A DNA stretch of 32,124 nucleotides, from positions 1-32,124 of the IMG/VR virus record IMGVR_UViG_3300027659_000128; one strand, given 5' to 3'. Within the stretch, counting starts at the first letter, position 1. Every line of letters starts with the position of its first letter. Both the position numbers and the translations under genes were made by a program. Below, piece after piece: positions 1-32,124 of the stretch. Source of the stretch: a virus. The notes under the pieces are model-generated. The model had not been told where the DNA came from, did no database searches, and saw only the letters and a list, made by a program, of their open reading frames with translations.

Positions 1-1
1 C

Positions 2-52
2 AAATACAAGGAACTCGATGAGAACATTATCGACGCAGACACAAGCGATTGA
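2..52 (+). CDS. terS: Terminase small subunit, C-terminal end (gene continues from the right edge of the window)
   Basis: The reading frame beginning at base 2 codes KYKELDENIIDADTSD and stops at TGA 50-52. The terS gene at the right edge breaks off after ADTLV plus one base. Merging the shared 'ca' of the two ends gives ...ADTLV-KYKELDEN..., the kind of Lys-rich tail these proteins have, in a single frame. This fragment overlaps the start of terL by 35 bases, which is common for terS-terL pairs. The join is inferred; the open frame and the stop are seen directly. Confidence 0.75.
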   Translation, partial: KYKELDENIIDADTSD

Positions 53-1475
53 AGGCGAGTTAGCGAGAAGGAAACTCTCTTATTTCGTTCGGTTCGCTTG
101 GAAATTGATTGAGCCTGAAACGCCTCTCATCTGGAATTGGCATTTAGACGCAGTCTGCGATCACGTCCAAGCCTTCCTAGAAAAGCGTCTGGACAAACAT
201 AACCTCATTATCAACGTGCCTCCCGGCTCAATGAAATCTACCATCATCAGCGTGATGTCTCCGGCGTGGATGTGGCTGCACAATCCGTCATGGCGTGGAT
301 TATTCTTTAGCGGCAACGAATCGATTGGGCTAAGAGATTCCATGAAGTGCCGAGACATCATCGAATCTGATTGGTATCAACAAACGTTCCAACCGACTTG
401 GAGATTCGAGAAAGATCAGAACGCCAAGGGACACTATCGCAACAACGCCTCTGGATTCCGTAAAGCTCAGAGTGCTGGGAGTCGAGTTACCGGAGATAGG
501 GCTGATGACATATTCTGCGATGATCCTTTAGACGCAGCCGAAGCCTTCAGCAAACCCGCGCGAGATTCGATCATCACGTGGTGGACTCAAGCTGCGAGTA
601 ATCGACTGAACGACTTACGCACCGGTGGACGATGCATCATCATGCAACGCCTTCACGACGAGGACTTAGCAGGGTATGTTCTGAAGCACGAACCGCAAGA
701 TTGGGAGAAGCTCATCATCCGTCAGGAGTATGAGTTAAACAGCGATAAAACGTCATTAGGCTGGTCTGACCCCCGAAGTGAGGAAGGCAGCCTGTTCTTC
801 CCCGAACGCTTCCCCAGCGATGTTATAACCATAGAAAAAAGACGCTTAGGTTCTTACGGATATGCCGGTCAGCACCAACAAAGACCAAGTGCTTCAGAAG
901 GCGGTCTATTCAAACGTGCGGATTGGAATTACTATAAGCCCCTCGACCCCAAGGACTTAGGCATAACCCAAATCATACAAGGCTGGGACACCGCCTTTAA
1001 GACCGGTCAAGAGAATGATTACTCGGCTTGTATCACCATTGGCGTAAGCCAGAATCGCTATTACATTCTCGATCTATGGAAACAAAAGGTCGAATACCCC
1101 GAACTGAAAAGAACCGTTGTTTCGCTATGCGAGAAGTGGAAACCCCAGACGGTCTTAATCGAGGACAAAGCCTCTGGTCAGTCTCTCATTCAAGAGCTGC
1201 GTCGAGACACTCGCATAGCCATCCATGCTTACAAAATCGATAAGGACAAGATTGCAAGAGCCAACGCAGTTACGCCTATACACGAAGCGAAGTTATGTTA
1301 TCTCCCAGAGACCGGCACTTGGGTAGCCGACTTCGTAGAATCCCTCTCAGCCTTCCCGACCGCCCCTCATGATGACGATGTGGACGCTTTTGTGATGACG
1401 CTAGATTATGCTTCGAGAGGCGGTAGCGGATTGTTCCAATTCATGCAGCAACAAGCCGAGAAAACAAAAGCATGA
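18..1475 (+). CDS. terL: Terminase large subunit (packaging ATPase-nuclease)
   Basis: Motor protein that cuts concatemeric phage DNA and drives it into the prohead through the portal. The 485-residue protein has a Walker A-type motif VPPGSMKST near residues 67-75, an acidic Walker B region DIFCDD near 164-169, and the motif IIMQRLHDEDLAG near 207-219 typical of this ATPase family. The C-terminal RNase H-like nuclease is marked by GWDTA (Asp324), IEDKASGQ (Glu382/Asp383) and HDDDVDA (Asp453/Asp456). The start at 18 follows AGGA at 9-12 and lies inside the end of terS, suggesting translational coupling. The length is normal for the family. The next gene overlaps its stop as ATGA. Confidence 0.96.
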   Translation: MRTLSTQTQAIEGELARRKLSYFVRFAWKLIEPETPLIWNWHLDAVCDHVQAFLEKRLDKHNLIINVPPGSMKSTIISVMSPAWMWLHNPSWRGLFFSGNESIGLRDSMKCRDIIESDWYQQTFQPTWRFEKDQNAKGHYRNNASGFRKAQSAGSRVTGDRADDIFCDDPLDAAEAFSKPARDSIITWWTQAASNRLNDLRTGGRCIIMQRLHDEDLAGYVLKHEPQDWEKLIIRQEYELNSDKTSLGWSDPRSEEGSLFFPERFPSDVITIEKRRLGSYGYAGQHQQRPSASEGGLFKRADWNYYKPLDPKDLGITQIIQGWDTAFKTGQENDYSACITIGVSQNRYYILDLWKQKVEYPELKRTVVSLCEKWKPQTVLIEDKASGQSLIQELRRDTRIAIHAYKIDKDKIARANAVTPIHEAKLCYLPETGTWVADFVESLSAFPTAPHDDDVDAFVMTLDYASRGGSGLFQFMQQQAEKTKA

Positions 1476-1627
1476 TCTCCAAACGCCTACTGCCGTTAGT
1501 CGATTGTCCTAAGTGTAATAAGAAGTCGCTGTGCTATAAGTCGTATCCCGACGAGAATCCTTGGGGACTTAAGAAGCGACTCATAACGTGTCAAAACTGC
1601 TCGGTCATATTTGATAAGGTAAAATAG
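1472..1627 (+). CDS. Small zinc-ribbon protein
   Basis: A 51-residue frame starting inside the stop of terL (ATGA overlap), so translation is probably coupled. It carries a CPKC pair at residues 12-15 and a CQNC pair at 40-43, spaced as in a four-cysteine zinc ribbon, with lysines and aromatics between them. No enzyme motif is visible. Small zinc ribbons beside terminases are common in phages, but their role is mostly unknown; binding nucleic acid or a partner protein is a guess. The paired cysteines and tight packing support a real gene. Confidence 0.72.
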   Translation: MISKRLLPLVDCPKCNKKSLCYKSYPDENPWGLKKRLITCQNCSVIFDKVK

Positions 1628-1658
1628 AATATACCTCTAGGGGTCATCCGCATTAGAC

Positions 1659-1675
1659 TTATTCTTATCGAATAA
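1659..1675. repeat. Small AT-rich inverted repeat in the gap before the 49-residue gene
   Basis: TTATTC (1659-1664) and GAATAA (1670-1675) are perfect inverse complements around five bases, within the only non-coding gap (1628-1714) between terL and the portal. The stem is too weak and T-poor for an intrinsic terminator. It may be a protein site or chance. An 8-bp palindrome TCGCGCGA at 1692-1699 also lies in this gap just before the GGAG of the next gene. Confidence 0.3.
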
Positions 1676-1714
1676 ACAGTCAGCGACTTTATCGCGCGAA
1701 CGGAGAATAAAACA

Positions 1715-1864
1715 ATGGGAATAAATCTTAAGCTCGATGTTCCGAGGGACATTGAAAATCTACTAATCACTTACGCAAAACAACTATCAACGGAGGAGAA
1801 GTTCGAGGTGTCTATTCAACAAGCCTTTGAACGCTTACTCCGTATTGCACTTGGAGAAAAATAA
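1715..1864 (+). CDS. Small protein of unknown function upstream of portal
   Basis: A 49-residue frame with a good ribosome binding site (GGAG at 1702-1705), ending TAATG so that its stop overlaps the portal start. The sequence is a short beta-like segment (INLKLDVP) followed by helical segments with alternating charges. That pattern resembles small ribbon-helix-helix proteins, but I cannot assign it. It could help couple portal translation. Confidence 0.6.
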   Translation: MGINLKLDVPRDIENLLITYAKQLSTEEKFEVSIQQAFERLLRIALGEK

Positions 1865-3231
1865 TGGCATTAAATCGAGGCGGCAAACCCATTTTAATCG
1901 AACAAGCGATGATTGACCGATTAAATCGCGTCGGTGGAGTCGATCAAGTAGAAGCCCAAGGCTTCTTTGGTTCAGGTCAGCCGGTTCAGCCATCAGCCCC
2001 GCCCGAAGTTCGAGGACGATTAGCCGATTACCCAAATTATTACAACGTCAATATCACACCACGTGCCGATCAGCAAACGAGCATTTCATTTTCTACGCTG
2101 CGAACGATTAGTGATCCAGCACAAGGCGGTTTAGACATTCTTGCGTTAGTCATCGAATCGATTAAAGATCAGATTACCGGATCGAATTGGAACATCAAAG
2201 GTCGAGACGGAACAGATGGCGGAGAGAAAGCCATAGCGATTATGAACCGATTAAAACGCCCAGACGGAATCAATCCTTTCCGCACTTGGCTTAGACAGAT
2301 CATTCACGATCACCTTGTGATCGACCAACCAGCAATCTACATTCGCCCCACCGGTGGTGATCTTCCGCTGCTCGATGTGATGGACGGTGCTACGTTGTCC
2401 CTCAAGATTGATGCGTATGGTCGAACACCGATCCCGCCTTATACTGCGTATCAGCAAGTCATCAAAGGAATACCAGCGATTGACTACACAACCGATGAGA
2501 TTATTCTGCCGATTTATAACCGACGATCTAATCGGGTGTATGGATATTCCCGCGTTGAGCAAGTGGTCAATATCATCAATCTGGCTTTGCGCAGACAACT
2601 CTCACAGATCGAATACTACACCAGCGGCTCAGTCCCGGACCTTCTCCTCGGCGTTCCGGAGACGTGGTCGGTGGACCAGGTCAGTCAATATCAAGAGTGG
2701 TTCGATTCGATCCTCTCTGGCAATTCAGGAGATCGTAGAAAAGCCCGATTCATTCCCGGTGGCGTAACGCCTCACCAAACCAAAGAAGCCATCATTAAAG
2801 ATACCCTTGATGAGTGGATCGCACGAGTCGTGTCCTATGCGTTCTCGATCTCGCCAGATTGGGCAGTCGCACAAGTCAATAAGGCAACCGCTGAAGTCCA
2901 AAAGCAAACCGCGATGGAACAAGGTGTTGTGCCGATCAAGTTATGGCTGTCCGATGTCATGGACTTAGTATTAGAAAAAGCCTTCGATGCACCTGAGTTA
3001 GATTTTCAATGGATCGAAGATGGCTCTGTCGATCCAAAACAGCAAGCCGAGATTCTTAATCTATACGTCAATGGTGTTAATCAAATCTTAACGGTAAACG
3101 AAGCACGTGCCGAACTCGGTCTTGACCCTCTTGCAGAGGAGGAATATAGTGTCGCTCTCAACACACCTCCTCTGCCTTTAGAGGCTACGACGAAAAAAAA
3201 AAGAGCTTGGGAAAGCCATTACCATCTATAA
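1864..3231 (+). CDS. Portal protein
   Basis: Dodecameric ring at the capsid vertex through which DNA enters and leaves, and on which the terminase docks. The protein has 455 residues, within the normal range. Recognition rests on the overall portal pattern: SDPAQGGLDILALVIESIKDQI (the wing/clip start), NRRSNRVYGYSRVEQVVNIINLALR near residues 220-245, and the terminal NEARAELGLDPL segment typical of HK97/SPP1-type portals. It lies between the terminase and a MuF-like gene, as expected. Its last codons run through a stretch of ten A bases and overlap the next gene by 25 bases. Confidence 0.9.
   Translation: MALNRGGKPILIEQAMIDRLNRVGGVDQVEAQGFFGSGQPVQPSAPPEVRGRLADYPNYYNVNITPRADQQTSISFSTLRTISDPAQGGLDILALVIESIKDQITGSNWNIKGRDGTDGGEKAIAIMNRLKRPDGINPFRTWLRQIIHDHLVIDQPAIYIRPTGGDLPLLDVMDGATLSLKIDAYGRTPIPPYTAYQQVIKGIPAIDYTTDEIILPIYNRRSNRVYGYSRVEQVVNIINLALRRQLSQIEYYTSGSVPDLLLGVPETWSVDQVSQYQEWFDSILSGNSGDRRKARFIPGGVTPHQTKEAIIKDTLDEWIARVVSYAFSISPDWAVAQVNKATAEVQKQTAMEQGVVPIKLWLSDVMDLVLEKAFDAPELDFQWIEDGSVDPKQQAEILNLYVNGVNQILTVNEARAELGLDPLAEEEYSVALNTPPLPLEATTKKKRAWESHYHL
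3193..3202 (+). promoter_or_regulatory. A10 run forming a possible -1 slippage site between portal and MuF-like gene
   Basis: In the portal frame these bases read aaa aaa aaa a(ga), which includes the classic heptamer A-AAA-AAA. A shift of -1 here leads directly into the frame of the MuF-like gene, which is open upstream to 3150. A small GCTT/AAGC stem lies at 3205-3216. The downstream gene also has only a TTG start at 3207, inside the overlap. Slippage is an inference; a plain overlapping start is equally possible. Confidence 0.35.
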
Positions 3232-4301
3232 ATCGTAAGTCGGTCATCAAAGCTGAAAAGCAAATCCAATCCCTTTTTAAGAAATACTTTGCAGCGCAGA
3301 AGAAAGCGATCTTGGCTTACTTAGAAGCCAATGTGATGAAGGCTACTTATTCGCAAGTCAGCCTAGAGGCTTTGATCGCTGAATTAAAAGCAGCCCAAGC
3401 AAGTCCTAGACTGATCGGCAAAGTGCAATCCTTACTCGAAAAGATTACGAGAGAAACCTCTAATCTAACTTTAGCTGCGGTCGGTAAAGAACTCAGCAGA
3501 GATTTTGGTGATGATGTTTTTAATCTTGTGAATACTTATGCGAGAGATTATTCCATTGAGCGAACCGGCAGACTGATTACCGATATCGGAGAAACAACGC
3601 TGACCACCGTTCGAGAGAAGCTGGGCATCGCAATCGATAATGGAATGTCCGTCAAAGAATACGCTGATCTGCTTGATTCGTCTGGGGTCTTTGGAGAAAC
3701 CAGAGCCTTGATGATCGCGCGAACTGAAACTTCCTTGGCTCATAACGAAGGCGCGGTTCAGTCTTACATTGATTCAGGCGTGGTCGAAGGTAAGGAATGG
3801 CTGATTGCAAGTGATGCTTGTGACGAGTGCCTTCCTTACAATGGCGAAGTCGTAGGCGTGAATGAAGCCTTCTCGAACGGAGAGTATGCACCGCCTCTAC
3901 ATCCCAACTGTCGCTGCACGACTATTCCGGTCATCGATGAAAGTCTCCTTGCGTTATCCGCATCCTCTGAGCTGCAAAAGGCTGAGACTTACAAACCTAC
4001 CGAGGCGATGGCAGAGGAAGCCAGACGAGCCTTGAAGTGGAAAGCCGAAGGCAATGCTGGTGGAACAAGAGTCGGTCTAGCCAGAGCGAATCAACTCGCC
4101 AAGCGTGAGAATCTATCTGAGTCCACCGTCAAGCGAATGTTCTCCTTCTTTAGTCGCCACGAAGTGGACAAGCAAGGCAAGGGCTTCTATCCGGGCGAAG
4201 GCTATCCGTCTAAAGGCAGAGTCGCTTGGGGATTGTGGGGTGGCGACGCTGGATTCTCTTGGTCACGCACAATCGTCGAACGCCTAAAAGAAAAGGGCTG
4301 A
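3207..4301 (+). CDS. MuF-like minor head protein with an extra C-terminal domain
   Basis: Head morphogenesis protein of the phage Mu gpF family, usually present in a few copies near the portal. In the 364-residue product the MuF core spans roughly residues 130-245: ARTETSLAHN (171-180), the cysteine pair near 205/208 (DACDEC), and HPNCRC (232-237). Residues about 265-364 form a second module (EEARRALKWKAEGNAGG..., RHEVDKQGKGF, GRVAWGLWGGDAGFSW) that I recognise as recurring in phage head proteins and proteases, function unknown. The start is TTG at 3207 within the portal end; no ATG is better placed. Its last codons double as the minus-strand terminator of the convergent block. Confidence 0.87.
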   Translation: MGKPLPSINRKSVIKAEKQIQSLFKKYFAAQKKAILAYLEANVMKATYSQVSLEALIAELKAAQASPRLIGKVQSLLEKITRETSNLTLAAVGKELSRDFGDDVFNLVNTYARDYSIERTGRLITDIGETTLTTVREKLGIAIDNGMSVKEYADLLDSSGVFGETRALMIARTETSLAHNEGAVQSYIDSGVVEGKEWLIASDACDECLPYNGEVVGVNEAFSNGEYAPPLHPNCRCTTIPVIDESLLALSASSELQKAETYKPTEAMAEEARRALKWKAEGNAGGTRVGLARANQLAKRENLSESTVKRMFSFFSRHEVDKQGKGFYPGEGYPSKGRVAWGLWGGDAGFSWSRTIVERLKEKG

Positions 4302-4313
4302 ATAAATCAGCCC
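4286..4313 (-). terminator. Rho-independent terminator for the minus-strand block
   Basis: GGGCTGA (4295-4301) and TCAGCCC (4307-4313) form a perfect 7-bp stem with loop ATAAA. Read on the minus strand, the stem is followed by TTTTCTTTT (bases 4294-4286), a typical intrinsic terminator tail. It overlaps the end of the plus-strand MuF-like gene. A second hairpin, CCAGC/GCTGG at 4321-4337, sits just beyond and may help stop plus-strand transcripts. Confidence 0.7.
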
Positions 4314-4337
4314 CCCTTCCCCAGCCTTCCACGCTGG

Positions 4338-4526
4338 TTAATTATCTTTTGCGTTTAGTCTTTTAGTAACCGTTCGCTTGGCTCTTTCGACTTCCTGTTC
4401 CGTCATTCCTTGGGCGACCTTCTCAGCCATTGCGACGCACTCTCTGGACTTCTTGTCGGTCGGCGCGGTGATCGCTAGGGTGAGGGCAGAGCATAGAGCT
4501 TCAAACTGCGATAGTTTAATTTTCAT
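4338..4526 (-). CDS. Small helical protein of unknown function
   Basis: A 62-residue minus-strand frame with GGAG seven bases before its ATG, overlapping the end of the preceding membrane-protein gene by 11 bases. The protein is helical and mixed-charge, with the stretch MAEKVAQGMTEQEVERAKRTV and a basic end. No signal peptide, cysteine cluster or known motif is evident. It is the last gene of a three-gene block and is followed at once by a terminator. Confidence 0.65.
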   Translation of the reverse strand: MKIKLSQFEALCSALTLAITAPTDKKSRECVAMAEKVAQGMTEQEVERAKRTVTKRLNAKDN

Positions 4527-4701
4527 TTCTAAACTCCTCGATGATGCTTTTTAATAATACGCCTAGACCCACCAGACTGCAAACCGCCAACGGCAGATAG
4601 GCAAAAGTGAAGGTGGCTAATTCAACGTTAAGGTAAATCACGAACAGAGACGCAAGTAAACAGGCGAATACTTTGACTGCGGGGATGGCGTTCTTAAGCA
4701 T
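4516..4701 (-). CDS. Small membrane protein
   Basis: A 61-residue frame starting at the ATG at 4701-4699 (AATGCTTAA, overlapping the stop of the upstream gene), with GAGGTGG as ribosome binding site. An upstream in-frame ATG would give 98 residues, but it has no such site and would run deep inside the upstream gene. Two hydrophobic stretches (about residues 8-25 and 33-51) predict two membrane passes, with a charged C-terminus SIIEEFRNEN. It may be an inner-membrane moron product acting on the host, but that is inference. Confidence 0.65.
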   Translation of the reverse strand: MLKNAIPAVKVFACLLASLFVIYLNVELATFTFAYLPLAVCSLVGLGVLLKSIIEEFRNEN

Positions 4702-5008
4702 TGACCACCTCAAGAGAAACAACAGCAAGGATAAAAGAACCGCAGCAGTTATAAACTTCATAACCCTTAAAGCCATTTTCTTCATAAGCCTCAAATCTAT
4801 CATCCCCGCCACCTACAAACCAAGCACCAGCAATGCCTAATGTTCTTTCAATATGTCGGTCTGTTTGCTTGGCAGTAGCAAAAGCACTTTCAACCGGCAT
4901 CACGCCATCAACCATTCCATCGAATCGACTCTTTACATTGATCAGAAGATGCTGGCGGTTCTTCCGGATGAAAGACTTAACTGTTGCTTTTGTGATTTTC
5001 TTTTGCAT
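4694..5008 (-). CDS. Protein of unknown function, first gene of the minus-strand block
   Basis: A 104-residue soluble protein. Its N-terminal third is basic (KKITKATVKSFIRKNR), and the rest contains AGAWFVGGGDDRFEAYEENGFKGYEVYNCCGSFILAVV, with a GGGDDR turn and a Cys-Cys pair. I do not recognise a named family. Translation starts at an ATG preceded by GGAGAAT, which abuts a 7-bp inverted repeat. Its promoter overlaps the 23-bp operator shared with the Cro-like gene, so it is probably expressed early or as a moron under that regulator. Confidence 0.72.
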   Translation of the reverse strand: MQKKITKATVKSFIRKNRQHLLINVKSRFDGMVDGVMPVESAFATAKQTDRHIERTLGIAGAWFVGGGDDRFEAYEENGFKGYEVYNCCGSFILAVVSLEVVNA

Positions 5009-5011
5009 TTG

Positions 5012-5038
5012 ATTCTCCTTATGGGGGAAATCCCATAA
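5012..5038 (-). promoter_or_regulatory. Leader hairpin ending at a GGAGAAT ribosome binding site
   Basis: On the minus strand TTATGGG - six bases - CCCATAA is a perfect 7-bp inverted repeat whose last base is directly followed by GGAGAAT and then the start codon. With the proposed promoter, the transcript would begin close to the 5' arm, so the stem would sit at the 5' end of the mRNA next to the ribosome binding site. Two other leaders in this window have the same layout with different stem sequences (24836-24870 and 28975-29007). Confidence 0.5.
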
Positions 5039-5042
5039 CCCA

Positions 5043-5075
5043 ATCCTAATATAAACTTGACAACTGTCAAGTATT
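5043..5075 (-). promoter_or_regulatory. Promoter with palindromic operator, copy 1
   Basis: Minus-strand -35 TTGACA (5070-5065), 16-base spacer, -10 TAGGAT (5048-5043). The -35 box is part of the palindrome CTTGACA-AC-TGTCAAG (5056-5071). A 23-bp segment around it (5053-5075) is identical, apart from the two central bases, to 24437-24459 in front of the Cro-like gene. This is a strong candidate operator for that regulator. Confidence 0.65.
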
Positions 5076-5102
5076 TATTTATATCTATAAACCTTGATAT
5101 CG

Positions 5103-5145
5103 CTAGGCTTATCCAATATCTTCCTATAATCCGATTTAAGCCTAG
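5103..5145. repeat. 9-bp inverted repeat in the non-coding stretch
   Basis: CTAGGCTTA (5103-5111) and TAAGCCTAG (5137-5145) are perfect inverse complements separated by 25 bases that include TATAAT at 5125-5130. This could be a regulator site or cruciform. No plus-strand gene lies immediately downstream to match the TATAAT. Confidence 0.45.
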
Positions 5146-5229
5146 GCTCTTATGCTATGGGCGTTATGCCTCAATGGAGCCTACACCCCCTAGAATCGAC
5201 TATAAAGGGGCGTAAATAAAGCGAAAGGC

Positions 5230-5294
5230 TTATATGTGTGTATATGTTTATGTATATGTATATGTATGGGAGTCCGATCGGATATCCGACCGGA
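5230..5294. repeat. TATATG-type short repeats and a GC-rich 22-bp dyad in the non-coding stretch 5009-5318
   Basis: Bases 5230-5267 are made of TATATG/TTTATG/TGTATA-like hexamers. They are followed by a dyad at 5273-5294: the halves TCCGATCGGAT and ATCCGACCGGA pair at 10 of 11 positions, and the dyad contains the shorter palindromes TCCGATCGGA and CGGATATCCG. No T-run follows on either strand, so this is not an intrinsic terminator. The roughly 310 bases between the start of the gene at 5008 and the end of the gene at 5319 hold this dyad, the inverted repeat at 5103-5145 and the operator-promoter, and no convincing gene. Confidence 0.5.
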
Positions 5295-5318
5295 TAGAAG
5301 TATAAGCAAACAAAGGAC

Positions 5319-5501
5319 TTAGCGACCTCTGGATTTACGGATCTCGTCTTGAAGTTCAATGGGATTGGCTCGATCATACATCTTACGCATCTGGTAAAGG
5401 TTCATCCAGACCTCGAACATAATGAGCAGAGCTGCGAGAAAGACAAGGCTCAACAATGCCTCAGTCGATAACCTGACCCACCTTCGGATTTTGAATAGCA
5501 T
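5319..5501 (-). CDS. Small single-pass membrane protein
   Basis: A 60-residue minus-strand frame with a good ribosome binding site (GAGGTGA four bases before ATG). The basic N-terminus MLFKIRRWVR precedes one hydrophobic segment at about residues 13-33 (TEALLSLVFLAALLIMFEVW), followed by a charged tail ending ELQDEIRKSRGR. The layout suggests an inner-membrane anchor with a short soluble tail. The function is unknown. It follows the Ref-like gene by 12 bases and is probably co-transcribed with it. Confidence 0.6.
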   Translation of the reverse strand: MLFKIRRWVRLSTEALLSLVFLAALLIMFEVWMNLYQMRKMYDRANPIELQDEIRKSRGR

Positions 5502-5513
5502 GGCTCACCTCTG

Positions 5514-5834
5514 CTAAAGATACCAATTCGGGTCGGATGCGTCTAGCCTTTCGATGACTGCGTTAATACCCGCCACGATCTCGGATTCCCTACCATACTT
5601 TTCGCGCCACTTCTTTGGACTGCAATGGAAGGCTAATTTGGTGGTATCAAAGTTTCCCTGATGGTGTCCTTCACATAATCCAATCGTTTGAAAATGAGAC
5701 GCTCTTTGACCCATGCCCATGCCTTCTCGAATGTGATGTATCATCGCTGGAGTCTCAACGCCATAATCGACTCGACAGCAGTAACATCCCAGACGAGCGA
5801 CTTTGTTTAAGTGGAGTTTCTCTTTAGCGTTCAT
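5514..5834 (-). CDS. Ref-like HNH nuclease family protein
   Basis: Resembles phage P1 Ref (recombination enhancement function), a RecA-dependent HNH-type nuclease, and related small phage proteins. Seen in the 106-residue product: LGCYCC near residues 15-20, the HH pair in MIHHIREGMGMGQRASHF, LCEGHHQG near 55-62, and the C-terminal WREKYGRESEI typical of the family. The ATG at 5834 gives the usual family start (NAKEKLHLNKVARLGC); a TTG at 5849 would add five residues, and neither has a clear ribosome binding site. It may cut DNA during recombination with host RecA, which would complement the Erf and RusA proteins. The family match is from memory of motif order, not a search. Confidence 0.72.
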   Translation of the reverse strand: MNAKEKLHLNKVARLGCYCCRVDYGVETPAMIHHIREGMGMGQRASHFQTIGLCEGHHQGNFDTTKLAFHCSPKKWREKYGRESEIVAGINAVIERLDASDPNWYL

Positions 5835-5863
5835 AAGACTAGGATACAATTAAATACAGAGCG

Positions 5864-5887
5864 ACACTCTAATTTTAATTGGAGTGT
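5864..5887 (+). promoter_or_regulatory. Hairpin covering the ribosome binding site of the protease-scaffold gene
   Basis: ACACTC (5864-5869) pairs perfectly with GAGTGT (5882-5887) across 12 bases. The GGAG used by the TTG start at 5891 (5881-5884) lies in the 3' arm. A folded leader could limit translation. It is only six pairs, so the evidence is modest. Confidence 0.3.
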
Positions 5888-5890
5888 GAA

Positions 5891-7078
5891 TTGAAATTAT
5901 TCGGTAACATCAGCAAAGTCAATGAGAACGATGACGGAACTTTAACTGTTTCCGGCATTGCGTCTAGCGAAAGTATTGATTCCGACGGTGAGATCATTCT
6001 TGCAGCCGCGATTAAAAACAGCATAGGCGATTATATGCGGTTTGGGGCACTCCGGGAAATGCACCAGAACATCGCAGCTGGAACTACTCTGTCCATGAAA
6101 GTATCTGACGATGGTAAGACCGAGATCGAAGCTCTTGTGGTCGATCCTGTTTCAGTCAAGAAGGTTCTTGCAGGGGTGTTGAAGGGCTTCAGTATCGGCG
6201 GAAAAGTTACCAAGCGATCAGGACAAAACCGCAACATCATCGAAGCATTAAAACTGACTGAAGTTTCTTTGGTCGATAGACCCGCGAATCCTGATGCCAT
6301 GATTACGCTTTACAAAGCCGACACCATTGGCGATGAGCCAGAGGATGATGAAGTCGAAGTGAAAGAGATTGGAACGCCAGAGCGCACCGAAGAAGTCGCT
6401 AAATCCCTTTATTGCATTGCCGATCTAGCCTCGGTTCTTAACCACGCAAAATATGTTCAACGCACCTTAGCCCTTGAAGAAACCGGCTCGACGATTCCAG
6501 ACGAAATTAAAGAATGGATCTCTGAGGGTCTTGAAATCTTAAATCAAATGACGCAAGAGGAACTTACTCCTCTGATGTCTCAACAACCAACGGAGGGCGA
6601 TATGCCACAGAATGAAGTGATCGAAGAAATGAAAAAAGAAAAAGACAAGCCAGAGATGGAAGCAAAGATGAAAGAAGACCCTAAGAAAAAAGAAGATGCA
6701 AAAAAAGAAGACGCACCTAAAGAAGAAGCCCCTAAAGACGAAATGTCTCAAGAGGAAATGGTCAAAGAAATCCACACGATGCTTAAAGGCATGATGGAAA
6801 AGATGTATGCCCCCATTGAAGAAGAAAAGAAGAAAGCAGAATCGAATGATCTATCGAAATCTGCGAAAGAAAACGAATCCTTAAAAGATGAACTCGCTAA
6901 AACCACCAAGGCTTTAGCCGATTTGAAAAATGCCGAAAACAAAGGTTTTACTAAGGCGATCACGATTGACAAATCCGAAGATGGAATTGTTGCCAAGTCT
7001 GATGATGGTAAACCTAAATCAACCCTCGACCTAATCAAAAGCATCCATCAAAACGGTGGAAACAGATTTGGTTTTTAA
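5891..7078 (+). CDS. Prohead protease fused to scaffold
   Basis: Capsid maturation serine protease (S78/herpesvirus-assemblin-like fold) with a scaffolding tail. Counting 395 residues from the TTG at 5891, His58 lies in REMHQN, the probable nucleophile Ser101 in KGFSIGGKV, and the conserved LTEVSLVDRPANPDA at about 122-136. After residue about 150 the chain becomes acidic and then lysine/glutamate-rich and helical (residues about 235-340), as in scaffold proteins. The start at 5891 is preceded by GGAG and gives the usual beginning MKLFG; the longer TTG start at 5879 lacks a site. It is directly followed by the major capsid gene, and probably contains a nested scaffold gene. Confidence 0.88.
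   Translation: MKLFGNISKVNENDDGTLTVSGIASSESIDSDGEIILAAAIKNSIGDYMRFGALREMHQNIAAGTTLSMKVSDDGKTEIEALVVDPVSVKKVLAGVLKGFSIGGKVTKRSGQNRNIIEALKLTEVSLVDRPANPDAMITLYKADTIGDEPEDDEVEVKEIGTPERTEEVAKSLYCIADLASVLNHAKYVQRTLALEETGSTIPDEIKEWISEGLEILNQMTQEELTPLMSQQPTEGDMPQNEVIEEMKKEKDKPEMEAKMKEDPKKKEDAKKEDAPKEEAPKDEMSQEEMVKEIHTMLKGMMEKMYAPIEEEKKKAESNDLSKSAKENESLKDELAKTTKALADLKNAENKGFTKAITIDKSEDGIVAKSDDGKPKSTLDLIKSIHQNGGNRFGF
6602..7078 (+). CDS. Probable nested scaffold protein (internal start in the protease-scaffold gene)
   Basis: An in-frame ATG at 6602 is preceded by GGAGGG with near-ideal spacing, unusual inside a coding region. It would give a 158-residue product starting MPQNEVIEEM and made only of the charged helical part. 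Lambda encodes its scaffold Nu3 in the same way inside gene C. Separate expression is inferred from the binding site and the domain boundary. Confidence 0.55.
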   Translation: MPQNEVIEEMKKEKDKPEMEAKMKEDPKKKEDAKKEDAPKEEAPKDEMSQEEMVKEIHTMLKGMMEKMYAPIEEEKKKAESNDLSKSAKENESLKDELAKTTKALADLKNAENKGFTKAITIDKSEDGIVAKSDDGKPKSTLDLIKSIHQNGGNRFGF

Positions 7079-7102
7079 CCCTTAATTTTATAGGAGGACA
7101 TT

Positions 7103-8590
7103 ATGTCCCTTAACGAAACTGCCGAATTGGTCAAAGCCGCTCAGATGAATCCTGAGTCCCTTGCCAAAGCCGGAACCAACGTCGCTCTAGGCTTAGTCAA
7201 TTACGACCTTCAAGCCCCTGCGATTAACCTCTACCCTTGGGGCGAGAAAATCACCCCAATTCGCGCTGCCCTTCCTCGCGTCATCAGCCAAAACGGTGAC
7301 TCTGCGACGCGCTATAAGGCAGTCACAAGCATAGATTCTACCAACATGCACCCCGGACTTTCCGAAGGTAATCGTGGTGGCATTATCACTCAAACAGTCT
7401 CAGACAAAACCGCTGCCTACATTTCGCTCGGTATTGAAAACTCGGTGACCTTCGAAGCGGATGCCGCTTCACAAGGTTTCCAAGACACGAAAGCACAGGC
7501 TGTCGAAGCAGCGCTTCGCAGCTTAATGGTGAGTGAGGAACGCATGTTGTTCGGCGGAAACAGTTCAGTAGCCCTCGGCACAACGCCTACACCGACCACA
7601 GCTTTGGTCGCTGGTGGATCACTCGCTGACGCTTCTTACGTGACCTACTGCGTAGCCCTGACCCACGACGGTTATCTCCGCTCTACGGTTTCTGCAACCG
7701 GAGTCGTTCAAACGATTTCACGAACGAACGCTGACGGATCAACCGACACGATCAATGCCGGTGCTGCGGGTAAATCAGCCGCTGGAACAACTCGCACAAC
7801 TTCAAGCACCAATAACTCCGTAAGTGCAACAGTTACAGCAGTTACAGGCGCTGTGGCTTACGCTTGGTTCTTCGGAACGTCAGGTGCGGAAAGACTGCAC
7901 TCCATCACGACTATCAACAGCCAACTTTTCACGACGGCTGCTGGTGGATCGAATCAATTATTCTCAGCGTTGGCTGCGGGTGATTACTCCAACGAAGGTT
8001 CTTACTCTTTCGACGGATTGCTTTACGCAACCGCCTTGGGTTCTTCGACCGGTGCTTACTTAGCATCTCTCGCAACCGGAACGGCTGGAACAGGAACAAC
8101 CTTGACCACCGATTCTGCTGGCGGCGTTGCTGAAATTGAAACTGCCCTGCAATCCTTTTATGACAACTACCGCGTTTCTCCTGACACTATCTGGTGCAAC
8201 TCTGCACAGATGAAGAAGATTACTTCTTTAGTGATCGGTGGCGGTGGCGCACCTCTCTATCGCTTTAACTCTGACGCTAAATCCGTCGGTGGAATCAGCG
8301 GTGGCGCACAAGTCGGAAGTTACCTCAATAAGATCACGCAAGATTTGATCCAAGTGAAGGTTCATCCTTTCTGCCCTCCCGGAACGATCATGTTCACTTC
8401 AAGCACGATCCCCTATCCTCTAAGTGGCGTGGGTGCTGTTGCTCAAGTGAAATTGCGACAACGTGATTACTATCAGATCGAATACCCATTAACGACACGT
8501 AAATATGAGTTTGGTGTTTACGCTGGTAATGGTGAAGTGCTGCAAGTGTTTGCACCGTTCGCTTTCGGCGCAATCAAAAACATTGCTTAA
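7103..8590 (+). CDS. Major capsid protein with internal insertion
   Basis: Main shell protein, placed by position (just after protease-scaffold, strong AGGAGG site) and by overall pattern: an N-terminal arm, a conserved mid part (GGIITQTVSDKTAAYISLG, EERMLFGGN near residue 150) and a C-terminal part with SPDTIWCNSAQMKKI and the final REYYQIEYPLTTRKYEFGVY-like region. At 495 residues it is long. Residues about 155-285 are Thr/Ser/Gly/Ala-rich and contain VSATVTAVTGAVAYAWFFGTSG, which looks like an Ig/fibronectin-type surface domain inserted in the HK97 fold. A strong hairpin follows the stop. Confidence 0.87.
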   Translation: MSLNETAELVKAAQMNPESLAKAGTNVALGLVNYDLQAPAINLYPWGEKITPIRAALPRVISQNGDSATRYKAVTSIDSTNMHPGLSEGNRGGIITQTVSDKTAAYISLGIENSVTFEADAASQGFQDTKAQAVEAALRSLMVSEERMLFGGNSSVALGTTPTPTTALVAGGSLADASYVTYCVALTHDGYLRSTVSATGVVQTISRTNADGSTDTINAGAAGKSAAGTTRTTSSTNNSVSATVTAVTGAVAYAWFFGTSGAERLHSITTINSQLFTTAAGGSNQLFSALAAGDYSNEGSYSFDGLLYATALGSSTGAYLASLATGTAGTGTTLTTDSAGGVAEIETALQSFYDNYRVSPDTIWCNSAQMKKITSLVIGGGGAPLYRFNSDAKSVGGISGGAQVGSYLNKITQDLIQVKVHPFCPPGTIMFTSSTIPYPLSGVGAVAQVKLRQRDYYQIEYPLTTRKYEFGVYAGNGEVLQVFAPFAFGAIKNIA

Positions 8591-8610
8591 TTAGTTTAAG
8601 CAGATTGAGT

Positions 8611-8630
8611 GCGGGGGAGAAATCCCCCGC
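8611..8630 (+). terminator. GAAA-loop hairpin after the capsid gene (partial terminator or RNA stabiliser)
   Basis: GCGGGGGA and TCCCCCGC form a perfect 8-bp stem with the tetraloop GAAA. The bases after it (aattcaataaataaataaat) lack a T-run, so it is not a classic terminator. It may reduce transcription into the connector genes or protect the abundant capsid mRNA from 3' decay. Confidence 0.55.
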
Positions 8631-8663
8631 AATTCAATAAATAAATAAATCCTTGGAGGACGA

Positions 8664-9437
8664 ATGGCAGCTGGAGATCTCACTACTTTAGCAAACGTCA
8701 AATCCTACTTAGGCTTAATCGGAAAACCCATATCCGCCATCACTCAGGCGAATCCGGGACAAATTACTTGCACCGCTCATGGACTCATTACCGGCAACTC
8801 GGTAGGGCTGAACGGGATCAATGGCATGACCACGCTTAATGGAACTACGGTTACCGTTACCGTTGTCGATGCGAATAACTTTACGATCGGAGTCAATACG
8901 ACTGCGTATGGTGCTTATACCTCATCGGGCTATGTCTCAGTCGATGACGCTTTGCTGAATCGTTTAATCACTTCGGCTTCGACGTGGATTAAGCAATACT
9001 GCAACCGAGACTTCACTCAAACCACTTATACCGAATATCGAAATGGCTGGTCGGGGCAAACAAAAATGGCTCTTAAGAATTATCCAATCATTACGATGAC
9101 TTCGCTTTACATCAATGGGACACTTATCCCTCAATCAACCGCAACCAATGTGGCTGGATGGGTCGAGAATGGCGGCTTCCTCTACTTGCGAGGCGGTCAA
9201 ACTTATACGACCGGCTATGCGAATGTGCAAATAACTTATGTTGCTGGATATGCCACGATTCCCTACGACTTAGAACAGGCTTGTATTGAAATCACCTCAT
9301 GGCGATATCGTGAGAAAGATCGGATTGCTCAGAACAACAAGAACGTCGGCGGCGAGAACATCACCTTTAACACGTCAGCCGCCCCAGCCGATGCCCTTAG
9401 AACGCTTCAGGAATACACCAGAGTGATGCCGATATGA
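8664..9437 (+). CDS. Head-tail connector (gp6-like) with an inserted beta domain
   Basis: Adaptor ring protein attached below the portal. In the 257-residue product, the first helix (LTTLANVKSYLGL) and the rest of the adaptor (DDALLNRLITSASTWIKQYCNRDF, then RYREKDR and a C-terminal TLQEYTRVM) follow the gp6-like connector family. Between them, residues about 22-93 (ITQANPGQITCTAHGL...TLNGTTVTVTVVDANNFTIGV) form a beta module seen widely in environmental phage structural proteins, resembling the E1 FCCH-type domain. GGAGG precedes the ATG. It overlaps the next gene as ATGA. Confidence 0.78.
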   Translation: MAAGDLTTLANVKSYLGLIGKPISAITQANPGQITCTAHGLITGNSVGLNGINGMTTLNGTTVTVTVVDANNFTIGVNTTAYGAYTSSGYVSVDDALLNRLITSASTWIKQYCNRDFTQTTYTEYRNGWSGQTKMALKNYPIITMTSLYINGTLIPQSTATNVAGWVENGGFLYLRGGQTYTTGYANVQITYVAGYATIPYDLEQACIEITSWRYREKDRIAQNNKNVGGENITFNTSAAPADALRTLQEYTRVMPI

Positions 9438-9886
9438 CAGAAGTTAGCGTTAATATCGTCGGTGTTAGTGAAATCGTTGCTAAGTTCAAAGAATCATCCA
9501 TTAAGACGAGAAGCAATATCGCTAATGCAGTAAGCATTTCACTTATGCAATTAGTGAGAGATGTTAAGGAAGTAAACCTAAATGGTAAATACTTGAAGGT
9601 AGATAAGGGTGGATTAAGAAACTCTGTATTTAGCAAAGAATCTTTTACCACCAATCAAATCAAGGGAACGGTAGGAACAAACGCCTATTACGGTCGAATA
9701 CACCATTTTGGCTACAAAGGAACTTACACAGTAAAAGAACATTTACGCAAGATGAAAGGCAAGACAGCGTCAGTAACATCGCACAGCAGAACAGTAAACT
9801 TAAGGGCAAGACCTTATCTGACCGATGCCCTTGAAGTAAGGAAAGACGAGATCACCCAGCGTATCTTAAGAGCGGTGGAGTTCTAA
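9434..9886 (+). CDS. HK97 gp10-like head-tail joining protein
   Basis: Neck or tail-completion protein, 150 residues. It shows the family layout: an N-terminal strand-helix (VGVSEIVAKFKESS), KVDKGGLRNSV, AYYGRIHHFGYKG, and the terminal RARPYLTDALEVRKDEITQRI. The motif G-x-x-Y-H/F-x-x-G with RPYL is typical of HK97 gp10 proteins. It starts within the previous stop (ATGA) and ends overlapping the next ATG, so it belongs to one tightly coupled operon. Confidence 0.8.
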   Translation: MTEVSVNIVGVSEIVAKFKESSIKTRSNIANAVSISLMQLVRDVKEVNLNGKYLKVDKGGLRNSVFSKESFTTNQIKGTVGTNAYYGRIHHFGYKGTYTVKEHLRKMKGKTASVTSHSRTVNLRARPYLTDALEVRKDEITQRILRAVEF

Positions 9887-10362
9887 TGTCCCTGAATCGT
9901 GAACAATTATTTTCTACGCTTTTCACTCGACTAGCTCTTATCGATGGATTCTCCACGATAAGCCGAATCTTTAAGACTTGGGATGACCTCGAACCCTCGC
10001 AGCAACCGGCTCTCATCATGACTAAAGGCTCAGAGTCTGTTGAGAATATGCGCGGTTTCCCGCCTAAGTGGACGCTCAATGGAACAATTTATATCTACTG
10101 CCGCAACGATCAAGACCCTAATATCTCGCCATCCGTTCAACTCAATCAACTCATCACGCTCGTAGAAGCTGCCTTCGAGCGAACTGCCACAGAATCAGCC
10201 GTCGCTAACGCCCCCTATATGGACTCGCCTAGTGACTATCTAACCACGCTGGGGGGCTTATGCTCTCACGCATGGATTACCGGAACGATTCAAACTGACG
10301 AGGGTGTGCTGGGGCAACAAGCCGTTGCACTTATCCCTTTTGAAATTGTAGCCACAGGCTAA
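9886..10362 (+). CDS. Tail terminator or tail completion protein
   Basis: 158 residues, in the position where siphophages carry the tail terminator, between the gp10-like protein and the tail tube. The sequence alternates helix and strand: LFTRLALIDGF, ALIMTKGSESVE, LNGTIYIYCRNDQDPNISPSVQLNQLITLVEAAF and a C-terminal GQQAVALIPFEIVATG, matching the mixed fold of tail terminators. No catalytic motif is expected. The role is mainly from gene order. Confidence 0.65.
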   Translation: MSLNREQLFSTLFTRLALIDGFSTISRIFKTWDDLEPSQQPALIMTKGSESVENMRGFPPKWTLNGTIYIYCRNDQDPNISPSVQLNQLITLVEAAFERTATESAVANAPYMDSPSDYLTTLGGLCSHAWITGTIQTDEGVLGQQAVALIPFEIVATG

Positions 10363-10373
10363 TGGAGGAACTT

Positions 10374-10571
10374 ATGAAAGACGAACTTAAGAAAATAGAA
10401 GAAGCAGATAAGCCCATCAAGGTAAATCCCAAGCATCAACTTCTTAATGATAAAATAGAACAATGGTTTCACAACGCAATTCGCAACAAAGGTATTTCCA
10501 CAGAATCTTACAATTCTATTCTCAAATCAAAAGATGCCTTAAAAGCCTCTCTTTTGGAACTCATTAACTAA
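10374..10571 (+). CDS. Small helical protein between tail terminator and tail tube
   Basis: A 65-residue frame whose ATG at 10374 has GGAGG five bases upstream; an earlier ATG at 10362 overlaps the previous stop but has no site. The product is lysine- and leucine-rich and helical (DELKKIEEADKPIKV, LKSKDALKASLLELIN). No family is recognised. It may be a tail accessory or chaperone-like protein. Confidence 0.6.
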   Translation: MKDELKKIEEADKPIKVNPKHQLLNDKIEQWFHNAIRNKGISTESYNSILKSKDALKASLLELIN

Positions 10572-10582
10572 CAGGAGGGCTT

Positions 10583-11308
10583 ATGGCTCAATATAATTTT
10601 GGCTTGGGAGGTTTATATCTTTTAGATAGCGAATCGCCAACACAAGCAACTCAAGTCGGAGTGTTAAAAGACGTAACCCTCGACATATCATTCGACACGA
10701 AAGAGCTTCGCGGTTCTTACACGTTTCCGGTCGATATCGCAAAAGCAGGTGGCAAGATTGAAGGCAAGGCTAAGTTTGCACAAATCTCAGGTCGCCTAAT
10801 TAACGAGATCATTCAGGGAACGCTGACAACCGGTGCAACCGTTATCGGCTCAAATAATGAAGCTGGAACAGTTCCGGGAACACCTTACGCCATCACCGTC
10901 GCTAACACGACCGGCTGGTCAGATTTAGGCGTTTACAACGTAACCAATTCCAAGTTTATGACACGCGTAGCATCATCTCCCTCTACCGGTCAATACTCTG
11001 CTGCGGCGGGTGTTTATACGTTTGCGGCTGCGGACACAACCAACAAGGTTCAAATCAGTTATTCCTACACATCAGCCACCGGCAATACCGTTACGCTGAC
11101 CAATAATCTTATGGGTTCAGGCACGACCTACGTCGTTCAACTTTACAACACGTATAAAACAAAGAACGTCGGTGTCAAACTCTACGCAGTAACGCTAGGT
11201 AAGTATTCATTTGCTATGAAGAATGAGGACTTCACCGATGAGGATCTCGACTTCATGGGCTTCGCTGACGCTAATAACGACGTGATCTCACTCTACACAA
11301 CCGAATAA
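10583..11308 (+). CDS. Tail tube protein
   Basis: Major tail protein that stacks in hexameric rings to form the tube. 241 residues, preceded by a strong AGGAGGG site. The N-terminal part (VGVLKDVTLDISFDTKELRGSYTFPVDIAKAGGKIEGKAKFAQISGRL) has the beta-strand pattern of siphophage tail tubes, and the C-terminal part (YSFAMKNEDFTDEDLDFMGFAD) the usual final strand and helix. Residues about 90-170 are Thr/Ser-rich and look like a beta insertion. The gene lies just upstream of the tail chaperones. Confidence 0.82.
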   Translation: MAQYNFGLGGLYLLDSESPTQATQVGVLKDVTLDISFDTKELRGSYTFPVDIAKAGGKIEGKAKFAQISGRLINEIIQGTLTTGATVIGSNNEAGTVPGTPYAITVANTTGWSDLGVYNVTNSKFMTRVASSPSTGQYSAAAGVYTFAAADTTNKVQISYSYTSATGNTVTLTNNLMGSGTTYVVQLYNTYKTKNVGVKLYAVTLGKYSFAMKNEDFTDEDLDFMGFADANNDVISLYTTE

Positions 11309-11332
11309 CCCTTAAGAAAGGATTTACAAATC

Positions 11333-11650
11333 ATGGCTTTACTCGATGGAGTTAAAGTTTCAATGGGCGGGAGGGACTTTATTGTTCCCTCCCTCACCCT
11401 TAAATCTCTCAAAAGTCTAAGCAGTAAACTTGAAATCTTATCTTCGATGGCGGGTATTCCGAATAGCGATCAAATCGACGCTATGGTGGTAGTGATCCAT
11501 TCCGCAATGGTGCGAAATTATGCCGATCTCTCCCTTGCTGATGTCGAGGAACTCCTAGACTTATCTAATCTACAAACTACTTTCCTATCGGTCATGGCTG
11601 CATCAGGATTGCAGAAAAAATCGGGGGAAGTGGAGAGTCCGCAGAATTAA
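11333..11650 (+). CDS. Tail assembly chaperone, short (G-like) form
   Basis: A 105-residue protein between tail tube and tape measure, where nearly all siphophages encode chaperones that load the tape measure. It contains LKSLKSLSSKLEILSSM and LADVEELLDLSNLQTTFLSVM, a helical architecture normal for this role. GGA upstream gives a fair ribosome site. The stop at 11648-11650 is bypassed if ribosomes slip -1, giving a longer form (see 11569-11874). Confidence 0.8.
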   Translation: MALLDGVKVSMGGRDFIVPSLTLKSLKSLSSKLEILSSMAGIPNSDQIDAMVVVIHSAMVRNYADLSLADVEELLDLSNLQTTFLSVMAASGLQKKSGEVESPQN

Positions 11651-11874
11651 ATTACGGTGAACTCTACGGACTCATCATCACCAACACCGGCTGGACTTAT
11701 AGCGAGGTCGATAATCTAGACCTACATCAAGTCAAAGAATTGATGGATTATTGGGTCGATAACCCACCGATTCACTTAATGATGAAAGCCTACTTGGGAA
11801 TCAAGCCTAAATCCAAACCGACTATTCCAGACGAGAACGAACTTAAAAACATTGTGCAATTATTTAGAAAGTAA
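11569..11874 (+). CDS. Tail assembly chaperone, -1 frameshift extension (GT-like)
   Basis: The -1 frame is open from 11569 to the TAA at 11872-11874 and has no good start of its own; the first ATG in it is far inside. It codes NYGELYGLIITNTGWTYS, then a helical stretch with VDNLDLHQVKELMDYW, and ends NIVQLFRK. A shift between 11569 and 11650 would give a fusion of about 180 residues. Candidate slip points are g-aaa-aaa at 11614-11620 and g-ggg-gaa at 11623-11629; neither is a perfect heptamer, so the exact site is open. Programmed frameshifting is known for this gene pair in siphophages, and the -1 direction fits. A sequencing error is the alternative. Confidence 0.75.
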   Translation, partial: STNYFPIGHGCIRIAEKIGGSGESAELNYGELYGLIITNTGWTYSEVDNLDLHQVKELMDYWVDNPPIHLMMKAYLGIKPKSKPTIPDENELKNIVQLFRK

Positions 11875-11877
11875 TCT

Positions 11878-13647
11878 ATGGCAGCCGACGCAACCTTATC
11901 TATTGAAGTCATTGCTAAAATAGCAAACTATACGAAGCAGATGGAAGAAGCTGCGAATAAGACTAAAGAATCTGCTGGGAAGATGGGTAAAGAGTTTGAT
12001 AAGTTATCTGAAACCGTTAAAACCTTCACAGAAATAACAGGATACCTTGCTGCTATTTATGGCGTTGGGAGTTTCTTTGGTAAAGCGATACAAGAAGCAA
12101 ATGACTATAATCTAGAGATCAATCGCTTATCGATATCTATGGATATATCTTTAGACAAGGCAGCAGCCCTTAAGGAAGCCTTGGGTGATCTAGGTATTGA
12201 TACCGGATTAGTCGCAATGGCTCAAGGTAAATTGGCTATTGGTATGCGTGAAAACTCTAAAAACTTCACCACCTTTGGTATATCAACAAAAGATGCTAAT
12301 GGAAACCTTAGAAGCACGTTTGATGTTTTAATGGATGTGATTAGCTTGGGTGCTAAATATCAAAATCAAACGGACAGAACAGTCATACTTAATTCTTTAT
12401 TTGGCAGAGGATCAGAACAGCTCAAGGGCATATTCAGACTTACCAATGAGGAATTGGCAAAAGCCTCAGATGAAGTAGAGCGCTATGGGAGAGATGTAAC
12501 ACCTTATGCGATAGCTTCAACAAAAGCGTGGGTTAGAGCTACAGGTGATGTGAAAGATGTGTATGGAGATGTTCAGAGGGGTATTGGCGAGTTTGCGAAG
12601 AAAACAATAATGTTCTTTGATCCAATGGTGAAGAAAATATATGAAGCCAATCTTGAAGAAGAACTTGCTGCTATCGCAAAACAAGCAGGTAATGGCGCAG
12701 CCTCAATGGAACGACTAACCGCAGCGCAATTAGCGTTATTAGCGGGTGCGGATGGCGAATATGAGAAATGGTTTAAGACCCTAGAAAAAATCGATGAAAC
12801 ATTCGGTAAAGAAAAAGCCCCTGATTTCACACCTTGGTATGCGTTTTTTAATGAATTAGACAAGTTAGCCACGCCGCAGGTATTAGGTGCATTTAATATC
12901 GAAGAAAGCATTGCGCAAGTAGATATAGGTTTACAATCTGTCAGAGATCGTTTTACAGAATTAAGAAGAATTGAAGAAGAAAGTTTCTCCGAGATATTTA
13001 ACGCAATGACTTCTCAATTTGCAAATAGCCTTACCGGAATGATTACCGGAACGGTTACTGCGACTGAAGGCATTAGGCAGATATTTGCTTCTATGATTAC
13101 CGGTCTTATCAATATGTTTATTCAAATGGGATTGGAATGGGTCAAGGTAGAACTGATGAAGATGTTATTTGCACAAAAGACCCAAACTGTTGTCACCGCA
13201 ACTAAGGTAGCTGGAACTGCTGCCGAGATTGGGCTTGAAACCGTAAGTGTTGGTGCAGTCGTTGCCGGTGAAGCCGGAAAAGGGGCTGCACGAACTGCCG
13301 CTTGGTGGGCTGGAGTCAATCCTTTCGTGGCACTCGGATTAGGCGTAGCAATGGGTGCAGCAATCGCAGCTTTAGCCGGTGGGTTTAGATCCGCTGCGGG
13401 TGGCTGGGCTAATGTAGATACCGATGGTGCGATGGCTCAACTTCACAAAGGCGAGATGGTGCTTCCTGCAAAATTAGCCGAAGGTGTCCGCAATATGGTC
13501 GATGGTGGTCAATCAGGCGGCGGCGTTAATAACTACTATATTCAAGCGATGGACGCTTCTTCCTTTGATACTTATGTCAAAGCCAATGCTGGATCGATCT
13601 TTGCTGCCAATAAACTAGCCCTTAGAAATGGGAGTCAATTCGCATGA
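11878..13647 (+). CDS. Tape measure protein
   Basis: Sets tail length and is threaded through the tube; ejected ahead of the DNA. 589 residues: an N-terminal coiled coil (about 14-50), a helical middle, a hydrophobic zone around residues 380-510 (ASMITGLINMFIQMGLEWVKV, NPFVALGLGVAMGAAIAAL) and the terminal QLHKGEMVLPAKLAEGVRNM, a conserved end of many tape measures. Using the usual value of about 0.15 nm per residue, the tail would be near 90 nm. It begins three bases after the chaperone extension with no clear ribosome site, suggesting coupling. It overlaps the next gene as ATGA. Confidence 0.88.
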   Translation: MAADATLSIEVIAKIANYTKQMEEAANKTKESAGKMGKEFDKLSETVKTFTEITGYLAAIYGVGSFFGKAIQEANDYNLEINRLSISMDISLDKAAALKEALGDLGIDTGLVAMAQGKLAIGMRENSKNFTTFGISTKDANGNLRSTFDVLMDVISLGAKYQNQTDRTVILNSLFGRGSEQLKGIFRLTNEELAKASDEVERYGRDVTPYAIASTKAWVRATGDVKDVYGDVQRGIGEFAKKTIMFFDPMVKKIYEANLEEELAAIAKQAGNGAASMERLTAAQLALLAGADGEYEKWFKTLEKIDETFGKEKAPDFTPWYAFFNELDKLATPQVLGAFNIEESIAQVDIGLQSVRDRFTELRRIEEESFSEIFNAMTSQFANSLTGMITGTVTATEGIRQIFASMITGLINMFIQMGLEWVKVELMKMLFAQKTQTVVTATKVAGTAAEIGLETVSVGAVVAGEAGKGAARTAAWWAGVNPFVALGLGVAMGAAIAALAGGFRSAAGGWANVDTDGAMAQLHKGEMVLPAKLAEGVRNMVDGGQSGGGVNNYYIQAMDASSFDTYVKANAGSIFAANKLALRNGSQFA

Positions 13648-14345
13648 GTGCCTTAGTATTCCCTAGCCTGTCTGGCTTAGACATCGACATCCAAAGAACT
13701 CCGATTTATTCAACGGAAGTCCAGCAATCAACCAATGGGCTTGAACTTAGAGCCGCGTTCTGGTCTTATCCTCGCTACAGAATAAGCCTATCGTTTAACT
13801 TCCTACGATCAGCGACCTACACAAAATCTACGCAGAACGAATGGGAAACCCTCGTGGGATTCTTCGCTCGTATGGCAGCCAATTACGATACGTTTTACTT
13901 CACCATGCCCGATGATTACTTTGTGGGGACTTTAGCCTCTCCGACTTCAACGACCTCTATGCCCATTGGCGTTGGGAACGGAACAACGACTGCCTTCCAG
14001 CTGCAAAGAACCCTCGTTCCTTCTGCGTCATTAGCCGCTGCGGCTTCTCGCAGTTACTACCCCACGATTGGCGATGGCTATGAGCCTATCTTCGTGGTCA
14101 ATAACACCACGCCCCCATCGATCTTTGTCAATTCAACGCTTAAGACCGTTACGACCGATTACACGATTAACAACACGACAGGCATTTTAACCTTTACATC
14201 TGCCCCTGCTGCTTCCGCCATCATCTCTTGGACAGGCTCATACTATTGGAACGTTCGCTTGGAGAAAGAGCAGTATGATTTTAGTCGTATGCTAAACGGA
14301 GTATGGGAAGCCAAGACGATCAATCTCATAACGGTGAAGTCGTAA
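13644..14345 (+). CDS. DUF2460 family distal tail protein
   Basis: 233 residues, first gene of a tail-tip series like that of gene transfer agents (DUF2460, DUF2163, NlpC/P60, hub). Family marks: FPSLSGLDIDIQRTP at the start, LRAAFWSYPRYRISLSFNFLR, a Trp-rich helix EWETLVGFFARMAANYDTFYF, and the C-terminal EKEQYDFSRMLNGVWEAKTINLI. It likely forms the ring joining tube and hub. It starts inside the tape measure stop, and the next gene begins one base after its TAA. Confidence 0.83.
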   Translation: MSALVFPSLSGLDIDIQRTPIYSTEVQQSTNGLELRAAFWSYPRYRISLSFNFLRSATYTKSTQNEWETLVGFFARMAANYDTFYFTMPDDYFVGTLASPTSTTSMPIGVGNGTTTAFQLQRTLVPSASLAAAASRSYYPTIGDGYEPIFVVNNTTPPSIFVNSTLKTVTTDYTINNTTGILTFTSAPAASAIISWTGSYYWNVRLEKEQYDFSRMLNGVWEAKTINLITVKS

Positions 14346-14346
14346 A

Positions 14347-15246
14347 ATGAAAACCACGAACGTTACGCTAACTAATTACTTACTTGGTAACGCTGTCTAT
14401 ACGATGTGCGATTTAGTAACGATTACGCCTGTCTCTGGCTCGGTGATTCGATTGACCGATGCAGACGTGGATATTACTTTAGGCGCAAACACCTTTTCTC
14501 ACAATACCTACCAATTCAAGCGATCTAATACCAAGATTCACATTGGATTGCAAGTGGACGAAATGGACTTCACCATCTTCGACATAGGATCTAATCTCAT
14601 TAACAATCACACGCTGTATGAATCGTGTGTCAATGGGTATTTTGACAACGCTCAAATCAAAGTTCAACGCCTTATGAATTGTTATGGGAATTATACGTCA
14701 CAAGTTTATTCTCCGCCAAGCGATTATCTGATATGGATGTTCGAGGGCAATGTATCCCAAGCCAATCCTTCTCGTTATGAAATTAAACTCAAGGTGAAGT
14801 CAGAGCTTGAAAAGTTAAACCTACCCACGCCTCGCAATCTCTATCAGCCAACGTGCGTTAATACCCTATTTGATGCCAACTGCGGTATTGACCCTTTGAC
14901 TCCTGTGAATTATCTTAAGACCGGAACAATAGGAACGGTTACTTCTAGCACCGTATTCCAAGCGACCCTATCCACCACACCGACTGCCAATTATTATGAT
15001 CTCGGTTACATCACTTGCAACTCTGGGGCAAACAATGGAGTCAAGCGATCCATTAAAACCCAGACCGGAACAACGACTGTAACGCTGACGCTGTTTTATC
15101 CATTGCCTTACACACCAACCGCTGCTGATACGTTCACGATTCTTCCCGGCTGTGATAAGGTCTATACGTCAGGCTGCACGAAGTATTCTAACACCGCTAA
15201 GTTCAGGGGCTTTGACTATATCCCAAGAAATGAAGATGCCCAATGA
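14347..15246 (+). CDS. DUF2163 / phage BR0599-like tail tip protein
   Basis: 299 residues. It matches the DUF2163 pattern in ADVDITLGANTFSHNTYQFKRS, the segment LPTPRNLYQPTCVNTLFDANCGID (with paired cysteines) and the closing CTKYSNTAKFRGFDYIPR. The cysteines near the C-terminus (CNSG, CDK, CTK) resemble the metal- or cluster-binding site of the GTA homologue, though I cannot show binding. It overlaps the NlpC/P60 gene by four bases. Structural role: baseplate/hub component. Confidence 0.82.
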   Translation: MKTTNVTLTNYLLGNAVYTMCDLVTITPVSGSVIRLTDADVDITLGANTFSHNTYQFKRSNTKIHIGLQVDEMDFTIFDIGSNLINNHTLYESCVNGYFDNAQIKVQRLMNCYGNYTSQVYSPPSDYLIWMFEGNVSQANPSRYEIKLKVKSELEKLNLPTPRNLYQPTCVNTLFDANCGIDPLTPVNYLKTGTIGTVTSSTVFQATLSTTPTANYYDLGYITCNSGANNGVKRSIKTQTGTTTVTLTLFYPLPYTPTAADTFTILPGCDKVYTSGCTKYSNTAKFRGFDYIPRNEDAQ

Positions 15247-15671
15247 CCGAACAAGAGCAGAGAGATCTCGTAGTGAAGGAAGCATTATCTTGGATCGGCA
15301 CTCCGTATCGCCATCATGCGATGGTTAAGGGAACAGGCGTAGATTGCGCCATGATCCTTATAGGAATATACAAGAATTGCGGTTTGATCAATGAAGTAAA
15401 TCTGCCTTACTATTCTCCTCAATGGCATTTGCATCGAGATGAAGAAAAGTATTTAGAGACCATATCGAAATATCTTAAGCCAACTCAAGACCCCAAGCCC
15501 GGAGACGTAGCCTTATTTAAGTTTGGTCGAACTGTATCTCATTCAGCGATTGTCATTGATTACCCTCAAGTCGTTCATGCTTATAACCGATCAGGCGTTA
15601 TTTTAGACGATGCTACGAATGGCAAGTTAGCCGGTCGGCTGCATGGTTTCTTCACCTATTGGGATCAATAA
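15243..15671 (+). CDS. NlpC/P60 cell-wall peptidase of the tail tip
   Basis: Cysteine peptidase expected to cut peptidoglycan cross-links during DNA entry. In the 142-residue protein the nucleophile is Cys35 in GTGVDCAMI, with His100 in VSHSAIV and a following His112 in VVHAYNRSG; PGDVALFKFG before the His is the family signature. It starts within the stop of the DUF2163 gene (ATGA) and ends TAATG into the hub gene. Being next to the hub rather than the lysis genes supports an entry role, not lysis. Confidence 0.92.
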   Translation: MTEQEQRDLVVKEALSWIGTPYRHHAMVKGTGVDCAMILIGIYKNCGLINEVNLPYYSPQWHLHRDEEKYLETISKYLKPTQDPKPGDVALFKFGRTVSHSAIVIDYPQVVHAYNRSGVILDDATNGKLAGRLHGFFTYWDQ

Positions 15672-17731
15672 TGTCAGGCTTATTCGCACCTCCCGCTTCG
15701 CCTAATGCCCAGCAGACCGTTGCTGCGGCTGGGCTACAAGTCCAGACTTCCGCCTATGGCTTAGTCGTTCCCATCCTGTTCGGAAAAAATCAAACCACGC
15801 CTAACTTAATTCAGATGTTTAACTTTCGTTCTTATCAAAATGTTGAGGCTTCATCAACTTCAGGCGGTAAGGGTGGATCGCCAAGCCCTACTACGATTAC
15901 TTATACCTATTCAGTCACACCGCTATTCGGATTATGCGAAGGCACGATTACTTCCTTTGATACGATTCGCAAAGATAAAGAGTTTCCAACTGCCTTGACC
16001 GGATGGGCAACCTTTACGGGATCGCAAACGACTGCGTGGTCAATCTCAACTGCAAATCCTAGGGTGTATCCCAAGATCGCTTACATCGCCTATGAGAATT
16101 ATAATCTTGGCACAAGCACCGGACTGCCCAATCATTCTATCGTTCTAACCGGACTCAATCCCTACTCAACAGGTGCTTCATATTACGACGCGCATCCTGT
16201 AAAGATTGTTAAAGAGCTGCTGACTAACGCTCAATTTGGAATTGGATTTAGTTACCTAGATCCTAGCGTCGATACTCCGGGCGTTGCGACATTTTGGAAT
16301 TACTGCCTAGCGATAACATCAAGTGCCAATAATCAATGTATGCTCTTTAGTCCTTTGATCAAAGACCAAAGACCCACCGCAGAGATCATCAACGAAATTA
16401 TCATGGCTGCGAATGGTGCTTTTGTCTGGTCTGAAGGCGTTCTGAAAATCAAACCTTATGGAGATTCAGCTTTAACCGGACCAGCAGCTTTATCATCGAT
16501 AGTTTATACGCCTTATCTTACGCCGGTTTATTCCCTAACCGATAACGACTTCATGTCCCCCAAGAATCAAGACCCCATCAAGGTTATCCGTAAGCCTCGC
16601 AATGATACCTATAATCAAATCTCCATCGAATATGTCGATAAAGATAAACAATATAATCCCTCGATTGTCGAAGTGAAAGACGATGCGGACATTGCTCAAT
16701 TCGGACTGAGAAAGAAAGACACGATGAAGTGCCATTTCATTACCAATAAAGACACCGCCCAGATGGTGGCTCAACTGATCTTGCAAAAGAACCTATCCAT
16801 CGTGAACAAATATCAATTCGTCTTAGGATGGAGATACTGCCTTTTAGAGCCGATGGACTTAGTAAACATCACCGATTCCAATCTAGGCTTCTCTGCCAAG
16901 ACCGTTCGTATCACGTCCATAAGCGAGAACGATCAAGGACTCTTAAGCATTGAGGCTGAGGACTTCCCTCTCGGTGCTTCAAGCCCAGCCCTTTATTCCA
17001 CAGGCTCAGGCTCAGGCACAGGCACGAATTATGGGGCTGATCCGGGTAATGTGAATACGCCCTATTTTATAAACCCGCCTTACTTCTTAACTCCGTCTGG
17101 ACAAGAGCTTTGGATTGCTGTCTCTGCCGATTCTCCATTCTGGGGGGGCTGCACCGTTTATGCTTCGGTGGATAATGTAGATTATGCACCCATCGGAACG
17201 ATATTTAATAAAGCCCGATATGGCGTCTCGACTGCCTCGATTACGAGCAATTCAGGGGCAATCAGCGACACGACCAATACTCTTGCGGTCGATTTAGATA
17301 TTTCAAATGGAGTATTGATTTCAACGGATGCCGCTGGTCTTGCAGCTTATGTAACCTTGTCGGCTATTCAAACGTCATCCACTAGCGGTTTTGAATTGAT
17401 CAGTTATCAAACAGCCACTTCGACAACAGGCTATGCCTACAACATAAGCACCATGAAGCGTGGCGTTTATGGAACGACCATTCAATCTCACGCTTCCGCT
17501 TCGCAGTTCATTCGTGTAGATGACGCTATATTCAAATGGCTTGTGCCTTCGACGTTCATTGATGTTAATAACACCGGACAATTAACTTATTTCAAGTTTG
17601 TGTCTACCAATGTCTTTGGGACAGTCACCCAAGAGTGGACAACTGTGACAACTGCTTATTCCCTTGCGATTCCAGCTCAGAACTTACCTCAGCCCACCGC
17701 AGTTTACGTCACCGTCAATTCAGCCCCTTAA
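15671..17731 (+). CDS. Tail hub / tip attachment protein
   Basis: 686 residues from the ATG overlapping the previous stop; a TTG at 15659 would add four residues. N-terminal AYGLVVPILFGKNQTTPNLI and the segment AEIINEIIMAANGAFVWSEGVLKIKPYGD with KDTAQMVAQLILQKNLS follow the putative tail protein family of GTA-like and lambda gpJ-like hubs. Residues after about 450 are Ser/Thr-rich with Ig-like strands, probably surface domains. This is the likely central spike/hub to which the downstream fibre is attached. Confidence 0.82.
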   Translation: MSGLFAPPASPNAQQTVAAAGLQVQTSAYGLVVPILFGKNQTTPNLIQMFNFRSYQNVEASSTSGGKGGSPSPTTITYTYSVTPLFGLCEGTITSFDTIRKDKEFPTALTGWATFTGSQTTAWSISTANPRVYPKIAYIAYENYNLGTSTGLPNHSIVLTGLNPYSTGASYYDAHPVKIVKELLTNAQFGIGFSYLDPSVDTPGVATFWNYCLAITSSANNQCMLFSPLIKDQRPTAEIINEIIMAANGAFVWSEGVLKIKPYGDSALTGPAALSSIVYTPYLTPVYSLTDNDFMSPKNQDPIKVIRKPRNDTYNQISIEYVDKDKQYNPSIVEVKDDADIAQFGLRKKDTMKCHFITNKDTAQMVAQLILQKNLSIVNKYQFVLGWRYCLLEPMDLVNITDSNLGFSAKTVRITSISENDQGLLSIEAEDFPLGASSPALYSTGSGSGTGTNYGADPGNVNTPYFINPPYFLTPSGQELWIAVSADSPFWGGCTVYASVDNVDYAPIGTIFNKARYGVSTASITSNSGAISDTTNTLAVDLDISNGVLISTDAAGLAAYVTLSAIQTSSTSGFELISYQTATSTTGYAYNISTMKRGVYGTTIQSHASASQFIRVDDAIFKWLVPSTFIDVNNTGQLTYFKFVSTNVFGTVTQEWTTVTTAYSLAIPAQNLPQPTAVYVTVNSAP

Positions 17732-17739
17732 GGACTTAT

Positions 17740-18063
17740 ATGACTCTTATAGAATCTAAATATCTACAAGACGATTCAGACATTGGAATCACCGTCTTAA
17801 CAGACGTGATTACAGGATCGAATACGGTTAAGTTCACAACATCAAAATATATTCGAGTGGCTTGGGATTTTCCCATCAATGCACCCGATCCAGAGTCTTT
17901 TGAAATTATCGTCTTCGAGGGAACTGACCCTACCGATGAATCAACTTATCTTTTTCCTATGATTTCAGTTTCGGGTGAGCAACGAATCTGGGTAAAAGCA
18001 ACGACATGGAATGGAACTGCGACACTTAATGCTGCTGTCCGAGCAGTTTACTATAAGGGATAA
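17740..18063 (+). CDS. Small beta-rich structural protein between hub and fibre
   Basis: 107 residues from the ATG at 17740, with AAGGA just upstream; the frame is open further upstream but those codons overlap the hub gene. The sequence (YIRVAWDFPINAPDPESFEIIVFEGTDP..., IWVKATTWNGTATLNAAVRAVYY) has the strand pattern of a fibronectin/Ig-type domain. It probably decorates the hub or links the fibre. Named only by context and fold appearance. Confidence 0.65.
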   Translation: MTLIESKYLQDDSDIGITVLTDVITGSNTVKFTTSKYIRVAWDFPINAPDPESFEIIVFEGTDPTDESTYLFPMISVSGEQRIWVKATTWNGTATLNAAVRAVYYKG

Positions 18064-18065
18064 TT

Positions 18066-21000
18066 ATGGCTACCTATTCTAATTGGCAATTATCGAACGC
18101 TGCGATTGAATATGAGCCTAAAGAAACCATTGTATCCGAAACCGTTTCGGTCTTTACCTCCGGCAAACAAGGCATTGTTCCACCGAGCGACAATAAATCC
18201 ACAAATACAGGTCAATATATCTTGGCTGCAAATGGAACATGGATTCCTCAACCTGCATTCACGAGCGGTGGCTCTGATGCTTTTGAAACCCTCAGACCCA
18301 GCAACTTCTCAACCACATATTCAATTTTCCCGCCAACGCCTGTTAATTCTTCTTATGCTTTTGACGTTGATGACAACCACGCCACGACCTTTGGCGAATG
18401 GGAGTTTGTATTTAAAAATAGAAATACTGGATTGACTGATATTTTTATTTTTAATACGTGGGCGGCTAAAGGTCAGACATGGACTGCTGCGACTATTAAC
18501 GTATCTCGGTCATACGGATATTTTAATGATGGTGAATCCAATGCGACAACAGGTTCAAACAACCGCATTAGTAGTGTCTTAATCCAATACTCAGTCGATA
18601 ACGGTTCTAATTGGTATACCATTGCTACTGATTTATCAGCCTCGACACCACTAGCTGCCACCACGTCAAGTGCTGCGCTTCCTTCCCTTAACCCAACGAT
18701 GGGCAGCGTGTTATTAAAGTTCACCGTTTATCGCGGAGGCGGTGGAATGGTTTATGACCCTGATATTGGCATATCTATTCCCGGAACTACCGGGGATATG
18801 GACTTGAAAATATATGACGTATGGATTTCAGGCACGTATGCCGGTGGGGCTGGAAACATCACGTGCAATAATCTAGCTGTCACAGGCGATGCGACCTTTA
18901 GCGGCAAGATAAAGGACGGAACAGGGTCAGCAGGAACATCTGGATATGTTCTATCTTCAACAGGCACACAAACTCTTTGGGTTCCGGATTCCGTCGGATC
19001 AGGAACCGTCACTTCCATAACCACCACAGGGGCAAACGGAGTCACCATCTCTGGGGGCTCAACTCAAACCATCACCACGTCAGGAACATTCGCTTTAGCA
19101 CTTGGCAACATCACACCTACTTCGATTGTGACCGGCACAGGTTCATTCTCTGGAGACGTTGAGTTTTCTTCGAGTATAAAATCCCCTAACGGTTCTAATT
19201 CTCCTGTGACGATTGCCCCCGATGGCACAGGCGATTTACACGTCAATGCCGACTCGATGCGACTAGGCGATAACAATGCAGACGCTACGATTGCGACAAG
19301 AGGGACAGGCGATTTAATCCTTACCACTCACGAAGGCTCGGCTGTCGAAGGCATTGTCCGTCTTTACGATGGGGCGAACGGAAACATAACTTTAACCCCT
19401 AATGGAACAGGTCAAGTCCAAGTAGGCACAGACCAAGTGGTAACGCTTGCAGCTTCACAAACGCTCACCAATAAATCCATCTCAGGTTCTACCAATACCC
19501 TATCGAATATCGCCAATGCTTCCACGACTGCGACCTCTGCGAATACCGCTTCAGCGATTGTGGCAAGAGACGGCTCAGGTAATTTCTCAGCAGGAACCAT
19601 CACCGCCAATCTTACAGGTAACGCTTCAGGCTCATCAGGTTCTACCACAGGCAACGCTGCAACCGCTACGGCTTTGCAGACGGCAAGAGCCATCAATGGA
19701 GTTAATTTTGATGGAACGGCTGCGATTACGGTTACGGCTGCGGCTGGAACTTTAACAGGGGCAACCTTAGCCAGTGGAGTGACCGCTTCATCGCTTACGA
19801 GTGTGGGAACGCTTACAGGATTAACCGTTAGTGGATTGACAACTGTTACCAATGCAAACATTCTTCTTTCTAATGCTTACAACCTTTCGGCTCGTAATGC
19901 AGCGAATACACTTAGCCTTGCCTTAATTGGTAGAAACTCTAGTGATAAAGTGGCTATTGACCCCGATGGTTATGGGGTAACAATGGGAGGACCTTTAACG
20001 GTTAGCGGAACGACATCTTTAGCCACATCAAGTGGCTTTTCCCAAATCGGGACTGCTTCAAATTATACAAGTTCTAAATTGCAAGTGTATGGAAATATAG
20101 ATTTGGTTAATACTTCGACTTCACAGTTTATTCGCTTCTACGATGGAACAACCTTTAAGGGCGGATTAGGAACTGATGATTGGGTAGGCGGTAGTTCTGC
20201 TAATTTAACCCTTGTCTCTAATGGCGATTCTGTATTTAGAACAACAGGTTCTGCTACTGAAAGAATGAGAATCGTTGGCTCGTCAGGTAACGTCGGTATA
20301 GGAACTGCCTCGCCTAGCACAAAACTTCACGTTTCAAATGCTGGAGTTTCAGCACAAGCGACTTTTGTTGGCACGACAGGTTCTCCCTATATAACAGTTG
20401 TCGGAAACTCAGGAACAACAATTCTTGGCAATGAATCAAATGGTGGGTGGGTCGGAACGACAGGTTCACAATCGTTTGTATTCAAAACAACAGATATCGA
20501 GCGAGTCCGTATAGACTCTAGCGGCAATGTCGGTATCGGAACTGCCTCACCTAGTTATCGCCTTCACGTCTCCGCTTCTGACACATCAAATGTTGTAGGT
20601 GGCTCTGCTGCCGCAATTAACATCAGCAATTCTAATGCTGCTGCTTTCAGTAGGACAGTAGATTTGAACTTTAGCGTTGGCGGTGGGGCTTCGGCAGAAA
20701 GGATTGCTGGTCTATCTGCTGTTTATACTTCTTACGGCACTTCCGTTGGCGGGGCTTTAGCCTTCTGCACAAATAATGGTAGTTCTTCGTTTGCCGAGCG
20801 TATGCGTATAGACAGTAGCGGTAATGTAGGTATAGGCGTAACTCCGAGTGCTTGGGGAAGTGCTTGGAAAGGATTTCAAGTCCAACAGTATACTGTTGCC
20901 GCACTTGGAAGCGATGAAGCAGATATAAACTTAAATGCCTACAATGATAATAATGGCTGGAGATATATCTCCACTAACTTTGCAACGCAATATCGACAAG

Positions 21001-21215
21001 GTTCAGGAATACATATTTGGTATACAGCCCCTTCAGGAACTGCGGGTAATTCAATAACTTTTACCGAGCGTATGAGAATTGATACCACTCAAGTTAAAGC
21101 AACTGTTCCCTTTATCGGCAATTCAGGAACTAAAGGATTCGGTGGCATTACCACAACCACATCCACTTCAACCCCTACAGGCGGTTCGAGTGGAGACCAT
21201 TACTACATTTACTAA
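18066..21215 (+). CDS. Tail fibre with repeated GNVGIGTASP-type elements
   Basis: Receptor-binding fibre of 1049 residues. The N-terminal part is soluble and beta-rich; residues about 300-640 are low-complexity Gly/Thr/Ser/Ala stretches (GTGSAGTSGYVLSSTGTQTLW, LTNKSISGSTNTLSNIANAST) typical of trimeric fibres. The elements ERMRI-(V/D)(G/S)SSGNVGIG with (T/V)xxP start near residues 730, 809 and 910, and a shortened ERMRIDT copy lies near 1001. It ends GGSSGDHYYIY with no S74 chaperone domain, which many fibres with these repeats carry. It follows the previous gene by two bases, and the next gene starts one base after its stop. Confidence 0.84.
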   Translation: MATYSNWQLSNAAIEYEPKETIVSETVSVFTSGKQGIVPPSDNKSTNTGQYILAANGTWIPQPAFTSGGSDAFETLRPSNFSTTYSIFPPTPVNSSYAFDVDDNHATTFGEWEFVFKNRNTGLTDIFIFNTWAAKGQTWTAATINVSRSYGYFNDGESNATTGSNNRISSVLIQYSVDNGSNWYTIATDLSASTPLAATTSSAALPSLNPTMGSVLLKFTVYRGGGGMVYDPDIGISIPGTTGDMDLKIYDVWISGTYAGGAGNITCNNLAVTGDATFSGKIKDGTGSAGTSGYVLSSTGTQTLWVPDSVGSGTVTSITTTGANGVTISGGSTQTITTSGTFALALGNITPTSIVTGTGSFSGDVEFSSSIKSPNGSNSPVTIAPDGTGDLHVNADSMRLGDNNADATIATRGTGDLILTTHEGSAVEGIVRLYDGANGNITLTPNGTGQVQVGTDQVVTLAASQTLTNKSISGSTNTLSNIANASTTATSANTASAIVARDGSGNFSAGTITANLTGNASGSSGSTTGNAATATALQTARAINGVNFDGTAAITVTAAAGTLTGATLASGVTASSLTSVGTLTGLTVSGLTTVTNANILLSNAYNLSARNAANTLSLALIGRNSSDKVAIDPDGYGVTMGGPLTVSGTTSLATSSGFSQIGTASNYTSSKLQVYGNIDLVNTSTSQFIRFYDGTTFKGGLGTDDWVGGSSANLTLVSNGDSVFRTTGSATERMRIVGSSGNVGIGTASPSTKLHVSNAGVSAQATFVGTTGSPYITVVGNSGTTILGNESNGGWVGTTGSQSFVFKTTDIERVRIDSSGNVGIGTASPSYRLHVSASDTSNVVGGSAAAINISNSNAAAFSRTVDLNFSVGGGASAERIAGLSAVYTSYGTSVGGALAFCTNNGSSSFAERMRIDSSGNVGIGVTPSAWGSAWKGFQVQQYTVAALGSDEADINLNAYNDNNGWRYISTNFATQYRQGSGIHIWYTAPSGTAGNSITFTERMRIDTTQVKATVPFIGNSGTKGFGGITTTTSTSTPTGGSSGDHYYIY

Positions 21216-21216
21216 T

Positions 21217-21855
21217 ATGCCCCAGCATTGGTATAACGACTCAGGAACTTGGCGGCAAACGAACGCCCTCTGGTACAACGATGCAGGAACGTGGCGTGAG
21301 ATGGCTGAGGCTTGGTATAACGACGCAGGAACTTGGAGACGAGTTCACCGCAGAGAGTTACGCAGACCGACTACGAACTCCTACACATCGGGCGGAACAG
21401 GAACAAACTCGCAAACGAATCCAACAAATGCTTACGATGCTGACAATTCAACGCACATATCGACTTATGGCTCTTGGGGGCGGTCAGGCGTTCCAGCTGC
21501 TTCGAGAACTGCAACGGCTATTTTCAGTTCGTGGCAAACGACCGTCAATACCTACAACACTTTAAGACTTTATATATCGGCTAACGCAAGTGGTAACAAT
21601 GGAGAAACAGGGGCTACCTCATCGGTTAAGTTTGAAATCTCTGTCGATGCGGGGGCTAATTGGACGCAGATGTGGTTATTCACAACCCCCGCAACCACAA
21701 CAGGAAGCCTCGCTTACACGCTATCGACTTCTCAGAATCTTGCGAACGTGCAAATTAGATTGTCCGTTCAAGGGGCTTCAGGCGGTGGGACATTTAATAT
21801 ACCCGGAGACGCAACTGCGGATGTCTTTGACATCTTTACGGTCGGAACATACTAA
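21217..21855 (+). CDS. Fibre-associated protein with WYNDAGTWR repeats
   Basis: 212 residues from the ATG directly after the fibre stop; translation is probably coupled. Residues 5-41 hold three copies of WYND(S/A)GTWR at a 14-residue period, then a basic stretch RRVHRRELRRP, then a Ser/Thr/Gly-rich beta domain (about 50-212) with EISVDAGANWTQMWLFTTP and a jelly-roll-like strand pattern. It may be a second receptor-binding or fibre-tip protein. Such WYND repeats occur in other phage tail proteins, but the function is not known to me. Confidence 0.72.
   Translation: MPQHWYNDSGTWRQTNALWYNDAGTWREMAEAWYNDAGTWRRVHRRELRRPTTNSYTSGGTGTNSQTNPTNAYDADNSTHISTYGSWGRSGVPAASRTATAIFSSWQTTVNTYNTLRLYISANASGNNGETGATSSVKFEISVDAGANWTQMWLFTTPATTTGSLAYTLSTSQNLANVQIRLSVQGASGGGTFNIPGDATADVFDIFTVGTY
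21229..21339 (+). repeat. Three tandem 42-base repeats coding WYNDAGTWR
   Basis: Copies begin at 21229, 21271 and 21313. Each codes WYND(S/A)GTWR; the spacer residues between them differ (QTNAL, EMAEA, RVHR). The last copy ends at residue 41 of the protein. Confidence 0.85.
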
Positions 21856-21875
21856 ACTATTTTATGGAGAAACTT

Positions 21876-22016
21876 ATGAACATCACTTTCACAGAACAAG
21901 AGCTTAACGTCGTGTTAACCGCTCTCGCGCAACGCCCCTTCGCGGAGGTCTTTCAACTTGTAGGAAAGATTCAAACCGAAGCCCAAGCCCAATTAAAGGA
22001 AAACGAAAATGTCTAA
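21876..22016 (+). CDS. Small helical protein common beside tail fibres
   Basis: 46 residues, MNITFTEQELNVVLTALAQRPF and on, with GGAG six bases before the ATG at 21876; an earlier ATG at 21864 is in frame but lacks a site. The ITFTEQELNVVLTAL start recurs in many phages next to tail fibre genes, function unknown. It overlaps the next gene by eight bases. Confidence 0.65.
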   Translation: MNITFTEQELNVVLTALAQRPFAEVFQLVGKIQTEAQAQLKENENV

Positions 22017-22323
22017 TTATATAGAAACGATTGAACGAATGGATTGTTACCCAACCCAAGCAGGTGAAACCGATGTGGTCTGCACCGTTTATTGGCGAAT
22101 GACGGCTAACGATGGCAACTACTCTGCCACCGCTTATGGCTCGTGCGGAATTACTTTCGTTGAAGGCGAACCCTTCACGCCTTATGCGGACTTAACGTTT
22201 CAGCAAGTCTGGGGCTGGGTTGCTGCCAAAGTGAATATGGACGATATGAAAGCCTCACTCGATAAGCAAATTGCCGAACAGGTTAATCCTCCCATCGTTT
22301 CGCCTCCGTTACCTTGGGCATAA
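22009..22323 (+). CDS. Conserved phage protein of unknown function
   Basis: 104 residues, starting inside the end of the previous gene. The sequence (VVCTVYWRMTANDGNYSATAYGSCGITF, then a helix TFQQVWGWVAAKVNMDDMKASLDKQIAEQV and a proline-rich end PPIVSPPLPWA) is a short beta sheet plus a C-terminal helix with an exposed Pro tail. I recall such proteins near fibres and lysis genes in many phages without known role. The ribosome site AAAGGA is good. Confidence 0.7.
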   Translation: MSNYIETIERMDCYPTQAGETDVVCTVYWRMTANDGNYSATAYGSCGITFVEGEPFTPYADLTFQQVWGWVAAKVNMDDMKASLDKQIAEQVNPPIVSPPLPWA

Positions 22324-22324
22324 A

Positions 22325-22819
22325 ATGTATCGGAAGGAAGATAAATTATCAGAGAACTTTAGCCTTGGTGAGTTTTGTAAATCATCGATGGCTGATGAGC
22401 TTGAATTAAATCTTTATAAGCTGCTAACCCCTGAGCATTTTATTAACTTGCAACGAGTCGCTGATAAGTTAGAAGAACTGCGAACTATCTTAGGCTGTCC
22501 GATTCGTATCAACTCAGGCTATCGACCCGCGTCTCTCAATGAAGCGATTGGGGGAAGTAAGACATCAGCCCACATCTACGGACTCGCTGCGGATACGTTC
22601 CCATCAAAGGTCAAAGGTCAGCACGATTTACAAAACGCCTTCTTTGAAATTGCTAATCATCCTACGTTCATGGCGAATATCGACCAACTGATTATTGAGC
22701 GTGGCTGTATCCATATCGGGCTGACCGGATTAGAAAAGACCCCCAGGCGAGAACTCCGAGGGGAATCTTACGAAGGCAACAAGAGACATTATCCTTTGAT
22801 CAAGATTTGGGGAACATAA
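22325..22819 (+). CDS. Peptidase M15-type endolysin
   Basis: Zinc peptidase expected to cut peptidoglycan peptide stems at the end of infection. 164 residues from the ATG at 22325; the longer upstream frame only overlaps the previous gene. Family marks: NFSLGEFCKS at the start, RINSGYRPASLNEAIGGSKTSAHIYGLAAD with zinc ligands His83 and Asp90, and CIHIGL with His130. There is no signal peptide, so it depends on a holin, and several small membrane proteins follow directly. Confidence 0.92.
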   Translation: MYRKEDKLSENFSLGEFCKSSMADELELNLYKLLTPEHFINLQRVADKLEELRTILGCPIRINSGYRPASLNEAIGGSKTSAHIYGLAADTFPSKVKGQHDLQNAFFEIANHPTFMANIDQLIIERGCIHIGLTGLEKTPRRELRGESYEGNKRHYPLIKIWGT

Positions 22820-22929
22820 TGGCTCAAATGAGTAAGGTAAAATATCTAAATAGAACGAAGCCCACCAAGACGGTCAAGCGAGGTTCTAAAGACAAACAAA
22901 TTAAACCGTATCGTGGACAAGGAAAATAA
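22819..22929 (+). CDS. Very small basic protein
   Basis: 36 residues, MAQMSKVKYLNRTKPTKTV and on, rich in Lys and Arg and ending RGQGK. It starts in the stop of the endolysin gene (TAATGG) and ends one base before the first membrane gene. Too short for a family call; the overlaps on both sides support translation. Confidence 0.5.
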   Translation: MAQMSKVKYLNRTKPTKTVKRGSKDKQIKPYRGQGK

Positions 22930-22930
22930 T

Positions 22931-23284
22931 ATGCTTGAATGGATTGGTGCAAAAATTAGTTCGTTCATCGGGGGCATCCTAGGTGGGCTTTCGATTTTGT
23001 CCTACATCCCGCCGAAAGATACGAAAGAAGCCTTTATGCGTGGTGGCGTATCCGTTGGTTTTGCCTTGATGTTCGCCCAGCCGATTCTTTTGTCGATTGG
23101 ATTAGAAATAAAACCGTCAGACCTTTGGATGTATGAACTCGGCATCTCTTTTCTTTGTGGATTTATTGGCTACTCGGTCATGAATTGGGTGGCTAACTTC
23201 TTAGCGAAGAATCAAAACAAAGACATTATGGAAGTCGGACGAGAGATCAAAAACCCTAAGAAGAAAAGAGTTAAGAGGAAGTAG
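22931..23284 (+). CDS. Putative holin (three membrane segments)
   Basis: 117 residues from the ATG at 22931; a GTG at 22913 would add six residues. Hydrophobic stretches lie at about residues 7-27, 38-60 and 68-90, followed by a strongly basic tail KNPKKKRVKRK, the layout of class I holins. It follows the M15 endolysin closely, so it probably forms the pores that release it. A GGA lies upstream of the start. Confidence 0.7.
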   Translation: MLEWIGAKISSFIGGILGGLSILSYIPPKDTKEAFMRGGVSVGFALMFAQPILLSIGLEIKPSDLWMYELGISFLCGFIGYSVMNWVANFLAKNQNKDIMEVGREIKNPKKKRVKRK

Positions 23285-23287
23285 CCT

Positions 23288-23578
23288 ATGCTTTCATTCT
23301 TACGCAATCAAGTCCTTCTGATAAATATCGTTTCGCTATTGGCGATCTTCGCTGGGTGCTACAAGATTGCGTGTAATAAGAAAATCAAACACGAACTTAA
23401 GACCCCCATTTGGTATGCTGGAATCTTCTCCATCTTTACCGCTTTGATGATTGTGATTCAATGGCTGCTCGGCGCAGAGTTTCCACTAGCGTATAACAAG
23501 ATCGGTCGCTTTGGTGAAGTGGCGATGAATGTATGCTTAGCATTATCGGCTGTGCAATTTATTAGGAGTAAACGATGA
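23288..23578 (+). CDS. Small membrane protein of the lysis cassette
   Basis: 96 residues with three hydrophobic segments (about 7-24, 43-62, 73-90) separated by charged loops (CNKKIKHELKTP) and a basic end RSKR. A good AGGAAG site precedes it, and it overlaps the next gene by four bases. It may be a second holin, antiholin or pinholin; sequence alone does not decide. Confidence 0.62.
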   Translation: MLSFLRNQVLLINIVSLLAIFAGCYKIACNKKIKHELKTPIWYAGIFSIFTALMIVIQWLLGAEFPLAYNKIGRFGEVAMNVCLALSAVQFIRSKR

Positions 23579-23805
23579 AGCAATTTATACAAAAAATGTT
23601 GCTCGATGAAAGCGACTCGCCTAGCACTAAAAGAAGCATAGCTCTTATCGGGTCAGTCGTTTTATTCCTGACTATGTTTGTAAACTCATTCACCCCGATT
23701 GATTCTGCACCCTCCGCAGAATTGATTACAGGAGTCGTAACGGTGATATGCGTTTGTTTGGGCGCAAGTTCCATCGATAAGTTCTCACCCAAGAATGAAA
23801 ACTAA
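23575..23805 (+). CDS. Small membrane protein, holin-like
   Basis: 76 residues with two hydrophobic segments (about 21-39 and 48-66). The soluble N-terminus MKQFIQKMLLDESDSPSTKR with DESDSPS resembles short phage holin-type proteins. GGAG precedes the ATG. With the two preceding genes it makes three adjacent membrane proteins, an unusual number for one lysis cassette. Confidence 0.6.
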   Translation: MKQFIQKMLLDESDSPSTKRSIALIGSVVLFLTMFVNSFTPIDSAPSAELITGVVTVICVCLGASSIDKFSPKNEN

Positions 23806-24358
23806 ACTCATCATTCTGGTCGTTGGTCTCGCTCTAGGTTATGGACTCGGCTATTCAAGTTTTAGCCCCAAGTCGATTACTGAGACGAACGCCCCTGAAA
23901 TCCGTCAAGCGGATGGCAGTCTGGTCTTAGAGCGAAATATAAGCGAAACTAGAATACCTAAAAAACCGCCTATAAACCCATTTGGTGCGTCAGAATGGAT
24001 AAGACATAGCGAAGTAGTTATAAAACCTACCGCCTCTGTAATAGGCTCTAATGCAGAAATAAAGCCTATCGTGGTTTCCTTCGATTTAATCAGGCAGTCA
24101 GATAAGACCTACCGAGTGATCGCAAGTGCTGAGGGCGGTGAAGTTATCGGTGGAATTGACGTGCCGATTGAAACGACCGCCTATCCTGAGCAGCCCAAAT
24201 GGGCAGCGGGTGGAATCCTCTTAAATAACGGATATGGCGCGTTTATCCAGCGTTCTATGGGGGCTTTCCTTATAGGGCTGGACGTGGCTCAGATCTCGCA
24301 TAAGACGCTCAATACAAAAGAGATAGCCTATTCGCTCAGGATTGGGTTAAGATTTTAA
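23795..24358 (+). CDS. Exported protein at the end of the lysis cassette, spanin-like by position
   Basis: 187 residues. Residues about 4-20 (KLIILVVGLALGYGLGY) form a signal or anchor. The middle is a proline-rich linker with RIPKKPPINPF. The final third (AGGILLNNGYGAFIQRS, AFLIGLDVAQIS, IAYSLRIGLRF) alternates like outer-membrane beta strands and ends in Phe, as OMP C-termini do. There is no lipobox cysteine. By position it could serve as the spanin-type step that disrupts the outer membrane. It overlaps the previous gene by 11 bases, and a terminator follows. Confidence 0.62.
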   Translation: MKTKLIILVVGLALGYGLGYSSFSPKSITETNAPEIRQADGSLVLERNISETRIPKKPPINPFGASEWIRHSEVVIKPTASVIGSNAEIKPIVVSFDLIRQSDKTYRVIASAEGGEVIGGIDVPIETTAYPEQPKWAAGGILLNNGYGAFIQRSMGAFLIGLDVAQISHKTLNTKEIAYSLRIGLRF

Positions 24359-24408
24359 GTAGATAGCAGCACCGGAAATGGTCGTTGCGATTCTCCTTTA
24401 GATTGATG

Positions 24409-24436
24409 ACCACCCTTTCAACGAGGGGTGGTTTTT
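24409..24436 (+). terminator. Rho-independent terminator closing the late operon
   Basis: ACCACCC (24409-24415) and GGGTGGT (24426-24432) form a perfect 7-bp stem with a 10-base loop, followed by TTTT at 24433-24436. It lies 50 bases after the last lysis gene and immediately before the operator-promoter of the Cro-like gene. Confidence 0.9.
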
Positions 24437-24469
24437 AATACTTGACAAATGTCAAGTTTGTTTTAATCT
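24437..24469 (+). promoter_or_regulatory. Promoter with palindromic operator, copy 2, in front of the Cro-like gene
   Basis: -35 TTGACA (24442-24447), 16-base spacer, weak -10 TAATCT (24464-24469). The -35 is inside the palindrome CTTGACA-AA-TGTCAAG (24441-24456). The 23 bp 24437-24459 match 5053-5075 on the other strand except for the two central bases. The regulator encoded 20 bases downstream probably binds here and represses its own gene. Confidence 0.75.
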
Positions 24470-24488
24470 TAGGCTCAAGGAGAAATGC

Positions 24489-24698
24489 ATGGATGTAATC
24501 AGCAAGTTAAATGCTATCGCTAAGATTGGCGTAAGCCAACGAGCGTTAGCTCAAAGATTAAACATATCGGAAACAACGGTTTGCCGATGGTATAAAGGCG
24601 AACGAAAACCTAACGCAGCGAATCTAATTTTTCTTTCGCTCAAGTTTCCAGATTTTTTTAATAACAACGAGGTCATGAAATGGCTATCAAAGAAATAG
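24489..24698 (+). CDS. Cro-like helix-turn-helix regulator
   Basis: 69 residues with a clear helix-turn-helix at about 15-39: VSQRALAQRLNISETTVCRWYKGERKP. AAGGAG precedes the ATG at 24489; another ATG four bases upstream is out of frame. The tail KFPDFFNNNEVMKWLSKK may mediate dimerisation. It is the first gene after the terminator and sits directly behind an operator palindrome that also occurs before the minus-strand block, so it most likely controls both units. No larger cI-type repressor or integrase is seen, so this is not good evidence for lysogeny. Confidence 0.85.
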   Translation: MDVISKLNAIAKIGVSQRALAQRLNISETTVCRWYKGERKPNAANLIFLSLKFPDFFNNNEVMKWLSKK

Positions 24699-24820
24699 TT
24701 TCTCGAATCTTCGCTGGGCTGCTTTCGATCTTTGCGACGGCTCTGCTTTTATTCGCTCTCGGAATCATCAGTAAAATCTTCATCACCGTTTTCAAGTGGG
24801 GTTACAGAATCGTTCTTTAA
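24680..24820 (+). CDS. Small membrane protein
   Basis: 46 residues, overlapping the end of the regulator gene in another frame, with GAGG seven bases before its ATG. One long hydrophobic segment spans about residues 10-37 (IFAGLLSIFATALLLFALGIISKIF), then KWGYRIVL. It is probably an early inner-membrane protein; the function is unknown. Confidence 0.6.
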   Translation: MAIKEIVSRIFAGLLSIFATALLLFALGIISKIFITVFKWGYRIVL

Positions 24821-24835
24821 TCCTACGCTACGAAG

Positions 24836-24870
24836 TTTGATGGACTTCACCAACACCATCAAAGGAGAAT
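24836..24870 (+). promoter_or_regulatory. Leader hairpin ending at the GGAGAAT site of the Erf gene
   Basis: TTTGATGG (24836-24843) and CCATCAAA (24856-24863) are perfect 8-bp inverse complements around 12 bases, and GGAGAAT starts at 24864. Same layout as 5012-5038 and 28975-29007 with a different stem sequence. TTTAAT at 24816-24821 could be a weak -10 a few bases upstream. Confidence 0.5.
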
Positions 24871-24875
24871 AAATC

Positions 24876-25568
24876 ATGTTGAACAAAAGCGAATCCATCG
24901 CCAACCTTGTCAAAGCCTTGTCAGCTTTACAGGGTGAACTCAAGGACAGCAGTAAGAACGCGGTGAACCCGCACTACAAAAGCAAGTATTCCGATCTTTC
25001 GGAAGTGCTTGGGAATCTTCGACCCCTTCTGGCTAAGAACCAATTAGCCCTCAGCCAATTCCCTTCTTTCGAGAATGGGATTGTCTCCGTCACTAGCCTC
25101 TTGGCTCACGCCTCTGGCGAATGGATCGAATCAACCGCCTCAGCCCCAGCCACCAAACAAGATGTTCAAGGCGTTGGCTCGGCAATCACTTACTTAAAAC
25201 GCTACTCAGCCACTTCGATTGTCGGCATGGCAAGTGCGGATCAAGATGATGATGGCAACTCCGTCAGCACCGTCCCTCCTGTGATTATGAAAGTCCCATC
25301 GCCTAAAATTGATCTGAATGGGAATCCGATGAAGCAAGACTTTCGCCAACTCTCGGATGCTGAGACTACAAAAATTGAAACAATCATTCAGTCTTACGCA
25401 AAAGCTCTAGTCCTTGCTGGGATCAAAGAAGATCAGACGAACGAGAAAGTCGATCTCGCTCGGTCAATGGCTAAGAGCCAACCTTTCGATTTATTCGTCA
25501 AGGACTACACCGCCAAGACCACTCGCCTTAAAGAGATGGTTAAAAAAACAGACGACATTCCTTTCTAA
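24876..25568 (+). CDS. erf: Erf-type single-strand annealing protein
   Basis: Recombinase that anneals complementary single strands, used for phage recombination and genome circularisation. 230 residues; the Erf core is residues about 5-130: LVKALSALQGELKDSSKNAVNPHYKSKYSDLSEVL, then GIVSVTSLLAHASGEWI, QDVQGVGSAITYLKRYSATSIVGMASADQDDDGN, typical of the family. The C-terminal 70 residues are helical and end KKTDDIPF, the same last five residues as bacterial SSB (DDIPF). GGAGAAT precedes the ATG behind an inverted repeat. It leads the replication operon with RusA and the initiator. Confidence 0.92.
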   Translation: MLNKSESIANLVKALSALQGELKDSSKNAVNPHYKSKYSDLSEVLGNLRPLLAKNQLALSQFPSFENGIVSVTSLLAHASGEWIESTASAPATKQDVQGVGSAITYLKRYSATSIVGMASADQDDDGNSVSTVPPVIMKVPSPKIDLNGNPMKQDFRQLSDAETTKIETIIQSYAKALVLAGIKEDQTNEKVDLARSMAKSQPFDLFVKDYTAKTTRLKEMVKKTDDIPF

Positions 25569-25578
25569 GGGGGACACT

Positions 25579-25851
25579 ATGAGCAATCAATACACAGACG
25601 ATTATGGGTGCTGTTCAGTCTGCGGTTCGCCTTCGTGTTCCATCTGCGAAAAATATGATGATGTGGGTACTAACTATCATTGGGCTTACCGATTTGGAGG
25701 GCAATGGCCGCCATTAGAAACGCCAGAACAAAGAGCTGAACTGTTCCAAAGAATTAAAAAAGAGTATGGACTTTCTGCCTTAGTCGAAATGGCGAAGCAT
25801 TATCGATTTGACAAAGCCTATAAAAAGGAGATAGAAGATGCCACACGATAG
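25579..25851 (+). CDS. Small protein with Cys-rich N-terminus, paralogue 1
   Basis: 90 residues from the ATG at 25579 with AAGGGGG upstream. The first 23 residues contain CCSVCGSPSCSIC, a tight cysteine array likely to bind zinc; the rest (ELFQRIKKEYGLSALVEMAKHYRFDKAYKKEI) is helical. The next gene codes the same motif, CTSCGSFYCSIC. The role is unknown; zinc-dependent binding of nucleic acid or a host protein is possible. Confidence 0.72.
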   Translation: MSNQYTDDYGCCSVCGSPSCSICEKYDDVGTNYHWAYRFGGQWPPLETPEQRAELFQRIKKEYGLSALVEMAKHYRFDKAYKKEIEDATR

Positions 25852-26020
25852 CGAAGGTCGCTGCACTAGCTGCGGCTCTTTCTACTGCTCGATCTGTGCC
25901 AAATGGCTTGATAATGATTTCAAGATCGGAACGGACGCACCTGATCTGCCAACCGAAGCAGAATCAACTAATAAACCAAATCGTGAGTTCCGTTTGAGAG
26001 AAATGAAAGGCTTTTGGTGA
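25838..26020 (+). CDS. Small protein with Cys-rich N-terminus, paralogue 2
   Basis: 60 residues, overlapping the previous gene by 14 bases, with GGAG before its ATG. It has CTSCGSFYCSICAKW at about residues 9-23, closely matching CSVCGSPSCSICEKY of the gene before. The tail is acidic and then basic (NREFRLREMKGFW) without clear fold. The pair suggests duplication, with the helical half kept in only one copy. Confidence 0.68.
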   Translation: MPHDSEGRCTSCGSFYCSICAKWLDNDFKIGTDAPDLPTEAESTNKPNREFRLREMKGFW

Positions 26021-26027
26021 GGGTCAA

Positions 26028-26120
26028 ATGCAGATCATGATCGCTTTCGCCCTTGGCTTCTGGCTCGGCAGAAGATACGAGATCAACCGCCAAAAAAAGT
26101 GCCTGAAAGGGCATCGATGA
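26028..26120 (+). CDS. Tiny hydrophobic peptide
   Basis: 30 residues: MQIMIAFALGFWLGRRYEIN and a basic end. The first 14 residues are a short membrane-insertable helix. GAGGGT precedes the ATG, and the stop overlaps the start of the next gene (ATGA). Too short for a family, but the packing suggests it is translated. Confidence 0.45.
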   Translation: MQIMIAFALGFWLGRRYEINRQKKCLKGHR

Positions 26121-26296
26121 AATATCACTTCCTTCGCCATGATTACTTTAAGCTGCAACGAACGGTCAATGAGTTAAAAGCTTTAAGCACAATCTTGGTG
26201 AAGGATTATGGATACACCCCCCAACATATTTACAAAATCTTAGAGGAGATTTACGATGCACAAAATCCACAAATCGTTGAGCGAAGAATTAAGTGA
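26117..26296 (+). CDS. Small helical protein
   Basis: 59 residues from the ATG overlapping the previous stop; a GTG at 26099 would add six. Sequence FKLQRTVNELKALSTILVKDYGYTPQHIYKILEEIYDAQ is all-helical, with basic ends. No family is recognised. Its 3' part overlaps the next gene in another frame. Confidence 0.55.
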   Translation: MKYHFLRHDYFKLQRTVNELKALSTILVKDYGYTPQHIYKILEEIYDAQNPQIVERRIK

Positions 26297-26393
26297 CTTC
26301 GTCTGGTCGGCTAAAAACCTTAGCGAGAGCCACAACGTCACCCTTGAATCTTTAGTCAGAATCTTAAAGGCTAATCTTAATGCGCCTGAATAA
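26256..26393 (+). CDS. Small helical protein
   Basis: 45 residues with a strong GAGGAG site before the ATG at 26256. Helical: KSLSEELSDFVWSAKNLSESHNVTLESLVRILKANL. It overlaps both neighbours by tens of bases. No function can be given. Confidence 0.55.
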   Translation: MHKIHKSLSEELSDFVWSAKNLSESHNVTLESLVRILKANLNAPE

Positions 26394-26589
26394 CGACCAC
26401 ATCTACAATGTAAAGAAACCCAAGATTCGAGATCTTGTCCTCATGCGTCTGGCTGAGGGAGATCAACCCCCTTACATCGAAAGTGTTGCTGTGAGATTCG
26501 ATATCCCATGCCATCAAGCGGCTCGAATCCTAAATGAAGTTAAGAAGGAGATTGGCTATGACAAAAAAACAAAAAATAGAGCTTATTGA
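26380..26589 (+). CDS. Small putative winged-helix or helix-turn-helix protein
   Basis: 69 residues, overlapping the previous gene by 14 bases. The stretch KIRDLVLMRLAEGDQPPYIESVAVRFDIPCHQAARILNEVKKEIGY has the spacing of a DNA-binding winged helix: helix, short helix, recognition helix. The end is basic. It could regulate early genes or assist replication. The assignment is by pattern only. Confidence 0.55.
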   Translation: MRLNNDHIYNVKKPKIRDLVLMRLAEGDQPPYIESVAVRFDIPCHQAARILNEVKKEIGYDKKTKNRAY

Positions 26590-26680
26590 AAAGCACTTTC
26601 AGCATCCGATTGACCCTAAAGAGATGAACGAGAAAGAGTTAAATGCGTGGGTGCAGTTCATTGGATTCTTGCAACGATGA
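26558..26680 (+). CDS. Small protein of unknown function before RusA
   Basis: 40 residues, MTKKQKIELIEKHFQHPIDP and on, with GGAG before its ATG. It overlaps the previous gene by 32 bases and ends ATGA into rusA, so it probably serves in coupled translation. It is helical with an aromatic end (AWVQFIGFLQR). No family known. Confidence 0.55.
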   Translation: MTKKQKIELIEKHFQHPIDPKEMNEKELNAWVQFIGFLQR

Positions 26681-27102
26681 AACTCTTTTATAAAATCTCC
26701 GCTGTCGCTAAAGGCAGACCCCGATTCAGGATGCTGCCGGGCAGAAACTACCCAATGGTTTACACCGACACCCTTACCGCTACCTACGAGACAGCAATCA
26801 AGATGCTGACGAAGGCGCAGCTGGGTAAATACTTCCAGCCTTTCGATGGGGCGATCTCAGTCTGTATAAACATTGAAATCACTAGACCTAAGAGCGTTAC
26901 AAGGGACTATCCCAGCGTAAAGCCAGACCTCGACAACTACGCCAAAGCGATCCTAGATGCGCTGAATAGCCTCGTCTGGCTCGATGACGCTCAAATATGT
27001 TCCCTGCAAATCACAAAATCCTATAACCTTAAGCCAGCGATCACCGTTGAGATCGATCACCACCAAGGAGAATCAAATGTTATTCCCTCAAGAGGAGATT
27101 GA
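26677..27102 (+). CDS. rusA: RusA-family Holliday junction resolvase
   Basis: Endonuclease that cuts four-way junctions made by recombination or replication. 141 residues from the ATG overlapping the preceding stop. Family marks: the N-terminal KGRPRFRM, KPDLDNYAKAILDALNSLVWLDDAQI at residues 82-107 with the acidic metal ligands Asp84, Asp86 and Asp103/104, and the final strand PAITVEID. It sits in the Erf operon, fitting a recombination-replication module, and could resolve branched DNA before packaging. Confidence 0.93.
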   Translation: MKLFYKISAVAKGRPRFRMLPGRNYPMVYTDTLTATYETAIKMLTKAQLGKYFQPFDGAISVCINIEITRPKSVTRDYPSVKPDLDNYAKAILDALNSLVWLDDAQICSLQITKSYNLKPAITVEIDHHQGESNVIPSRGD

Positions 27103-27475
27103 TAAGTTTAATACTTACAATCGAAAACTTTATAAGACTAAAAATGAAGAAGGCAAAATCGAACAGCGACCGGTGATCTTAAAATCAAAAGATCAAGCGA
27201 TCAAAGAAGTGGAGTCACATGCTGATCCGAAATGGATCGCCAAAGCAAATGAAGCTCTGGACATCCTCATTAAAAACAATCAAGAGTTCACCAGCGATCA
27301 AGTCTGGAAACTTCTCGACTCTTGGCAAGTGCCTCGACCTCATGCACCGAGTGCGATGGGATCAATCATGCGACGTGCTGCCTTAGCGAAAAGAATTAAA
27401 AAGACCGGTCGGTTTATTCCTTCCTCACAAGGGACTAATCACCAAAGGGACGTTGCCGTCTGGGGAGTCGTATGA
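27077..27475 (+). CDS. Replication-region protein with winged-helix-like domain
   Basis: 132 residues from the ATG at 27077 (GGAG upstream), overlapping rusA by 26 bases. The N-terminal third is basic (KFNTYNRKLYKTKNEEGKIEQRP). Residues about 50-132 (WIAKANEALDILIKNNQEFTSDQVWKLLDS, PSAMGSIMRRAALAKRIKKTGRFIPS, DVAVWGV) match a small winged-helix module that I recall in many phage replication regions. It lies directly before the initiator, so a role in origin or helicase loading is possible but unproven. Confidence 0.65.
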   Translation: MLFPQEEIDKFNTYNRKLYKTKNEEGKIEQRPVILKSKDQAIKEVESHADPKWIAKANEALDILIKNNQEFTSDQVWKLLDSWQVPRPHAPSAMGSIMRRAALAKRIKKTGRFIPSSQGTNHQRDVAVWGVV

Positions 27476-27957
27476 AGCCCTTCTGGTTTCCCATTGAACC
27501 GGCTGCCTTCCTATCGGACAGTCTTGTGGATCAAATGACCACAATCGAATTAGGGGCTTGTTTCAGGCTCTTGTGCCGACAATGGATAGACGGTGACCTA
27601 CCAGACGATCCAGAGCAGCTTCGTCGCTTGGCGAGGCTCTCTAAGCCTGAAATGGATGAGGCTTGGGAAGTCATACAAAGGTTCTTCCCTAAGTCGGGAG
27701 ATGGCAAACGAGCCAACCGATATGCTAATGAGCGAAGGAAAGAAGTAACGGAAACCCTATCTAAACGCCATGATGCAGGCGTCTTAGGGGCTGAAAAGCG
27801 ATGGGGTAGCAATAGCAATCGCATAGCAAACGCATGGCAACCGCATAGCAAAGGCAATGCAATAGATATAGTTAAAGTAAAACAAAATATAAAAGAAAAG
27901 AATGATAAGAAAAATACCGATGATATTTTGGATTTAATCTCTAAAACCATTCCTTAA
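27472..27957 (+). CDS. DUF1376-type replication initiator with internal origin
   Basis: 161 residues. The N-terminal domain (about 1-112) is DUF1376: WFPIEPAAFLSDSLVDQMTTIELGACFRLLCRQWIDGDLPDDP, NRYANERRKEV and the basic RHDAGVLGAEKRWGS typical of phage replisome-organiser-like proteins. The tail is Lys-rich and probably unstructured. Gene bases 27807-27863 carry tandem 11-bp DNA repeats, followed by A-rich DNA. No helicase or polymerase is encoded, so it should recruit host replication enzymes. It starts in the stop of the previous gene. Confidence 0.82.
   Translation: MKPFWFPIEPAAFLSDSLVDQMTTIELGACFRLLCRQWIDGDLPDDPEQLRRLARLSKPEMDEAWEVIQRFFPKSGDGKRANRYANERRKEVTETLSKRHDAGVLGAEKRWGSNSNRIANAWQPHSKGNAIDIVKVKQNIKEKNDKKNTDDILDLISKTIP
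27807..27957 (+). other. Candidate replication origin: 11-bp iterons plus A-rich unwinding region
   Basis: Five copies at an exact 11-bp spacing begin at 27809, 27820, 27831, 27842 and 27853. Three carry CGCAT(A/G)GCAA; the first shares ATAGCAA, and the fifth is more diverged (AATGCAA). One extra TAGCAA lies at 27807. The spacing of about one helical turn would put bound proteins on one face. Because 11 is not a multiple of 3, the repeats are a DNA signal, not a protein repeat. They are followed from about 27861 by strongly A-rich DNA, as in lambda's origin inside gene O. Confidence 0.68.
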
Positions 27958-27967
27958 GGAGGAATTA

Positions 27968-28282
27968 ATGTATCAAACCATCAGAGAAGCCTTACTCACC
28001 AAGGGAATATCGTGTTCCTTCTGGGGCAAGAAGGACGAATCAGGCGTAATGGGTAAGCCTACTCGCTTATATATCAACCATCAAATGCCCAAAGATGTGA
28101 AGGTCTACATCGAGTTCCCTGACCCAGAGACCCTACTCAATGGGTCAATCAAAGTTAAGATCTACCCCTTCGACGACACTACGGCGGGTAAGGATAAGTT
28201 TATGACTTGTCTAAAAGTAGCCAAAGAGAATTGGGGCAATGTCCCGCAGCTCATCAACGAAATCGTCATGGGTGATTTATGA
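27968..28282 (+). CDS. Protein of unknown function
   Basis: 104 residues with a strong AAGGAGG site. The stretch TRLYINHQMPKDVKVYIEFPDPETLLNGSIKVKIYPF is a beta sheet of charged strands, followed by helices to the end INEIVMGDL. It overlaps the next gene by four bases. I do not recognise a family. It is the first gene after the initiator and its iteron/A-rich region. Confidence 0.68.
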   Translation: MYQTIREALLTKGISCSFWGKKDESGVMGKPTRLYINHQMPKDVKVYIEFPDPETLLNGSIKVKIYPFDDTTAGKDKFMTCLKVAKENWGNVPQLINEIVMGDL

Positions 28283-28485
28283 AAATCCAGACGACTACCT
28301 TCTGGCGAGACCAAAATAACCTCGATGTTGGAATGTCTTTTAACCGATACCAATGCCGAGTCCAGACCGGTGCTGATGATTGCCTCATTTCCTTCAGCGT
28401 GGATAACATTGAGAACGCCGCCATTGTTTTAGAATCATTAACCAAAATTACTAAAGAACTTCAGGATTTTGTCGATGCTCATTGA
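28279..28485 (+). CDS. Small protein of unknown function
   Basis: 68 residues, start coupled to the previous stop (ATGA). It has beta-like segments (TTFWRDQNNLDVGMSFNRYQCRVQTGADDCLISFSV) then a helix (NAAIVLESLTKITKELQDFV). It could be a small host-takeover protein like many in this region, which is inference from position only. Confidence 0.58.
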   Translation: MKIQTTTFWRDQNNLDVGMSFNRYQCRVQTGADDCLISFSVDNIENAAIVLESLTKITKELQDFVDAH

Positions 28486-28672
28486 TTGGAAGCCCAAACA
28501 AAATTGGACGATCAAGAGCGTCCCAGATATCGGCTGGATGGCAATCTGCGAATATGATGAGTCGAGCGTTTGTGCGGTGTCGTTGTATGATCTTTCTATA
28601 CTTATCAGAGCCATCGACAATGAAACAACACAAATGCAGCTACTGCCACAAACGAATCCCCATGCCCCCTGA
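28475..28672 (+). CDS. Small protein of unknown function
   Basis: 65 residues from the ATG at 28475 with AGGA upstream. The sequence WKPKQNWTIKSVPDIGWMAICEYDESSVCAVSLYDLSILIRAID looks like a small beta-alpha domain. It overlaps the previous gene by 11 bases and the next by 53. No family is recognised. Confidence 0.5.
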   Translation: MLIDWKPKQNWTIKSVPDIGWMAICEYDESSVCAVSLYDLSILIRAIDNETTQMQLLPQTNPHAP

Positions 28673-28769
28673 TTTTACTATTTGCGGATACTGCGAAGAA
28701 ATCTTAGAAGATTTAGAGCACTTAAACAACGCCATTAAACTACTTAAAGCGGAGAGACAAAATGATTGA
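28620..28769 (+). CDS. Small zinc-finger protein
   Basis: 49 residues: MKQHKCSYCHKRIPMPPDFT then ICGYC, two CxxC pairs 16 residues apart, so a four-cysteine zinc site, followed by a helix EEILEDLEHLNNAIKLLKAER. The longer upstream frame runs inside the previous gene and is not convincing. It overlaps the next gene by eight bases. A role in nucleic-acid or protein binding is likely but unproven. Confidence 0.62.
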   Translation: MKQHKCSYCHKRIPMPPDFTICGYCEEILEDLEHLNNAIKLLKAERQND

Positions 28770-28953
28770 CCTATACCTAATTGGAGTCGCAGCCACAGCG
28801 ATGTGGATGTTCGCCTCAGACTTTGATCGCCACACGATCTTGGCACTTGATCTTAATATCGAGCCAAAATACAAGCTCAAAGATTACGCTTGGCGACCCT
28901 TTATTTTTCCTTATCTTCTAGCCAAGTTCTTATTCACTCGCATCAAGAATTGA
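28762..28953 (+). CDS. Small membrane-associated protein
   Basis: 63 residues, GGAG upstream. The first 17 residues (LYLIGVAATAMWMFAS) and a C-terminal stretch (FIFPYLLAKFLF) are hydrophobic, with a charged middle. The stop lies inside the following inverted repeat. It may be an early inner-membrane protein; the role is unknown. Confidence 0.58.
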   Translation: MIDLYLIGVAATAMWMFASDFDRHTILALDLNIEPKYKLKDYAWRPFIFPYLLAKFLFTRIKN

Positions 28954-28977
28954 CACCTACGAAAAGTCAATTTTTTT
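28948..28977 (+). terminator. Weak terminator-like hairpin
   Basis: AATTGAC (28948-28954) and GTCAATT (28966-28972) pair perfectly around 11 bases and are followed by T through 28977. The stem is AT-rich, so termination would be partial. TTGACA is present at 28950-28955, but no -10 box is in reach. Confidence 0.45.
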
Positions 28978-29007
28978 AGGGTAATCTAATAAACCCTAAA
29001 GGAGAAT
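28975..29007 (+). promoter_or_regulatory. Leader hairpin ending at a GGAGAAT ribosome binding site
   Basis: TTTAGGG (28975-28981) and CCCTAAA (28994-29000) are perfect 7-bp inverse complements around 12 bases. GGAGAAT begins at 29001, and the ATG follows at 29009. This is the third instance of the layout at 5012-5038 and 24836-24870, with a different stem sequence each time. Confidence 0.5.
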
Positions 29008-29008
29008 T

Positions 29009-29206
29009 ATGCGAGGCGTAGGCATGACCAGAAGTGAATTAGTAAAGCGTATTGAGGCAGTCAAGAAGGATTATCTCAACGTCAAGTGGTCAAGGGTCAA
29101 AGCCTATCGTAGTCGCAAAGACCAGCTGCCAGAACTCGCCAAAGAACTCTCGCATCTAAAATCAGCGTTAGACTACATTGACAACCACCATGACTTTGCG
29201 GTATGA
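29009..29206 (+). CDS. Small coiled-coil-like protein
   Basis: 65 residues, first ATG after a leader hairpin with GGAGAAT. Sequence MTRSELVKRIEAVKKDYLNV... KDQLPELAKELSHLKSALDYID is almost all helix with heptad-like leucines and many charges. It overlaps the next gene by four bases. The function is unknown. Confidence 0.58.
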   Translation: MRGVGMTRSELVKRIEAVKKDYLNVKWSRVKAYRSRKDQLPELAKELSHLKSALDYIDNHHDFAV

Positions 29207-29430
29207 AACTAGAGCATTACAAGTATCCCAGCTTGATCCAGACCATGCACTCGATGATCTTTATCGCGTGTCTTAATCACAAGACATGGGGACTGCCGGA
29301 ACTCGCTAAAGTTTGCAGCTTAAGACACTTTGAAATGCTGCCGGAATCCATCACCAAAGAGTGCATCAAGGAATGCATTAAGATCGGCTGGTGTGAGAAG
29401 AATGGCAAGACGTGGAAGTCTAGTCTTTAG
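29203..29430 (+). CDS. Small protein of unknown function
   Basis: 75 residues, coupled to the previous gene (ATGA). The motif LPELAKVCSLRHFEMLPESITKECIKECIKIGWCEKNGKTWKSS has the order of a winged-helix domain with several cysteines. It converges with, and overlaps by 11 bases, the minus-strand gene at 29420-29671; no terminator is visible between them. Confidence 0.52.
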   Translation: MKLEHYKYPSLIQTMHSMIFIACLNHKTWGLPELAKVCSLRHFEMLPESITKECIKECIKIGWCEKNGKTWKSSL

Positions 29431-29671
29431 CCCTTCGTTTACGCTTAGGCTTATCGTTAATCCTGAAGGTCTTAGGTAGCGAGATCGAGCCGCTTAAAAA
29501 GGTCTCATACCACGTCAGCCCATTGGCGATCTTCTGAGCCTCAGACCTAGACTGAACGCTAATGCAGACCGTTCGAGCCTGACCCTGCTCAACGCAGACA
29601 ATGGCGTAGGAATAAGACTCATCGCCATCGCTGGAATCAATAACCGCTTCGACAAAATACTGACGATCCAT
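29420..29671 (-). CDS. Small protein of unknown function, last gene of the right minus-strand operon
   Basis: 83 residues with GGGGTGG before the ATG. Four beta-like strands (QYFVEAVIDSSD, SYAIVCVEQGQARTVCISV) and a helix, ending in the basic KPKRKRRAKD. No family is recognised. It lies 38 bases after the PP-loop gene, so it probably shares its transcript. Confidence 0.6.
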   Translation of the reverse strand: MDRQYFVEAVIDSSDGDESYSYAIVCVEQGQARTVCISVQSRSEAQKIANGLTWYETFLSGSISLPKTFRINDKPKRKRRAKD

Positions 29672-29709
29672 ATGCCACCCCGAACTCTATTATCTCACCA
29701 CGATATAAG

Positions 29710-30516
29710 TTATTCTGTATCAACACTTTGGGCATCATCTTGGTCATCAACAAAGCAACCGCAACCGCCTATGTCAAACATATCTACATGGTGATTAGCC
29801 TCAACGCTCAAACGCAAATCCCTCAAGGTATAAGGCTTATTAACACCATTTATGCTTTTTTTAAGAAAAGCGATGTCTTTATCAAAATGTTTTCTAAACT
29901 CCTGTTCCCGATCTTCGTGGTATTTGTAGCGTTCTGGCATCTGCTTTAATAAGTTAGCAAAATGTCCTTGACCCGCTTTGACGCAAAAGCCACCGCAATT
30001 ATTATGTGCAAAGCCCATCGCATAGAGTCTAGGTGGCTCAATGCCTTCGGCTTTTAGCAATTCAATCATTTCGTTTTTATCAAGATAAGGGGCTACGGTC
30101 ATTGGGGCTTCGTAAGTCCAGCCTTCCTTGTCTTTAATTTTTTTAAGCCGATCAAAGCGATGAATCTCTGTCCAATCAATCCCTACATAAATAACTGTAT
30201 CTGCCTTATTGCAATTCTCTTTTAGCCACTTCTTGGCTGGAAGCCTCTTTAGGTAATGCGAACAGTTATCTACTCGGCTGTTCGATAGGAACTTCATATC
30301 CCAAAACACTTCCCAGAGATCACGACCGTCCTCAAGCACGACTAATTTACCACCCACATTTGCAGAGGCTTGGTATAGAAATCTATACAAGTCCTCATCT
30401 TCGCTCTTGGTATCAGTAAACAAAAGAACAAGATCATCTGTTCCATACTTTTCGGCTACTCTTTTAGCACAAGCCCAAGAGCCTATGCCACCAGAGAACA
30501 TTACGACGTGCTTCAT
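29710..30516 (-). CDS. PP-loop (PAPS reductase-like) protein
   Basis: 268 residues of the adenylating PP-loop superfamily, which includes PAPS reductase, DndC and tRNA thiolation enzymes. The P-loop is FSGGIGSWA (residues 7-15). Downstream are LLFTDT, NCSHYLKRLP (Cys85), FAHNNCGGFC (Cys174, Cys178) and IGGCGCF (Cys252, Cys254); these cysteines could hold an iron-sulfur cluster. Such proteins activate a substrate with ATP, often to add sulfur to nucleic acid. In phages the role is mostly unknown; DNA or tRNA modification is a reasonable guess. It lies two bases after the metallophosphoesterase gene. Confidence 0.85.
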   Translation of the reverse strand: MKHVVMFSGGIGSWACAKRVAEKYGTDDLVLLFTDTKSEDEDLYRFLYQASANVGGKLVVLEDGRDLWEVFWDMKFLSNSRVDNCSHYLKRLPAKKWLKENCNKADTVIYVGIDWTEIHRFDRLKKIKDKEGWTYEAPMTVAPYLDKNEMIELLKAEGIEPPRLYAMGFAHNNCGGFCVKAGQGHFANLLKQMPERYKYHEDREQEFRKHFDKDIAFLKKSINGVNKPYTLRDLRLSVEANHHVDMFDIGGCGCFVDDQDDAQSVDTE

Positions 30517-30518
30517 AG

Positions 30519-31625
30519 CTAACCCCGCTTGTAGAACTTGCCGCCCATCAGGCAGAAATCATGCGTCGTGTCGATGTATTCAAACTGAGTCCGCTTATTG
30601 TGGGTATCGACGTGGCACAGAATGAACCCATTACCCCACTTCTCCCCAGCGGTATAAGATGCCTCTCGCTTGTGACCAGAGCCTAATTGATGCCATTCAT
30701 ACGTTCCAAAGATGGGGGAGTAAGCCGACCTGACCAAGTGCTTATGATGATGTCCATTGACCCCCGGATAGCCCATATCAAAGCCATGAGGGAAGTGATG
30801 AAAGAGAATCGAATCGTAGGCGATGTAATAATTCTTTCGCAGCTCATGATTCACGTCTGAGTTACTAAAGGCAGCCAAGTCCATACGTGCGATGTAGTTT
30901 ACTTCATACTTCTTAATGCCTAGCAAATCTGGAATAGTCATGCCATGCAAATCAGATAAGACCGTAACGAGAGCTGGAGTCGCTTCGGTTAAATGACGCA
31001 GCAAACGGAACTCATGATTGCCTTCGACCATCGTGAGTTCTGCTTCCGGTGCGTTGTCCCTTATATCCTCAAGAAACTTATGCACCCATTTAATTCGCTC
31101 GATGGGCTTATACTCTCTAGGGTCTTGGGTATATTTTCCGAACTCCGTCATGTCGAAGATGTCGCCATTCAGCACGATCTTCTCAGGCTGGACACGCTTA
31201 CAAGCCTCTAAGAACATCTCACGATAAAAGGGGTCGCACTCCACGTCGTGTATATCCGACCCACAAAGAATCGTTTGGAAACGTCTATCGAATCCTCTTA
31301 AGTAATTGCCCTCGAAGGACATTTTATCAATCGTCATCTTTCGCTGGTTATCTTTAGAAGCGTGTTTCGCAATATGCTTTTCTAATCCCTGAGCGTGTCT
31401 GCTTAAAACAATATTGGATTGTTTCTTAAACTCTGCGAACGTGCCGAAGTATCGATTCCAAGTGGACTCGCTGATCTGACTATTGTTTCTAAAGAAGTTC
31501 CTAGATATGACCTGTTCGGGATTCTCCTCGGCAATGCGTTGCAACTCACGAATACAATCGTCTTTCGACCACTCCAAGTGCTGGCGACCCGCATCCTCGC
31601 TCAACGGTATTTGACGCTTGACCAT
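30519..31625 (-). CDS. Metallophosphoesterase with N-terminal DNA-binding-like domain
   Basis: Binuclear metal phosphoesterase of the calcineurin type. From the ATG at 31625 (AAGGGGG upstream) the protein has 368 residues; a longer frame from 31694 would cross the terS start and lacks a site. Metal-site motifs: CGSDIHD (Asp124, His126), LNGDIFD (Asp155, Asp158), VEGNHE (Asn203, His204), HHFPHG and NGHHHKH. Residues about 18-75 (KDDCIRELQRIA... ISESTWNRYFGTFAEFKKQSNI) resemble the homing-endonuclease-associated repeat, a small DNA-binding domain. The enzyme may act on DNA ends or nucleotides; the operon partner is a PP-loop protein. Confidence 0.82.
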   Translation of the reverse strand: MVKRQIPLSEDAGRQHLEWSKDDCIRELQRIAEENPEQVISRNFFRNNSQISESTWNRYFGTFAEFKKQSNIVLSRHAQGLEKHIAKHASKDNQRKMTIDKMSFEGNYLRGFDRRFQTILCGSDIHDVECDPFYREMFLEACKRVQPEKIVLNGDIFDMTEFGKYTQDPREYKPIERIKWVHKFLEDIRDNAPEAELTMVEGNHEFRLLRHLTEATPALVTVLSDLHGMTIPDLLGIKKYEVNYIARMDLAAFSNSDVNHELRKNYYIAYDSILFHHFPHGFDMGYPGVNGHHHKHLVRSAYSPIFGTYEWHQLGSGHKREASYTAGEKWGNGFILCHVDTHNKRTQFEYIDTTHDFCLMGGKFYKRG

Positions 31626-31641
31626 AGATCCCCCTTGCGAT

Positions 31642-31682
31642 AAGTGTTCCACACTTTTATGTGCAAGTGCTAATCTAAACAC
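31642..31682. promoter_or_regulatory. Divergent control region between terS and the minus-strand operon
   Basis: AAGTGT-TCC-ACACTT (31642-31656) is a 6-bp-arm dyad, with a further half-site AAGTG at 31665-31669. A possible -10 TAATCT (31671-31676) lies six bases before the terS ATG, with TTCCAC (31647-31652) 18 bases further up as a weak -35. If right, terS mRNA would start about at its ATG and be leaderless; no ribosome binding site is present. Confidence 0.4.
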
Positions 31683-32124
31683 ATGAAAAGTCAAGATAAG
31701 TTCACCAACAAGGAACTAGCCTTCGTTCGAGAATACGTGAAGTGCAACAACGCTACCCAAGCTGCAATCTCGGCTGGGTATTCTGAGAACAGCGCAGAGG
31801 TGCTAGGCTGCCGACTGTTAGCCAAGCCTAAGATTCAAGCCGAGTTATCCAGACGAGTCTCTCAAATAAGCGAACGAGTGGACGTGAAGGTCTCGGATGT
31901 GCTGAAGGTTATGAAAGCGATCCTCACCTTTGACCCTAGAGATCTATACTTCCCAGACGGATCGATTAAACCACCCAACGAGTGGTCTGATGAAGTCGCT
32001 ATGGCGATACAGGGCTTTGAAGTAACCGAGTTATTTGATGGTAATGGAGACGCTAAACACGCTTTTGGAATGATAAAGAAAATAAAACTAGCGGATCGAA
32101 TGAAAGCAGCCGACACGCTGGTCA
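31683..32124 (+). CDS. terS: Terminase small subunit (runs off the right edge)
   Basis: DNA-recognition subunit of the packaging terminase. The first 147 residues are present: KFTNKELAFVREYVKCNNATQAAISAGYSENSAEVLGCRLLAKPKIQAEL (N-terminal helix-turn-helix of the Terminase_2 family), then FDPRDLYFPDGSIKPPNEWSDEVAMAIQGFEV and KIKLADRMKAADTLV. These segments are typical. The remainder is at bases 2-52 of the window, giving about 163 residues. No ribosome binding site is visible; an upstream in-frame stop at 31671-31673 fixes the start at 31683. Confidence 0.93.
   Translation, partial: MKSQDKFTNKELAFVREYVKCNNATQAAISAGYSENSAEVLGCRLLAKPKIQAELSRRVSQISERVDVKVSDVLKVMKAILTFDPRDLYFPDGSIKPPNEWSDEVAMAIQGFEVTELFDGNGDAKHAFGMIKKIKLADRMKAADTLV

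Follow-up and report, generated by a model that had tools for sequence, protein, structure and literature searches.

A palindromic operator candidate shared by a regulator gene and a distant accessory transcript in a viral genome

What is the role of a 23-bp element that occurs twice, on opposite strands and far apart, in a virus record of 32,124 nt (the window, that is, the whole stretch of DNA that was analysed)? Site A occupies positions 24437–24459 of the plus strand and reads AATACTTGACAAATGTCAAGTTT, while site B is the reverse complement of positions 5053–5075 and reads AATACTTGACAGTTGTCAAGTTT. As a preliminary description of this DNA had stated, the two elements differ only in the central dinucleotide (21 of 23 positions are identical), contain the same perfect palindrome CTTGACA-NN-TGTCAAG and overlap the −35 box of a promoter. 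The promoter arrangement is TTGACA-16-TAATCT at A and TTGACA-16-TAGGAT at B (Table 1). Its further statement that site A lies beside a helix-turn-helix (HTH) gene was borne out by a 69-residue HTH_3 protein encoded immediately downstream. When the whole 32-kb window was scanned with CTTGACANNTGTCAAG, sites A and B were the only matches with zero to two mismatches, and two further matches at three mismatches correspond to chance level. Near repeats of 23–29 bp are not rare in the window, with several at 70–86%; in contrast, two gap-2 dyads having identical 7-bp arms appeared in none of 300 dinucleotide-shuffled versions of the window. The unusual part is the perfect dyad that appears twice, at two promoters, rather than the near repeat itself. 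The separation of about 19 kb given in the preliminary description holds within the record (19.4 kb), but shrinks to about 12.7 kb across the joined ends. Both L048 and L050, two related records, read through the window ends (32124 to 1) with approximately 125 extra bases in between, and because these relatives run through the joined ends, the window appears to be a nearly complete genome that was opened at an arbitrary point.

Table 1. Positions of the features around sites A and B in the window.
Feature	Positions	Strand	Remarks
Terminator (intrinsic) of the preceding gene	24410..24434	+	stem CCACCC / GGGGTGG, then T run; just before operator A
Operator A (candidate)	24441..24456	+	perfect 7-bp dyad CTTGACA-AA-TGTCAAG; holds −35 TTGACA 24442–24447
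−10 box TAATCT	24464..24469	+	16 bp from the site-A −35
Shine-Dalgarno AAGGAG	about 24477–24482	+	site-A side, before the regulator gene
69-residue Cro/C1-type HTH protein (proposed regulator)	24489..24698	+	first gene of the early operon
Early-type gene run	24680..29430	+	small membrane protein, ERF recombinase, RusA-like, primosomal protein, small genes; behind the regulator
Operator B (candidate)	5056..5071	−	perfect dyad CTTGACA-GT-TGTCAAG; holds −35 TTGACA 5070–5065
−10 box TAGGAT	5043..5048	−	16 bp from the site-B −35
104-aa cargo gene	4694..5008	−	directly behind operator B; other genes in its place in relatives
98-aa ORF, membrane protein	4516..4812	−	kept in related records behind variable cargo; start probably inside the ORF
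62-aa gene	4338..4526	−	ends the site-B transcript; its most conserved gene
60-aa membrane protein and Ref-like (RecA-dependent) nuclease	5319..5849	−	upstream of operator B, outside its transcript

A plausible ligand of both dyads is the 69-residue protein, which scores as HTH_3 with 26.9 bits (cut-off 23), finds its best solved relatives in the P22 c2 repressor (E 8e-4) and is the sole HTH_3 protein in the window; L048 and L050 likewise encode one each. A search for distant homologues in named phages returned generic HTH matches only. A second HTH-like candidate that had been picked by eye at 26380–26589 was dropped, as tblastn gave no relative in L048 or L050. The −10 box at site A is weak, and a stock promoter scan raised no flag there.

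Sequence comparison favours, with a probability of about 0.77, a reading in which the dyad serves as operator for the phage-encoded 69-residue HTH protein, which would shut the early operon and the accessory transcript together and thus combine a self-limiting early burst with an exchangeable cargo slot. Upon entry, host RNA polymerase would use the two similarly built promoters (TTGACA-16-TANNNT), the first of which would drive the regulator together with the early replication and recombination operon, and the second an accessory transcript encoded within the head module. As the regulator builds up, a dimer could occupy the dyad that covers the −35 box at each promoter and shut off both together, which would give a self-limiting early burst from two promoters. 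At the second operator, the promoter, the operator and two trailing genes would remain constant, while the cargo gene behind them changes. From the sequence we infer binding by the 69-residue protein and early timing, and repression because the dyad overlaps the −35 box. A role in lytic timing is more likely than one in immunity, because searches for the integrase or resolvase (PF00589, PF00239) that would accompany a temperate-phage immunity repressor returned none in the window, L048 and L050, all of them records that may be incomplete. Conceivably, the HTH protein might instead bind both sites as an activator, since some phage regulators, such as lambda CII, bind around the −35 box and activate transcription. 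We consider this improbable: the dyad lies over the −35 box and the spacer and not upstream, the −35 box already matches the consensus, and repression is the outcome at Aca promoters, which carry an inverted repeat in a strong core promoter (PMC9410906).

The palindrome could also act as RNA, in form of a terminator or a hairpin for transcription coming from upstream, and at both sites a terminator scan indeed flags ACTTGACA..TGTCAAGT with T-rich sequence after it. Such a stem would have three G-C pairs only and a minimal loop, a good terminator is already present directly upstream of A, and the direct repeats that stand at the corresponding promoters of L050 (see below) cannot form a hairpin of this kind, which makes a function as RNA the least credible of the alternatives, with a very small likelihood.

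Site B reads into a minus-strand transcript (5008–4338) that sits between head-morphogenesis and protease genes. The preliminary description had predicted a regulon of two sites, comprising self-repression and control of this head-module insert. Comparison with relatives supports the two-site regulon well, since both sites are kept in L048 and both are changed in L050, and the regulon is likely because relatives keep or jointly change the two sites. Control of the insert, however, needs to be narrowed to the genes for the 104-aa, 98-aa and 62-aa proteins, because the genes encoding the 60-aa protein and the Ref-like nuclease are located upstream of B. The 104-aa cargo has no Pfam, PHROG, PADLOC or PDB-fold match, and its fold is predicted with confidence (pLDDT 90). 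Members of its family are found in more than 20 viral contigs, mostly from unrelated phages. Defence profiles were searched for among the cargo genes, and none was found. The site-B transcript would start with a short hairpin right before the Shine-Dalgarno sequence (TTATGGG..CCCATAA, minus strand, 5017–5040), which is kept in relatives (ATGGC..GCCAT in L052); folding of this 5′ leader gave no excess stability over shuffled sequences. Upstream of B, a conserved non-coding stretch (5076–5250) recurs in seven related records, and its core around CCCCCTAGAATCG..TATAAAG.GGCGTAAATAAAGCGAAAG hardly varies. In L050 a 156-aa gene lies at the matching place, and the stretch was not seen there. Rfam and tRNA searches found nothing.

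Related IMG/VR records were collected through searches with the terminase, 104-aa, Ref-like, ERF and 62-aa genes, which converge on one small set. The regulator gene is included in three genomes only, two with the palindrome (the window and L048) and one with direct repeats (L050). Both dyads are present in L048 (16.9 kb), at the same two genes as in the window, and the three operator bases that differ from the window, two of them at A and the third at B, are all central ones; by our own arithmetic, the chance of all three falling on central positions is about 3e-4. With 21/23 and 22/23 identical positions in the operators versus 96/107 and 258/300 in the flanks, conservation of the operators between these two genomes does not clearly exceed that of their surroundings, which makes it a weak argument taken alone. 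Over the eight related records, a TTGACA-NN-TGTCAA dyad covers the −35 box at site B in seven. All nine dyad promoters, as well as the regulator promoter of L050, share the layout TTGACA-16-TANNNT. The outer pair at site B is C/G in four records and A/T in the other three (L052, L115 and L116, with ATTGACA-TC-TGTCAAT), a symmetric change that these three probably inherited from a single event. No close host or prophage copy was found. The dyad CTTGACA-NN-TGTCAAG with up to one mismatch also occurs in two to five copies in L003, L007/L016/L018, L008/L015, L013, L017 and L020, apparently unrelated phages, where several copies precede −10-like boxes; a check of these records for a regulator like that of the window gave none that was convincing.

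The first gene behind the site-B promoter encodes the 104-aa protein in the window, L048 and L050, a 60-aa protein in L049, a Cys-containing protein of about 78 aa in L011, WG-repeat proteins in L052 and L116, and a 185-aa protein in L115. The membrane protein and the 62-aa gene trail this cargo unchanged as it varies. Because the gene right behind the minus-strand promoter differs among relatives, this position is an exchangeable cargo slot. The L115 cargo (L115:2134–2691) gave a weak match to a ScaI restriction endonuclease profile (E 0.0019), which is below the cut-off.

A different picture emerges for L050, which retains the gene order, apart from the extra 156-aa gene that precedes the promoter of the 104-aa gene, and encodes a syntenic HTH protein (HTH_3, 32.3 bits, cut-off 23) that is 28% identical to the regulator of the window. 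The regulator promoter (L050:791) reads CTTGACACTAATTGACATTTTTTGACACC, and the promoter of the 104-aa gene (L050:14924), read from the opposite strand, TTTGACACTTATTGACAAGTTTTGACAAG. Both contain TTGACA-N4-TTGACA-N4-TTGACA with a 10-bp period, and at the second promoter the three hexamers lie on the antisense strand. A search for the triple TTGACA with up to two mismatches in 18 positions gave no match beyond these two promoters in about 108 kb of eight records. An array scan that is blind to the hexamer recovers both, at an expectation of 0.017 per random sequence of genome size; beyond these it hits only two arrays in L050, one of 11 bp at 3956 and one of 12 bp at 17914, the latter inside the capsid ORF.

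These observations bear on the possibility that a strong sigma-70 promoter was simply copied to a second locus, with the dyad being incidental and no regulator involved. TTGACA is also the −35 consensus, hence promoter constraint accounts for part of the half-site, and the common spacing of 16 and the TANNNT box would be expected of copied promoters. Yet a second, inverted TTGACA is superfluous for a −35 box, the dyad is kept in seven records, including those with the symmetric outer change, and sigma-70 constraint fails to explain the hexamers of the second L050 promoter because they are antisense, which renders a bare promoter copy rather improbable. Alternatively, the ligand of the dyads may be a host regulator rather than the phage HTH protein, in which case both promoters would be linked to the physiology of the host. 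Phage promoters with operators for host repressors do exist, one of them being P1 coi with its LexA site (cited in PMC4713147). This explanation is unlikely, although somewhat less so than the others, as one site is located directly upstream of the phage HTH gene in all three genomes that include it, and as both sites change their arrangement together where the HTH protein has diverged, that is, in L050.

For the phage's own regulator, the comparison with L050 raises a more far-reaching option, which we regard as evenly poised between right and wrong: operator geometry may have been swapped as a unit together with a new HTH protein at both promoters, between an inverted TTGACA pair and three direct repeats, while the cargo was swapped freely. 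The second site would then be a plug-in slot for early expression under control in trans. In a limited search of the open-access literature, no report was found of paired sites that switch together between inverted and direct arrangement. It is this change of geometry at both promoters that is unusual; otherwise, the system is ordinary in kind.

Several known systems provide models for its parts. In the Aca repressors of anti-CRISPR operons, a small phage HTH protein and an inverted repeat in a strong sigma-70-like core promoter, as present in the window, serve to switch off an early accessory gene, as is proposed here (PMC9410906). In contrast to the Aca arrangement of regulator and accessory gene in one operon, the window has them on separate transcripts (24489–24698 on the plus and 5008–4338 on the minus strand); its regulator gene stands first in an early replication operon, and the protein would reach the cargo slot in trans over about 12.7 kb, and its cargo is no known anti-CRISPR. 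The C1 repressor of phage P1 has operators at several separate phage promoters (PMC4713147), and in the window, too, one candidate operator is found at two separate promoters. C1, however, maintains lysogeny through many sites, including one at ref, whereas only two sites are present in the window, where searches found neither integrase nor resolvase and where the Ref-like gene is not located behind a site. Like P22 c2 and lambda Cro-type regulators, the 69-residue protein has an HTH domain that aligns with the P22 c2 repressor, and a symmetric operator overlaps its own promoter in the window and L048, while L050 has direct repeats instead. Unlike in these phages, neither a divergent CI/Cro switch nor a further HTH_3 repressor was found in the window, and the target sites belong to two unlinked transcripts. 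The tandem direct repeats one helix turn apart in L050, which are absent in the window, resemble the sites of Apl from phage 186, an excisionase-type regulator whose six-base site is directly repeated at phage promoters with a spacing of one turn of the helix (PMC7498355). L050 differs in that no integrase was found and its protein scores as HTH_3. Phage repressors with distributed operators and Aca-like logic are already known; by analogy, Aca-like logic would here act in trans.

Taken together, the window and its relatives may offer a small two-site phage regulon whose regulator, operator and cargo lend themselves to comparison among related phages. If binding is confirmed, the pair of the window and L050 would represent a natural experiment in which a repressor and all its operators change together. 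In addition, the site-B promoter may provide a handle for early accessory genes in related phages, whose current cargo would be whatever follows operator B.

Follow-up and report, generated by a model that had tools for sequence, protein, structure and literature searches.

The segment at 27812-27936 of the DNA analysed here is very probably a phage replication origin, situated within the gene for the initiator that acts on it, a protein of the DUF1376 family. The repeats, their spacing of about 11.5 bp in the family, the constraint at DNA level, the A+T tract and the gene context are observed, and the fold of the protein is predicted; that the protein binds the repeats, that the tract melts, that a helicase is recruited and that the segment works as an origin is inferred.

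The window, i.e. the whole stretch that was analysed, is a complete IMG/VR virus record of 32,124 bases. It carries the gene set of a tailed phage (portal, head, tail and lysis genes and both terminase subunits), and its first 25 kb have no near match within the annotated phage collection. The gene for the large terminase is at the left edge (1-1475) and that for the small terminase (31683-32124) runs off the right edge, which suggests that the genome is near-complete and was cut inside the terminase region. In the early region, genes for an Erf-like annealing protein and RusA precede the DUF1376 gene. Between the early region and the terminase, PAPS-reductase-like and metallophosphoesterase genes occupy the minus strand (29710-31694) and are oriented against nearly all other genes of the window. 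A TGTATA hexamer is repeated in 4.8 copies at 5239-5267. The earlier note had described a phage without helicase or polymerase gene, and indeed none of the open reading frames (ORFs) of the window could be recognised as a helicase, helicase loader, primase or polymerase gene. The features referred to below are the following (L002 is the relative with a 93% identical protein):

27472..27957, plus strand: DUF1376 gene (161 aa), proposed origin-binding initiator, host of the array (PF07120, phrog_3992, AF2, Foldseek)
27484..27729, plus strand: DUF1376 domain proper, predicted winged-helix-like DNA-binding fold (Pfam match, residues 5-86)
27807..27812, plus strand: extra TAGCAA core, 6 bp before the core of iteron 1 and outside the 11-bp register (TACTAA in L002)
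27812..27822, plus strand: iteron 1, ATAGCAATCGC (repeat call, GCAA core)
27823..27833, plus strand: iteron 2, ATAGCAAACGC (repeat call, GCAA core)
27834..27844, plus strand: iteron 3, ATGGCAACCGC (ATGGCAAACGC in L002)
27845..27855, plus strand: iteron 4, ATAGCAAAGGC (GCAA core)
27856..27866, plus strand: iteron 5, AATGCAATAGA, degenerate (6/11 to consensus, GCAA core in register)
27844..27936, plus strand: run of 31 codons identical to those of L002 (permutation p 2e-4), spanning the end of the array and the A-rich tract
27857..27936, plus strand: A-rich tract, proposed unwinding element (80% A+T, 54% A; all codons identical in L002)
27968..28282, plus strand: next gene (104 aa, unknown function; similar ORFs in L002 and L003)

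The array (27812-27866) is defined by GCAA cores at 27815, 27826, 27837, 27848 and 27859, exactly 11 bp apart. Five 11-bp repeats in exact register had been claimed before, and this description holds with the qualification that units 1-4 are good and the fifth is degenerate. Two more GCAA sequences, at 27809 and 27854, are out of register. Tandem Repeats Finder reported a period of 11 at 27812-27856 (score 62) and a period of 22 at 27809-27862, whose score of 71 was the highest tandem-repeat score in the window. At lag 11, 27/33 positions matched (binomial P 1.6e-11, about 1e-5 when corrected for lags 7-30 and all positions), and in 100 first-order Markov simulations based on the window this regularity was never reached (best 23/33). 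Since 11 is not a multiple of 3, the reading frame rotates along the array, and the repeat score was higher than after shuffling of synonymous codons with the peptide unchanged (p=0.016); the period thus breaks the codon frame, as the earlier note had maintained. The sole equal array in the window, at 6686 with lag 15, is in codon phase. There, a 15-bp tandem repeat (6689-6742) lies inside the head maturation protease/head gene, and it is an ordinary peptide repeat, in contrast to the out-of-phase 11-bp array. A search of viral contigs with the pattern GCAATGCAATAGATATAG returned only the known relative and one chance-level match.

Regular, helically phased direct repeats and an adjacent A+T-rich element are criteria of iteron-type origins. 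The first is met by the five cores at 11 bp. The second is met by the A-rich tract that had been reported after the repeats, which belongs to the top 0.05% of the 80-nt windows of the sequence for A+T, and by the A+T-rich tract that adjoins the array across the family (Fisher 5e-12). The inflection of GC skew that had been predicted at the array did not materialise: cumulative skew is flat at 27.8 kb. A change of GC skew is a supporting, not an obligatory, trait of phage origins.

In L002 the array is kept, with one unit nearer to the consensus. The two DUF1376 genes differ in 48 of 161 codons, yet the synonymous changes are concentrated upstream: codons 1-90 contain 32 of them and the following 65 codons only one. 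The block of 31 identical codons stands out because the neighbouring genes are only 84-87% identical to those of L002, but it was seen in one relative only and recent recombination could explain it.

The window protein scored 28.7 bits against PF07120, just under the Pfam cut-off of 30.1, whereas L002 scored above it (31.3 bits), and all 32 aligned relatives matched the family at E values up to 1. The protein also matched phrog_3992, a primosomal protein (E 1.8e-11), which is the PHROGs label for the DUF1376 family. The AlphaFold model consists of a confident, mostly helical, winged-helix-like domain (pLDDT 90-97 across residues 11-100) and a disordered linker. In the model of the longer L013 protein an additional C-terminal domain follows the linker; this domain, present in the longer DUF1376 forms, is missing from the window protein. 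Foldseek matched the window protein to models of DUF1376 proteins from other phages (E 6.7e-9), and DUF1376, replication and replisome-organiser proteins were matched in the viral structure library. Fold matches in the PDB were weak and comprised MarR-type winged helices, Rep initiators and the RuvB winged helix. The solved initiators had E values of about 0.3, among them 5kbj, 4pt7 and 4pql, which we take to be RepA_N structures; MarR-type regulators scored equally well or better. Sequence searches against solved structures gave no match, and Pfam scans of the window protein and the 32 relatives detected DUF1376 only, neither RepA_N nor the lambda O family.

For the family-wide analysis DUF1376 genes were gathered from viral contigs, genomes and phages, and 44 were kept below 80% identity. 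The genes were anchored on the end of the DUF1376 domain (W111 in the window protein), beyond which 30 continue into a linker. About 130 nt after the anchor were tested with simple tracts masked, since unmasked lag scores were inflated by (TCACCT)n/SPSPSP tracts. Repeats were in excess over the rest of the locus at p<0.05 in 20 of the 30 linkers (12 at p<0.01; Fisher 1e-21) and over synonymous-codon shuffles in 24 (Fisher 2e-25), so that, depending on the comparison, 6-10 of the 30 fall short of p<0.05. Out-of-codon-phase repeats alone remained significant (Fisher 1.6e-15). The excess was confined to 0 to +60 nt past the domain; neither the domain itself nor the C-terminal part showed it. The lambda ori, used as positive control, scored in the same test. 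The Fisher values are indicative only, because related genes and overlapping windows were treated as independent, and the gene sample is biased toward what the scans recovered. The earlier note had suggested checking whether the DNA is conserved while the peptide varies, and these repeats, which beat synonymous shuffles in most linkers, answer in its favour more strongly than foreseen, as do the units upstream of the short-form genes described below and the block of codons shared with L002.

Matching 6-mers were far more frequent than expected at lags 11 (60 vs 1.8), 12 (98 vs 3.0), 23 (41 vs 1.3), 24 (41 vs 3.2) and 46 (20 vs 0.8), with a further peak at 36. The family spacing is about 11.5 bp and thus independent of the codons. 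Some repeats are in codon phase, and the motif occurs in at least two codon-phase/strand classes in 30/30 genes. The motif itself is TAGCAA in the window, TGCAAA in Acetobacter phages, CAAGCA in Burkholderia and cyanobacterial phages, GTTCAA in Rac and Pseudomonas, and ACCCA and AAGGGT in other lineages. Two Acetobacter-type genes, L008 (GCAAA) and L097 (ACAAA), have the same 11/12 alternation at 22, 33, 45, 68 and 79 nt; their motifs and peptides differ and the positions are equal. L003, which is 50% identical, has a different repeat, ACCCAATGGGT, at the same place, followed by an A+T-rich GATA-type tract; in L106 a ACCCAATGGGT-type repeat is followed by (GACAAA)n, and L107 has GACCTATAGCA units. 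Across the family the motif varies by lineage and the layout is constant.

Of the long linkers, 20/30 contained a period-6 tract at p<0.05, as did the upstream region of 9/11 short genes (see below); in the remaining 2/11 it is located farther upstream. This tract, often read as SPSPSP in the long forms, therefore also looks like a DNA element. A test of purine/pyrimidine asymmetry was weak (Fisher 0.012). In L104, L102, L101, L008 and L013 the iterons and the (TCACCT)n tract are followed by a hairpin whose loop, TCACTTCGTTC, is constant and whose arms vary but remain complementary, e.g. GGTTCT-TCACTTCGTTC-AGAACC (peptide SSLRSE). The genes with this hairpin are those of alphaproteobacterial and similar phages, and it is absent from the window linker; it is possibly a priming or other single-stranded DNA element.

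Marine DUF1376 genes of about 130 aa stop at the anchor, before the linker, and none of 13 short forms had a repeat excess downstream of the domain. Upstream of many of these genes, however, there are 11-bp units of the window type (TATGGCAATGC, ATAGCAATGCC), followed by a TTCACC-type tract. No ORF of at least 40 aa covers the upstream units in L044 and L052, and none on the strand of the gene in L074; in Pelagibacter phage EXVC032P the units lie between annotated genes, except for the last, which serves as an annotated start. Window-type units that are non-coding in several loci indicate that the repeats are a feature of the DNA and not of the peptide. The masked-repeat excess upstream of short forms was significant in only 3/11 (Fisher 0.004), hence the claim of an upstream array rests mainly on the visible 11-bp units. 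A promoter-like TTGACA sequence is found near the upstream array.

The neighbours of the DUF1376 gene in relatives are replication genes. Rac-SA53 has ydaU followed by lambda P, and the gene downstream encodes IstB/DnaC in L103, DnaB in L006 and L107 and a DnaC-like loader in L106; the phages concerned include a Leptolyngbya phage (DnaB) and a Pseudomonas phage (DnaC/IstB). In lambdoid relatives, which comprise Rac-SA53 and the Pseudomonas phage, the DUF1376 gene comes after cI/cro/cII-type genes, and in L102 a DnaA-type HTH protein is encoded next to it. In an Acinetobacter prophage YdaU, given without a known function, adjoins the gene of a helicase loader. Together with the DNA-level repeats past the domain, this lambda-O gene order supports the lambda-like layout, with the origin inside the initiator gene, proposed in the earlier note. 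A helicase-loader gene downstream, seen in relatives, was not recognised in the window. The 104-aa gene that follows has no Pfam or PHROG match, and an ORF of this kind is also near the DUF1376 gene in L003; its product is a possible but unproven partner of the initiator.

In the mechanism that we envisage, the N-terminal winged-helix domain would bind the 11-bp iterons with one protomer per helical turn, which would place adjacent protomers on one face of the DNA. The assembled row may then strain and melt the adjacent A-rich tract, and the initiator would pass the open DNA to the helicase machinery. The hand-over in relatives could proceed through the C-terminal domain and the neighbouring lambda-P/DnaC/DnaB protein, in the window phage through the host or an unrecognised phage partner. 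As the array encodes only disordered linker, its DNA is free to evolve as binding sites.

The repeats could instead be operators, through which a winged-helix regulator controls its own operon while replication begins elsewhere. The best PDB fold matches are MarR-type regulators, and the array of the short forms, upstream of the gene and near the TTGACA sequence, is placed as operators might be. We consider this unlikely: inside the gene and downstream of the domain, as in the 30 long forms, is a poor position for an operator, the array is accompanied by the A+T and hexamer tracts, and its neighbours are replication genes. Autoregulation could, moreover, coexist with origin function. Slightly less likely still is that the segment is an origin or other replication site bound by a protein other than DUF1376, such as host DnaA or another phage protein. 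Binding has not been shown for DUF1376, and the DnaA-type HTH gene of L102 offers a candidate, but the array tracks DUF1376 genes across phages of many hosts and stays close to them even in the short forms, and its motif shifts with lineage, unlike host DnaA boxes.

That the repeats are a by-product of a low-complexity linker or of replication slippage, without function in the DNA, seems hardly tenable. The predicted disorder of the linker and the repeats in codon phase are compatible with it, but the repeats are not recovered when the codons of these peptides are shuffled synonymously, the out-of-phase repeats are significant alone, similar units occur in non-coding DNA upstream of relatives' genes, and synonymous changes are absent from the 31-codon block.

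With the reading as an origin within the initiator gene preferred, the recurring layout suggests that DUF1376 genes encode widespread, uncharacterised phage replication starters. We incline, with considerable reserve, to a broader interpretation, in which DUF1376 proteins form a large and so far unrecognised group of initiators, in phages as well as prophages, with iterons phased at about 11.5 bp and with specificities that diverged between lineages, binding being inferred. The origin would then be a relocatable module of iterons and a hexamer or A-rich tract, located in the gene as a disposable linker in the long forms and upstream in the short marine forms.

In annotations DUF1376/YdaU still has no assigned function, although the family is spread over phages and prophages of Acetobacter, Burkholderia, Escherichia, Pseudomonas, cyanobacteria, Rhizobium and Pelagibacter. 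As the origin is predicted at a constant position, within the gene or next to it, the start of replication becomes testable in all of them, and the family offers natural protein-site pairs for studying co-evolution of initiator and origin inside one coding sequence. No binding or replication data were found for any DUF1376 protein. In the open literature consulted that names DUF1376 no link to an origin was found; subscription papers, among them work on oriJ plasmids, were outside the scope, and priority is therefore uncertain.

The layout of an origin within the initiator gene is already known from lambda O and from pSK41 RepA_N. In lambda the iterons (annotated in J02459) lie inside O, between the parts encoding the DNA-binding N-terminal and the C-terminal portions, and are followed by a region of high A+T content (PMC6022878). 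Likewise, the iterons of the DUF1376 gene come after a DNA-binding-type domain and before an A+T-rich tract, and in several phages the gene occupies the position of O before lambda P or DnaC. In contrast, the iterons of lambda are inverted repeats of 18 bp at a spacing of 20-24 bp, whereas the units of the window are 11 bp long at 11 bp and the spacing in the family is 11-12 or 23; Pfam scans revealed no sequence similarity to lambda O. In pSK41 four Rep boxes, located midway along the rep gene, are bound by the N-terminal domain of the RepA_N protein that this gene encodes, the part of the protein encoded by the ori is a dispensable linker, and recruitment is assigned to a separate C-terminal domain (PMC5703833). 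The DUF1376 system shares with it the repeats inside its own gene, and RepA_N-type structures occur among the weak fold matches, but there is no sequence match, the fold match has an E value of about 0.3 and the window protein has no C-terminal domain.

The Rac prophage contains an active, normally repressed origin, oriJ (PMC3945230). The ydaU gene of Rac type belongs to the DUF1376 family, carries GTTCAAAC-type repeats past the domain, different in motif from those of the window, and is followed by a lambda-P-like gene. The open literature yielded no mapping of oriJ to these repeats; the predicted DUF1376 origin could explain oriJ. RepA-like initiators of mycobacteriophages support autonomous replication, and their origin is thought to lie within or adjoining the gene (PMC7157519). 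In the DUF1376 protein of the Acetobacter phage, the C-terminal domain (C-terminal part of L008:2974-3822) matches many annotated mycobacteriophage replication initiators, which points to a shuffling of domains among phage initiators. This similarity concerns the domain that is missing from the window protein.
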